In this document: positions 1 to 64,000 of the stretch, in pieces
Layout: each line of letters begins with the position of its first letter
Position numbering within the stretch: the stretch's first letter is position 1
From: Siphonodentalium dalli
Taxonomy: Eukaryota > Mollusca > Scaphopoda > Gadilida > Siphonodentaliidae
Assembly: GCA_032622095.1 (NCBI GenBank)
Contig: CP136069.1
Span: forward strand, 153,933,043 to 153,997,042
DNA: 64,000 nucleotides
Direction of reading: 5' to 3'
The notes under the pieces: model-generated
The model's database searches: none
What the model was told of the DNA's origin: nothing
Seen by the model: only the letters and a program-made list of their open reading frames with translations
Position numbers and translations under genes: made by a program

Positions 1-71
1 TGCGCATGCTGTTCAGTCTCATCGGGATCCGCATCATATTCGCCGTTTACCACGTTTCTTTGCCGTCGTCG
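1..71 (-). CDS. Possible exon running off the left edge
   Basis: On the minus strand an acceptor CCTTACACAAG is followed by 23 open codons to the window edge, reading RRRQRNVVNGEYDADPDE and then TEQHA. The composition (basic start, then acidic, polar) looks like a cytoplasmic tail. Plus-strand frames here are short or less protein-like, although a GTAAGG at 78 could also be read as a plus-strand donor. It would belong to a different gene from the one ending at 3800, unless that gene has another 3' exon. Confidence 0.28.
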
Positions 72-339
72 CTTGTGTAAGGATGGATGGGCTGCGAAGT
101 GGCGCAGCGGTGACCCGAATGTTTATGGCACAGTATGGCAATTGCTGCACAGTCCATTCCCATGCGGCATATCACTGTTAATACATAACTCAATTAATCT
201 ACAACAATTGCCATTAACGGTCCCGTCCTCAGATTTTCTTATAATACATGGGAATTGTAATGCAGGGGGAGTCACTCCAAAAACAGAAATCAATTTCCGA
301 GCGGGTGTATTTAAAGTTTTCTTTAATAAACCTTGTCAC

Positions 340-485
340 TGGTTCGCGGCCATATTGGATCCATCCAGCCCATTCCATTTTTTAGTGCTACAGGTCAAAA
401 GTGCTGGTGTAGCATTCCAACATGTATACAGGTATGGAGTTTTTGAATATTTATGAACTCCGTATATGGAATGCTACTCCAGAAC
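340..485. mobile_element. Partial MITE, family of the TA element at 6042-6263
   Basis: The start TTCGCGGCCATATTGGATCC and the internal CTACAGGTCAAA match the complete copy at 6042-6263. An internal hairpin pairs GTAGCATTCCA near 412 with TGGAATGCTAC near 467. The right end is not found, so the copy is truncated or diverged. Confidence 0.5.
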
Positions 486-854
486 TTTGTAGTACTAAAA
501 GTACTAAAAATGTCCGTGCCAGTCCGTCTGTGAGTCCATTGTGCCGTCCGGGTTCACCGAGAAAAGGACAGAGTAGAGGTCCCTACTCTTCAAATGGGTA
601 CAAATTGTTCTTACACTATACAAAGAGTATATTTAATATAGCCTGATGGGGAGGCGGTTGAGACTATACTCAAATTAAGTTTACACATCTGAACATATCA
701 ACACTTTTTGGAGTATGCAGCGACCACGTGTTGATGTGCTACGTCATTTTCGGTACGTCATTATTTTGACGGTAACGCCATTTTGTCTCAATGCACAGAA
801 AGGTAAATATTCTTTATCCATTCGAATCATGGAATGTGCATGTAAGTACGGACT
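486..854. other. No recognised feature
   Basis: Mixed sequence with a short AGTACTAAA doublet near 493 and no open frame or repeat I can support. Confidence 0.4.
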
Positions 855-1420
855 GTCAGTTGTTCAGATGATAACTTGATCATTATTCAACGTAATTTCT
901 TGATATTTGGTACGTGGTTCACGTTTGAGAAGACGCAGGCCAAGTTCGAATTTGTTCACACTCCGATGATTTTTGATGGAGTTATGTCCCTTTTTCGACT
1001 TATAAATAGATGTAATCTGGTTGTTCGGATGGTAACTTGACAAATATTCAAGAATTTTGTTTTATATATTTGGTACGTGGTTCACATTTGATAATACGCA
1101 ACCCATGTTCCAATTAGGTCACCCACCACCGTCCGCTGACTTTTGACGGAGTTATGCCCCTTTTTTACTTATAAATCGCTGTTTTGGGGTTATCTGGACG
1201 ATAACATTATCAGTATTCCACAGATTGTCTTGATATTTGTTACGTGGTTCACATTTGAGATGAAGCAGCGCCAGTTTGATTTTGGTCATGGTCCGATGAT
1301 TTTTGACGGTGTTTTGCTCCTTTTTTGACTTGTAAATATTATATTTAGGATTGTCCGGAAGCAATCTTCAATCTCTTGATATTTTGTACGTGTTTCACCT
1401 TTGAAACTCGAAATATTCGA
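855..1420. repeat. Degenerate tandem repeat, about 165-bp unit, 3.3 copies
   Basis: Three blocks repeat the order GATAACTTGA, GATATTTGGTACGTGGTTCA, a TCCGATGATTTTTGA motif, GAGTTATG.CCCTTTTT and ACTTATAAAT. The fourth block is partial and ends near 1420. The blocks differ by many substitutions and small indels, so the array is old. The phrase GGAGTTATG.CCCTTTTT is one I associate with mollusc intergenic repeats. Confidence 0.7.
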
Positions 1421-1484
1421 CAATCTGCGAATTCGCGAATCACTCGATTTTCTATTACTGACAATTGATATACGGGTATTCAGG

Positions 1485-1710
1485 TAGAATGTTTCAAGTT
1501 TCCGACTGCAGTGGAAAGCACGCGAAATCTTATGAATCCTACTAAAGATATATTTATTTCGGACTGGCTAGATCTATGCGATGCTTGCATGGCGTCAACG
1601 CTGCCAAATGCGGGCGTGAACTCATCACAACACTCGATTGCTGATTTAATCAACGCCGAATCAACGGGCACATGTTTAATGGACTTCGAGCGCATTCAGA
1701 CAGCACGAGG
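1485..1710 (+). CDS. Possible exon of unknown gene
   Basis: An open frame runs between a weak acceptor GGGTATTCAG and a donor GAG|GTAATT, about 75 codons starting VECFKFPTAVESTRNLMNPT and containing ISDWLDLCDACMAS. The residue mix looks like a folded soluble protein and there is no repeat similarity elsewhere in the window. The opposite strand is also open here, so this is a guess. No partner exon was found. Confidence 0.27.
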
Positions 1711-1904
1711 TAATTCGGGATTTGAATCCACGTAGGATGATCCATTTCCAAGATCAAAATCACGTGTCTGGTTACGACAGTATGCACTCGAACGAGACTA
1801 ATCCCATGTCGAAATACTGAACGATTTGGGCATGCATGGATATGCCATCGATCACACAATTCATATTACATGCGAATCAAATATATAGGCCAACGATAGT
1901 CAAA

Positions 1905-2065
1905 ATGCTGTATCGTATTGTATACGATACGTTAGCAGTTCAGCAGTTTGACTAGAGTTCGGCTAAATGACGCGTATACGATACTTTAGCAGTTTGGATA
2001 AAGAGCCGTATACTGTACTTTAGCAGCCCGGCTAAAGTGCCGTACATACGGTACTCTAGCCGCGG
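1905..2065. repeat. Short degenerate tandem repeat around TATACGATACTTTAGCAG
   Basis: Four imperfect copies of about 40 bp combine a GTATACGATAC-type palindrome with TTTAGCAG and GGCTAAAG arms, so each unit can also form a small stem. Confidence 0.5.
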
Positions 2066-2547
2066 CCTATTTATTTATGGAATATGGAACTTCACGATAA
2101 GCTCATAGTCACACGTATATATGGTCAGCTATACTAACATCTAAATATATAATGGATACCACTGACCCATCGTATTCTCGGAAAAATCGGTCACCCTGCA
2201 TGTCTGAAATTTAAACCCGTCCGTTTTTGGGCGACTTATAAACAAGGCAGGGATAATAAAATCAGACTAAATAAATTATAGAAATATGTTTATTATATAT
2301 ACAGACATCGTCTATATTATATATACAGACATCGTCTATATATGTCATATATTTTTCAAGATATGTGGAATTGTAAATAAAAGAAAGACATCGGTTAGAA
2401 ATAAGAAAGTGTTACACATGTACAAGTAAATGTGTACGTTTATGTGTATGTGCAGATGACTTTTGCGTTGGGTTGGTAGCGCTGAGATGGTAATTTTATC
2501 ATCCTCACAGGCGCGAGGTTTGAATAGTTCAACAAATAACGTTATAA
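2066..2547. other. AT-rich spacer with a two-copy 27-bp repeat
   Basis: The unit TATATACAGACATCGTCTAT is doubled at about 2291-2343. Nothing else is recognised. Confidence 0.5.
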
Positions 2548-2842
2548 CCAATCTGCAAAACAGAGCTCAGTCCCCTCGTGACGCTATGTCTGAACGCTGC
2601 CGGCACGTGTATTTTCTTAATTAAATCTAATATTTTTTATTGAAGTGTTTTGCCAGTTACAATTCATTCTGGCTTGATCTAGACCATTTTCAAATGGATA
2701 TGGACAGTTCAGTTTCTCAGAATAATGCCGAATGAATTGTAACCTATAAAAATTTCAAATAAATAAATGCGACATTTCTTCACATTACGTGAAGGTGCGG
2801 GCTGCGGTAAGTCCTGCGTAGGGGACTGAACTCTGCATGGAA
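2548..2842. mobile_element. MITE-like repeat, copy 1
   Basis: It starts AGAGCTCAGTCCCCT and ends with the inverse AGGGGACTGAACTCT, 290 bp apart. A second copy in the same orientation lies at 43045-43320 and shares CATTCTGGCTTGATCTAGAC and GGACAGTTCAGTTTCTCAG. The target duplication is unclear. Confidence 0.65.
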
Positions 2843-3483
2843 CTTGCATTATAACATCGTGCAAACGAGCAGCAAGATTTCTTTTCAAACAATTCTTCGT
2901 CAGTGTTTATGTATAAAACATGCCGAACCTAGGCTTCAGTTGACACCGTCTCACTGACGACAAATATGTATTGAAATATACGCACAAAACTGTGTTGTTA
3001 TAATTTAATAAAATCGGAAATTCTACTTCCGTTAATTTGGAACCTATTCTCGGTATTCTGTTTTGGTATTCAGCCGTTTGAGAACAACCGAGAAACGCGG
3101 AATTGAATATACCAAAAATAATTTATCATAAGCTGTTAATTCGCCGAATATACAGTAAATTGGTTGTCTGATTAATCGGTGTCGGTTAGTCTTCCACAAA
3201 GCACAGGTATGCGAAATAGTGTTAGGACATCAAAGCATACGTGTTTGAAATGATGCCAGCCTTGTTAATTTCAATTGACCGACCAATAAATCTGATGAAA
3301 ATGTAAGTTCCTCTATAGTACTGGATGCATGAAAGACAGGTGTTTGTTTCCAAGACATAATTGTTTCTTGCAAATAACTTATATATATAAATGTAAGAAT
3401 ATATTTAGGAAATTAGACGTTTTGAAAAATATAGGGTGTTTAGTATACCTGCATATACACTTAATCTAAACAAGAGCTATGTT
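2843..3483. other. No recognised feature
   Basis: AT-rich DNA downstream of the TMEM268-like gene. No open frame or repeat structure seen. Confidence 0.4.
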
Positions 3484-3728
3484 TTAAAGGGGGTGCTGTA
3501 CACCGAAACCGGCCATTTATGGGACCATCTCCGTTTATATTCAACACAAGTTTTTTTTACACAACACATAAAGGTCATAAACACATTGTCGTTATAATAA
3601 CCATGTTGTTTGCATTGTTATAGAGCATATGAGTGTATTTTGCACTAATCCATAGCTCAAATTCATTCATTTGTTGCATATATTCTGGTCCCATAAATGA
3701 CCCGATTTATGGTACAGTCCCCCTTTAA
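3484..3728. mobile_element. TTAA-flanked MITE, AGGGG(G)T family, copy 1
   Basis: TTAA at 3484-3487 and 3725-3728 flanks AGGGGGTGCTGTACA and its inverse GTACAGTCCCCCT. The inner arms also pair (CCATTTATGGGACC with GGTCCCATAAATG). A larger relative is at 12768-13358. A TTAA target points to piggyBac-type or Kolobok-type transposition. Confidence 0.75.
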
Positions 3729-3799
3729 GTGAACCAGTGAATTGGAAGAATTAATAGTCTCGATGGGCGTTATAAACGTGTGGAGAATGGAACTTTTGA

Positions 3800-4075
3800 T
3801 CACATGATATCGGTCTCTTTCATTTTGTGATAAAGTTCTAGTATTTTTCTGCGAGACTTATTATACCCCAGATAGTCCGTATAGGTGGTGCAGAATTCTA
3901 TGCCACTTCTGTTGACACTGAATAAGATTGACGACACTAGTTCTTCAACAAACTGACACAAACACTGGTTGTTCTTTGTGTGTCGTTCTTGGCTGGATGT
4001 TGGAAGAAGCTGACGTTGGTGATAAAAGCCATACATAGCTGCTACAGCCAGCACAATCAGCTCGGAAAGAGAGTT
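3800..4075 (-). CDS. TMEM268: Terminal coding exon of the TMEM268-like gene
   Basis: The acceptor CAATTGTTCCAG lies at 4076 and beyond; the frame is phase 0 and open for 91 codons to a TGA at 3802-3800. The N-terminal part SELIVLAVAAMYGFYHQR is mildly hydrophobic. It is followed by LLPTSSQERHTKN and then C.CQFVEELVSSIL, which is the motif I associate with the C-terminus of TMEM268 (LP..RHT..C.CQ..E). About 45 further residues, ending YHKMKETDIM, go beyond where I remember the vertebrate protein stopping, so this tail may be lineage-specific. No confident polyadenylation signal was found downstream on the minus strand. Confidence 0.66.
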   Translation of the reverse strand, partial: NSLSELIVLAVAAMYGFYHQRQLLPTSSQERHTKNNQCLCQFVEELVSSILFSVNRSGIEFCTTYTDYLGYNKSRRKILELYHKMKETDIM

Positions 4076-4267
4076 CTGGAACAATTGAAGACATAATTAT
4101 GTTGAGTTTATTTCAGCGGATCAAACTTGTATGACCCATCGGACGAATTTAACAATAAGATTTTTTGTCGAAAAATATAACTACTTTAGTTTTACCACTT
4201 AGCAATCATAAGGTCTGATCTACTAAGACTATGAAATTGGTAGGAACGATGAGTGCGAACTGACTTG

Positions 4268-4642
4268 TTAACCCTTTACCCAACAAACCGGCCAAAAACG
4301 CCCATATAAAGCTTCAACAGCCTAAAATATCATACAAATATGGATATCATTGGAACCGGTTCGTTGACCACATTGTGATGGTTACAGTTATTCCCTGTGC
4401 CAATGCATTCTCTTATATATGCGAGTCGACCATAGGTCGCCTCGCATATATAAGAGAATGCATTGGCCTAACACTTTTTACCATTTTTTCTTATAATATT
4501 TTCTACATTCTTTGACAATTTGATCATTTTTAATATGTGTTAAGCCAATGCATTCTCTTATATATGCGAGGCGACCTATGGTCGAATCGCATATATAAGA
4601 GAATGCATTGGCACAGGGCCTTTCTGTTGAGTAAAGGGTTAA
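4268..4642. mobile_element. TTAA-flanked MITE carrying the double-hairpin cassette, copy A
   Basis: TTAA duplications lie at 4268-4271 and 4639-4642, with ends CCCTTTACCCAACAAACCGG and GTTGAGTAAAGGG. Inside, 4393-4618 is the cassette: CCCTGTGCCAATGCATTCTC opens a near-perfect 67-bp palindrome centred on GACCATAGGTC, then comes an AT-rich spacer and a second palindrome in inverse order ending GCACAGGG. It lies in the last intron of the TMEM268-like gene. Confidence 0.85.
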
Positions 4643-5072
4643 GAGTCCGGTGATATTATTTATATTATATATCTAATATGAGGCGATGTAGTTTACGACT
4701 GTGAACTAATATGAAATTGTGAGATGTTGGATTCCCTTGATAGGATTTGTGAAGTGTACATGTAAGACAACTGTTATTTTGTTCGGTTAACTATTAGGAC
4801 AAAAAAAGCCAACCTCAGAAATGGTAACGCGCTCAAGATCATATATTATACTCATGATTGTAATTATAAAATATATTGACCAACTCATAATTCCGTTAAA
4901 ACAACTAATCCTTCAAATTATTACAACTATATACGGCTTATCACTAAGGGTTTCTCATGCATCTCACCAGAATTCCCAACTACACCTTTTACCGGACTCG
5001 GCCTCCGGGAAGCAGTTCGACTTTTAATCTGTCCCAAAAATTCTCATTTCTATAAATAAAAGCCCACGGCCC
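4643..5072. other. No recognised feature
   Basis: AT-rich intron DNA. It may include decayed upstream LINE sequence, since the LINE relic follows directly, but I cannot read it. Confidence 0.4.
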
Positions 5073-5564
5073 ATGTATACCAAGAATCAGCGAAACATTA
5101 TACATGCGGAGCGCGAAATAAGTTACGTTGCGGAAATATCCCACTATTTAAAGGGACGGGAGGCCTTCGTTGTAGGTTATAATGTAGTCAAACAACATTA
5201 CACAAAAGAACCTTATCTTAATATTGTCCAGAATATCGACACAAAGATTATGTTTTGTAAACTAAGAATTAGTAATCATAATTTGGAAATTGAAAAGGGT
5301 CGCCATAAGCAACCAAACGTGTCACTTGATGAAAGAATTTGTGGGAAATGTAACATGGAGGTTGAGAATGAAGAACACTTCCTTATGCGCTGCAACACAT
5401 ATGATACTATGCGTAAACACTTCTATTCTGAGATAGGAATGACGAGTGATAAATTTATTGGATTGAATGATAGCCAAAAATTCCAATACATAATGCAAAA
5501 CAACGAGCCTCATAAATGCAACATAATTTGCAACATGGTCCGGACATTTTTCAAAGAAATGTAA
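5073..5564 (+). pseudogene. LINE reverse transcriptase C-terminal fragment
   Basis: A 163-residue open frame ending in TAA. It contains FCKLRISNHNLEIEKGRHK, then ERICGKCNMEVENEEHFLMR and C. The CX2CX8HX4C set (C90, C93, H102, C107) after K.R..NH.L..E.GR is the familiar zinc-finger-like tail of non-LTR retrotransposon polymerases of the Jockey/CR1 type. The endonuclease and catalytic RT domains are missing, as in a 5'-truncated insertion. A stop lies in frame seven codons upstream of the ATG. It is on the opposite strand to the host gene and sits in its last intron. The open frame suggests a fairly recent insertion, though no target duplication or tail was identified. Confidence 0.75.
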
Positions 5565-6039
5565 AATTCTACTGATATAATAATGAAATAGTTACTATAG
5601 TATATATATTATGTTGAATCATTGTTGACATTGTTATATATATATTTGTTATTTTGACATCAGTCTCGTGTGGACGTTTTATGTCATTAAAATATCTATC
5701 ACATACAATTTATCTGGAAATCCTTTTGTAGATGTCTACAGTATACTCGGATATGAACGTCAAAATACTTATAAACTGAAATTTGCTTGCATGGTTTATC
5801 TCCCTTGATAACTCGATAAGACCGCTGCTACCGGCGACATTTTACCCACATGGTACCAATCGAAGATATAATCAGAAAGGTGTCTGGTGCGCTCTGGTAT
5901 AGGGATTGGAATTTTCTGTCCCAAAATAACTGACACAATAATCGAAGTCACATACCCTGTATGTAATTCGTAATGTAATACTTGGAAATTGTGTAATAGA
6001 TTGGCGTCTGCAAGGAATTGCACGACAATATGCATGCCC
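5565..6039. repeat. Intron DNA with a dispersed repeat at 5785-5850
   Basis: TTTATCTCCCTTGATAACTC and ACCGGCGACATTTTACCCACA recur near 59640-59700 in the same orientation. The rest is unrecognised. Confidence 0.5.
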
Positions 6040-6265
6040 TATCACTAACTCGCGGCCATTTTGGATCCACCGCTGCAGGTCCGGTTCCGTGGTTTCATAG
6101 ATTCATCCAGCCCGGTTCCGTGGTTTCAGTGCTACAGGTCAAAGTTTTGGAGTAGCATTTCCATATATGGAGCTTTTTAATTATTCATGACTTCCATGTA
6201 TGGAAAGTTAAATATAACCACGGAACCCGACCTGGTGGATCCAAAATGGCCGAGAGTTAGTGATA
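6040..6265. mobile_element. TA-flanked MITE with 26-bp terminal inverted repeats
   Basis: TA at 6040-6041 and 6264-6265 flanks TCACTAACTCGCGGCCATTT and its inverse, ending GAGAGTTAGTGA. GGATCCACC pairs with GGTGGATCC and CCGTGGTT with AACCACGG inside. A TA target fits Tc1/mariner-type mobilisation. Partial relatives are at 340-485 and 25915-26050. Confidence 0.75.
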
Positions 6266-6344
6266 GATCATATTTGCCCACCAATTTCGGACGTAGATTT
6301 AGTTGGTGTAAGTTCAAACAAGTGTTCCGTCGATATGTTCTCAC

Positions 6345-6446
6345 CTTGCATAGAAAGAGTCTGTCGTCGGTATAGAACTTGATTAGCAGCATTATTTTCT
6401 CTATGTCTTCATCGATGTAGGATTTTATTAGCAGTTCAACTGCGTT
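6345..6446 (-). CDS. TMEM268: Internal cytosolic exon of the TMEM268-like gene
   Basis: A 102-bp exon of 34 codons, phase 0 at both ends. The acceptor is AACTCTTTTCAG and the donor GTGAGAAC follows TGCAAG. The product (start NAVELLIKSYIDEDIEK, end DDRLFLCK) is an amphipathic, partly acidic helix region downstream of the arginine tail. Two miniature transposons bracket the exon closely: one ends 81 bp downstream of the donor (6042-6263) and one begins about 33 bp upstream of the acceptor (6479-6900). A second acceptor-like CCCCCACCTCAG at the edge of the upstream element could extend the exon by about 50 bp, but would break the phase match. Confidence 0.6.
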
Positions 6447-6478
6447 CTGAAAAGAGTTTATAATCTTTACAAACTTAA

Positions 6479-6900
6479 CTGAGGTGGGGGAGTACATAGT
6501 TTCGAGTTGATGAATATCATGCATTCAAAAAGGCCGAGGCGTTCGCAAACGAAATCAGAATATAGGAACAATGTAATAAACTATATGATATTATTATACT
6601 GTACATATATGTACTATAGTATTTTGCATAGCAGCTAAGAGCATATGCTGTATTATTTTTCAAACAAGCTGATACCCATTTGTGTCCAAACTCACATTTG
6701 TTTGCTCTAACATTCTAACCAAAGTTGTCAGTCCGAAGAAATAAGAAATAAGGTATCAACTTGTTTTAAATACAAACTATGCTCGTAACAGTCGAATACT
6801 ATGTTTTATGTCAGTTCCTTATATATTATGTTTTTGTGGGTTTGCACATTTTGAATGCGTGGTACTCACCAACCTTTAAACCACACGATTCCCCATCGTG
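6479..6900. mobile_element. MITE, diverged copy of the 11255-11742 family
   Basis: The left end GAGGTGGGGGAGTAC..GTTTCGAGTTGATGA and right end CTCACCAACC..CGATTCCCCATCGTG match the termini of the copy at 11255-11742. GTTTGCTCTAACATTCTAACC in the middle is also shared. It lies just upstream of the host exon at 6345-6446. Confidence 0.6.
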
Positions 6901-8464
6901 TTATGGAGGAATTGGTGTGAAGGGCCAATAACAATCGCAAAAACTGCAGCCTATCAGACCAGGACATTTGTAAGTGTGGTTTATACATGTTAATATATGC
7001 AGTGTCAAACCAGATCATCTGTGAATTGCATAATGTTTTTGGTTGTGAAAATATCCCTCTTGTGCATTTAATACATGATAATCACAACAAAAACATGGAA
7101 ACTACATGTTTTTGTCTACTCTAGTATAATCTAGTATGACTTCCGTACACACATGAAGAGCACACATATTTAGTGTCGGTGGCGATTGCAATATGGCCAC
7201 TTCTCTAATAATCTAAATGTGCATGTTTTAGTATAAAAAGCCCAGTCCCTTTTCTTAACAAGACCGTTGAACAATTTTCACAGGTGATGGTTTTTACCTA
7301 TTCGATTAAACATTAGCAAGCTGCTTCAACCAAGACGGAGATTATCAGATTCTCAGATTCTGACATTATTTATGTACTTTGCTATCGCCACTGATACTAC
7401 AGCGAGTCGCAACCCCGAGCGTGACCTCCGCGCATGTCTGTACTATCTCTGGAAGAAGTCAGCTGATTTTTGCCAGGCCACCAAATATTCGCGGCGTTAA
7501 ATCGGACTATGTATCTTTAAAATTAATATTCGACTTGTCAAAGCACCCATGTATCATTTCAAGTCTTAAATGTTCAGATGAAATATATATTTCTACGTTG
7601 CTAATACACACATACTTTGTTTGTATGCGAGTACTTTCTTGAGCTATTCGATACATATTTACTTCATCTATTATTAGCGGAAGTATCCGTCATTCATATA
7701 AAATATTAAACGTTTTCGATGTTGTCGAATGAATTGCTTCGTCCTGCAATCTAAAATTGGTTGTTGACCACAGGGCTTGTAACGTGTTCCGCTACATCAT
7801 CTTCATTAAATGTGCCCCATCGACCACAGCACCGTATCCCACAATAACACACACACCAACTATATTAATTTCTTATATTTATTTAGCATTTTGATGATTT
7901 ATTCCCATAAAAAACTGAGTGTGATCTTATTTATTTCCCCAAAATCTGCCGATAATTTGAGAATAGCCCACGCAGCACATTATTTAAGCCCAATATGAGA
8001 TTTCCAAGCAGCTACCAACGATAACGTGATCGATATAAATAACTGGCTTCAATTTGGCTGAACTTTAAAAAGCACGTCCAATTATTGTGCTGACCGCTTT
8101 TAGTGATATGGTCAGATTAGATCAACAACTCGTGATGCCGTGTTCCTGTTACGGTCTGTATGTTATTGGGGTATGAAACGGGTGACCAAAAGTTGCAGTT
8201 GACCAATCACCGAATATGATTTAGCGTATAGCACATACGGGCTATGTACATATTAGTATATAATGATGTCACGAAGTGAATGCGGAAATAATGAAAGCAA
8301 ATGCAGAATTATCACCAGATTTAGTCGCTATAAACACTATTACGGGTGATGTGTTGGTTTTTAATTGTTGATAAATGATCAGCCGATATGTTTGCTGTTA
8401 GCGTTTCATGAAATTGTAACATGCTTTATCGATTTTTAATAGACAATTCTGGATGCAATGATGC
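6901..8464. other. Intron DNA, no recognised feature
   Basis: AT-rich, with several CACATG/ACATGTA words and no supported gene or repeat. Confidence 0.4.
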
Positions 8465-8635
8465 ATGGTGGAGTTTCTAGTATTGGCGTTCATTGCTCGT
8501 AGAGTAAGATCAGCTTGGATATATGACGCCCTTTGGAGACAATATTCGGTGTTCAAAAATAAATTATATCCTGCGGATAGAGATGGTATTCAGTCACGTT
8601 GGTGGTATTATTTGAAAGAGGAATCCTTCGCCGAT
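8465..8635 (+). CDS. Possible coding fragment of unknown, perhaps F-box-like, protein fused to a minisatellite
   Basis: An ATG at 8465 opens about 57 codons before the minisatellite: MVEFLVLAFIARRVRS, then WIYDALWRQYSVFKNK and a WW pair. The R.....W...DALWR.Y pattern is reminiscent of the end of an F-box, but the rest of that domain is absent. The frame then runs into the 34-bp minisatellite, which has no stop on this strand. It lies antisense within an intron of the host gene. It could be a captured exon, a retrocopy fragment or chance. Confidence 0.28.
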
Positions 8636-8975
8636 CCATCCATGCATACATCAGTACCATTACTCCGATCCATCCATGCATACATCAGTACCATTACTCC
8701 GATCCATCCATGCATACATCAGTACCATTACTCCGACCCACCCATGCATACATCAGTACCATTACTCCGATCCATCCATGCATACATCAGTACCATTACT
8801 CCGATCCATCCATGCATACATCAGTACCATTACTCCGACCCACCCATGCATACATCAGTACCATTACTCCGATCCATCCATGCATACATCAGTACCATTA
8901 CTCCGATCCATCCATGCATACATCAGTACCATTAGTCCTACCCATCCATGCATACATCAGTACCATTACTCGGTA
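8632..8975. repeat. 34-bp minisatellite, about 10 copies
   Basis: The unit CCATCCATGCATACATCAGT followed by ACCATTACTCCGAT is repeated about ten times with only a few variants (CCGACCCA for CCGATCCA, AGTCCTA near the end). High identity between copies implies recent expansion. Confidence 0.92.
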
Positions 8976-9716
8976 AATAAGCTAAATATCTCAGTATTCG
9001 AGCAATGATAAAGTAGGGCGGATAACTGTAAAAAAAGGTTGGAATTCTGCAAATGGTGATACAAGCATGAAAGTTGGCACGAATGATCAGTACCCATCAC
9101 TGATCACATAAAAACCGGGGGCCACGCAAAAACCAAAAATGGCCACCATTTTTCAAGATGGCCGCCAAAAGTCGCCGTCATAATTCAGGATTTCCACTTT
9201 ACGCATCAATATTGGGGTTTTAAATGGTCAAACACCACCAATTATACATATATATCTGTCACAATTGATAACTGAAGCATTTTAATGAATTATGAATATA
9301 AAATAGCTACAAATTTCCAAGTTTGTTGACAAAATGGCCGCCAAAATACTATTTTTGTCATTTTATTTTCAGATATTTTACTTTATGCATATATCAACTT
9401 TTCAAAATTATATTTCTTGATATAGTATGTGTTTATCAGAAGTATTTATGCTATTATTAGCTTACAAGAAGTAATCAAATTAACATAGCATGATTATCCC
9501 ACATTAAACGTCAACCAATGATAGCATATGATTCGTGTTATTTTGGTGCTTTATGCTCATTTTGGTATGTATATTTAGATTTTAAAACTAAAGAGAACCC
9601 CAAAATATACGTGGAAAATACTATCAAAACTGTTTTTTTACCTTTAGTATTTTAATATAACATTATATGTAAATGTTATAAATCAAATACAATACTTCAA
9701 TTTCTATTCTGATCGA
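8976..9716. other. Interspersed repeat with ATGGCCGCCAAAA words, otherwise unrecognised
   Basis: AAATGGCCACCATTTTTCAAGATGGCCGCC near 9150 and AAAATGGCCGCCAAAATAC near 9333 form short partly palindromic repeats; the flanking DNA is AT-rich. Confidence 0.4.
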
Positions 9717-10627
9717 TTGAGTTCAGACTTTGAGCGAAGGTCATTACAATTGCATTTGCACAATGGAGAGCATGCATGGCAGGCCAGCCCGTTTGCAACT
9801 GCATCGTTTTTCACAACCTTTTTTGCAGTTACATTTTGTCAACATTGTGCAGCTTTTGGCAACAGGCTCGAGAGTTGTCCACAAAACATCCCACACGTCT
9901 CCGAATTTCATCCACCCCATTCACTTTGGGCGACCAAACTTTCTGTCTTCAGCAAGCAGTTTCCCCATTTGTATCCAGCCTGGTATGCAGATCGTTTAAT
10001 GTGCTGAAGTAGAGCAGCTTTGCTTGGTGGAATAGCATCATACGACTGCTGTTTCTTTGAAAAAAGCTCCAACCTTGCATGATTGACAGATTGACAATCA
10101 CTAGAACGATCGTACATTAGGTTGACAAACTGTTCGAGTTTTTGGAGATGTGGTGATGATATTTCTGCTGGAGTATGGCTGAGATCCTTGAAAACTTCAG
10201 GGCAGATGTCCCATGTACTCCACGTCGTCTTCTTCCCTTTGTCCTTGAATCAAGAAACGGTCTCGCATCCAGTAAACGCATGAAAGAATATCATCACATC
10301 AGCACGCAGCTACCCGATACTTAAAGCTATTTCTTGTATTGGGATCCACTGCACGTCTTTTCCTCTCCCAAATGATACGCACAATTCTTCCAAGCCTTTT
10401 TTGCTCAATTTCGAGAACGTTGTTATTGCAATCGCTATTACATCTGTGTCATTGGCTTTGATGGCAATCCTTTTCATCCCATTCTCTACAGCATGGTACG
10501 CATGAAGGAATATCCTCGTATCTGCTTCTTCATGGGAGCTTGGCGATATACTCTCAATGTTGACATCCTTATTTGAGATGACATTCTCCCCGTCAGTTGC
10601 CATTACAATGATATAGGAAATGCGCAT
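9717..10627 (-). pseudogene. Decayed multicopy transposon-like ORF (SHEEADTR / CXC family)
   Basis: From 10627 downwards one frame reads to SSHEEADTRIFLHAYHAVEN and KANDTDVIAIAI. After stops and a frameshift come FMHAF-like residues followed by KGK. Then ARLELFSKKQQS, PPSKAALLQHIKRSAYQAGY and KWGN are readable, and finally a cysteine-rich stretch, CHACSPLCKCNCND. This order (HEEADTR, DTDV, HAFTGC, AR.ELF, AALLQH.KR..YQ.G, CXC-like cysteines) is a protein that recurs in many copies in cnidarian and mollusc genomes, often annotated as a tesmin/TSO1-like CXC protein. At least two frame breaks and several stops show it is dead. The lineage and mobility mechanism are not known to me. Confidence 0.7.
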
Positions 10628-11254
10628 GGCGGTAGTGCGGGATGGAGTGGGGGTTGTGGGCAGAGGAGTGCTTTACAAGCAAATGTATTGTTGTCCAATC
10701 TATGCAATGTCGATGCACATTTGTACGTTGAAAGTTGATACTTACCACACAACCGGATATATCAAAATATAAAACGTATAGCTGGCAGTATAGTCAAGGA
10801 ACTTTAACTTTAACTTTAAAAGTGATACAAAACAGGCGTAAATAGTAAATTGAAGTCGTAAAGTAGCAAATGGAAGTAGAGAACTAAACACATAATATGT
10901 CTTCAAGTATTGCGCCTACATAACATATACATGTATAAGAGATTTTATTAACTTTTTCTACTTTGCCTTTTGGTTGTGTAATTTGCGCATTAAAACATCT
11001 GCAATTGAAGCCTTCATCTCTGCATGGCATATGAAACACGTTCTTGTGGAATGTTTTCTACAAATGGCTGTAGTAGATCAGTCGTCAAATACCAGTTTCA
11101 AGTAATGAAATAAGCACATAATATGTCTCTAATATTACATTTTTGAGAGCAATTCGACACCAATCAATCCATGTTTATTTCTGTAGAAATCGATCGCGTT
11201 TCATAGCTATTAGAGAGATGTGAATCAATTAGAATTATGTTACACTTTCTCTTT
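10628..11254. other. Intron DNA, no recognised feature
   Basis: AT-rich. A TTTAACTTTAACTTTAA triplet occurs near 10800. No gene or repeat is supported. Confidence 0.4.
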
Positions 11255-11742
11255 CACGGTGGGGAATCACGTGGTTTCGAGGTTGGTGAGCACCACGCAT
11301 ACACAATGGCAGAGGCTGTGGCAAACGCACAAATGACATAATATATGAGGAACTGACTCATAACATCGCTTTTTAACTGTTGCGAGCATATGCTAGTTTA
11401 TTTTTGAAACAAGTTGATACCTTATTTTTTCGGAAATACTCCGTGGTTTTCTATAACATTTTGTCCAAAGTTGCCAGTCGGAGGTTCGTGGAATACACAA
11501 GTCCACACATCTTGGAGAATCCTTTGCCTGACAACTTTGGTCGGAATGTTAGAGTAAACAAATGTGACACAAATGACGTATCAGCTTATTGGAAAAATAG
11601 GATATTATCTGCCCGTAGCTGACAAAATGCTATGTAATATATGTCACATCTTATCTAGTTTATTTCTCTTTTCCTCGTTTCTGGTCGCGTTTTTGAATGC
11701 GTGATACTCATCAACTCGAAACCACGTGATTTCCCCACCGTG
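11255..11742. mobile_element. MITE with about 45-bp inverted repeats
   Basis: CACGGTGGGGAATCACGTGG followed by TTTCGAGGTTGGTGAG at the left is mirrored by CTCATCAACTCGAAACCACG and TGATTTCCCCACCGTG at the right. TCTCTT follows the right end and nearly repeats before the left end, a possible target duplication. A diverged copy is at 6479-6900. Confidence 0.72.
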
Positions 11743-12012
11743 TCTCTTGAAAGTACCCTGATGTACACGTATAGCAGGTATGCGTTCAGTATATAATACT
11801 ATAGATGGATAGACAATCTTCTCTGCCTTAGTTTGTGTAAATGTTTACAATAAAGGATACACGGAATACTCCAGCTCTATTACAGGTTGCAGTGGTTATC
11901 ACAGGTTTGCCGTCCTCGTATAAATTTTTATTTACAAATACACAATTCTGCAACATCGCCATCAGAATCTGAAATGCCAAACACATAGTCATGGTTGATA
12001 TTACTCAAATGT

Positions 12013-12464
12013 GACCGCCATATCAAATCCAGTCGTAAGTCGGGATTTTTTTTACCCTGTGCCAATGCATTCTCTTATATATGCGAGTCGACCATAGGTC
12101 GCCACGCATATATAAGAGAATGCATTGGCCTAACAATTTTTTACAATTTAATAATTTTTTCTTGTATTCTTTAACAATTTTATGATTTCATCCATACAGA
12201 GCCCCAGACAAACATGAGCAGACGACACTCTTCTATATGCTTCTATATATGTGTGGGGCTCCCTGCAGGGTAATGGATGTTTTTTATTTTATGTCCTAAA
12301 AATTGTAAGAAACATTTATTTTAAAAAAACAGATAAAAAATTGTTAGGCCAATGCATTCTCTTATATATGCGAGGCGACCTATGGTCGACTCGCATATAT
12401 AAGAGAATGCATTGGCACAGGGTAAAAAAATCCCGACTTACGACTGGATTTGATATGGCGGGTC
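12013..12464. mobile_element. Foldback element with the double-hairpin cassette, copy B (different outer arms)
   Basis: The outer arms GACCGCCATATCAAATCCAG + TCGTAAGTCGGGATTT pair with AAATCCCGACTTACGACTGG + ATTTGATATGGCGGGTC. Between them, 12055-12422 is the same CCCTGTGCC..GGCACAGGG cassette as in the TTAA elements, with a longer spacer that has gained a small CATCCAT..ATGGATG stem-loop insertion. No TTAA ends are present here. Confidence 0.8.
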
Positions 12465-12763
12465 TCAAATACGCAACGAAAATGGAAAATGGTTTCCCGC
12501 GTTGAGTGAAAGAGTTATATAAAATGGTACAATTTAACCAACCCGGGTAGAATATATTCCACATTGTGGTGAAATTAGTAAAAGTTAATAAACATTAAGA
12601 TGGTACATTTAACCATTTGCGACTGTTTCAATTATGGGGCTACTAAAGTATAATTTTGCATGTGAAACACAACTATTTTGAATGTATATTGTCTACAAAA
12701 CAAATGCGGTCATGGTATAGCGTCACGTAATGGTTCAGCTGTAAATTAAATGACAAAACATGT

Positions 12764-13362
12764 TTAAAGGGGTACTGTACGCCATTTTCAATAAATTCCC
12801 GGTGATAACAACGATCTAGTATCGATACTATATAGAAATATAAGTAATTTGAGTCGAAGATGTATTCTGTAAACGCTCAGGTTAATAGGCTATCTTAAAA
12901 TTTAATAATTTAAAAGTTAATAATTTAATATAAATTGATTTTATGGCTCCAGCCATAAAATGGCGTCTCTTAAAATTGGAATTTCCGTGTACAAAACGTA
13001 ATCAAATTATAATTGAGGGATACTGGATTAATAAAACAATTGCACACACGATCGTTTGAAACATTATGCTTATACGGGGAGAAAACACAAGCCACTCATT
13101 GACTAGTGACCATACACTAACTTAAATGAGTTATGGGACTACTAAGCATATAATATAATGTTTATTTGATTCATTTGGTTGAAAACTGTACAAAAATTAC
13201 TCGACAACGACAATTTGTATTTTTGCATTCCGGTAAATTTGCCATCCGTAACAATACTTCGTACTCAATAGACTTTCAAAAAATGGAAAAGTTGTTACCT
13301 TATTCTCCGACTCGGGGATTATATAAACCAACAACAACATCTTGGGTACAGTACCCCTTTAA
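12764..13362. mobile_element. TTAA-flanked MITE, AGGGG(G)T family, copy 2 (591 bp)
   Basis: TTAA at 12764-12767 and 13359-13362 flanks AGGGGTACTGTAC and its inverse GTACAGTACCCCT. It is longer than the 3488-3724 relative and carries unrelated internal DNA. No coding capacity. Confidence 0.75.
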
Positions 13363-14240
13363 AGCTGTTTGACTCTCATAACAATTATGTTTATACCATA
13401 CCATCTTACTAGTAGTAATGTTCCACTTGTAAGTTAAATGACAATATGCCATAATGGTAATGCACACGAGATAACGCAGTCTCTTTGAAAAGCCGACGAT
13501 AATATTATAATATTTACGTCTCCCATAGATATTTCTTTTCTGTATGATGGGTTTCCCTACATTACATTGGTTCTGGTCCTGGATATTGGTATGTGCCATT
13601 CCCAGCGGAACCGGAAGACAGTGATGTAATGCGCGAGTTATTAACATAGGAACAATAAGTCACACCCAAAAGGCAAATAAAGAAATAAAAAGAAAATAGT
13701 TTCCCACTCACTTCATATCTTAACATACTCCGTGTTTTATCGACGGTTGACGACTTTAAATCGGAACAATTAATAAGATATTATAAGTTGTATCATAGTT
13801 GACAATTAACCTGATATGCGTTGCTATTTTTAGAATTTTATTTGAATGGAGTGACTTCACGTCAGAAAGCCCTTCCATGAAATAGAAAACTCTATGACAG
13901 ATCGAGATACATTATCGTCTGTTTTCAAAGATAACAGAGAGAACGCAAGCAATGGTTGCAATTAGGGATCAATATCGAACAATACTTTGGCAATATAATA
14001 ATGAATGTGCATGGTTGTATGCAGGATACCAGTGTGGAAACTGAAATTTAAACGCTATTGGTAACTGCTCGAGTTGTAACTGGTTATATATTGGAAGGGT
14101 CAATCCTCATAGGTGATTCTATCATAACAAACTCTTACATATAATGAACCATGTTTATGATTGGACATCTTCCAAAAGTGGCAGATCATTGTTTACAAGT
14201 TACAAGCGGAATCTCACAATGTTGTTGCAGTGCAACTTAC
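13363..14240. other. Intron DNA apart from the possible micro-exon
   Basis: Nothing else is recognised. Minus-strand ORF fragments here are not supported by splice sites that fit the host gene. Confidence 0.4.
13712..13753 (-). CDS. TMEM268: Possible 42-bp micro-exon of the TMEM268-like gene
   Basis: Fourteen codons (SSTVDKTRSMLRYE) lie between an acceptor ending GATTTAAAG and a strong donor GTGAGTGG. It is phase 0 on both sides, so it can be included or skipped without changing the frame. With it included, the stretch after helix 2 reads more like the D.R...N..L segment I recall in TMEM268. The acceptor's pyrimidine tract is only moderate. It could equally be a chance pairing in intron DNA. 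Confidence 0.38.
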
Positions 14241-14338
14241 ATCTTCTCTGAGTCGGCGTCTTCTCCACCGGACATAGTAACCGAATACAACCACGAGTAG
14301 AGGAGATGCGAACACCGTCAGACGTACTGGCAAGGCAC
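14241..14338 (-). CDS. TMEM268: Internal exon with transmembrane helix 2 and arginine stop-transfer of the TMEM268-like gene
   Basis: A 98-bp exon between an acceptor AATTTCATAG and a consensus donor GTAAGT. It enters in phase 1 (its first two bases complete a serine) and leaves in phase 0. It encodes ALPVRLTVFASPLLVVV, then FGYYVRW and a run RRRRLRED. Together with the helix 30 to 31 kb away this makes a helical hairpin with a loop of only about ten residues and both ends on the same side; the arginines place them in the cytosol. The 16.4-kb intron upstream holds the 122-bp array, the telomere-like satellite and several foldbacks. Confidence 0.68.
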
Positions 14339-14720
14339 CTATGAAATTAGATTCAATACATATATATTATTCAAGTCTATATATTTACATACTAAGTGTT
14401 GTCATCACTAAATCCAGCATTCTGATTGGACGGCGCCCACGTGGCTAGTTGCAATTATTTCTCGGTGAATGCACAACAGCTAATAACTTCAAGCTCATAA
14501 CAACATCGATACGTCATTTGGGTTTGGAAAGACGAACGCGTAATGTTTTGGGCGCATTTGGATTCGCGCAGGATTGACTTAATAAATAATCGGGTTTCAA
14601 TTGTTCCTGTTAACTTTTGCCAAAGGTGCTATGGGGTATTTTGGGCTGGTTTTGTCACGATACACTTTTCGATTTAAATACATTTACAAAAGTGGCTTTT
14701 TCGCTAAATGTTTATAAATA

Positions 14721-14950
14721 TAAGGATTAACTGTCATGTGGACTGTTTTTATGGAGATGTAACCGTGAGGTAAGTGGTCATAACTTGTATGTAAAACCCT
14801 TCATGTGGACTGTTTTTATGGAGATGTAACCGTGAGGTAAGTGGTCATAACTTGTATGTTAAACCATTCGGGTTTTACACAAGTTATGACCACTTACCTC
14901 ACGGTTACATCTCCATAAAAACAGTCCACATGACAGTTAATCCTTATATA
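14721..14950. mobile_element. Foldback repeat with a duplicated left arm
   Basis: TAAGGATTAACTGTCATGTG and the following 65 bp occur once fully, then ATGTGGACTGTTTTTATGGA to CATAACTTGTATG is repeated directly, then the whole arm returns inverted and ends CACATGACAGTTAATCCTTA. Arm identity is almost perfect, so the structure is young. Confidence 0.8.
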
Positions 14951-16699
14951 AAACATATAGTCTAGAGTAGTCAGGTGGTTACCCGAATTCACCCCGTTCC
15001 ATGCATAAAGGTAGGTAGATAAATAACTAGAATACTATTAAGTACACACCTATTGTTATAATTCGATTGCTTATTTGCAGGGTTCGAGCTGCCACTTGCC
15101 AAATTCGCCAATGGAAAAAATAACTCACATCTGGCAAACAAATTTTCATTTGGCAAACTGTTGGCAAGTCATTAGTTTAATTCCTCAAGAAAGTTGAATA
15201 ATATTTGTGCCAATCAATACCTTTCATTTCAGCAAACTCTTACATTAATTGTATTGTATTATAAGGTTAGAAAAAGTTAACACCTCTATGAAGATGCAAT
15301 TAGTATGAAAATGTTAGTAATGTTGTAATGCCGCCGAGGTAAATATTTCCTAAGTATATACACACTGATGCTAATGGGGTCGTTGTCGTAATGTGTTCTA
15401 CTTAGATGCACACCATGTGCATTTCTGTATACTATATATATGCACACCAGTCTCGCGATGTGTCACGTGACAGGTTCATTGTCGTAGTGTTTTCTACATA
15501 AATGCACACGTGTTGATATTTTTTGTAAGTTAATTTTCTTCCGCTCATCGATCAAACAACCATGCAGTTCTTTCGGTCCCTGTTTAATACCGGTACTAAG
15601 TTCAATATGCGGGGTGAAGAAATCTCCGAATGATAATGCCAATATGATATGCACCATATGTGGAGACTATTTAGGAGACGAATTCATTTAGTTATTACAT
15701 GCTGTCGTTTGGATGAAATCAGAAAACAATATATCCCTGAATACTTTTTGAGAGCTCGTCGTGATGTGGCTTAACAGCTAAAACGACGTAAAATCTAACT
15801 AAACAAAAAACAAACCCTACGAGAGATAAATTCCATAGTCTCCAATCTCTTCAAAATATAGGCCTCATAAAAAGACTATGCATATTCCTAATGTGTGCCT
15901 TTAAGATTTAAGAAGGTGCCTATTCTATATGAGCGGAGTCATTTATTGTTATGGGTGAACACATGTAATTATCCTACTTGTTAAGTTTATCACCTATTAT
16001 TGTGTAATCTAATTTAATTACTGCTGTAAAAATAAACATGCATATGTATATGAAATGAACAATAATGAATGTGATATCCAAATTGTGAACATAGTGTATA
16101 TACGTTTTGCTTATTTCACTGTTATGTGACCTTTTGCAATAAATCTGTCAATCAAGTTCGAAATTGCAATTTAGCCACACCAAACGGAGACACTCTACAC
16201 ACAGAGAACATATGTTTCACATGGGAACCAAAACTGGTTCCAATGTTTGTCCCAGTAGGTGACAACCTTGCCTCCTGGCTGAGTGATAAGATATTTATAA
16301 TATCTCATGAATCTGGCGTGGGTCTTAATCCATTCATCAAGTTGACAATCGGGTGGTTGACTCAGTACGTGATTCATCACACGAAAGCCAGCATCTCTCC
16401 TAAGAATTGCACGGACATCTCCTTTAATTCAATTTCACTCAAAATTGACCCTTTCTCTCGAAGCAGTGTATCGAACTTTGAAAACTCAAAGATCAATAAG
16501 TTTTCTGAGTCGAAACTGTTGACAGATTTTGGAGATTTTTATATTGGAACAATGGGATCAACTTCCTTTGTTGGTTTCGGAGGAAACGTAGAAAATGCAG
16601 TAGCTGCATCCATTGCCTGCGAGACAGGAGAACAGGAGAAATATAATTCTGTTGAACTTGTGTTGCTAGTGATATACTGACGATTTTTATTTCATTCTC
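14951..16699. other. Intron DNA; the right part may contain the decayed C-terminal end of LINE ORF1
   Basis: From 14951 to about 16100 nothing is recognised apart from a CACATGTGCAT word repeated near 15410 and 15500. From 16126 to 16680 both strands carry long open stretches next to the ORF1 relic; I read these as antisense or decayed ORF1 tail rather than a gene. Confidence 0.35.
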
Positions 16700-17465
16700 T
16701 GAGTGCTGGCATCAACATACTTTTCCCTAGAAACGGCAGCCGAGTATGTGCCTTGAGAAATTGATGGTCTGGCACCAACTAATTTCTTAGCATCCATATA
16801 CGATAATTTTTTCTCAGCCTTATATCTTGTATCTTGAATTCATAGTCCTATATGGGACATGAACGATCCATTGCAGCATGTGAACCTTGACAGTTCGAAT
16901 TTTTTTTTAGGATTTGTACAATCCTTATAATTATGACCAGAAACAGAACAGCGTGAACAAATGGTTCTTTATTTTTACACTGTTCCTGGCCATGACCATA
17001 GCACTGGCATTTAAAACATCGTAATGGATTTGGAACATATGTACTTATATCTACCTTCATGTACCCAACCTTCAATGTTGGTGGATGTTCGCACCGATTG
17101 AAGGTCAGAAGATAACTATTCTAACTCCCTGTGGTGCCAACTCCGCCAATATTTCTGGTTCCGCAAAAGGTCTGCTACTATTCAATGTGATGCGTAACCA
17201 ACAGTGGTGTCTGCAATAGTTGTTAACTGCGGAAGAGCATCAGATTGAACTTTCTTTGAACAATCAATCAAGAGAGAGCCACTTATTGGCCCAGTCCTGA
17301 TAGGTTTATAATATTTCAATTGTCCAGCAATGCTTTGTAGCGTTTTATCAATGACAAAGATAGAAGGTCTTTTCACATTTGGGTCAAAGCCAGAGGAACC
17401 AAGTACTGAGGGAATACCTCACTTGATGAGTCATCCTTCTGACGAGCAGTAAGTTGTTTGAGTGG
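16700..17465 (-). pseudogene. Jockey-like LINE ORF1 (gag-like) relic
   Basis: Read on the minus strand in pieces. Near 17440 a stretch reads SSSEVFPQYLVPL; at 17376 comes RPSIFVIDKTLQSIAGQLK followed by a GSLLI segment; at about 17050 VDISTYVPNPLRCFKCQCYG and HGQEQC form a CX2CX4HX4C zinc knuckle; near 16830 YKAEKKLSYMDAKKLV follows. This order (N-terminal FP.FL, KG-type helix, RCFKCQ.FGHG knuckle, EKKLSY.EAKKLV) is typical of ORF1 in Jockey-clade elements. At least three frame shifts or stops break it. ORF1 binds element RNA; no ORF2 was found next to it, so this is a fragment. Confidence 0.68.
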
Positions 17466-17879
17466 CCATACGAAAAGCAAAACAACCCCAACAACTAGCC
17501 CAGCAGCCGCCGCGGACTACCCTTCGGATTCTGGTCGGGCCAAAGACTGGTACATAGCTGAAGCGGTGATCCGTTTTGCCACTGCATATGACAGCCTCCC
17601 TGTACCCATCGTGTGCAGGCGTGAGCAATACAGGATATAATCACCCGTCATGAAGAGATGTAGGACCAAAGAGGACCATGAGCAAAGTCGTATCCGCAGG
17701 TCGATGCCTCATGTGATACGGTCGTCATAGTACCTCCAGGACTCCTACACCACTCCTCACGGGATGCACACATGATACACAGGGTGCCCCATTAGGGGGC
17801 CTTCAGCAATATGATAACACTCCATATGCCTGGCGGGAAGATATAATCCAGTAATGAGAGAGCTGTTATATTTACTGAC
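17466..17879. other. Possible 5' leader of the LINE relic; otherwise unrecognised
   Basis: Upstream of ORF1 on the minus strand, somewhat GC-rich, with no clear promoter or end. Confidence 0.3.
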
Positions 17880-18190
17880 GAAGTCCGTGAAACTATTTTT
17901 GTATGTGCCTCTTCGGTCGACAATGAGACATTAACGTCCACATATACCATCGCCGTTATATCAAAACGCGACGGCGAATCGTGTAAAACATGTCGCGCGA
18001 AGTTACGATAGCTTGTCGTTCAGTTACCATTTGGACGGATTGCCATTCTAAAAATCAATTTCATTAAACAAAAGGTGGATTCCCAAGTCATTCAAACATC
18101 AGTATTAACCTTTTCAGTACTGAATCGATTCTCCCGTTCAGTTATAAACTATATTCATTGGAACGGTCTATTGTTCATTTGGAGGGGTGT
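17880..18190. repeat. Dispersed repeat family R1, copy 1
   Basis: GACAATGAGACATTAACGTC and TTCTAAAAATCAATTTCATT are shared with 23985-24540 and 27775-28950 in the same order. Confidence 0.5.
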
Positions 18191-18969
18191 TCTGGTAATA
18201 AACCAGACAATTGATAGAAAAAAAAACAGGTAATACAAGAGCGGAATGATTCATTTCGGCCAATTTGGCCGTTTACTTCATGTCTGTTTTTCATCTGACG
18301 TGTATGTCGAATAAATGATGTGGAGGATTTATGTAAATGTTAGCCCAAACTACATTTCCAAGTAACGATGGTTTTGTTGTTTATTTTGAGGAATAATACC
18401 GCGTCAGATGAATTCAGCCCAAATATGTTAACAGTTGTCGTGTAAAACATTCGGCAGTAGGTTAGCGTTATTTAGTATTTGTGGATGTCCTTTAAAATGG
18501 GGAAAATAGACTACTGCGCTTGAACGAGCATATGAATTTGTCGTTTTTAATGTATAGCAACTTGATAATCAATTACAGAGGCATTCTCTGTCAAATATGG
18601 TCGCTCTATTTACGGTATTAATTGCGGAACTTTCTAAAGTAAACTACGCGTAAACGGATACATACGGTAAATTATAGAAGGTGCCGGAATCGGCCTACTC
18701 GCCCCAGGGCCAACTCGCCCCAGTCGACGTGTGTCAACTCGGTACCTACTATAACATGTACCCGAGGATGAGTCCGGCTCGGAATAAAATATGTATACGG
18801 GTGTTATATAGCGTTTTGTCCGTTGTTTCTCAATGAATATTATTGAAATTTGGTGTATATGTCCGGGCTGGGACATGGAATACAACAACGTTTGAATTGT
18901 TTTTAAATTTACAAATTTGTTGATTTTATTCATTTTTTTTCCGTTCTGAAAACACACTATAAAGTGTAT
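18191..18969. other. Intron DNA, no recognised feature
   Basis: CCCCAGGGCCAACTCGCCCCAGT near 18700 is a small repeat; nothing else is seen. Confidence 0.4.
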
Positions 18970-19276
18970 ATAATATAATAACGAACACGAGACATACATA
19001 ATTTATAAACTGTTAACAAAAGATATCAAATTCAATACATGACAAAGATGACTCAGTGGAGTTTATAAAGTGAACATAAAAATAGTGAGGTAAGAATCTT
19101 TTTAAGGAATGCAACTTTATTTAATGATAATAAACACATAAATTATAATAACAAACATGAGACATACATAATTTATAAACGGTTAACAAAAGATATCAAA
19201 CTCAATACATGACAAAGATGACTCAGTGAAGTTTATAAAGTGAACATAAAAATATTAAGGTAAGAATCTTTTTAAG
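18970..19276. repeat. Two-copy direct repeat, about 135 bp each
   Basis: GACATACATAATTTATAAAC to GGTAAGAATCTTTTTAAG occurs at 18970-19105 and again at 19142-19276 with few differences, separated by 36 bp. Confidence 0.85.
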
Positions 19277-19289
19277 CATTACCAAACCG

Positions 19290-20680
19290 TTTAGCACAGA
19301 CCACAGTCCACTTCACTCACCCGATCATCACCAAACTTCATATTTATCTTGATATTGATCTATCAGATGAGAGCTATCAAATATTTTGTTGATTTCATAG
19401 GAAAAAATGGTCGCCAGCGGCCATATTGCATTTACGTTATATGTTATCGCGTTATGTCGATATATAATATTACTTAGAAATTTCACCTTTCCAGATTCAT
19501 AATTGCTCCATTGACTGTAACATATGAAATTATTCCCCTCTTCGGATAGAGTGTCACTGAAACTTTATTTTGTCAGACTGTCTGTATAATCACTGATTAT
19601 ATATGGCAATAATCTGTAATAAGATGTAGCACTGTTTTATTTTATATTTACACGCAGTGCTGTTTTTATACAACAATTCTAATCCCCCTACATGTAGATC
19701 ATCATGTGATCGACCATACATCGCGCGAGGACCTGGTTAAATTAAGGGGGGTTTTATGGATCACTTCTGTCCTCAAGCTAGATTATACTTATGACATTTA
19801 ATGGCATGTTACTAACGTGGAGGGTTAGATATGCTTGAGAAACCACCACTCTTTAATTCACACCAAGTTGTCAGCTGTCATGAACCAATAGCCATGATAT
19901 ATGGTTTATTTTATGTATACTAGTAATATAGTTATTTTCAGTACCTTTATATACCAGTACTGTGTATAACAATGCATATAAATTAATCAATGTATACATG
20001 TATATTGATTCAACGGATTCAGTGGTTTTGTCCATCAGTCTATCAAATTTGCGGGGAAAACATGGCCACAAGCAGTACAACCTGCTAAATTTCGAATTTG
20101 AATCAATTGGCGCACCCTGCAGCCAGCTTTTATTGGAGAACTTTTTCTCATGTGGATATTTTGGGTCACCGCTAGATGTGAGCCATATTTTGTTCTCAAA
20201 CTGTCCTTGTGAAGACATCACTGCCAGCGGTGATCTTCAATTTTACTATTTTTATGGCTAAATAATTTGGTTGATCCTACAGACGACACCCCTTGTCCGA
20301 TCGTCACCAGATTCCACAATGATCTTCTGGATAACCAGCGTGAGAGTAATATAATTTTCCCGAATTTCGTTAAAAAACATTACCACAGGCAGCAATTTGG
20401 TATCTTACTCTTTGATCCTCTTTTGCATGACTGAATTGTTTAGCAACTGTACAGACATATCCCTCATCTGATAGTCACCAAACTTCATATTGATCTTCGG
20501 GCTGACAACTAGATGGGAGCTATCGAATGCTTTGAATTTTTTTGGAAAACATTGTCGCCAGCAGTCATCTTCTATTTTGGTTTTTATATACATGTATATC
20601 TCTTCATGCGGATAGCCAGTATTACGTAGGTACTTCAACTTTCCGCATTCCTGTCATCATTTGAAATATAAAAATTTACC
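19290..20680. repeat. Degenerate tandem repeat around ATCACCAAACTTCATATTGA
   Basis: CCGATCATCACCAAACTTCA (19321), CCGATCGTCACCAGATTCCA (20297) and CTGATAGTCACCAAACTTCA (20465) each precede GATCTT.. and, after 60-100 bp, a GTCGCCAGC.G.CAT motif. Copies are old and of uneven length. Confidence 0.55.
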
Positions 20681-20825
20681 TGATACATGCACCCTTCAAA
20701 ATTTGTTTCGTCGTATCTATTTTAATGACCCGCATGGTAATATTGATACAGATATATTTGTCAAACATTTCTTTGTACAATATACAGGTATTTAGTTTGT
20801 AACAAAATCTAGAAATATATAATAG

Positions 20826-21325
20826 TAGCTGGTGGACCCGACTTCGTCCGGGATGTTCCCCTCTGATTTTCGGATAATTGCGCGATTTAACCTTGAATTG
20901 ACCATTTTAAAGGTGAAGGTCATGTCGGGGTCACGATTTGACCCGTCCAAAACACTCCCCGGACAAAAGTCACGACAAAAGTACCCGTCGAAATCCGCCC
21001 GGCTTTACCCGATTTGACCTTGAATTGACAATTTTGAATGTCAAGATCAGGTCAGGGTCATGATTTGACCCACCCGAAACACTCCTGGGACAAAAGTAAC
21101 AGTAGGTATCAAATTTCGTTGGAATACTTCCGTTTTACCAGATTTGACCTTGAATTGATCTTTTTGAATGTCAAAGTCAGGTCGGGATCAAGATTTGACC
21201 CGTCCAAAATACTCCCTGGAAATAATATCCCCATGGTATCAAATTTCGTCAAATCTGTCAGGCAGTTTTCCCGGCCATAGCTAACAGACAAACAGACAGA
21301 CAAATGTCCAAAATATATATTAGAC
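20826..21325 (+). repeat. Head-array-tail repeat, copy 1
   Basis: The head GGTGGACCCGACTTCGTCCG is followed by three units of about 118 bp around GATTTGACCTTGAATTGA and GTCAAGATCAGGTC. A (CAGA)n stretch at about 21283-21300 and the tail TCCAAAATATATATTAGACTAG follow. The next copy begins immediately after. Confidence 0.72.
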
Positions 21326-22976
21326 TAGCCGATGAGCCCGACGTTGTCCGGGCTATTCAAAAAATCAAATTTCAAGTCGATAGCTCCACCCGTTTCCGAC
21401 ATCTGGTCTGCGCATGCGCGAAGCTGGCGTCGCACGACTCGGCGACCCGATAAAATTCGTATCCGGGGCAAGATACATTCACATACCAAATTTCAAGTCG
21501 ATAGCTCCACCCGTTTCCGAGATCTGGTCTGCGCATGCGCGAAGCTGGCGTCGCACGGGCTCGGCGACCCGATAAAATTCGTATCCGGGGCAAGATACAT
21601 TCATACAGCAAATTTCAAGTCGATAGCTCCACCCGTTTCCGAGATCTCGTCTGCGCATGCGCGAAGCTGGCGTCTCGACGTTGTCCGGGCTATTCAAAAA
21701 CCAAATTTCAAGTCGATAGCTATTCAAAAACCAAATTTCAAGTCGATAGCGAAGCTGGCGTCGCACGGGCTAGGCGACCCGATAAAATTCGTATCCGGGG
21801 CAAGATACATTCACATACCAAATTTCAAGTCGATAGCTCAACCCGTTTCCGAGATCTCGTCTGCGCATGCGCGAAGCCGGCGTCGCATGGGCTCGGCGAC
21901 CCGATCAAATTCGTATCCGGGGCAAGATACATTCACATAGCAAATTTCAAGGCGATAGCTCCACCCGTTTCCGAGATCTCGTCTGCGCATGCGCGAAGCT
22001 GGCGTCGCACGGGCTCGGCGACCCGATAAAATTCGTATCCGGGGCAAGATACATTCACATAGCAAATTTCAAGGCGATAGCTCCACCCGTTTCCGAGATC
22101 TCGTCTGCTCATGCGCGAAGCTGGCGTCGCACGGGCTCGGCGACCCGATAAAATTCGTATCCGGGGCAAGATACATTCATACAGCAAATTTCAAGTCGAT
22201 AGCTCCACCCGTTTCCGAGATCTCGTCTGCGCATGCGCGAAGCTGGCGTCTCGACGTTGTCCGGGCTATTCAAAAACCAAATTTCAAGTCGATAGCTATT
22301 CAAAAACCAAATTTCAAGTCGATAGCGAAGCTGGCGTCGCACGGGCTAGGCGACCCGATAAAATTCGTATCCGGGGCAAGATACATTCACATACCAAATT
22401 TCAAGTCGATAGCTCAACCCGTTTCCGAGATCTCGTCTGCGCATGCGCGAAGCCGGCGTCGCATGGGCTCGGCGACCCGATCAAATTCGTATCCGGGGCA
22501 AGATACATTCACATAGCAAATTTCAAGGCGATAGCTCCACCCGTTTCCGAGATCTCGTCTGCGCATGCGCGAAGCTGGCGTCGCACGGGCTCGGCGACCC
22601 GATAAAATTCGTATCCGGGGCAAGATACATTCACATATCAAATTTCAAGTGGATAGCTCCACCCGTTTCCGAGATCTGGTCTGCGCATGCGCGAAGCTAG
22701 CGTCGCACGGGCTCGGCGACCCGATAAAATTCGTATCCGGGGCAAGATACATTCACATAGCAAAGTTCAAGTCGATAGCTCCACCCGTTTCCGAGATCTC
22801 GTCTGCGCATGCGCTGCACGGGCCCCGCACGGGCTCGCCAATACGACAAGGTCGACCGCCTGGTCAAACTACACACACGTACCAAGTTTCGTCCCGATCG
22901 GTCGAGAATCGTAGATTTGTATAAATGACAGACAGACAGACAAACAGACAGACAGAGGTCTTCAAAATATATATGA
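21326..22976 (+). repeat. Head-array-tail repeat, copy 2, with amplified 122-bp array
   Basis: The head is GATGAGCCCGACGTTGTCCG. The array (21360-22830) has about 12 units of 121-122 bp containing TTCAAGTCGATAGCTCCACC, TCTGCGCATGCGCGAAGCTG and ATTCGTATCCGGGGCAAGAT. A segment of about 525 bp is present twice 576 bp apart with no difference I could find. Internal fragments of the head (GACGTTGTCCGGGCTATTCA) are embedded at about 21678 and 22254. It ends with CAGA repeats and TTCAAAATATATATGAGACTAG. Long open frames across the array are a by-product of the repeat. Confidence 0.88.
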
Positions 22977-23335
22977 GACTAGCTGATGTACTCGACTTCG
23001 TTCGGGCTAGTTAGGGATTTTTTTGTGATCGCCTCCATCTGGACAGTACCCAGTATATACAGCGTCTGGCCAAACTATTGTTCAATTGGTCCAGAAACAT
23101 GCCTATATCAGCACGTTCGAGAACATGGTCCCACGTGAAATTGGACCCGTCCATATTGCTCCCGGGATCGAAGTAGTCCTACACACAAATTTTTAGTCGG
23201 ATCGGTCAAGGTCCAGAACATGCCTATGAGCGAGGTCAAGTTGACACGTTAAATACCAAATTCGAGCAGTGTTAGAGTCTATAACACATACACACATACA
23301 TACATACAGACAGGTGTTTCAAAATGTATAATCGA
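22977..23335 (+). repeat. Head-array-tail repeat, copy 3
   Basis: The head CTGATGTACTCGACTTCGTT lies directly on the tail of copy 2. The middle has two diverged GGTCCAGAACATGCCTAT segments. The tail has CATACACACATACATACAGA and TTTCAAAATGTATAATCGATAG. Confidence 0.65.
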
Positions 23336-23984
23336 TAGCTACAACAATTCTATGGTAGATAGTTCACGGCCGACCTGATGCATGCATCTTAGTTTTCTTG
23401 TATTCATTGGTGGGATATGTTCAGATGATCTCTGGACTTCTGGATTGGAGTAGGTGGCAAAGAAGCCAGTGAAAGCATTCCAGAGCCCTTAGACACATCA
23501 AACCAGCCCATTTTAACCATTTTAACTATTAATGATCAAATAAGGTAAACAACACAAGCACAAATATTCTGACTATATTATTACTACAGGAGAAAGTTTC
23601 TGGTTAATTTTGTTTTAAAGCATTCCTTTCCGAAACCCAGAAACATGAAATTCAAGTTAATTCAAAATTCCCCTTTCTCTTATATTACTGGAAGTGGCAA
23701 ATTTAAATTATATGGTGTTTTTGTTTGATTTCTGTGTTTTTTTAATAAATTAGAAATTTTAGTACTTGGTAAATACAATTTTAGCTGTTGTCAGTTAGGT
23801 ATTTTAACTATGATTCAACTTATTTTAATTTGCATAAAATTGATATGTTACCCTGTGCTATATTTATATATGTATTTGTTTTACAGTCGGTCAAAATCTC
23901 TTTAGAGCTTGTGTTTGTAATACGTTTAAATACCTCCGACTTTAAAATAAAATTTATCTTATCTTATCTATCTTATCTTATCAT
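23336..23984. other. Intron DNA, no recognised feature
   Basis: AT-rich; ends with a short TCTTATCTTATC repeat near 23955. Confidence 0.4.
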
Positions 23985-24540
23985 GGTCATGTCTCATTGT
24001 CGACTGAAGAGGCCCACACAACAGTTGCATGGACGTCGTCAGGAAATATATGGGAAATATTGGATGATATTTTCCCGCCAGGGATATAGAGTGTTATAGT
24101 ATGTCGATGGTTGATGTGCAATGTTGCCGTTCTCCAATCTAAACATATGTGCAAGAGAACGTCGTATTTGTTTTTGAATCGGAGAAAGATGTTCGCCACT
24201 AGTAGATACCGCGTATGCCTTGCATTATAACTACGCAACTGCTCGGTATTCACTGTGTCAAAGAGCAGGTTTATATAGTGGCACATTCATTCCAAAAATC
24301 AATTTCATTGAACAGAAGGAGGATTTCCAAACCATTCACAAACAGCATTAACATGTCTATATCGGTATACCATCTAACAGTATTTATCGGTCTTGAGTGA
24401 ATTCCTTACAATATATACAATCCTTATTTGACACTCGACATACTCGGTCGAGTGATTCAATGGTGCTTTTAGAGTAGCACCCTCTCGTTGTTTGCATGAA
24501 TGATGGCACTATACGATTATAATGGAGGATTCCTTTTCAC
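23985..24540. repeat. Dispersed repeat family R1, copy 2
   Basis: Shares GGCCCACACAACAGTTGCAT-type sequence, TTAACATGTCTATATCGGT and GGTCGAGTGATTCAA..TAGAGTAGCACCCTCTC with 27775-28950, in the same orientation, and a part with 17880-18190. Confidence 0.7.
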
Positions 24541-25054
24541 CATCTAAGTGTATATATAGACCATCTGGTTTATACTGGACAAGACTGCATGGCGGCCGAG
24601 GGTATCTGTGGTATTGGTTTTAACTGAGAGAAAAATCAGGTCAATGTAAATAACTTAGGTCAGTCATAAGCATTATGAGTCATTTGACTAACCCATACCT
24701 TTCTGGAAGTCAATATGACTAACCATGTCCTTAGTCACCATGAGTAAGGTACACGAAGAAAATCAATATTTACAACACCGCCTTTAATTATGTTTAATAG
24801 TCATTGCTGAATGTGTAATATCCATCGCATTGCAATTCTGTTAGATATACACTATTGTGTACGACCCTGCCTAACTATGCGTAAAAGCCATGTCCTGATT
24901 GGCCAGTGGCCCGAGTTACCATGGCTATCTCGTTCTAGTTTTGTGGTACAATTCTACTATTTCCAATTGTACCACGAAAAAAATCGGTTTATTCAGATCG
25001 CCGCACGCGACTTTTCCCGTCTTTTCTAACTCCGCGCAAACGGGGCATCAACGG
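24541..25054. other. Intron DNA with GACTAA words and one small hairpin
   Basis: 24640-24760 carries several TGACTAA/TTAGTCA words like those at 27360-27555. TTGTGGTACAATT pairs with AATTGTACCACGA at 24939-24980. Confidence 0.4.
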
Positions 25055-25321
25055 AGTGCATGGCTCCAAACCTCGTATCTTCATTATGGCTCCAAGACTT
25101 GTTATGGAGCCATGGCCCCACGACTCGAATACTTGTGTCTCCGATATGGCTCCATAGCTCCATGGCTCCATAATGAAGATACGAGTCTAGGAGCCATGGA
25201 GCCTATAAGTGTATGTCATAGCTCCAAGACTCGTATCTCCTTTATGGAGCCATGGCTCCACGGATACAAGACTCGTATCTTCGTTATGTAGCCATGGACA
25301 ATGGCTCCAAGACTCGTATCT
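25055..25321. repeat. Minisatellite around ATGGCTCCAAGACTCGTATC
   Basis: GGCTCCAAGACTCGTATCT with TATGGAGCCATGG spacers repeats about seven times with variable spacing. GGAGCCATGGCTCC is itself palindromic. Confidence 0.75.
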
Positions 25322-25920
25322 CCGATAACCCTAACCCTAACCATGTGATTGAGGTGGTGGGCATTGACCCTAAAGGGTGCCCTAACCCAAAAGGAAACCC
25401 TAAGCCTTTACGTAGTTCAAGATGAGCCCTAAACCTAAACCTGTGATCGAGGGGATACGCTTTGCCCATAAAGGATGAGCCATAGCCTGTAATCGAGGGA
25501 TGGAATTTGCCCATAATGGGTGAATCCAAACCCTAAACCTGTGATCGAGGGGATGGGATTTGACCCTAAAGGATGCCCTAACCCTAAAGCAAACCCTAAC
25601 TCTTTCACTATATCAACATGAGCCCTAACCATAAACCAGTGGTCGAGGGGATACGCTTTGCCCATAAAGGATGAGCCCCTTTCCCTAAACCTGTGATTGC
25701 GGGGGTTGGATTTGCCCTTAAAGTGTGAGCTCTAACCCTAAACCTGTGATCGAGAGGATACGCTTTGTCCATAAAGGATGAACCCTAACACTAAACATGT
25801 GATCGATGGGTGAGATTTGACCCTAAAGGGTGCCCTAACGGTTAACCCTACAGCAAACCATAACCCTTTCACTAGTTCAACATGAGCCCTATATTATAAC
25901 CCTAAGCCTAATTATTTGAT
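25322..25920. repeat. Satellite rich in the telomere motif CCCTAA
   Basis: AACCCTAACCCTAACC begins the block. ACCCTAAAC, GCCCTAACCC and GACCCTAAAGG then recur with CTGTGATCGAGGGGAT and GCTTTGCCCATAAAGGATGA. A longer period near 200-260 bp is marked by CTTTCACTAGTTCAACATGA and relatives near 25405, 25600 and 25870. CCCTAA is the complement of the TTAGGG animal telomere repeat. Confidence 0.8.
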
Positions 25921-26050
25921 GTAGCAATATGGAATTCATGAATATTTAAAAGAATGCTACTCCAGACAGAACTTTGACCTGTAGCACTGAATGCACGGAA
26001 CGGGCTGGATGGATCTAATACGGTACGGTAGCGAATCAGTGATCTCGCTT
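25921..26050. mobile_element. Partial MITE, inverted relative of 340-485
   Basis: GAATGCTACTCCAGACAGAACTTTG, CTGTAGCACTGAA and GGGCTGGATGGATC are the reverse order of the motifs at 340-490. Confidence 0.45.
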
Positions 26051-26970
26051 ATTGCAACATATTGGTGGGGAAGCGTTCAGACAATAAGTTATACAAATGG
26101 TCTATGTCTGTTTGTTGAAGTTGTTATCTGAGCATTTTCTTTGGCCACTACTCGGCAATGAGTATTCAGTAAAGAAAGTGTTATTAAAAGCCGCTTAAGG
26201 CTTAAGCGCCATCCAGTTTGTTCTCTTATATATTTCTTGAAGTGTTTATAATAATCCTGAAATAATAGGTAAGGTATACTATTTGTTTTCTAAGATGACA
26301 AGTAGTACGAACATGCCGATCCATTAAATTATGGCTGTGCTTATTTCAGCATCACATGATACAATGGCATTGCATTCTAATATCGACACATGATTATTAT
26401 TATACAGCCTGGATAGTGGTGAATAGCAAATATAGATTGCTAAAATCTAAATTATAATTCTTATTAAAGTAATCTTTCTCTGTTGCATCATTATCGGTCT
26501 GACCTACTACTGGAGTCAAATTGTGGCAGTGGAACAAGATGTTATATGAGTTTAGGAGGCATCTGTCTCAAGTCACCCCATTGCCGTGGTGACTTGAGAC
26601 ACCCGTTCAGGCCACTATTTTTGCCATATACAATGCTACAACAGGTTAGAACTATTAGAGATCAATAGCTGAGAGGTTGTTTGAGAAGTGTCAAGTGATG
26701 TGGCTAGGGTCCAAAACATTTATTTCAAGTTAGCTTTAAAATACCCTCAAAACTGTCTCAAGTTACCCCGGTTTACGGTGCCTCGAAAAGTCAACGGGGG
26801 GGGGGGGGATTTCATAACAATACAAGACAAGATAACCAGAGTACTCCATGCAAAGAAATCGGGTACGCCCAATACGAATTACACCACGAAATGTTTTCTC
26901 ACCTGAGACCGAAAAAGCGCAGTATTTCGTTGACTATTCAGTCGAATTGTAACCATAAACTTTCAGTCGT
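26051..26970. other. Intron DNA with a G13 run
   Basis: A run of G at 26796-26808, and an inverted pair GTCTCAAGTCACCCCATTGC / GGTGACTTGAGACAC near 26570-26600. Nothing else. Confidence 0.4.
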
Positions 26971-27140
26971 ATTACAAAAGAAATAAATACACGGTGTATC
27001 GGTGTGTATGGTCAAGTTGTACCACACAAAACTGATTGTAGGACTCCGCTACGCGTCGTCGTACAATCAGTTTTTTGTGGTACAACTTGACCATACACAC
27101 CACTACACCGTGTATTTATTTCTTAATTTGAATACAAGGT
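26971..27140. mobile_element. Foldback repeat, about 70-bp arms
   Basis: AGAAATAAATACACGGTGTA..GTATGGTCAAGTTGTACCAC..CTGATTGTA returns inverted after a GC-containing loop of about 20 bp, ending TACACCGTGTATTTATTTCT. The element has no coding sequence. Confidence 0.78.
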
Positions 27141-27349
27141 TTTAATATCATTGACGCCACATACATCTCGGATACGAACCAGCTAAACAGACCCCAAATA
27201 ACACATACTTTACTTCACCTCTAAAAAGACCAGTATTGCAATCTGTGTTTTGAAGAATTGACTGAAATATTGACTTGCTTTCAATTCGGTCTCTGATATT
27301 GGATATATCATATGGTTGAGTCTTGGAGTAATTGCACCAAATGCCCACT

Positions 27350-27560
27350 AAATTACATATTCACTTTCCCAGTAACTATGATATGACTCAGTCCTAGTCA
27401 TTTTGACTGAGTCGATCTTAGTCGATATGACTAACAACATCATCGTCATTATAAATAATTTTCCGACTTAGTCATTATGATTAATCTAAGTTATTCATTT
27501 TGGGGACAAACCTTTGACTAACCTAATTTAGTCATATTGAATAACCTTTTTTCTCAGTGT
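27350..27560. repeat. Cluster of TGACTAA / TTAGTCA words
   Basis: At least ten copies of GACTNA or its complement, many as TTAGTCAT..ATGACTAA pairs, can form alternative hairpins. Ends in TTTTTTCTCAGTGT. An inverted relative is at 24625-24760. Confidence 0.45.
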
Positions 27561-27774
27561 TCGCGTAAAGAGAGAAGCGATACACTCATTGGTTGAAGGC
27601 GATTTTATAATACCGGCGCTATACCTCTATGAAATAAACCACATGTTATATAAAATAAACCCGGGTGGTGAATATCAGCGATCACGTCAGAGAATCTGAA
27701 CATCATATATTCCAAAGGTCCCTGTGGAGAAGGCCCCTGTGGTGAATCCCCCCCTCGCGTAAGATGCCACGTTT

Positions 27775-28950
27775 CATCTCTCAATATTGACTAGGCCACA
27801 CAAACAGTTACACGGTCTTCGTCAGGTCTTCGTCATACAACAGCTGTCTTACTACTCAATGATATTTCCTCGCCGGGGAAAAGTGTTCTAAGCTGTCGGT
27901 TATTGAAGTGCGATGTTTGCCGTTATCCACCATAAGCCTATATATATATATATATATATATATACTGAATCAGAGAAAAATCTTCGCCACACTGCCAAAA
28001 AAAAGATTTTCCAGGCAAGAAATTATTTCTTAAAACCAGAAAATATATCTCATATCAAGAAAATAGTTCTTGGTTGTAAGAAAAATATTCTATACCTAGA
28101 ATATTTTTTCATAAGAGGGCTACAACACTGAGAAATCGGGTGGAATATTCTTATGACTAGAATTATTTCTAATGATTAAGAACATATTTCTAGGGTGAAC
28201 AATATTTATGTGCATAATTTCTGAATTGCTTAAGTATATAGTAGTATAAGTACTTCTCGTAGGCGAGAAAACATTTCTTCCGCAAAAATTGTTTTCTTAA
28301 ATACAGAAAGTATACCTACAAAACAATAAGAAACGTATACTACGATACTTTTTAGACAAATTAACCTGCTTAGACACAATAAAGCCACATTGTATACGTG
28401 TTAAATGCCAGGAATTAATTAGATCGGACCAATATATATTATGATCTCATATATATTAATATTAATATAGGTTTTAGTGGCCAGATGTCAACTTTTGATT
28501 TGACTGTTGTGAAAGTTATAACAATTTGTTTCAGCCTAGCAAAAAAAACATCTCATGGTCGCCTTTATAAACAGTGTGGATATCCATGCTACCATCACCA
28601 AAAATGGGTAGATATATCCCATGCATATATGTACTAATATATCAACGAGTAGATTTCCCTTGCATATATACTCTTATACCAACGCGACAGTCCGTATGTC
28701 GATCAGCAGGTTTATACTATGGCGCATTCATTCTAAAAATCAATTTCCAAAGTCTTTCATGCACAATCATTAACATGTCTATATCGGTCTACCATTCAAC
28801 CTTATTTCTCGTTGTTGAGTGAATTCCTTACAAGCCTTATTTGCCACTCGACATAGTCGGTCGAGTGATTCAAGAGGACTGTTAGAGTAGCACCCTCTCA
28901 TTGTCTCCACCAATGATGGCACAGTCGATTAGACTAATGGATTCCCCCTC
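27775..28950. repeat. Dispersed repeat family R1, copy 3, interrupted
   Basis: The left part (to about 27990) and right part (28690-28950) match 23985-24540 in order, with about 700 bp of AT-rich DNA inserted between them that contains a (TA)13 run near 27938 and TTTCTTAAAACCAGAAAAT-type inverted words. Confidence 0.6.
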
Positions 28951-29551
28951 AAACCGCGATCGAACGGAGCTACATCGATCCCACAGGCCCTTAATTGCTA
29001 TGGAAAGAAATCTACGAAGAACGTTATCAAAACACAGATGTTGTCTGACCGCGAGGCCGGCGTAATGCTAATCCTAATCAAGTTCGACCAATATCGCAAT
29101 TGCAATTTTTTCTTCCGGCTCCTATCTCACTTTTCTGAATCAAGATGTTATTTTTCGATTCAGATGTTACGCGTTCCGACACACACGAATAATTAATTTT
29201 GCGTAATCTGGTTAGAACATGAGTACCTAACAATTTCAGCGGCCATGATAGAAAGCCCATTCTTGCCACTCCGTGCATTCTATAATTTCATAAGTCATAC
29301 GTACCGCTCATCAGACGAATGAGATTTTAAAGTAGCTTGCAATCAACGTCCTGTGTCATATACGTTCATCGATAAGACCCACAAAAGAACAAGAACACCC
29401 ACAACTGCCATAGGGAGCCTCGCATATATAAGAGAATGGATGCATCGGTGCAGAAGTTCGCCTCATCTGCGACGAGAAGCAATTATTCGTACAATGCGTC
29501 CGCTTCATTTGCGAATTATGCGCGGTTTGAATAGTACATATATATAGATGT
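28951..29551. other. Intron DNA with a scrap of the hairpin cassette
   Basis: CCTCGCATATATAAGAGAATG at 29418-29438 matches one arm of the cassette palindrome; its partner is missing. Nothing else is recognised. Confidence 0.4.
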
Positions 29552-29965
29552 CTTAACCCTTTGAGTGCCACGGGCCGATCTCATCGGCCCTAATTTACGG
29601 TGTGTAAAATGGGTATGCTTAAGCATGCTATAGCGAATTTAAAAACAAACTGGATAACACCGTAGGGGCATGTTATAACTCAAAACTATCACCAAGTATT
29701 CATAGTAATAATTTTGATGCCCATAAAAAACATAAGATTCCCTGGCACTACACCTACTAAATAAGTCTGTTAAAGAATATAAGAAAAAATTATTAAAATT
29801 GTAAAAAATTGTAAAAAATAATAACAAAAGATGAAAAATTGTTAGGCCAATGCATTCTCTTATATATGCGAGGCGACCTATGGTCGACTCGCATATATAA
29901 GAGAATGCATTGGCACAGGGTATATGGGTTGATGCAAAAATCGGACCTGGCACTCAAAGGGTTAA
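29552..29965. mobile_element. TTAA-flanked MITE with half a hairpin cassette, copy C
   Basis: TTAA at 29552-29555 and 29962-29965. The ends CCCTTTGAGTGCCACGGGCC and TGGCACTCAAAGGG differ from copies A, D and E after the first six bases. Only the right-hand cassette palindrome is present (29847-29920, ending GGCACAGGG). It lies in a host-gene intron. Confidence 0.8.
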
Positions 29966-30229
29966 ACATGTTGTCTTGCAGTATTTATTCCCACAATATA
30001 TGTATAGTGATCCATGAAATATTCTTCGGTATGATGACTGGCATGTCATCCGACTTGCTGATATCTTGAATATCGCTTGAGGAATTAAATCGGCCTGTCC
30101 GCATTCACGGACACAGTTTGATGGACGGGCTCACCTTAGTTACTTAAAGGTACTCAGTCCGATTCGATGGTCCTCATATCATCAGATTCCCACAACAGCA
30201 ACATTTTTTGAAATGCCACTTCAGTTATC

Positions 30230-30610
30230 AGAATCGAGTAATTGCCCAGATATAACGCTAACCACAGTCAACTACAGTATAACATTGCCCAAAACCTGTT
30301 ATTTATCAACATTTTGTTTAACGAAATTTTGCAGGTTTGTCAAATATCTGACACAAAAAAAAGCCACTTGATTTTAGAGTTATCCAATATCCATCTTCAT
30401 CCGCAATTTGGTCAGAGACTGTCTTCTCGTCGACTGTTTACTGGGCCACTTAAAATTATCGGTGGTGAAAAGTAATAGATTTCAAACATCGATATCTGAT
30501 CACTCTGAGCTTTGATGGGTGGGTTCCTGGACTCGTCTCAAACATGTTTTACCCCCGAAAGCCGAGGAAATAGTAATTTGCGAGCGTCAATTTGGATTAT
30601 GCATCTTTAA
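30230..30610. repeat. Dispersed repeat family R3, copy 1
   Basis: TATAACATTGCCCAAAACCTG, CTCTGAGCTTTGATGGGTGG and ATTTGGATTATGCATCT recur in the same order at 60190-60530. Confidence 0.72.
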
Positions 30611-30727
30611 CAACTATCGACTTCAAATGAGCCTTATCAAGTTAAATTGTGCTGGGCATATATGTATCCAGTTAATTTGCATGTATAATTTACTATAATG
30701 GTCTCCATATTTGGAGGAATAAACATA

Positions 30728-30757
30728 TCTCTCTCGCTCTCGCTCTCTCTCTCTCAC
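30728..30757. repeat. (TC)n microsatellite
   Basis: Imperfect CTCTCGCTCTCGCTCTCTCTC 31 bp beyond the donor of the 30788-30962 exon, within the downstream intron on the minus strand. Confidence 0.8.
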
Positions 30758-30787
30758 TAGTACCTGGTGAGTTGAGAATGTGCTTAC

Positions 30788-30962
30788 TTGATTTAGGTGC
30801 GTCCATGAGCACCACGATGACGAGGACGAACGCGACGAGCCAGAGAACGAGGAATGACGACATAACGACGTATGGCTTCTTAGACAGGATCCACGACAAT
30901 CGGACGCCACCGTATGGATGAGTGACTGAATTAACAATGTGAGCATACTCTCTGTACGTCAT
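30788..30962 (-). CDS. TMEM268: Internal exon with transmembrane helix 1 of the TMEM268-like gene
   Basis: A 175-bp exon. The acceptor is a T-rich tract ending TTTCAATAG and the donor is GTAAGC. It enters in phase 0 and leaves in phase 1. The product starts MTYREYAHIVNSV, continues through a short basic ILSKKP, and then has a 22-residue hydrophobic helix (VVMSSF to VIVVLM) followed by DAPKS. The helix with lysines on its near side suggests a cytosolic N-terminus. The codon after the acceptor is ATG, so on its own this exon could be mistaken for a start, but the upstream exon joins in frame. A TC microsatellite lies 31 bp beyond the donor. Confidence 0.68.
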
Positions 30963-32400
30963 CTATTGAAAAAAAGGTTAGATTATGAAAATATACACGT
31001 ATATAATAGGCTAAATTACGAACGAACTGAAGACCCAGCCAAACACGCTTTTTTGTGTGGGGGTGGGGGATCTTCGATGTCAAATTGCCTACACATCTCC
31101 GTTTGGGGATTGTCGACAAGGTTTACGACACTCTACACACATGTCTACCCTCGCCCCCATATATATTTGATAATGAGAAACACTACACGGCTATACATGT
31201 TTCGGTATAAGTGCCTTCATCTACTGACATTTACCATTGCTCTGAAACCAACACAAGTGAGCAGCGGTTCTTGACACATATCCTTAATTACGTGCGCTCG
31301 CGCAACAGTATGGCGATCAGACAGATTCGTAGGTTGGTGTCACTCTACTTCGTTTCACTCCATGACGTCACCAAAAACGACGTAAAACCTCGTGGCGTTC
31401 TGACATCTTTACTGTGCCGCGTTTTTGCTATGTTTATTTTATGTGTTGCTTTCGATTATTTGTTTGTCGCCGATATATCGCCATTTGTCGTGATTCCCCG
31501 TTTCTATATTTAAAACTGGCATGCTCGTAGTGAGCCTCGATTTCGATTTTTTCTCCCAGGTCAAAAACGTCAGAGTTATGACAAAAATAGATTGACCTAC
31601 ATTTTCTCCATCAGAACTCTACATCAAAGAGTCTATAGACTCCTTCGAGACCTACATAGACTCCTTCATTTGGGTATTTTTACTTATAATTGGGAAGTTT
31701 TATAATTTTTGGTTCGTGCGAAGACCTCTTTTTATCGTGCGGGAAAAGAGAGACATTCAAAACGCGATTTCGTAATTCGACGCAATAGGCTGAATAGCTT
31801 AACCTTCAGCCGAGTTCCGGGTCAAATACGACGAATGACGTAACACAAAACAAAATGCATTTGTTGACACAAACACCGTTTGAAGAGTTTATTATTACAT
31901 AAAATGATCGTTATTGATTAATTATTGATTAATTATTGATATTTATTGTTGCATATTGGCTGCTATCAATATTTACACAGATGGTATTAATTATTTCTTA
32001 TAATTGCTCCTTTGGTCAACTTTGACTATCGGAAAATGAAAAAGAAAATATGCCGCTGAAAAAAAAGTAATCGATATTAAAGTCTCATCCTTTCGGCAAC
32101 ATGGAATTGGTTTTAATTACTTAAATGATTAATATAGTAATTTGCCTTTTATCTGTGATGAAATGAGAAATGGTAATAGTCTTTTTTTGCTAACATTAAA
32201 TTAAATAAAATAAATTAAGTAAAATACAGTGGAATTATTTTTTAAATTATGTTTTATAACATTTTTGCGCACGTTGGCATCTCTCTGAGTGCATTCTAGT
32301 TTAGTCTTGTTTACAGTGTAATAAATATTATTATATATTACCCAATGTGCATGGCTTGCTTGGTCCATGATAGCTATTAAGGGTAGCTATCAAGTCCCTA
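30963..32400. other. Intron DNA, no recognised feature
   Basis: Includes a TTGATTAATTATTGATTAATTATTG repeat near 31914 and otherwise AT-rich sequence. Confidence 0.4.
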
Positions 32401-32403
32401 TGT

Positions 32404-33995
32404 ACCTCGCGGTAGCTCTGATATCTAAATAGACATCTACATTTGGTAGCCTGGTGCACTATACATCGCGGTAGCTCTGATATCTAAATAGACATCTACA
32501 TTTGGTAGCCTGGTGCACTATACCTCGCGGTAGCTCTGACCTCTAAATAGACATCTACATTTGGTAGCCTGGTGCAATATACATCGCGGTAGCTGTGACC
32601 TCTAAATGGACATCTAAATTTGGTAGCCTGGTGCACTATACATCGCGGTAGCTCTGATATCTAAATAGACATCTACATTTGGTAGCCTGGTGCACTATAC
32701 ATCGCGGTAGCTCTGATATCTCAATAGAAATCTACATTTGGTAGCCTGATGCACTACACCTCGCGGTAGCTCTGACATCAAATAGACATCTACATTTGGT
32801 AGCCTGGTGCACTATACATCGCGGTAGCTCTGATATCTAAATAGACATCTACATTTGGTAGCCTGGTGCACTATACATCGCGGTAGCTCTGATATATAAA
32901 TAGACATCTACATTTGGTAGCCTGGTGCACTATACATCGCGGTAGCTCTGATATCTAAATAGAGATCTACATTTGGTAGCCTGGTGCACTATACCTCGCG
33001 GTAGCTCTGATATATAAATAGACATCTACATTTGGTAGCCTGGTGCACTATACATCGCGGTAGCTCTGACATCTAAATAGACATCTACATTTGGTAGCCT
33101 GGTGCACTATACATCGCGGTAGCTCTGATATCTAAATAGACATCTACATTTGGTAGCCTAGTGCACTATACCTCGCGGTAGCTCTGACCTCTAAATAGAC
33201 GTCTATATTTGGTAGTCTGGTGCACTATACTATACCTCGCGGTAGCTGTGACCTCTAAATTGACATCTAAATTTGGTAGCCTGGTGCACTATACCTCCCG
33301 GTAGCTCTTACCCCTAAATAGACATCTACATTGGTAGCCTGGTGCACCATACCTCGCGGTAGCTCTGACCTCTAAATAGACATCAACATTTGGTAGCCTG
33401 GTGCGCCCTACCTCGCGGTAGCTCTGACCTCTAAATAGACATCTACATTTGGTAGCCTGGTGCACTATACATCGCGGTAGCTCTGATATCTCAATAGACA
33501 TCTACATTTGGTAGCCTGGTGCACTATACCTCGCGGTAGCTCTGACATCTAAATAGACATATACATTTGGTAGCCTGGTGCACTATACATCGCGGTAGGT
33601 CTGATATCTAAATAGACATCTACATTTGGTAGCCTGGTGCACTATACCTCGCGGTAGCTCTGACCTCTAAATAGACATCTATATTTGGTAGTCTGGTGCA
33701 CTATACTATACCTCGCGGTAGCTGTGACCTCTAAATGGACATCTAAATTTGGTAGCCTGGTGCACTATACCCCCGGTAGCTCTTACCCCTAAATAGACAT
33801 CTACATTGGTAGCCTGGTGCACCATATCTCGCGGTAGCTCTGACCTCTAAATAGACACCTACATTTGGTAGCCTGGTGCGCCCTACCTCGCGGTAACTCT
33901 GACCTCTAAATAGACTACATTTGGTAGCCTGGTGCACTATACCTCACGGTAGCTGTGATCTCTAGATAATTTGCATTTGGTAGCCTGGTTCACTC
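32404..33995. repeat. 59-bp satellite array, about 27 copies, with a 476-bp higher-order repeat
   Basis: The unit CGCGGTAGCTCTGATATCTA + AATAGACATCTACATTTGGT + AGCCTGGTGCACTATACCT repeats with a strict 59-bp period. A set of distinctive variants (CACTATACTATACCTC, then GCTGTGACC, then CCCCTAAATAG, then GCGCCCTACC) appears in the same order twice, 476 bp apart (about 33221 and 33697), showing block amplification of eight units. The last unit decays near 33990. Confidence 0.93.
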
Positions 33996-34839
33996 TAACC
34001 CACAACAGCGCAATAATCTCGGAACAATCAAGAAATCATCATTCAGTTTAGATGCATGTAGGATGGCTTATGTGAGCTTCCAAAAAAACAAAAAACAAAG
34101 TGAGGGATCAAGTTTATATGACATACATTTATTAATAAAATATAATCTGATAATAATTCTCGCTTGACTTGTTTATCATAAAGTTCAGACCAGACAATTG
34201 TCATGTTTCAAATAAGATGTTTACATATTCCTCAACCACAAGCCTCAAGATGCCATGACAACAGAGATCCTATACCTGCAGTGATATGAAGCGAGACGTC
34301 CATATTATGTTCCTGCAACCCATATAATATAATTGGGCAAATGGCAGACATTTCCCATAACAATTACATTGTGTACGACACTAATTGGAACCCACTTAAG
34401 ACGTCAAAATCGGACAGACTCCTTCATTATACTGGCCATATTCGCGCGCTAGTGTGTTCATATATAGAGCACGCTTATTTCATTTCCTGCCTGACCAGGG
34501 GCTGATAGTATGCATCTTTCGCATAATGAACTACTACTGATAAGATTTACGAATAAATACATGTAATAGTATTCGTATGCATATTCATCGGACGGTCCCA
34601 AAACCCTTTCGCATAATTGACTACGAGTCCGTTCGTGAGGAAATCGTTCCGTTCAAACTTCTTGCCACTCGCAGTAAGGTGATATGGTTCTATTTCCGTG
34701 CTTATTTTGTGCTTAATTATATTGTCATCAGATCATAGCTTAGCACTTCCTGTTTCGTATAAGAGTGTCGTGTATCACGAAGACGAATACTTTGTTTGTC
34801 ACTAAGATATAAAAATTAAGGCCACATGCCGATTACAAT
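33996..34839. other. Intron DNA with a weak dispersed repeat at 34600-34740
   Basis: TTCTTGCCACTCGCAGTAAGGTGATATGG resembles TTCTTGCCACACACAGTATTGTGATATAG near 38410. Otherwise unrecognised. Confidence 0.4.
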
Positions 34840-35351
34840 TTAAAGGTGGTCTATCTCTTTGTAAACCTGTGCTATATAGTTACCGGGTATAAAATATTAG
34901 ATATGAATCGAAGACTCCTGTCCGGAAATGCTTTCTGGTCTAAATAGGTGTGGTGTTTAGCTAACGAACAATAGCCTTTACTGTTATCTGAGTCCAGAAA
35001 TTTTATTGTGTAATTTTGTCACAAATAAACGTTAATCAGACTCATTATCGTTTATAACTATGGAATAAAACAATACAAACAATCAATCTGGGATATTTGA
35101 CGTTAGGAACGTAGCTATGGGAACAGCCTAATGATCGCTATCGCTATATGATATCACCTGAACGGTCTATTCTAAAAATTGAACAATAAAATGTCCCATT
35201 TAATCATCTCATTTCATAATAAAATATTGGAAATAAAATCAATATTAATTGATAGAAGCGTTTCCGGACAGGGGTCTTCAATTCATATTTATTATTTTAT
35301 ACCTACGCAACTATTTCAAATTTGTTATTTAAAGAGATAATCCACCTTTAA
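34840..35351. mobile_element. TTAA-flanked MITE, AGGTGG family (504 bp)
   Basis: TTAA at 34840-34843 and 35348-35351 flanks AGGTGGTCTATCTCTTT and its inverse AAAGAGATAATCCACCT. The arms extend about 100 bp and include GAAGACTCCTGTCCGGAAA paired with TTTCCGGACAGGGGTCTTC. Confidence 0.8.
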
Positions 35352-35949
35352 GGACATAATCTCAGTAAATTCCCACATAGAGGGGCCAGAAAACCGATCG
35401 CGAATTTATTACTGTATATGACGGTTTTGTGAGTTTTGTTGAAAACCCGAAACCACAATCGTCACTACGGATATGGCAAAACGACAACTGATGCATGATA
35501 AACACATGTTATAAACCTACCTCGGAATCAATACATGTATGTGCCGGGTCGATAATACGGGCGAAACTAGCTCTGCAGTAAAAAAAAAATCGTTTATACG
35601 ATATGCTATGCCACTTACAAATAAAAGAAACGAAAATGATCATTTGTAAGTCTAATTTTTCAACTTTTATCGACATATTTCATTATGAAAACTACTAAAA
35701 TGTATAATTCGAATCAGCCGGAAGTGGACTTAATACGTCATCGACCGATATAAATGGAATCCCCCATTGTATCGCGGGACATTCGAATTTTGTATACTTT
35801 TATTCTCGCCGCAGTATTTTATAGGTCATTTTAGATATTTGTGCATATTTAATCGTATATTGGTGAGGGTAATATCAATAACCAGAGTCTATTTTATCCA
35901 GGGTTTATTTCCCCTTTAAAAGTCGCACGCGCTTCCGTAAATTCGAATA
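35352..35949. other. Intron DNA, no recognised feature
   Basis: AT-rich, no supported feature. Confidence 0.4.
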
Positions 35950-36085
35950 TTTAGAGGATATTACTTCGTTGGTTTGAAATTAGGCCCGATATCAGCCTGA
36001 GGTAACCTTCGTTTGATATGAGGTTACCTAGGGGTGATATCAGGCCAATAATATCATACCAACCAAGTACTATCATATTTATTAA
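35950..36085. mobile_element. Short foldback repeat
   Basis: GATATTACTTCGTTGG..GGCCCGATATCAGCCTGAGG + TAACC pairs with GGTTACCTAGGGGTGATATC + AGGCC..CCAACCAAGTACTATC around a 14-base loop. Confidence 0.65.
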
Positions 36086-36383
36086 TCAGATCGCCTGTTA
36101 GAAACAGTGTAATAACTCTTTCATTTGAGTGACGTCACACAAATATATGTCTGTACATTATTTAATAGTAAGATATAATTAACGGCACGGAATGTCATAA
36201 AACCATATTACTCGGATTTGTGAATGTCGTAAAATGATATTACTCGAATGGTGATGTCGTAAAATTATTTTTCTCGGTTTAAGGTCAAATTGAAGCGATA
36301 CTCAACCTAGTTATAGATACCAATTAAGCAGTTCTGGGCAAAACTCTCAAATCTTATAAATAAACCACAATATAGATACATAC

Positions 36384-36505
36384 GTGTATGCCATGGCAAG
36401 TTAACGACGTTGGAATATCTTCATCCGCATGAACAACCATCACAGCTCGGTAACCGCTGTAGATCTCAATGTCAACCGTTGACATGGTCTGTCCATTGCC
36501 GTATG
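36384..36505 (-). CDS. TMEM268: Internal exon, soluble N-terminal segment of the TMEM268-like gene
   Basis: A 122-bp exon with an acceptor tract ending TTTCTCTTCAG and a donor GTATGT. It enters in phase 1 and leaves in phase 0. It codes for about 40 residues starting YGNGQTMSTVDIEIYSG and ending TSLTCHGIH, with no membrane segment. The NGQ plus alternating hydrophobic residues matches my memory of the region before helix 1 in TMEM268. Only about 14 bp separate this exon's acceptor from the left arm of the large inverted-repeat element at 36519-42592, so that element makes up nearly all of the intron upstream. Confidence 0.6.
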
Positions 36506-38722
36506 CTGAAGAGAAAGTGATGATAATAGTAGAGCGGACAAACTCAAAAAGCTCACTAGAAGCTGCTAGAAGTAGGAGTTTAGTACCTCGGCACCACACA
36601 CGGGCTTGTGATACATCATTTTGAAGGTTATGACATTCTGCATCGGATAGGACCCGGTGTGAAATATACAAATAATGCAAAAGATGATTTTTAGCTGATT
36701 AAGTGCCAAAATTCAGCAAAAATCCCTGTTTTTGTAAAATTCGGCAAAATGAGAAATAAAACTATAGAAACGCGAACATTTTGCGCTAAAATATTGTAGT
36801 CTACATACCTCTAGATATTTACTATGATAGTGGTACGATTTCTCTGATATAACAAAGAATTATTTTAGATTTATTATAAAAATAGACAAAACAGCGCAAT
36901 TTTTCATTTTTTTTGCCTCACTTAATGGGCGATAGATCAATACTGTTTTGACCGGGGATATCGTATATAGTCTAGAAAAGTGCGTATATATATACCGCAT
37001 ACGACATTATGCTGATTATGTCATCATATTTAACACGTGATATGTTATGTAAGATTATTTCAACCCTCACCCCAAAATTCATCAAAAAGTCACCGTTTTA
37101 GGGAAATTCGGCACAAATGAATACAAAAGCACAGGTATTCGGGATATGTATGTGCTACGATATAGCAGGTTACACACTTATAAAAACAAAGTAATGAAAT
37201 GCCATGATTGCGGTGATAAATGTGAAAATTTCTTAAATTTACGTGGAAAATAGACAAAAAATCATTCATTTTCAGTTGTTTCACCCCTCTTAATAGGCGA
37301 TTATTCAGTATTGCATTGAATGGAAATCCCGTATATAATATAGAAAACTTGTGGAAATATATACTGCATATGATTGTAGGATAAGGATGTCATTCATTGC
37401 CATAGATGCTATGCGATGGTAGATTGTGTCACCCCCACCCCAAAATTCAGAAGAAACAAAATCAGTTTTAGAAATTTCGGTATGGCACATTACAAAAGCA
37501 CAACTCCGATTATTTTGTGCTATTATAAGTCTACCCACTTCGAGATATACATTATGATAACGCCATGGTATAATTTACAGATGGCAACATTTCGGAGTTT
37601 TCTGATGAAAGTAGACCGAAATCGTGAAATATAAACTTGTTTTGCCCATATAGATGGGTGATAATTCAATTCCATTTTGAACAATAATCCAGGACAAACT
37701 CTCAAGAATTGACGAGACACATAATGCATATGAATGTTTTCGGATTGTATTATCTTCTGTCACATTTGTTTGGTTACGTTATTGCACCCATCGCCCCAAC
37801 AGTGCAAAACATTTCAAGATGAGACAAACACGGAATATTCCTATACACATTTATGCATTATAAACATACCTTATCAAGCTGAGGCTTTTGATAGTTACTT
37901 GAGTTGAAGAAATTACATCATTGTATATGTTTACTTCGCATAATATAGCTTCACAGTTGTATAAGATTATACATATTTGGAGGTTTAGTGTTTGTTAATA
38001 ACTAGGTTAAGCCACAGTACATTCAACTTGTAACTTGTAACATGTGTTGCCATTACCAACGAAATCACCTGACTCACATGACCATTCCGCTTACACCATC
38101 AAACAACCGTTTAGACGTTTTGTGTCAAATGTGCAGCATTGCGAAATATGTATCAGAGGGGTGTCCAATTTTTATATCAATCGACGAACATGTGCTTAGT
38201 GAACTTTTGTTAAATTCTTCAGTAGCGGTAACCACGTCGTTACTTTTCCCAAATGGGCTGTTGGTACGAACTACCGTTATAGTATAGTACTATCATATAA
38301 GAATTACGAGTATAGCTTATAGTAGGCGTATGTGTTTCGTATGGTCTAAACCCATTTTACAGAAGTGACGATTGCGCGTCCATTTGGGAGAAAATAGTGC
38401 CGTTCATTGCATTCAATCTTCTTGCCACACACAGTATTGTGATATAGTTATGTTTGTATTTAATTATGTTGTTTACATGATAAATATTGTTAGTTGTACA
38501 CTAGATGAATGCATGCAAATCTCGCGTACCCATATACTTGGGTTTCTCGAATCCGTAATCGTAACTACAGCTATTGAAAATCGACAACTGATAGAAAAAA
38601 CACATATTCTAGTGATGTACCTGTAGCACCATATGCGTAATTCATGCGTGCAGTAGGCTATTATGCGTAAGCTGTCAAGTGTCAACACAGCAAATAATAA
38701 TTTACGGTAGGCATGCATTGAA

Positions 38723-39028
38723 ATGCATTGCGCTAAATACCGCCCGAACCAAAATTATTCTAGAAAATCCGGTGAAAAACGGAAACAATTTTTGACACCA
38801 GATAGCTATGATGTCACAAGATCATGGTTAGATTACCAAGCACACTTTGAAATTTGTTCCAATATAAATGGATTGGAAATTGATGGCATGGGCCTTTATC
38901 TATGCGCATCCCTGAGAGGATTGGCGCAAGGAACACTCGGTGACCTACTCCCAGGACGAGAAGAAGACTACAACGTTCTTGTTGGTGCGATAAAAAGCAA
39001 CACATGGATTGAGAGACACCTTGGCAAA
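38723..39028 (+). pseudogene. Gypsy-type gag fragment
   Basis: About 100 residues including DVTRSWLDYQAHFEICSNIN, then a YLCASLRGLAQG segment and EEDYNVLVGAI. The W..Y..HFE......N, L..SLRG.A and DY..L..AI spacing is the usual capsid-like part of invertebrate Ty3/Gypsy gag proteins. The frame ends soon after and the following 400 bp are not readable as gag, so it is a dead fragment. It lies between the arms of the inverted-repeat element. Confidence 0.6.
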
Positions 39029-39437
39029 TGACCAATTCATTGGTTGGTTGTATGATCCAGATATATATACGGCTCATTGTACAACAAGCACGACTGGGCT
39101 CTCTTTGTGAGAGCATAAGACATGCAGTTGAATAGAGGCTTTTGCCAAGTCTGAAAAATATAGGGCTAAACACTATGCTAGGGCAGTATATGAAGCAGAC
39201 CCAACACAAAGCAAAAAATAAAATGAATAATTAAAAAAGATAAGAGATGAACTGAAGCCCCAAACTGGTTCTAATGGGAAAGCTCAAAATAGCTCACAAC
39301 CGTCCGAGACATCATAGTCCATCTCTGAGATGAAGGAGATAAAACAAATATTGACTAATGTGAAGAGGTGTAAAGGGGAGATTAACAAAGAATGACAAAC
39401 TTGGAGAACCAAAACAAGGAGAAAAAGGGTAACACAA

Positions 39438-40055
39438 ATGAGTCCTGGAGGGACTGTCGGGACGATAGACAATGGAAACATAATTATAATGATAATCCTG
39501 ATAATAACACAAACGAATACAAAGAACGCACCAGGTGCAGAACTTCTCACAATCCACGCGACATGTGCCATAATGCATATCGTGGTAGGGGAGACCAGCA
39601 GAACACAAGTGGACATCGTAACTCCAAAGAGTTTGTTAGATACAGCTCTTCTGAAGAGGGGGGGGCTGTATCTAGATTGCAATCTGTATGGGCAGCCAGT
39701 GAGGTTTCTGATTGGTACTGGAGCAACAATTTCCATGCTCTCAAGAAACTGTATGACTACTTATCGGAAGATAAATACCATATGTTACAAAAATGATGTA
39801 GCACACGAGCTGCTGATCATTGAGTCCAACGAAACGAATAAGGCATACCGAGTTGTATCATCTAACTCATCGGAAATTCTGCCAGAGATAGTATCTTCTC
39901 GTCACTTGTCAGAGCACATCAACACAAATTCCCCAGAAGGAACTGGAACTATTGAAACTGATGATCACGAGCCCACTTATACCGCAATAAGCAGCACGGT
40001 TCAGGCACCAGCTATGATAGAGAACACATATATTGGCAGAATATGCCATATGTGA
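39438..40055 (+). pseudogene. Gypsy-type aspartic protease relic
   Basis: A 205-residue open frame. Around residues 75-100 it reads GLYLDCNLYGQPVRFLIGTG followed by ATISMLS. In active retrotransposon proteases this segment is (V/L)..LIDTGA(T/S)IS(I/L)LS; here the catalytic aspartate position reads glycine (IGTGA), which would abolish activity. A frame shift before the motif separates it from gag sequence at 39392-39600. No reverse transcriptase or integrase was found downstream, so most of pol is missing. Confidence 0.55.
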
Positions 40056-40924
40056 CTCCTGGAAGGTCTGGAAATTCACAAATGCTCAGAAAGCTTAACG
40101 AACCTATTATGGGTCTATATGATCACATGTCAACACAGCAGTAGTTTCTGCTACCATATAAGCAATGAGGATGGCTTCAAATGGCTGAACCAAAACCACC
40201 CTATCCTGAAGTGAAACCAAATGCACAGGAGAAATATATTCTTCCTGACACATTGGCAGACATACATGGTCATATAAATTCGACATGTAATGACCAAGGC
40301 CTTGGAGATATTACGGCATCTGTTCCTCATCATATTCCAAGAAATATGGCCCAACGCAAAAACGGCGCCATGGTACCCCAAGGGGGATTCAAGGACGATA
40401 TATAGAATTAAAGAACATCGCAAGGTTGATGACAACGCTCGATTTGATGGCTGTGACAAAGAAGATTGTGACGCATTAAAACCCCAAATACTGTGGGAAG
40501 TTCCCCATATGGCAAAGTCGTGGATGATGACTCCCAGATAGGAGAGCCACAGAAATACAGTGTATATACTGTTTGTACAGTACTGTTGATGTAAAACAAA
40601 TGTTCTATTATATGATTAAAGGGAAGTGGCAGTCATCGGGGGGGGGGGGGGCATCAAGCCCCGGGTGGCTGCAGGTTCATTCCAAACACGACCCATTGGC
40701 TCAACTTGCAGGGTTGAACCACGAATAGATGTGGTGAGATCGCGAGCTCACCTTAATGGCTGTGTCATCGCATGGGTAGTTCATGCCCATTGGTCGCTAA
40801 AAACCCTCTATGTGTATCGAATAAGAGTAGGCTATGCGACCGCATTGGAGAATATTTCTGCACCCATATACAAACAAACATTGGCTTCCATCGGTTCCAG
40901 GGTGCAGACGACATACGGTGTAAA
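40056..40924. other. Decayed interior of the inverted-repeat element, with a G14 run
   Basis: Short polar open frames (for example near 40181) may be decayed retrotransposon sequence but show no motif. A G run lies at 40638-40651. Confidence 0.35.
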
Positions 40925-42711
40925 GGAAGTCGTACCAACAACTCATTTGGGAAAAGTAACGGCGTGGTCACCACTGCTGAAGAATTTAACAGAAGTTCAT
41001 TAAGCACAGATTCGTCGATTGATATAAAGATTGGACACCCCTCTGATACACATTTCGCAATGCTGCACATTTGACACAAAACGTCTAAACAGTTGTTTGA
41101 TGGTGTGCGTGTAAGCGGAACGGTAAGGTCAGGTCAGGTAATGGAAACACACGTTACAAGTTGCATGTACTGTGGCTGAACCTGGTGATTAACAATCACT
41201 AAACCTCCCATTACGTATAATCTTATACAACTGTGAAGCTATATTATGCGAAGTAAACATATACAATGATGTAATTTCTTCAACCCAAGAAACAACAAAG
41301 GCTTCAGCTTGATAAGGTATGTGTATAATGCATAAATGTGTATAGGAATATTCCGTGTTTGTCTCATCTTGAAATGTTTTGTATTGTTGGGGCGATGGGT
41401 GCAATAACGTAACCAAACAAATGCGACAGAAGATGATACAATCCGAAAACATTCATATGCATTATGTGTCTCGTAAACTCTTGAGAGATTGTCTTGGATT
41501 ATTGTTCAAAATGGAATTGAATTATCACCCATGTAGAGGGGCAAAACAAGTTTATATTTCACGATTTTCCGTCTACTTTCATCAGAAAACTCCGAAATGT
41601 TGCCATCTGTAAATTATACCACGACGTTATCATAATGTATATCTCGAAGTGGGAACACTTCAATATAATAGCACAAACTAATCGGAGTTGTGCTTTTGTA
41701 TTCTGCCATACCGAAATTTATAAAACTGATTTTGTTTCTTCTGAATTTTGGGTTGGGGGTGACACAATCTACCACCACATAGCATCTATGGCAAAGAATG
41801 ACATCCTTATCCTACAATCATATGCAGTATATATTTCCACAACTTTCTATATTATATACGGGTTCTCCATTCAATGCAATACTGAATAATCGCCTATTAA
41901 GAGGAGCGAAACAACTGAAAATGAATGATTTTTTGTCTATTTTCCACGTTTATAAGTGTGTAACCTGCTATATCGTAGCACAAACATATCCCGAATACCT
42001 GTTCTTTTGTGATCATTTGTGCCGAATTTCCCTAAAACAGTGACTTTTTGCTGAATTTTGGGGTGAGGGTTGAAATAATCTTACATAACACATCACGTGT
42101 TAAATATGATGATATATTCAGCATATTGCCGTATGCGGTATATATATATATACGTACTTTTCTAGACTATATACGATATCCCCGGTCAAAACAATATTGA
42201 TCTATCACCCATTAAGTGAGGCAAAAAAAATGAAAAATTGCGCTGTTTTGTCTATTTTTACAATAAATCTAAAAAAAATCTTCGTTATGTCATAGAAATC
42301 GTACCACTATCATAGTAAATATCTAGAGGTATGTAGACTACAATATTTTAGCGCAAAATGTTCGCGTTTCTATAGTTTTATTTCTCATTTTTGCCGAATT
42401 TTACAAACAGGGATTTTTGCTGAATTTTGGCACTTAATCAGCTAAAAATCATCTTTTGCATCATTTGTATATTTCACACCGGGTCCTATCCGACGCGGAA
42501 TGTCATAACCTTCAAAATGATGTATCACAAGCCCGTGTGTGGTGCCGATGAACTAAACTTTCTGAAATCGGTTCCGTCCGCTCCACTATAACAGCAAGTT
42601 CGTTGTATCAAAGCTTTTAGACCCAATGTTGTTTTCTGCATGTAAGTGACCGATATATATTTTATTACACACTAGTTCCAAGAAGTGGTATTATTGCTCT
42701 TCCATACTTAC

Positions 42712-42782
42712 AAATCCGTATGGAACGTATACGTTCCATGCGCATTTCGTTGACGTCAAATGACTCAACCATGAAAACGGAA
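42712..42782 (-). CDS. TMEM268: First visible coding exon of the TMEM268-like gene
   Basis: A 71-bp exon on the minus strand. The acceptor is a pyrimidine-rich tract ending TTTTATAG at 42783-42784 and the donor is GTAAGTAT from 42711. An ATG at 42772-42770 opens 20 codons, beginning MVESFDVNEM and rich in arginine, then leaves one base (phase 1), which is exactly what the next exon at 36505 needs. The bases before the ATG are also open, so an upstream coding exon cannot be excluded. The strong acceptor shows that at least one more exon, perhaps only 5' UTR, lies further upstream. A cytosolic basic N-terminus fits the family. Alternative frames of this exon either stop or have the wrong phase. 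Confidence 0.55.
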
Positions 42783-43044
42783 CTATAAAATAAAAAGCAC
42801 CATCACACATCAAAATAAGCCCTGCATGTACGTGCATAAATAAACATTGTAAGTCTGTATTTGTTAATGCACGGATGCTAGGACGGGTGGCATGTAATAA
42901 ACACATAACCACACAATTTTACACACGTCACGTGAGTGGAATGGAGCGACGTCACACGACGTAAATGACGTTTGCATCGACAATTAAAACGGTAGTTCGG
43001 AACTTTAAAATGTGAGCATCATCACACATGGCAAGATCCAAGCT

Positions 43045-43320
43045 GCAAAACAGAGTTCCGCCCCTCGCTACGCTATGTCTGACCGCTGCCCGCCGTATGT
43101 GTATTTTCTTAATTATACCTAACATTTTTTTTTAAGTGTTTTGTCCGTACAAATCATTCTGGCTTGATCTAGACAATTTTCAAATGAATATGGACAGTTC
43201 AGTTTCTCAGAATAATGCAGAATGAATTTTAACCTACAGAAGTCTCAAATAAAAAAATGAGCGATTTTCTCTCATTTAGCGGTAAGTCCTGTGTAGCAGG
43301 GGACTGAACTCTGCATGGAG
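43045..43320. mobile_element. MITE-like repeat, copy 2 of the 2548-2842 family
   Basis: Same orientation and order as copy 1: AGAGTTCCGCCCCTCG.TACG at the left, CATTCTGGCTTGATCTAGAC inside, GGGGACTGAACTCTGCATGG at the right. Confidence 0.65.
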
Positions 43321-44810
43321 CGTGGGCAAGATAAGGGCATAGCATGGAATAATTCTTCGGAAAACATAAAAATGATCAGTTAGAAGATATCGGTAGGACG
43401 CGTAATACTAACGTGTCATAAACAGATGACGAGGAACACACATAACTGATGTTCTGTGTATAACCGAATATTAATACGATTCAATAACACGCTTACAGGC
43501 ATAAACGTTCTTTATTTTCTAAAATGAGTAAATGTTTGCAGATGTTTATCAGTTTCTGTGAAAATAAGACTCCGAAACGAATATACATAAATCTTAATAC
43601 AAATGACACATTTACTATACAGCTATACTAACTAATTTGACCATTGAAGACGCGTAGCGAGATATTTCTACATACAGTGACGCGGTTAGGGGCTTTTCGT
43701 AAGTGGGGTGTCCAAAATTGGCATTTCCAACTGCATACGCTCGAAACAGACAGAAATGTCCAGTTCCGAGAAATTCTATTTCCCATTGTTGGAAATTTAC
43801 AATATAACACCTCTCATAATTAAGTTTAAGGTTGGTAATTTACATTTCAGTCCAAATTTTTTTTTAACCAAAAGTAGAAAAATATACCCTGGGCATTTGG
43901 TCTAAAACAAAAACAATTTCACACCGAATACTGGTTGGAATATCAAGCTGTTAGATTAACTTCAACCTACATTTAGCCTGAAATTTGCAATTAATGCTGC
44001 ATGCGGCAGCCACGAAATTTCCATCTGTTGAACATTTTGACCAAAGTTTGGGGTGGTTTGTGTGACACATCCCAACACACCCTTATAGCAATTCCCTGTG
44101 TACATGAATGCGAATCACTTAGTGTCCAATAACTGGCTTACGTAACTGTGACACCACGCCCTCATAGGGTTTATGTATTGATCGGGAATAATGAGTTTAT
44201 TGAGATATATTAGACAAGGGAAAATTAGCAACAGCCAGATGTTTTACAGTAATTCGCGATTTGGCAGCTTCTGATTAATTTATAGGATAATACACACGAT
44301 TACACCAAGAAACCAACGAACACGTGTGTTATATGGAATTGGATCTAGCACCTCGTGGTCTAAATTGATGGCTGGAGATCATACCACCATCGGCGAGATT
44401 ATACATCGAGGAACTTACACCAATACAACAACGATGCTACATGTATATCGCTAAAAGGGCCTGTCGTGATCAAAATTAGTTTATTTCTGTTTTATAAAGT
44501 TATTATACATGCGTGTCTCGTCCAATATGACTTTTCATTACATATCAACGTAATTCGCATGATCGCACGAGTTTCCAGGCGTGTGATAATTCTCAGAATC
44601 GCACTAGTGCAATCTGTCGACGGAACTATTTCATTCTTGTTGTTAAGACTGGTTCTCGCCGTTACTATTTTTACTTTTTCAATCACGACAATAAAGAAAC
44701 AATAAGCGGTGAATCGATGAGAAGATTCAATCAAGTAGTTTCATTTCAAGAACATGTTTGTCGAGGCACATATTAATTTAATTTCAAACGCATCATTAAA
44801 TAGGGGTCAA
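43321..44810. other. No recognised feature
   Basis: AT-rich DNA upstream of the first visible host exon. It may contain the undetected 5' UTR exon or promoter, but I see no clear signal. Small open frames on both strands at 44466-44734 have no supporting motif. Confidence 0.4.
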
Positions 44811-45160
44811 AATTCACTCGCAGATAGACAGGCTCCCTAGCTGTCTGATTAATGCGTTAACCCTAAAATGCCAAAATGCCGTTAAAACTCAATTAAATTC
44901 ACATGTTCTGTACCGGAGATGGGCGATTGTCCCGCACTCGAGGTATCGCTCCGCCAACAAATCTCGTGCGATAATTTCGTCAAAATTCAGACACTCATGC
45001 GGTTCTATTTTTATTACATAACTACGTATCATAGTAAGTTGACTCACAGTCGTACATCTCCGGTTCAGAAAATGTTAATTTAATTGAGTTTTAACGGCAT
45101 TTTAGGGTTAACGCAACAATCAGACAGGGAGCCCTTCTATCCGCGAGTGAACTTGACCAA
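44811..45160. mobile_element. TTAA MITE inside a second inverted repeat
   Basis: The inner element is 44861-45107 between TTAA at 44857-44860 and 45108-45111, with ends CCCTAAAATGCC and GGCATTTTAGGG and arms containing ACTCAATTAAATT. Outside both TTAA sites the DNA is again inverted: TTCACTCGCAGATAGACAGG..CTGTCTGATT on the left pairs with AATCAGACAGGGAGCCCTTC..CGCGAGTGAA on the right. Confidence 0.75.
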
Positions 45161-45786
45161 ACTTGACCCGCGCAAAGGTGTTAATTGGATTTTCCCAGAT
45201 TTCCCAAAAATATAACCCAATCCGCGCGCTGCGATTTCGGCAAGTGGGTTGTCGCCCGTGCGTTGAAAAGTTGAAAAAGTGGTTATTTTTGGTATTTGTC
45301 GCATGATTTGGAGCAGTAAACACGGATGTGAAAAAAAAACTCAATGCGGAAGTGAAACGTCTACTAAATCCACAAGTGTTGCGCGCGCATCACAATTTCA
45401 CCGATGCATTTCGTCACAGAGTCCCGATAAACAGTCACATTGCACACTTGGGAGTCCAATATGATATTCGGGAGTCCAATGTGACTTTTTCCCGGATTAT
45501 CACGTGGCGGCTTTTGCCCAAACGGAAATAGTGTTAGTTAAGGGGTGGATAATGTTTTATGCCAATTATCACAAAGTGGGTGTCGGATCTAGTAACTTAA
45601 ACGGCTCACTGGACTGGCAGATAAAAACCAGTATGATAAGTCAACTGACAACCGGAAGGTGTGATCCCACGGCTATCTACAAGTTAACAAAGGAATACAG
45701 AATAGTAAAAAGCGGTTGTTCTGTCGTCATACATATATACTTTTCACACGTCAAGAGTATAACATATGTGTGTGTATACCGTGATG
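45161..45786. other. No recognised feature
   Basis: GGGAGTCCAATATGATATTC / GGGAGTCCAATGTGACTTTT form a small tandem near 45450-45490. No gene supported. Confidence 0.4.
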
Positions 45787-47672
45787 GAAGAGGAAGGGTG
45801 TGACTAATTAGTGCCCGGGCACGCCCGGGCACGCCCGGGCAGGTCCGGGTGATCTCATGGGCCCGCAGACAGTCTAATATGATGCCACATGGTAGTAGGA
45901 TACAGAATAAGCATATATTGTGAAAATTGACTTGCTGTGTCGTCCACCGGCGGGTTTATTAACCATTTAAATGCCGATATTGACTAAAAGAACCCGGGAG
46001 AGCCCAGACGGACGCATAGACCCGACCATATTATATATTGATGACTAATGGTTGCGAGGCACTTACTAAAGGTATATTGCAAATATTGACTCGCTATCTC
46101 GCTCGCGGCCGGCTTCATTAACCCCTTAAATGACGATATGCGCCAGAAGAACATGGCGCAAGCCCGGGCACGCCCGGGCAGGCCCTGGTGATCTCATGGA
46201 CCCGCAGACAGTCTAATATGATGCCACATGGTAGTAGGATACAGAATAAGCATATATTGTGAAAATTGACTTGCTGTGTCGTCCACCGGCGGGTTTATTA
46301 ACCATTTAAATGCCGATATTGACTAAAAGAACCCGGGAGAGCCCAGACGGACGCATAGACCCGACCATATTATATATTGATGACTAATGGTAGCGAGGCA
46401 CTTACTAAAGGTATATATTGCAAATATTGACTCGCTATCTCGCTCGCGGCCGGCTTCATTAACCCCTTAAATGACGATATGCGCCAGAAGAACATGGCGC
46501 AAGCCCGGACACGCCCTGGTGATCTCATGGACCCGCAGACAGTCTAATATGATGTCATATGGTAGTAGGATACAGAATAAGCATATATTATGAAAATTGA
46601 CTTGCTGTGTCGTCCACCGGCGGGTTTATTAACCATTTAAATGCCGATATTGACTAAAAGAACCCGGGAGAGCCCAGACGGACGCATAGACCCGACCATA
46701 TTATATATTGATGACTAATGGTTGCGAGGCACTTACTAAAGGTATATTGCAAATATTGACTCGCTATCTCGTTCGCGGCAAGCTTCATTAACCCCTTAAA
46801 TGACGATATGTGCCAGAAGAACATGGCGCAAGCCCGGGCACGCCCGGGCAGGCCCTGGTGGTCTCATGGGCCCGCAGACAGTCTAATATGATGTCATATG
46901 GTAGTAGGATACAGAATAAGCATATATTTTGAGAATTGACTTGCTGTGTCGTCCACCGCGGGTTTATTAACCCTCTAAATATCGATATTAACTAAAAGAA
47001 CCCGGGAGAGACCGGACGGACACAGAAACCTGATAATATTATATATTGATGACTAATGGTAGCGAGGCACTTACTAAAGGTATATTGCAAATATTGACTC
47101 GCTATCTCGTTCGCCGCCGGCTTCATTAACCACTTAAATAACGATATGCGCCAGAAGAACGCGGCAAGCCCGGGCAAGCCCGGACAGGCCCTGGCTGCCT
47201 CCTGAACCCGCGGACAGTCTAATATGATTCCGTACGGTAGTAGGATTCTGAATAAGCATGCAAATTTACTTGCTGTGTCATCAACCGGCGGGTTTATTAA
47301 CACTTTAAATGCCGATATTAACTTAAAGAACCCGGGAGAGCCTCGACTGACACAGCGACCCGATCATATTATATATTGATGAATAATGGGATCGAGGCAC
47401 TTACTAAAGGTATATTGCAAATATTGACTCGCTATTTCGTTCGCGGCCGGCTTTATTAATCCCTTAAATGACGATCTGCACCAAGAGAGCACGTGAAAGC
47501 CCGGGCAAGTCCGGGCAGGCCCTGGTGGCCTCATGGGCCCGCGGACAGTCTAATATGATGTCGTATGGTAGTAGGATATATACAGAATAAGCATAGAATA
47601 TGAAAATTGACTTGCTGTGTCGTCCACCGGCGGGTTAATTAACCATTTAAATGCCGATATTAACTAGAAGAA

Positions 47673-48384
47673 CCCTGGATACTTCTCGGGTTCGGTGATA
47701 CCTTCGGGTGTGGCGATATACCACGTACACGGGGTGAACTACGGGAATAAATAATAAGGTTTTAGAGAACATATAAACTTTATTTCATCTAAACGGCACG
47801 GTGGGCATCTCTTGTGTGATTTTGTCTATATGGGTTTCGGTATACACACAGCACTGCATTGAACCCACGGTATGTTCATTACAACGAGTTTGTCATAAAA
47901 TACCACGTAAAATAAGGTCGCAGAATTGTTCAAGAATTGTCAAGCCGTAAAATCGTGAAATTGGTCGCAGAATCGTCAACACGATTGTGCCGTGTAATCA
48001 GGGAACGATAATTATTGCATAATCTATACATTGGGACATTACAACGCTATAACTTCAGATACGGGCGGCCTAGCACTCGAAAATACTTTTCGACACCGTG
48101 CTCAGTTGATTAGTGGCGATCGATAAATCGAAACAAAATCTAGTCCGGAGTAATTCTTTAAATTTGTTTCTCAGAAGCGCTATGCGTAGGCCTGTATGCA
48201 GTATGTAATATAAATTAATAAAGGTAAAATATATCTACTCACCTTCAGCTTCAGTGAAGCAGATGGAGCACGGGTACAAAACCATAGCAGGAAGCGTCAA
48301 ACGAATTCGTGGTCGCATAATTGTAGGATATCTTATTGGAATACACTTTGAGTTTTAGTGTATTTAATTGCATATGTTGTTATA
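47673..48384. other. Interior of the foldback element, unrecognised
   Basis: Contains GGGTTCGGTGATACCTTCGG + GTGTGGCGATATACC and several AATCGT words (AAAATCGTGAAATTGG, GCAGAATCGTCAAC), but no open frame of note. Confidence 0.4.
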
Positions 48385-49193
48385 TATGATATAGAAGGTG
48401 ACCCGACTTCGTCCGGGCTATTCAAAAACCAAATTTCAAGTCGATTGCTCCACCCGTTTCCTAGATCTGGTCTGCGCATACGCGAACCTGGTGTCGCACG
48501 TGCTCGGCGACCCGATAAAATTCGTATCCGGGGCAAGATACATTCACATACCAAATTTCAAGTCGATTGCTCCACCCGTTTCCTAGATCTGGTCTGCGCA
48601 TGCGCGAAGCTGGTGTCGCACGTGCTCGGCGACCCGATAAAATTCGTATCCGGGGCAAGATACATTCACATACCAAATTTCAAGTCGATATCTACACCCG
48701 TTTTCGAGATATATAGCCCAATGTCATTTGCGGATACCTCGGCCGGTGATGAGTTAACGCGACACAGTCAAATGCATCGGCAGGGTGAGAGTTAACGTAA
48801 TCTAACTTTATGACCTCTGACGACGTCATAGAAATTACGCATTGATTTTATCCTGATAAAAGCATCGTACCACTTGTACCTAATAATTGAGGCAGATAAC
48901 TAAAACGGATACATACATATTATATATCGTTGGAAAGATGAAGCCACACAGATTCTAACCGTGCAAATTATATGACTGGCAATTTATTATTCGCGCTATA
49001 TCGAATCGATTTGTGAGCACCGAACTGAAATATATTAGCGCAAAAACGGCGTAAAAATAGATTTGACCTCCGCACGTGAAAAGTTGACCTCGCACGGACA
49101 AATAAATATGCCTATGTTCGTCTCCGGCCGAAAATACCCTAAAATACCAAATTTCATCGAAATTGGCTTAGTCGTTTTCGAGTCCATCGATTT

Positions 49194-49233
<40 letters not shown>

Positions 49234-49276
49234 AACACATACATGCACACACAGATCTTTCAAAATATATAATAGA
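48385..49276 (+). repeat. Head-array-tail repeat, copy 4
   Basis: The head AAGGTGACCCGACTTCGTCC + GGGCTATTCAAAAACC is followed by about 2.4 units of the 122-bp sequence seen at 21360-22830. About 450 bp of other DNA with AAATTTCATCGAAATTGGCT follows, then a (CA)n run at 49195-49230 and the tail TTTCAAAATATATAATAGAT. It sits inside the foldback element. Confidence 0.78.
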
Positions 49277-49762
49277 TAAGCCAGACTGCAACACAGTTTG
49301 ATTGGTTAATAATGAGTTGAAGCCAAGTATGGTATTGAGAAAAATATTATAGTTGCTAGATTATTAGGAAACCCAACCATTGGATGGAGCGGGATTAAAA
49401 TGTGCTTCTTTGATTGTGACACGAAAAACGAAAGCTCAGCTCCCACTGTCACTGTTGTCTCAACAATCAAGGAGTAAAATCCCAGGGTGCAATGATATCA
49501 CAATCTCGAATCCGCGCACGGGTATCTAATTTTATAATCCGTTTGATACCCTTCCCAGAATGTAAATCGAGATTATAGTGTTTTAATTGATATTCATAAT
49601 CCTCTATAATCTATGTTGGCTTCATGCATATAATCAGTCAAAAAATAACACAGAGCAATTCAGTTATATTCTCTAACATTATTCGCAAAGAATTCTGCTT
49701 TCAAACTTCCCTGGAACCAAATTCAATCAATAGGCAAATAATATATTCTAAAACAAAATATG
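49277..49762. other. Interior of the foldback element, unrecognised
   Basis: No open frame or repeat supported. Confidence 0.4.
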
Positions 49763-50277
49763 GTAATCGGACATTTCCCCACCGGACATTTCCCCAACCT
49801 CTCAGAAAGTGGCAAAGGGGCATTTACCCAATCGGACATTTACCAACCGGACATTTCCCCACTTACTCAATGCGGACATTTACCCACCGGACTTTTCCCC
49901 ACCCGAATTGTTGACTTTATTTTTGAAATAAGCATGACCGTCGACACATATTGTGTCACCACCACGATTGTTCTTAATCAATTCCATGATTGAAAGTGAA
50001 GATATGATTCCATGATAACTGATAAATGTTTTTCAAAACATTACATCGGTTGAGTTGACATGACATGAAATGGCCTCAATGTCCAGGCTTCACTGACCAC
50101 TCAAAACATCCTTTGATGTCTGCGATAAAGGATGTAGCATAAAATATTTTATTAGCAGGGCGGGGAAATGTCCGGTGGGTAAATGTCTTAGTGGGTAAAT
50201 GTCTGGGTGGGTAACTGTCCGGGTGGAGAAATGTCCGCTTTTGAAAGTGGGTCATGTCCCGTGCAGAAATGTCAGGG
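49763..50277. mobile_element. Small foldback element with GGACATTTCCCC repeats as arms
   Basis: The left arm (49763-49905) has about eight copies of CGGACATTTCCCCACC-like 16-20-bp units. The right arm (50155-50277) has the inverse, GGTGGGTAAATGTCC-like units. The middle 250 bp is unrelated. It is nested inside the 45.8-51.1 kb element. Confidence 0.75.
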
Positions 50278-51112
50278 ATTCAAAAATATATCGACCGACA
50301 AGTTCAAATTCGCAGGGCCAGTCCTTGTAAATAATAATAAAAAACATCAGAATGACCATCTAAGAGCGATTGTATGACGGCGGTTCACAATTTTTTCAAC
50401 TGTGAACTGCATGCTTTAAATTTAACGAGGAATTCTTTTTTTATATACATACTGTTGGACGTGTTACGTGGCGGTGAGCAAATTTTTCGACTGCATTGGG
50501 GGTTAAATTAAGTTTTTCACAAAAAAATATGCGGTTGTATATAGGAACGTATAAAGGATGGCCAATAATGCCGCCAATTCCTGATCGAGTGGGCACCAAT
50601 ATTATAAATGAACCCGCCGTGAACGATATATAACGGCAGTAAATGTTCATACCAGCCACCATACCGCCATAAGGCATCACACTATACCGATCACTGGTCC
50701 ATGTTGCCACCCGGGCTTGCGCGTGTTCTTCTGGCGCATATCGTCATTTAAGGGGTTAATGAAGCCGGCCGCGAACGAGATAGCGAGTCAATATTTGCAA
50801 TATATACCTTTAGTAAGTGCCTCGCTACCATTAGTCATCAATATATAATATGGTCGGGTCTATGCTTCCGTCTGGGCTCTCCCGGGTTCTTTTAGTCAAT
50901 ATCGGCATTTAAATGGTTAATAAACCCGCCGGTGGACGACACAGCAAGTCAATTTTCCTAATATATGCTTATTCTGTATCCTACTACCATATGGCATCAT
51001 ATTAGACTGTCTGTGGGCACATGAGACCACCAAGACCTGCCCGGGCGTGCCCGGGCGTGCCCGGGTGTGCCCGGGCGTGCCCGGGCACTAATTAGTCACA
51101 CCGAAGAGGAAG

Positions 51113-52430
51113 GAAGCTGTAATTATACTCTTAGATATAACAATATGCATAAGTACCTATACGTCTCCTAGTTTCAAAGCAATAGGTATCTAGAAGCATT
51201 AGGTTCTATATATTGATGTAATACATACGAGCATTAGGTAATAGTCAATCTCGAAACCAAATGGTGATCAACGTGATTGCATCACGTGTATGATGCACGA
51301 TACAATTCCAAGAAAACATGGCGGCGTCCGGCCACTTGAGGCGATTGAGTTTTTTTTACAATATATAAAAATGGAGAAGACACAAACTAATAGCAGGTTT
51401 ACACATTTTATGTTGGATCGGCCTCGGCTTACATGGTGTAGCGTGTGTCCAATTAGGTGCATTGTACTTTGACTGGAGGTATTTAAGAATACGGAAGTGA
51501 ACTTCTCGGAAATTTATCAACATATTTTTGTGTGTGAAATTAGACCTAACTTGCTTCTTAATAACCTGGACTATTATTAGCACTGTCTGGATTATGTTTG
51601 TATATGAACGGGACAAGATGTTATAACCTCCGAAAATTAACGGGGCCAAATAATTGATATTTTCCTCTGCAAAAGAGCAGAAATTTTCAGTTAACTGAGA
51701 CAGACAAAATTCAAACAGCAACAGGCTGAGTCATTGAGTGCAGTGGGGTAACACTTGACGTGCACGACAGTGTTGTGATACTTAAGTTTCACAATATTAT
51801 AAACAGCCCAATTAACTCACATTGCAAGAGTAACCACTGGTGACTATAGATTACGAGACATACAACAATGTAGAAATTAGTCGGAATTATGACGTCACAC
51901 ATCAGTCATGACTCATGAGTCAGTAACAAGTTTGTTGGCTACAACGTACAAGTACCCGTACAAAGGACGATGGATCATATTCTTCAATTTCCATCGAAAC
52001 GTGATTTGAGAACCATGTCGCCATAATATATGGCCCAGTCACGGAGTCTGCTATTCTTTTGATCGAAACGCCAGTGACGTTGTGATATTAATTGTTGTGA
52101 TATATTTATGGAATGACGGATAATCTCGGAGACACTGATCCAATTCTGGGACACACATTATCAAATAATCAAATTGTCTGTCGAGGCACACGTAGCCTAT
52201 ATTATGTTCATAAGTTGATCATCATGAGTTACTCTTGCAAATTATATAACAAAACTGACATTCAAAAACTACTTTATAACCTGACAATCTCCAACATACA
52301 GTACTCTTGAAAATCTGTTAACTCACTGACATTTCAACAATCAAATTATATATATATTGTCGGCACTCCATTCAAATATTCGCAAATGTCGCCTCAAATG
52401 ACTGTAACCAACAAAGAACTTGTGGGAAGT
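51113..52430. other. No recognised feature
   Basis: AT-rich. A minus-strand open frame at 51356-51721 has an acceptor-like TTCTGCTCTTTTGCAG near 51668, but no donor that fits and no known motif. TAACTCACATTGCAAGAGTAA near 51815 returns inverted near 52210. Confidence 0.35.
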
Positions 52431-52575
52431 CAGTGGCCGAGTAGATAGCGTACTGGTCTCTCGTGCTAAAGGTCCGGCGATCGATTCCCGGTTGGGTATT
52501 CTGACAAAAATCCAAACTTGGTCAGATTACCACGTTGTACGACTGAAAAGTCTCATCGTGATCACACAATAGATA
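52431..52575 (+). mobile_element. tRNA-derived SINE head
   Basis: AGTGGCCGAGTAGATAGCG at 52432-52450 fits a Pol III A box, and GGCGATCGATTCCC at 52476-52489 fits a B box, with tRNA-like spacing. The following GTCAGATTACCACGTTGTAC is a candidate body, and the 3' end is not defined. The anticodon arm is too degenerate for a working tRNA. Confidence 0.6.
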
Positions 52576-52824
52576 GAACCATATACTAAGTTACTTTTGA
52601 ATCGATCGAAACATGAAAGAACACATACAAACCATGGTCAAGCGAAATAATGTTTCCGGTTACTTTATCCATTCTTATCACGCCATGTACATGTATTAAA
52701 CTTAATTTAAAGGTACGGTTGGCCTTGGCGGTGGGTATCCTGTGAAAATATTTCCACCCGTCAAAAACCGCCACAAACAGAAAGAACATCAAAATTTAGA
52801 CAGACTTTGTCCGTATATAAATAA

Positions 52825-53000
52825 GAAATATCGCATAAACAGTATGTTATTCTCATATGTTTAACCATTGTTATGTAAACAAAAGCATAAAAAGTTACTT
52901 TTCTGGTGTTTGTTTATATTATGATGGTAAACATAAAGAGCGTTCTTTGTTGGTGAATTCCTGATATGGAACTAATAAAGAGCGTTTATGCCAATTGTGT
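52825..53000. repeat. Dispersed repeat R2, inverted relative of 59937-60165
   Basis: CATAAACAGTATGTTATT, TTATGTAAACAAAAGCA and CCTGATATGGAACTAATAAA + GAGCGTTTATG occur in reverse order and orientation at 59937-60165. Confidence 0.7.
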
Positions 53001-53448
53001 GTGATTAGCCAGCAGCATTGTGCTGTCCTCTGTAACCCAATCGGGCTCTTGCTTAGGTAAAATATAGTAGGTATTTATGATAACATGCTGTTTACGCGAT
53101 GGTCATGGTATATATGAACGAAACTGTATGCGTTTTAATGTTTTTCTGTTTACGGTATTTGGAACAAATATGAATATTTTCGACAATTAAGGCCTCACGT
53201 GCCTTTAAATCAAAAGAATTTTTCTGGATGTTTCAGATAAATGAACTCATTTAAAAGTGTTAGTAACACGGTCTGGTATACGAAGTGAAACGTGATAAAT
53301 GTTTCTACCATGATTAGTCACCACGGACAACAGTCATAAGGTGTCAGTTCGATAAATGACCTAAGCGTATTTATTTTATTCTGTAGAATATTTTCATTGT
53401 TTTTGGAAATTTCAGTGCATTAGTGGAATTAAATTAGTACCATTTGAA

Positions 53449-54543
53449 CCAAATGTCGGGAAGATCGAATGAATTCGAGAAGAAGCACAACTTTACTCTA
53501 GCGAAGCATATTTACAACTCCAAGTCAATTACACACAATACATGGTCATACACAGTTCACTCACTCAATTGTCTCACACATTATCCAGTGGCACAGTCGG
53601 TAGGCACAGGTGCGGACTCAATCCCCGACATCATCCGGGGGGACGGGACAGACGTCCACTATCACAACCAGTACCCTACTTTGTCCGGAATAAGACGGCA
53701 AAAGAAACACAATACAACATGACAGACGTTGGCCAGTATAATCTGGTCTCGGACATCCGAATATAATCATATGTCCAGGAACGTGTGTATGTACAAGTCG
53801 ATCATCAAGCGAAGACTGTCCAAAGCAAGGGATAGTTTGAATGATAAATGACGAGCTGGAAACCACAGTAGTAAGGTCATATGCGACGAGGGTCGAGATC
53901 AATTGATGCGATGTTCGACATCCTGGTAATGCGTGCATAACATGTAATGGTGAGTTAGTCTGTTGAAACACGTCTGGCATTGGCGATTGCTCACATATTA
54001 CCGACGGTTCTGTCGTAGACCGGAGATCACAGGCCGCATAGTTAACAGAAGTTGAATCGACACTTAATTCCAGGCTTCTTGAAGATATACGTCATCTTCC
54101 TATAAATGACTGATTAATTCCCATGATGTATTACCCAGAGTTTCTACATTGTCTACAATCTCGGCATGTAGGATTTGAAGGTTGTCAGATGTATCAGAAA
54201 TAGGTTGGTCCATCAATGGGTCCGCTTTGCACAGCAGTCCCAGAGTGCTGTCGAATAGCTGTGTCCAGTGTTCTATGTCGGTAGTAGTCATATTGAGATT
54301 AATCCGGTTCGAGTGACCACATGTCGGGAAGATCGAATGAAATCGAGAAGATCGGAGGTATCGGAAAGCACAACTTTACTCTATAGAAGCATATTTACAA
54401 CTCCAAGTCAATTACACACAATACATGGTCATACACAGTTCACTCACTCAATTGTCTCACACATTATCCAGTGGCACAGTCGTTAACGTGATTAGCAGCT
54501 CAGTCCGGCAGGCACAGGGGCGGTCTCAATCCCCGACACCAAA
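53449..54543 (-). mobile_element. Small LTR retrotransposon (TRIM-like) with 5-bp target duplication
   Basis: CCAAA at 53449-53453 and 54539-54543 flanks two direct repeats, 53454-53630 (177 bp) and 54322-54538 (217 bp). Each starts TGTCGGGAAGATCGAATGAA-like and ends AATCCCCGACA, giving TG..CA termini. The copies differ mainly by deletions of about 16 and 24 bp in the left one. The 691-bp interior has no gag-pol. Minus orientation is suggested by a 63-codon frame starting 30 bp inside the longer LTR and a TGG-starting possible primer site beside it; neither is proof. Confidence 0.82.
54100..54291 (-). CDS. 63-codon ORF inside the TRIM-like element
   Basis: ATG at 54291, stop at 54100. It starts MTTTDIEHWTQLFDSTLG and is acidic and leucine-rich. 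Its position just inside one LTR is where gag begins in LTR elements, but I see no gag motif and the rest of the interior is full of stops. It may be a remnant of a gag start or chance. Confidence 0.3.
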   Translation of the reverse strand: MTTTDIEHWTQLFDSTLGLLCKADPLMDQPISDTSDNLQILHAEIVDNVETLGNTSWELISHL

Positions 54544-54748
54544 TGTTTATATTTGATGTGATGTATGTTTTGTGTAAAATGCAGCGAACATGTAAAGCAT
54601 TCAAACAATAAGAACAATTTCAACCCATTGGTGGTGTAATGTTTCTGACTAATGTTGTGGGAGGTTTGCAGTTTCCAGCTTTCCGTTAGTCACACATTAT
54701 ATAACAGATTGGCACAAACGAGTAAATTCTAAGAGTAAATGTTCTTTA

Positions 54749-55156
54749 TATAAGGTGTTCAAAACCGATTTTAGAGCCGAACGTTATTTAAATAGCACGT
54801 TTATGAAGGACGTCAGAACTATGGCTAGGTTCAGATGCAGAAGCCACAACTTACCAATTGAGACTAGTACATGTAATTAATCCAGAAACACTCAATTCTG
54901 TAACTTGTGCAGCGGAGATAGAGTTGGAAACGAATACCATTATATCAGGAATTGTGACGCTATATGTTCAATGAGAAGACGATTCATACCTTTGTCGTTA
55001 ATAAGTTTTCCTAACTTGATACAGTTTAAGATCATCATGGGAACACAAGATGATGTATTGATACACAAAATGTGTGATTTTATCAGAAATATAGAACAAC
55101 TAACGGGTTCACCACCAAGACAAAGAAATACAATGCAGCAATGTTTATATATTTAA
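54749..55156 (+). pseudogene. LINE reverse transcriptase C-terminal fragment, second family
   Basis: From 54749 the frame reads YKVFKTDFRAERYLNS, then RTMARFRCRSHNLPIETST and, after one in-frame TAA, CNLCSGDRVGNEYHYIRN + C and MRRRFIP. The MARFR..SHNLPIE, C..C......EYHY...C and RR.FIP order is the C-terminal tail of a non-LTR retrotransposon polymerase common in molluscs. It differs from the fragment at 5073-5564. The single stop codon is the only break in about 135 codons. The 5' portion (endonuclease and RT) is missing. Confidence 0.7.
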
Positions 55157-56094
55157 TGACCGTCATCGTCATATATTGTTTATGCTATATTATTTGTGAC
55201 ATCTTCGACTTGTTAGTTGTTTGAACTATTGAGGGTGAATATAAAGAATAGAATTGAATTGTTGACTGTTGAGCATTTTGACAAAGTTGGGACACCCAAA
55301 CCCTCTGTCGCCCAACCCTGGTACCAACTGAGTATACTATATTAACATAACAGAAAGTATAATGATACAAGTTATAATATTGGCACAAACTTATAACAAT
55401 TCGACCACGATGTTGATCCTCGAGTTTATTTTCGTTGTGAATTTGCATTGCCAAAATGCATATGTATGTGTATCAGCCGTTGTTGGAAATTGGAATGCCC
55501 GTTTACAAGAGAGTGTGCCTTGTTACCAGTAACGCCATGGTTTGTTTGCTGCAAATGTGTTGTGTTTTGTACTTAGTCTGGAGCAGACCATTACTTCCTT
55601 GTGTGTTTATAAACATTATTTCTGTCTAAACCATATATGCCCGCATGTCTAGACGATCTGCCAATTCGTTGGACAAACGATTTCATATTATCAACCGGAT
55701 GTGAGTGGGTTCGTTTTCACAAAGGGGGCCTGGAAGCAAGTTTGTCTACTTGGACTGTTGGACACATATTAGCAATTAAAACACCCAGCTAAATTTAACA
55801 TCGCTTTTGGATACGAACTATCGGCAAATAAAATTCATATTTGGTTGCGTAACTCCATGACAACCACTCAGAACTTTGATTGATCGGAAATTGAAAGATT
55901 ATAAACACGACCCGGTGATCAATTTAATTCAAGCAATTAAAAACGAGCGCAGGTAATCAAACAACGTGTGTTTGCCAACACGAGAACATGTAACCAGTGC
56001 GTATCAAATTTGACATCCACCTTCTATACAGCGAGTGTACGAACGTGTTGCCAAATACATATATAGGGAGGGGATGCAGGGGATCCGGGGAGGG
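55157..56094. other. No recognised feature
   Basis: AT-rich with no supported gene; may include the 3' UTR of the LINE fragment. Confidence 0.4.
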
Positions 56095-56100
56095 ATGGAG

Positions 56101-56876
<776 letters not shown>

Positions 56877-57277
56877 TTAACCCTTTACCCAACAGAACGG
56901 CCCTGTGCCAATGCATTCTCTTATATATGCGAGTCGACCATAGGTCGCCTCGCATATATAAGAGAATGCATTGGCTTAACACATTAAAAATTGTTAAAGA
57001 ATGTAAGAAAAAAATGGTAAAAAGTGTTAAAAAAAAGTTTTTTTTTAGGCCAATGCATTCTCTTATATATGCGAGGCGACCTATGGTCGACTCGCATATA
57101 TAAGAGAATGCATTGGCACAGGGCATAACTGTAACTATCACAATGTGGTCAAGGAGCCGGTTCCAATGATATCCATATTTGTATGGTTATATTGAGACAG
57201 AAGATATTTTAGGCTGTTGCAGCTTTATTTGGCCGTTTTTAGCCGGTTTTTGGCCGGTCTGTTGGGTAAAGGGTTAA
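56877..57277. mobile_element. TTAA-flanked MITE with the double-hairpin cassette, copy D (reverse orientation)
   Basis: TTAA at 56877-56880 and 57274-57277, cassette at 56901-57123. The short arm (CCCTTTACCCAACAGAACGG) is on the left and the long arm with CTGTTGGGTAAAGGG on the right, the mirror of copies A and E. Confidence 0.85.
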
Positions 57278-57944
57278 AAGCGCCAATCCGAGTCCGAGTC
57301 ATAACGCTATCCTGTACCAGGATATTGTTCTGAATGATACGTTTGGAGATATTTTTTGTGATTTGTTTCGTCCTTCTCAAAACTTCTAATTCTAACTGTA
57401 CGTGCATTGAAAGTGTTAACGATAAGTTAGATATAGGGTCAATGTGTTCAGAACAAGCTGGTATATGCCATTGCTTGTAAGCATTACAAACCATCACACG
57501 CTACAACGTAACAAATTTATAACCATATAGTTCTGACATTTTAGAACCTAAATTGCAATAACGTCTAGAGGGAACATATCAAATTTGAACTTTAAATTAG
57601 TTCCTTGTTCAACTAAATATTAAATGTAAAATATTAACATATACAGTGCCATTACAGCTTTCATTATATTGACATCGATATACCAACATTACCTATTCCT
57701 CAGTTAACTATAACATGGACCCCTTTAACATATACCCGTTATAATCTATTTTTGTCAATATAGCAATCCTGTGGCCATAGTCATGATTGTTTAATTTTTT
57801 TTTTGCACGATATAACTTCGCATTAAATTTCCAAAAAAAAATACAGCTTTTTTTGTCTCGGAGACAAGTAGCCTACATATAACATGCAGCTATGCGAAAT
57901 ATCTACCATATATCTAGATTATTAGTTAGATACAATTTATACAA
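57278..57944. other. No recognised feature
   Basis: AT-rich with a T8-10 tract near 57795. Confidence 0.4.
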
Positions 57945-58100
57945 TGATAATATACCTCCAACTCTATACAGAAAGTTCCGAGAAGAGATGAATTATCTTT
58001 CATATTGAATTTGTCTAGTCTTATATGAGAAAATGTGGGTCATATCTCTATCACATGTCTGTTATTTGTCTCGGGCATCGATAGTACATGTATAATATTA
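57945..58100. repeat. Dispersed repeat R4, inverted relative of 61040-61200
   Basis: CAGAAAGTTCCGAGAAGAGAT and ATATGAGAAAATGTGGGTCATATC + TCTATCACATGTC recur inverted at 61040-61200. Confidence 0.7.
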
Positions 58101-58768
58101 TAAAATAGTCCATGAGTGATCTGATTCAGGCATCTTAGTGTTCATGTATCATATCACACCGGAGAAAAATCTCTCTTTTTATCCACAAGTAAGTCATGCA
58201 CAGTAAGTGACCCCTCGCAATGATCACGTGATATGTCCTTCTGAGAGGATGCCTTATCAGACGTTACACACAAAAACAATTTGATCTGTAATTGTCTTCA
58301 TTTCCGGTCTCGAAATGACTGGAAGCGAGCAGAGGACGATGGATTGGTTGTAGGCGCGTTATTTATTAATACAATGCTATGTGGCGTTGCGAATGTACTC
58401 ATTAATTGGAAGCTGCGGATCAGTATTGATATATGTAGATGTACGCGCAATGTGTTCTGTAAGTGAGCGCATAAATTGCACAATAGATATTTAATTACGA
58501 TCATAAACGCATTTTCCTACTTCCAAGCCTATGCTGCTATGAACAGCATCAAGCGATTCTGTTAAAACAGTATATATATATTTTTTAACTTGTCTTTTTC
58601 GCGATATTTGCATGATAAATCTAATTGTTGATCTAATCTGACATAATCACTAAAACTGATCAGCAGAATAATTGGCCGTTCTTTTCAAAGTTCATCCGAA
58701 TTGCATCTGAATCCAGTTTTTTTTATATCGACCACGTTATCGTTGCTAAGAGCTCGGAAATCTTATAT
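58101..58768. other. No recognised feature
   Basis: Short open frames at 58281-58504 on both strands lack splice sites or motifs. Confidence 0.4.
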
Positions 58769-58935
58769 CACACACACACACACCCTCACACACACAGACA
58801 CACACCCTCACACACACCCTCACACACTCCCGCCTCACACACGCGTGACACACCATCACCCCCTCACACACACACCCTCACACGCGCGCGCGAAAACACG
58901 CACGCACGCTCGCACACACACGCACGCATTCGCGG
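58769..58935. repeat. (CA)n-rich microsatellite
   Basis: CACACACACACACCCTCACACACACA-type repeats with CCCTC and CGCG interruptions. Confidence 0.92.
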
Positions 58936-59639
58936 GCTGAATAAAGGCACCTGAAGGGAGCCTATTTCAGCTAGTTTCACTACATAGGAAATCACTCCAC
59001 GAGATTTAACGAGAAGTGTGTGTCGATAAAGGTTTATATTCAGAGAAAAGCAAGGACTATAACGTTTATTTACGATGTTTGAAACATGTACTTGTCTCGC
59101 GCCAACCATGTATATGCCGTCACAGGACAGTGTGTGGTTACAACTAGGTAACTAGTCACAAGGCCCGAACACAATTAAATGCGGTATCCTAACTCTCTTG
59201 AAATTTGATACACACATCCATTTGTCATGCTATCTGGAGCCATAATGACAGCACTTCCCTCGTGGATGTGCGTGACGGGGGACATTCGAACCTGACTATA
59301 TTATCTGGCATCGACGATGACATTGGAACATGTCTGCGCCGGAAACCGTAGATTATAGCAATCCGTGATAAAAAGGAAACTGTGCATTGGATTCCATGTG
59401 TCACACGTACTCCACAAATGTGTTTTGTTACGAGATTGAAGATAATAAGGGTTTTTTGGTGCCGTGATAAAACTATGTTTGACAAGTTACATGTACATGT
59501 AACAGTCTGACATTTTCCACGCGGCGTTCAGGGACGGGCGGGGTGGTGATAGGGTGGTGGATGACAGTGATGGTTGGCACACGTGTCTCACCCAACTTTT
59601 GTAAACAAATTCATCAGTTGGATATTTCCCAACTCCACG
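58936..59639. other. No recognised feature
   Basis: No supported open frame or repeat. Sequence 59640-59700 after it repeats the 5785-5850 motif. Confidence 0.4.
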
Positions 59640-59936
59640 CAGGGTTTATTTCCCCTGATGACTCAATAAGACCGCTGCTATCGGCGACATTTTACCCACA
59701 TTTGGTGGAACTCGGCGATATTAAGATATATACCAAGCGAACAGAGCAACATGTTGCCCTCATTAAAGGCACGGGCGGCGCTCGTTGCAGAAATATTCAA
59801 ATCACCATCAACAGAAGGAATACTAAATAGATATATAGTTCTGTTCATATGCCAAACATAATCAGCGCGTAAATAGTATATTGTCGTCAAGACGTACGAT
59901 GGTGTACGCAAACAAGAGCTTCTGTTTACATAACAC

Positions 59937-60142
59937 AACGCCAGTCTATTGGTTAATCACGCACAAATGATATAAACGCTCTTTATTATTTCCATATCAG
60001 GAAAACAATAACAAATAACGCTCTTTATTTTTACCATATCCTGATCTAAACAAAAGCCAGGTTCTGTAACGTTTTTTGCTTTTGTTTACATAACAAAGGA
60101 AAAACATTTGACAATAACATACTGTTTATGCCATATTTCAAC

Positions 60143-60178
<36 letters not shown>

Positions 60179-60180
60179 TT
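59937..60180. repeat. Dispersed repeat R2 copy and (CAA)n tract
   Basis: Inverse of 52825-53000 (AACGCTCTTTATT..CCATATCAGG, TTTTGTTTACATAACA), followed by (CAA)n at 60141-60177. Confidence 0.72.
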
Positions 60181-60189
60181 TCTTCAAAA

Positions 60190-60530
60190 GACGCAGAATC
60201 GATTAATTACCAAAATATAATGCTAACCTCTGACAACTATAGTATAACATTTTCCAAAACCTGTTATATATCAACATTTTTTTCAACACAATTTGGTATC
60301 GAGAGCATCAGTCGGCTCGTCGAATATTTTCTAGGCCGCCCGGGCCAAATATTCAAGGTGGTGAAAAATCATATTTCAAAAATCGATAATATGATAACTC
60401 TGAGCTTTGATGGGTGGGTTCCTCGACTCGAATCAAATATTTGTTTACCCCCACCCCCGAAACCAAATAGATAGTAATTTAGCAGCGTTATTTCGGATTA
60501 TGTATCTCTAGAACCAAAGAACTATATTGC
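60190..60530. repeat. Dispersed repeat family R3, copy 2
   Basis: Same order and orientation as 30230-30610, including CTCTGAGCTTTGATGGGTGG. Confidence 0.72.
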
Positions 60531-61039
60531 GAAGCGGTGTGATTTGCTTCTCAGATTATTCTATCAACAAAAATGTCTAAACGCACATGGACGATAGATA
60601 ACATGCATAGCAAGTCAACACAAGAGTACTAATTTACTGTCAATTTGTTGACTTGTTTAAATAATATCTTTCTTTTGAAGACCATGCATGCAGTAAGTGC
60701 CCTTTTCCACAAAATAAACCGGTGCTTGCAATGGTTCACATACCTAGGTTTTTTATTCAGAGATAGTGTTTTATTTTGTCAACTAAAGACGTCCTGATGG
60801 ACAGAGCAATAAATGCATAACAAAATAAGACAGATTGACTGGAGCGATTATGTTGATATAACTAACAGATTGATTCCCATTTCTCTTTGAGCCTATAGCT
60901 AACTTTCCGATTGATTAATTTTTTGATATGAAATTCTTTGAAGATGTAAATTTAATTTCTGGAAAATTTGGTCTTTAAAATTTGTCAAGGCAATTAGTGT
61001 TCAAATAAACTAGCTCTATAATGCGACCTTAACTGCTAA
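60531..61039. other. No recognised feature
   Basis: AT-rich, no supported feature. Confidence 0.4.
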
Positions 61040-61220
61040 TGGCGCATGCATAAGACATACATGTACGATGCATATGACATATAACAGAGACATGTGATAG
61101 AGATATGGCCCATATTTTCTCATAGAAGACTAGAAAAAAAATAATAGTAAAGAAAATGAATCTCTTCTCGGAACTTTCTGTATATAGTTAGATAGAGACA
61201 CACGTATCATAGTTTATTAT
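61040..61220. repeat. Dispersed repeat R4, inverted copy
   Basis: Inverse of 57945-58100: GACATGTGATAGAGATATGG, ATCTCTTCTCGGAACTTTCTG. Confidence 0.7.
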
Positions 61221-61259
61221 ATACTTGCCCATGATTATAAGGTTTTAGCAGTGAGATAT

Positions 61260-61530
61260 AAGTGATATCCCACTCTAGAGTGATATCCCACTAGTGAGTG
61301 ATATCAGCTTGAAATTTCTGATGTATTGACATTCATTGGGGGCCATAGGCAAGTAACTAAAGTATATAATCAACAGAACATCCACACTTTTTCAGTGGAT
61401 ATGGGTTAAATCTCATTCGTGGTGACAAAACATTTGAATTTCCACTCGTGGCTAAAGCCACTCGTGGAAATTAAATGTTTTGTCATCACTCATGAGATAT
61501 AACCCATATCCACTGAGCAAGTGTGGATAT
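61260..61530. mobile_element. Foldback repeat with central GTGGCTAAAGCCAC
   Basis: ATCCACACTTTTTCAGTGGA + TATGGGTTAAATCTCAT + GACAAAACATTT + TTTCCACTCGTGG on the left returns inverted, giving a near-perfect 150-bp hairpin at 61379-61529. It is preceded by a GTGATATCCCACT tandem at 61260-61305. Confidence 0.8.
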
Positions 61531-61546
61531 CCTCAATATATCTATG

Positions 61547-62565
61547 GCATAGTGGGTATGTTGTCTCACGATGGTGCAATTCATGATAATTTTCGTCGTA
61601 ATTACTATGCCATATGTAGTTAGTTATGTCGCCCGTCGATTTTCTCGCACAATGTGTCTATCAGGCTCTACCAGCGTCGTTGTCAATCATCTCTCGGATT
61701 TATATACCTGAGCAAGTTGACCCGTGAATATTCGAGGTGGTTGATCTTTAGTCAAAATGCCGTCTTATTTTGTATGGAAGTATGCGTACAACTAAATGCC
61801 ACAAAATCAAAAACTCAATTGGGCAACTGTTTAATACGCTTGACATAAATGTAAGTGTATAAACATGCAGTGAGTTCATATAAAAAACGGACTACATCCG
61901 AGTGAATGTGCTCAGCTCCTATATATTGTGGATTGCCGCAATCTAGCAAAATTATGAGCGATCATGTAACTATATAGGTGAGAAGAATACAATATAGCGG
62001 GCTGTTGTGCAGAAATGAACATCCGTGAGACGCAGTGGGTTAACCCTTTACCCAACAAACCGGCCAAAACCGGCCAAATAAAGCTTCAACAGCCTAAAAT
62101 ATCTTCGGTCTGTCTCAATAGAACCATACAAATATGGATATCATTGGAACCGGCTCCTTGACCACATTGTGATAGTTACAGTTATACCCTGTGCCAATGC
62201 ATTCTCTTATATATGCGAGTCGACCATAGGTCGCCTCGCATATATAAGAGAATGCATTGGCCTAAAAAAAATCTTTTTTTAACACTTTTTACCATTTTTT
62301 CTTACATTCTTTAACAATTTTATAATTTTTAATGTGTTAAGCCAATGCATTCTCTTATATATGCGAGGCGACCTATGGTCGACTCGCATATATAAGAGAA
62401 TGCATTGGCACAGGGTCCTTCTGTTGGCTAAAGGGTTAATTGGTCTAAGTAGAATCATTGTGCGAAAAAATCGATGGGCGACATAACTAAACTAACTATG
62501 GCATAATACATACCACGACAACTTGTCATTAAATGCACCACCGTGAGACAACATACCTACCATGC
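61547..62565. mobile_element. 1.0-kb MITE-like element, split by a nested TTAA MITE
   Basis: GCATAGTGGGTATGTTGTCT + CACGATGGTGCA and, about 75 bp further in, GTTATGTCGCCCGTCGATTT pair with AAATCGATGGGCGACATAAC and TGCACCACCGTGAGACAACA + TACCTACCATGC. Inside lies the TTAA element 62044-62435, clearly a later insertion. The target duplication of the outer element is not resolved. Confidence 0.75.
62040..62439. mobile_element. TTAA-flanked MITE with the double-hairpin cassette, copy E (nested)
   Basis: TTAA at 62040-62043 and 62436-62439, long arm on the left (CCCTTTACCCAACAAACCGG), cassette at 62187-62415, short arm GTTGGCTAAAGGG on the right. Very close to copy A in sequence and layout. Confidence 0.88.
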
Positions 62566-63530
62566 AATCGCTACTGTGATACGTGTGCCTCCAGTCATTG
62601 GATAAACTTATCATCTGGAGTCAGAGAGAACAGTCAACAAGAGCATCTGTCACTGAGAGTTTTGTATTCAAATTATTTGCATTGAACCAGAACAGAAAAT
62701 TTTACTATTAAAAGTGATGTGTAACACTCCGCTAGGGTGATCAAATAGAAATGGAGAATACTCTTGTTCAAAGTAGTTATTTTTATAAATATTATATCTA
62801 AATTGACAACACACACCGTCATTCTTATATATTAATTACATGCAGTGACTGCCGATGGCGAAATCGTTTCCGTTAGTTTATCGCCGATAGAAGCGTTCGA
62901 GTAGTAAATATTTACAATTTAGCGCAGTTCAGACAATGTTTCGTATGGAGTGGTACGGTCGATTTGCTTGAGATTTTCGGTGATGTTAGTAGAATGCTAC
63001 ATTCCGCCAGTTGGCATAGCACATGAATACTAACTTATCAGTTTCACGCACCCGAACAAGTACATAATATGTCTTTAACATTACAACATTTATATCGAAC
63101 ATCTAACTTTAAAACAATTTTAAGTGATATATATGCAATACAAATTAAAAGTTTCAAGGGTGTGTTTTTGGTAATAAGAAATGAAGCGTACATTGACGGG
63201 GATCTTTGTTTCCCCCACGCTTCGACAGCATGACCCTAAATGGACAACTTGTCAAACTCTTATACAACAATACTCCAAATATATGGAATTCGATTTGTCA
63301 TATGATCCGCAGATTATTCTCGACACGCGATGAGCAACTTATAATTAATTAATTAATAATAATCAATGAATACATGTAGATGACATCACCCTTTGCACAA
63401 TCATATATATATTATACTGCATAATACACAGTGTACATTGATAATTTGATATGTCATATCATATTCTCATATGTATGCATACTGTCCATAGAAGGATGTT
63501 TTGCTAATTAAACTTATCATTGTTTTATTA
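62566..63530. other. No recognised feature
   Basis: AT-rich, no supported gene or repeat. Confidence 0.4.
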
Positions 63531-63613
63531 ATTAGAATCTTAAAGAGACATTATTTTATTTATTAGAATCTTAAAGAGACATAATTTTATTTATTAGAAT
63601 CTTAAAGAGACTC
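63531..63613. repeat. 37-bp tandem repeat, three copies
   Basis: ATTAGAATCTTAAAGAGACA + TTATTTTATTT three times with minor changes. Confidence 0.85.
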
Positions 63614-63775
63614 AATGTCTTCAAAGTTGGTTCATGCGAAATAACATAAAAGTATACAAAACAACTGTCACCAACAAAGCATTAAAAAAAATAGTTTGAA
63701 TTATTTTCATTATTAATAACTCCCAAATTATGAGATTTTGAATGTCAACATGATGTAAACATTACTGTTACAGCA

Positions 63776-63990
63776 GGGGGGGGGGGGGGGTCGGAAACAG
63801 GATACAGGATACAAGGACCGGGTGGGTGGGTGTCCCCGAGCCCGGAATGCAGATATTTTCTGATGTCATGCAATTTTTTCCCAAAATAATTTCTAAGACA
63901 AATTACAGCTTCAAAATGAATTGAAAATATCAAATTCATATAGTAGTGCATGCTATAGCCTTATACAAGTGAGTGAGGGGGGGGGGGCTC
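63776..63990. repeat. Two G homopolymers around an unrecognised repeat
   Basis: G15 at 63776-63790 and G11 at 63977-63987. GATACAGGATACAAGGACCG between them looks like part of an interspersed repeat, but I cannot place it. Confidence 0.5.
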
Positions 63991-64000
63991 TATATTTTTT

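Follow-up and report, generated by a model that had tools for sequence, protein, structure and literature searches.

The 5.3-kb feature in the window (the window being the whole 64,000-nucleotide stretch of Siphonodentalium dalli DNA analysed here) is very probably a Mutator-like (MULE) DNA transposon of foldback type, present as a non-autonomous copy. The copy itself is a non-coding derivative, and it clearly belongs to a distinct family, yet elements of this kind have been described before in flies, mosquitoes and nematodes. The first-pass annotation had proposed a foldback transposon of a possibly undescribed family; the foldback reading is borne out by ends that pair inward, by flanking duplications and by related empty sites. 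As to novelty, the end sequence is absent from the open-access papers searched, but the kind of element is not new.

The feature is bounded by inverted ends at 45797 and 51102, and the 20-bp end sequence GGTGTGACTAATTAGTGCCC occurs twice in the window and in none of 100 shuffles. These ends had been put at 24 bp; they are inverted, but the perfect match is longer, both being the same for 36 bp. Likewise, the arms are unequal tandem arrays of a two-part unit, as first described, and the count of 5.4–5.5 units on the left stands, but on the right there is about 1.0 unit instead of 1.5 (346 bases, for a unit length of 339 bp). The proposed unit length of 335 bp fares similarly: the units are two-part and some measure 331–337 bp, but most are 339 or 341 bp. 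The subterminal decamers are not palindromic as written, but their core GCCCGGGC is, as is GTGCCCGGGCAC at the first repeat. Folding of the A-end DNA gave hairpins on the GC repeats (z = -2.8), a signal taken to reflect the palindromic cores. The first three A-arm units are 98–100% identical to the query unit and the inner ones 85–91%. Compared without gaps over 100 nt, the half-units are 49–71% identical (mean 61.9); shuffled half-unit pairs, as the ungapped control, averaged 25.7 with a maximum of 42, and a gapped half-unit comparison did no better than shuffles. Parts of the interior are 98–99.6% identical to L031, L039, L043, L046, L047 and L048.

Features of the foldback element and its target site, in window coordinates
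Feature	Positions	Strand	Remark
Left 8-bp target duplication AAGAGGAA	45788..45795	.	Single copy in 8/8 fetched empty paralogous sites (6 exact, 2 with one base changed)
A-end terminal base G, part of the element	45796..45796	+	Top-strand base the same at both ends in 33/33 elements examined
A-end terminal motif GGTGTGACTAATTAGTGCCC, palindromic core ACTAATTAGT	45797..45816	+	
A-end subterminal 10-bp repeats (GCCCGGGCAC type), 3.7 copies	45813..45849	+	
A arm, dimeric unit repeated 5.5 times in tandem	45829..47679	+	
Interior without transposase frame, with nested repeats	47680..50710	.	
Nested insertion (limits approximate), 122-bp repeats and CA-rich tail	48394..49265	.	Missing at the same place in copy L039
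B arm, about 1 dimeric unit, inverted, 96% complementary to A-arm units	50711..51060	-	
B-end subterminal 10-bp repeats, 4.9 copies	51038..51086	-	
B-end terminal motif GGTGTGACTAATTAGTGCCC	51083..51102	-	
B-end terminal base, reading C on the strand of that end and G on +	51103..51103	-	
Right 8-bp target duplication AAGAGGAA	51104..51111	.	

The same ends recur throughout the 2.2-Gb source genome, where GGTGTGACTAATTAGTGCCC has 335 exact copies (162 + 173) and the reversed control has none. Among the 100 of these 335 ends that were listed, there are at least 38 inward pairs, 1.0–8.2 kb in size; 24 of the listed ends were unpaired, one of them having its partner just beyond the ends listed (C3:284145585), and C1–C3 hold 23 end-bearing places without an exact partner. 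The ends are of two types, A with a terminal G and B with a terminal C, and all 33 elements examined have one outer end of each. Genome-wide, there are 153 G-GGTGTG ends and 181 C-GGTGTG ends; on C1–C3, exactly one B end is present in 38 of 38 pairs among the ends listed, and the 82 ends listed from C4 and part of C5 give 29 further adjacent inward A-B pairs. Types A and B can also be told apart by inner diagnostic bases, the 20-bp motif being identical and the outer units about 96% alike. At two C4 places, two B ends lie in the same direction less than 7 kb apart. Two apparent B-B pairs proved to be rearranged or nested, with an A end just outside in each. The outer ends of these places form A-B combinations flanked by duplications, of 8 bp on C5 and 7–8 bp on C4, and a class of B-B elements without duplications was therefore dropped. 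It is conceivable, though rather unlikely, that A and B are two distinct ends obligatorily used together; the simpler reading is that the polarity was merely inherited from one founder.

Target duplications were scored in 33 elements, namely a set of 20, a further 10, a long copy on C4 (see below) and the rearranged C4 and C5 copies; 19 whole elements were picked, non-randomly, from the best matches to the window A arm (19 of 39 other matching places). Some flanking duplication is present in 31 of the 33. The arrays were to be regarded as ordinary satellite if the ends were never paired or lacked duplications, and both the inward pairs and the duplications show the opposite. An exact 8-bp duplication flanks 29 of 33 elements (18 of the 20, 9 of the 10, the long C4 copy and the rearranged C5 copy); since L044 and L045 derive from a single insertion that was duplicated, the independent count is 28 of 32. 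The exceptions are L041, with 9 bp (read by eye), C4:243851202, with 7–8 bp, and L037 and C1:251735662, in which the flanks share just 5 bp. Mispairing left flanks with right flanks gave no duplication in 378 combinations. Hence the rule in this family is 8 bp, not 10, and the 29 exact 8-bp cases and the single 9-bp case lie within the 8–11 bp by which MULEs are recognized. At the window site, the 10-mer GAAGAGGAAG is indeed identical on both sides (45787–45796 and 51103–51112), as first noted, but the true duplication, judged by the family, is the 8-mer AAGAGGAA. Lengths of 8, 9 and 10 bp all fit this site because seven of the eight fetched empty sites flank the 8-mer with a G on both sides; the family pattern decides among them, and of the two flanking Gs at either edge, the inner one is the terminal base of the element and the outer one a base of the target. 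A query made of the joined window flanks gave 42 matches, 34 of which cross the junction by 7–14 bases. All eight paralogous target sites fetched are empty, reading through with one AAGAGGAA-like site; fetched element loci, checked for empty sites, yielded none.

Longer copies that encode a transposase had been suggested as a further check, and the longest copy found (C4:85604213-85616644; 12,432 bp, with one B and one A end and the duplication CTATATAT) contains a 410-aa frame that matches Mutator-type transposase models, backing a link to Mutator that had earlier been hinted at. In Pfam, this frame reaches 22.1 bits for PF00872 (Transposase_mut), just over the cut-off of 21, and 26.3 bits for PF10551 (MULE), just under the curated cut-off of 27.6. 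Its last catalytic residue lies in TNNxxESxN, which we take to be a MULE-type motif. The catalytic spacing is D-75-D-117-E, of which the first interval is within the 60–76 published for MULEs and the second slightly below the 120–135 given for most families, gaps counted (PMC13359780). A 216-aa fragment and a 466-aa upstream frame matched no Pfam family at cut-off, and neither the 466-aa nor the 410-aa frame of this partly read gene gave a PHD-finger hit. Against PDB sequences, the 410-aa frame gave two matches at E = 0.8, taken as chance; a tblastn search of a phage collection gave no match, and a single-sequence structure model was uninformative (mean pLDDT 35). Of twenty 100-bp samples from this copy, which was read in pieces, 11 match other copies, 7 inside it match none and 2 lie outside the element; its B end is missing 7 bases between motif and repeats. 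On C1–C3, the seven transposase hits with 81% or higher identity are all close to such ends: five fall inside a pair, two are at most 5 kb from an A end, and every one is oriented towards the A end. None of the 12 hits of 58–78% identity has an exact listed end within 12 kb. A transposase lineage thus co-occurs with these ends; this linkage and the presence of the frame in an end-bearing copy therefore argue for a foldback MULE. The inverted ends are also long, consist mostly of tandem repeats and vary in repeat number between copies (1.4–7.3 units in the A arm and 0.7–5.0 in the B arm, by BLAST coverage of 20 whole copies), as is characteristic of foldback elements.

Arms built as tandem repeats of a dimeric unit also suit a quite different reading, in which ordinary satellite arrays are inverted by chance and share a 10-bp edge match by chance. 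This is hardly credible given the genome-wide pairing of ends, the 8-bp duplications in 29 of 33 elements and the empty sites, and the distribution of the unit points the same way. Among 100 listed of the 869 unit places in the genome, at least 21 short clusters can be discerned; 18 of the 21 are plus-then-minus arm pairs and 3 are one-sided, one of these being truncated where the listing ends; 19 have an exact end nearby, and no cluster side has more than five exact unit matches. Long head-to-tail unit arrays free of the element were absent from these 100 places in the assembled sequence. The proposal that such an arm seeds satellite DNA therefore finds no support in the places listed, where the unit sits in short clusters that are mostly arm pairs. 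Units are mostly closer to same-arm-type units of other copies than to units of their own copy, and arm identity within an element (0.960) is about that between elements (0.959); there is therefore no sign of homogenisation inside copies. The terminal motif, sought inside the unit, shares only GTGCCCGGGC with it, a match equalled by 36 of 1000 shuffles.

That the element is a foldback of a different superfamily, for example P (to which Galileo belongs) or hAT, deserves somewhat more attention but is still very improbable. P and hAT elements duplicate about 7–8 bp of target, and the 8-bp duplications would fit either. Galileo of Drosophila moreover carries tandem repeats of about 210 bp within its long arms, in numbers that can differ between the arms of one copy, yet its transposase is of the P superfamily and its duplications, as described, are of 7 bp (PMC3573991). 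In contrast, the models matched by the 410-aa frame are of the Mutator family, and the Pfam hits up to E = 10 for the 410-aa and 466-aa frames include none for P, THAP or hAT, in a gene only partly read and with HMMER filters that drop many weak matches. Helitrons are not known to have inverted arms or to make target duplications, whereas this family has both, and its long copy has a DDE transposase frame. We therefore give next to no credence to the idea that a satellite unit was captured and spread by a rolling-circle element (Helitron or Helentron), even though satellite-like arrays, short and dispersed, do occur within mobile elements of the Pacific oyster (PMC7492417).

Each end has three layers: the 20-bp terminal motif, palindromic at its core; a small number of 10-bp repeats rich in GC; and the dimeric unit (about 335–340 bp), arrayed in inverted orientation. 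A DDE transposase, read towards the A end, would be supplied by longer relatives such as the 12.4-kb copy and would most likely bind these layered ends, repeats included. We infer that the family moves by cut and paste and may be active at present: the transposase would excise the whole element and reinsert it through a staggered cut, as a consequence of which 8 bp of target (rarely 9) would be duplicated.

It is informative to compare this family with its close precedents, Tetris, Tm1, Muta1 and Galileo. Muta1 and other Aedes aegypti MULEs have 8- or 9-bp duplications and are placed in a type 2 foldback class; Muta1 itself is 3.2 kb long, with ends of 145 bp and 12-bp repeats, and the mosquito MULEs are accompanied by more than 300 putative non-autonomous derivatives with mostly varied interiors (PMC5225508). 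As Muta1 is described there, it and the present family have in common a MULE transposase and a terminal motif that is palindromic, with short tandem repeats next to it in subterminal position; the present family adds the layer of dimeric units (about 335–340 bp), arms reaching about 2.5 kb at most and a long copy of 12.4 kb. Tetris of Drosophila virilis is a foldback element whose arms consist of tandem units of about 220 bp that vary in number, with duplications of 8–10 bp and a variable non-coding middle; in the account consulted, no transposase-coding copy was found, and the unit also builds longer satellite arrays (PMC4079207). Relative to that account, our family has a copy with a transposase frame and shows no free arrays at the 100 unit places listed out of 869. 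In Meloidogyne, Tm1 is a Mutator/foldback element with composite ends containing internal repeats, coding and non-coding classes, 9-bp duplications, repeats of about 14 bp, and asymmetric 7-bp terminal motifs that lie outside the inverted repeat, generally one kind per end (PMC3169594); the corresponding asymmetry here is one base together with the inner diagnostic bases. Rehavkus, an animal element related to Mutator, is described as having a repeat array near one end, a PHD finger and 9-bp duplications (PMC6446971), whereas in the present family a single element has 9 bp against 29 of 33 with 8 bp.

Taken as a whole, these observations provide a well-documented foldback MULE with satellite-sized arms, and a single assembly yields its derivatives, a long relative that carries a transposase frame, a duplication rule and related empty sites. 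This makes the seeding of satellites by such arms testable, and the places examined suggest that it does not occur. The polarity of the ends, A opposite B, is likewise a testable hint on how the transposase pairs them; if transposition depends on it, the synaptic complex of foldback MULEs would obligatorily join an A end to a B end.

The direct repeat flanking the window element is an 8-bp target duplication with extra G's rather than the 10-bp duplication proposed by the first-pass annotation. Specifically, each side of the window 10-mer has one element-terminal G and one target G around the 8 bp, a reading that follows from the terminal bases, the inner ends, and the duplication size of the family. 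We examined 33 elements: the window copy, 19 fetched whole (from 39 other places strongly matching the window's A arm), 10 read by their ends (drawn from 38 listed pairs), a long copy on contig C4, and two rearranged ones. Flanking duplications, which that annotation suggested seeking at other insertions, are exactly 8 bp in 29 of the 33. At locus L041 the duplication is 9 bp, read by eye from the flanks (a fixed 8-bp frame scored a mismatch), at C4:243851202 it is 7–8 bp, and at L037 and C1:251735662 the flanks share just 5 bp. When left flanks were instead compared with the right flanks of other elements, none of the 378 combinations agreed over 8 bp. Two of the 33, L044 and L045 (C2:213.45 and 210.80 Mb), are one insertion within a duplicated segment; their shared flanks run in opposite orientation, which suggests an inverted duplication on C2 with its copies ~2.65 Mb apart.

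It is informative to examine target sites that lack the element. A 400-bp query made by joining the two window flanks (junction at query position 200) gave 42 matches. Two are the window flanks themselves, 34 pass the junction by 7–14 bases at 83–90% identity, and 6 others cross it by at most one base. We fetched the junction region of 8 of the 34 crossing matches, and all 8 are uninterrupted there; 6 contain AAGAGGAA exactly, and 2 differ from it by one base. These empty sites are paralogues of the window site rather than its counterpart in a different individual, and they indicate that the window element inserted into a member of a dispersed repeat family, ~11 bases short of where the shared sequence stops. 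A 10-bp reading was possible because a G lies on both sides of the 8-mer in 7 of the 8 sites. An equivalent test among the other fetched loci yielded no empty site.

From the left, the window element consists of AAGAGGAA, a terminal G, the 20-bp motif GGTGTGACTAATTAGTGCCC, a short run of GC-rich 10-bp repeats, 5.5 dimeric units, an interior of ~3 kb, ~1 inverted unit, 10-bp repeats, the reversed motif, a terminal G (plus strand), and AAGAGGAA again. The dimeric nature of the arm unit, mostly 339 or 341 bp long, is upheld, as its half-units are 49–71% identical when compared ungapped (mean 61.9 of 100, versus a mean of 25.7 and a maximum of 42 for shuffled sequence). Likewise, the 5.5 units first described for the left arm stand, but the right arm has ~1 unit and not ~1.5. 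The nested insertion in the interior is missing from the same place in copy L039, and similar sequence occurs in L034 in the opposite sense. The window copy contains no frame of at least 110 aa except one in the arm and one in the nested 122-bp repeat, and hence would need an enzyme from elsewhere.

Features of the window element, its surroundings, and related loci
Feature	Position	Length	Description
Element with duplications	window 45788-51111		layered inverted ends around interior
Nested insertion in element interior	window 48394-49265		122-bp repeats and CA-rich tail
122-bp-type blocks	window 48420-48710		also in element interior
Inverted cluster of CGGACATTTCCCC-like motifs	window 49765-50240		inside element; region common to several other copies
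Target repeat	window 45603-45795 and 51112-51122	~200 bp	dispersed; matches on all nine contigs
Right flank	window ~51121 onward		matches another repeat
Large array	window 21355-22837		122-bp blocks in higher-order period of ~454; looks like same family as interior blocks
Tandem repeat	window 32403-33994		59-bp unit, 27 copies, 89% matches
Smallest end pair seen	C3:284145232-284145605	374 bp	A and B end; MITE-like
Long element	C4:85604213 to 85616644	12,432 bp	B end left, A end right
Transposase fragments	C8:143032750-144029269		three loci, each two opposite fragments, starts 1.0–1.3 kb apart; looks like duplicated rearranged copy

The ends recur across the source genome (2.23 Gb in nine contigs, the window lying on C9), in which there are 162 forward and 173 reverse copies of the exact motif and none of the same pattern read backwards. 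One extra base, G or C, lies between duplication and motif and is the same plus-strand base at both ends in all 33 elements; read outward, it makes one end type A (G) and the opposite end type B (C). Of the 335 exact motifs, 153 have a G in front and 181 a C, with one left over. In 20 whole elements, the inner sequence after the 10-bp repeats is TCCGGGTG or a near variant at A ends and TCTTGGTG at B ends, the exceptions being L035 (A) and L032 (B). The first-pass annotation had also suggested seeking longer copies that encode a transposase, and named ends that are never paired as a refutation; ends do occur in pairs, and there is a longer copy with a transposase frame. The first 100 motif places listed (C1 to C3) contain 38 inward, plus-then-minus pairs of 1,029–8,201 bp (median 4,349), each with exactly one B end, and 24 unpaired ends, including one at C3:284145233 whose partner lies just beyond those 100; by chance, a plus end would have ~0.001 partner within 15 kb. 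A further 82 listed ends, on C4 and part of C5, form 29 adjacent inward A–B pairs; the remaining 7 adjacencies within 15 kb are 4 from two apparent B–B pairs with outer A ends, two cases of same-facing B ends, and one junction of neighbouring elements.

Next to the B arm, whole copies L035 and L037 have a frame of 216 aa and 199 aa, respectively. Among the 150 places listed in a genome search with the L035 frame, two at 98–99% identity lie in 410-aa frames, on C4 and C8. The C4 locus was read in pieces (the gene end, L070; twenty 100-bp samples; stretches at or near both ends; and 1.4 kb of the upstream gene, L093). It is the long element, flanked on both sides by CTATATAT, with a B end in which the stretch from motif to repeats is 7 bases shorter. 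Of the samples, 11 match other copies, 7 from within the element have no such match, and 2 fall outside. Its 410-aa frame scores 22.1 bits against PF00872 (Transposase_mut; cut-off 21) and 26.3 bits against PF10551 (MULE), below the cut-off of 27.6, and an upstream 466-aa frame has no Pfam match at cut-off. The catalytic spacing is D-75-D-117-E; the MULE spacings given in PMC13359780 are 60–76 and, for most families, 120–135 (residues and gaps), such that the second is just under the range. When all 19 protein matches of at least 58% identity on C1–C3, among the places listed, were compared with the listed ends, the 7 of at least 81% identity were enclosed by a pair in 5 cases and at most 5 kb from an A end in 2, all reading towards the A end, whereas none of the 12 of at most 78% had a listed end within 12 kb. 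The enzyme lineage and the ends thus travel together.

The proposal that an arm seeds satellite DNA fares less well. The genome has 869 copies (441 + 428) of a 26-base piece of the unit and none of its control. The first 100 of these places form 21 clusters, of which 18 are inverted arm pairs (a plus run followed by a minus run) and 3 are one-sided, one of them truncated by the limit of those 100 places; an exact end is near 19 of the 21, and each side has at most 5 exact pieces. Among 103 units extracted from 19 elements (by anchors, with some missed), 93 have their nearest relative in another element and 95 have it in an arm of the same type. Thus the A and B arms look, from these comparisons, like distinct lineages inherited along with the element, and satellite amplification inside single copies was not seen among these units or the first 100 assembled places.

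The ends, the duplication, empty sites at related loci, and a transposase frame in a long copy are all directly observed, and a mechanism can be proposed. Transposase from the long copies most likely recognises the layered ends; one A and one B end would be brought together, and the element would be excised, presumably by cut-and-paste, and inserted via a staggered cut of 8 bp. We infer that the family may be active at present. Among known relatives, Muta1 is a smaller element of the same plan that transposes in yeast (PMC5225508), Tetris, reported to be the source of a satellite, has arms built from 220-bp units (PMC4079207), and Tm1 has asymmetric terminal motifs (PMC3169594). Galileo, like the window family, has arms that may be unequal, built of 210-bp repeats, but differs in having a P-type enzyme (PMC3573991). 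The end sequence was not found in the open-access papers searched, and we file the window element as a new family of an already known kind.
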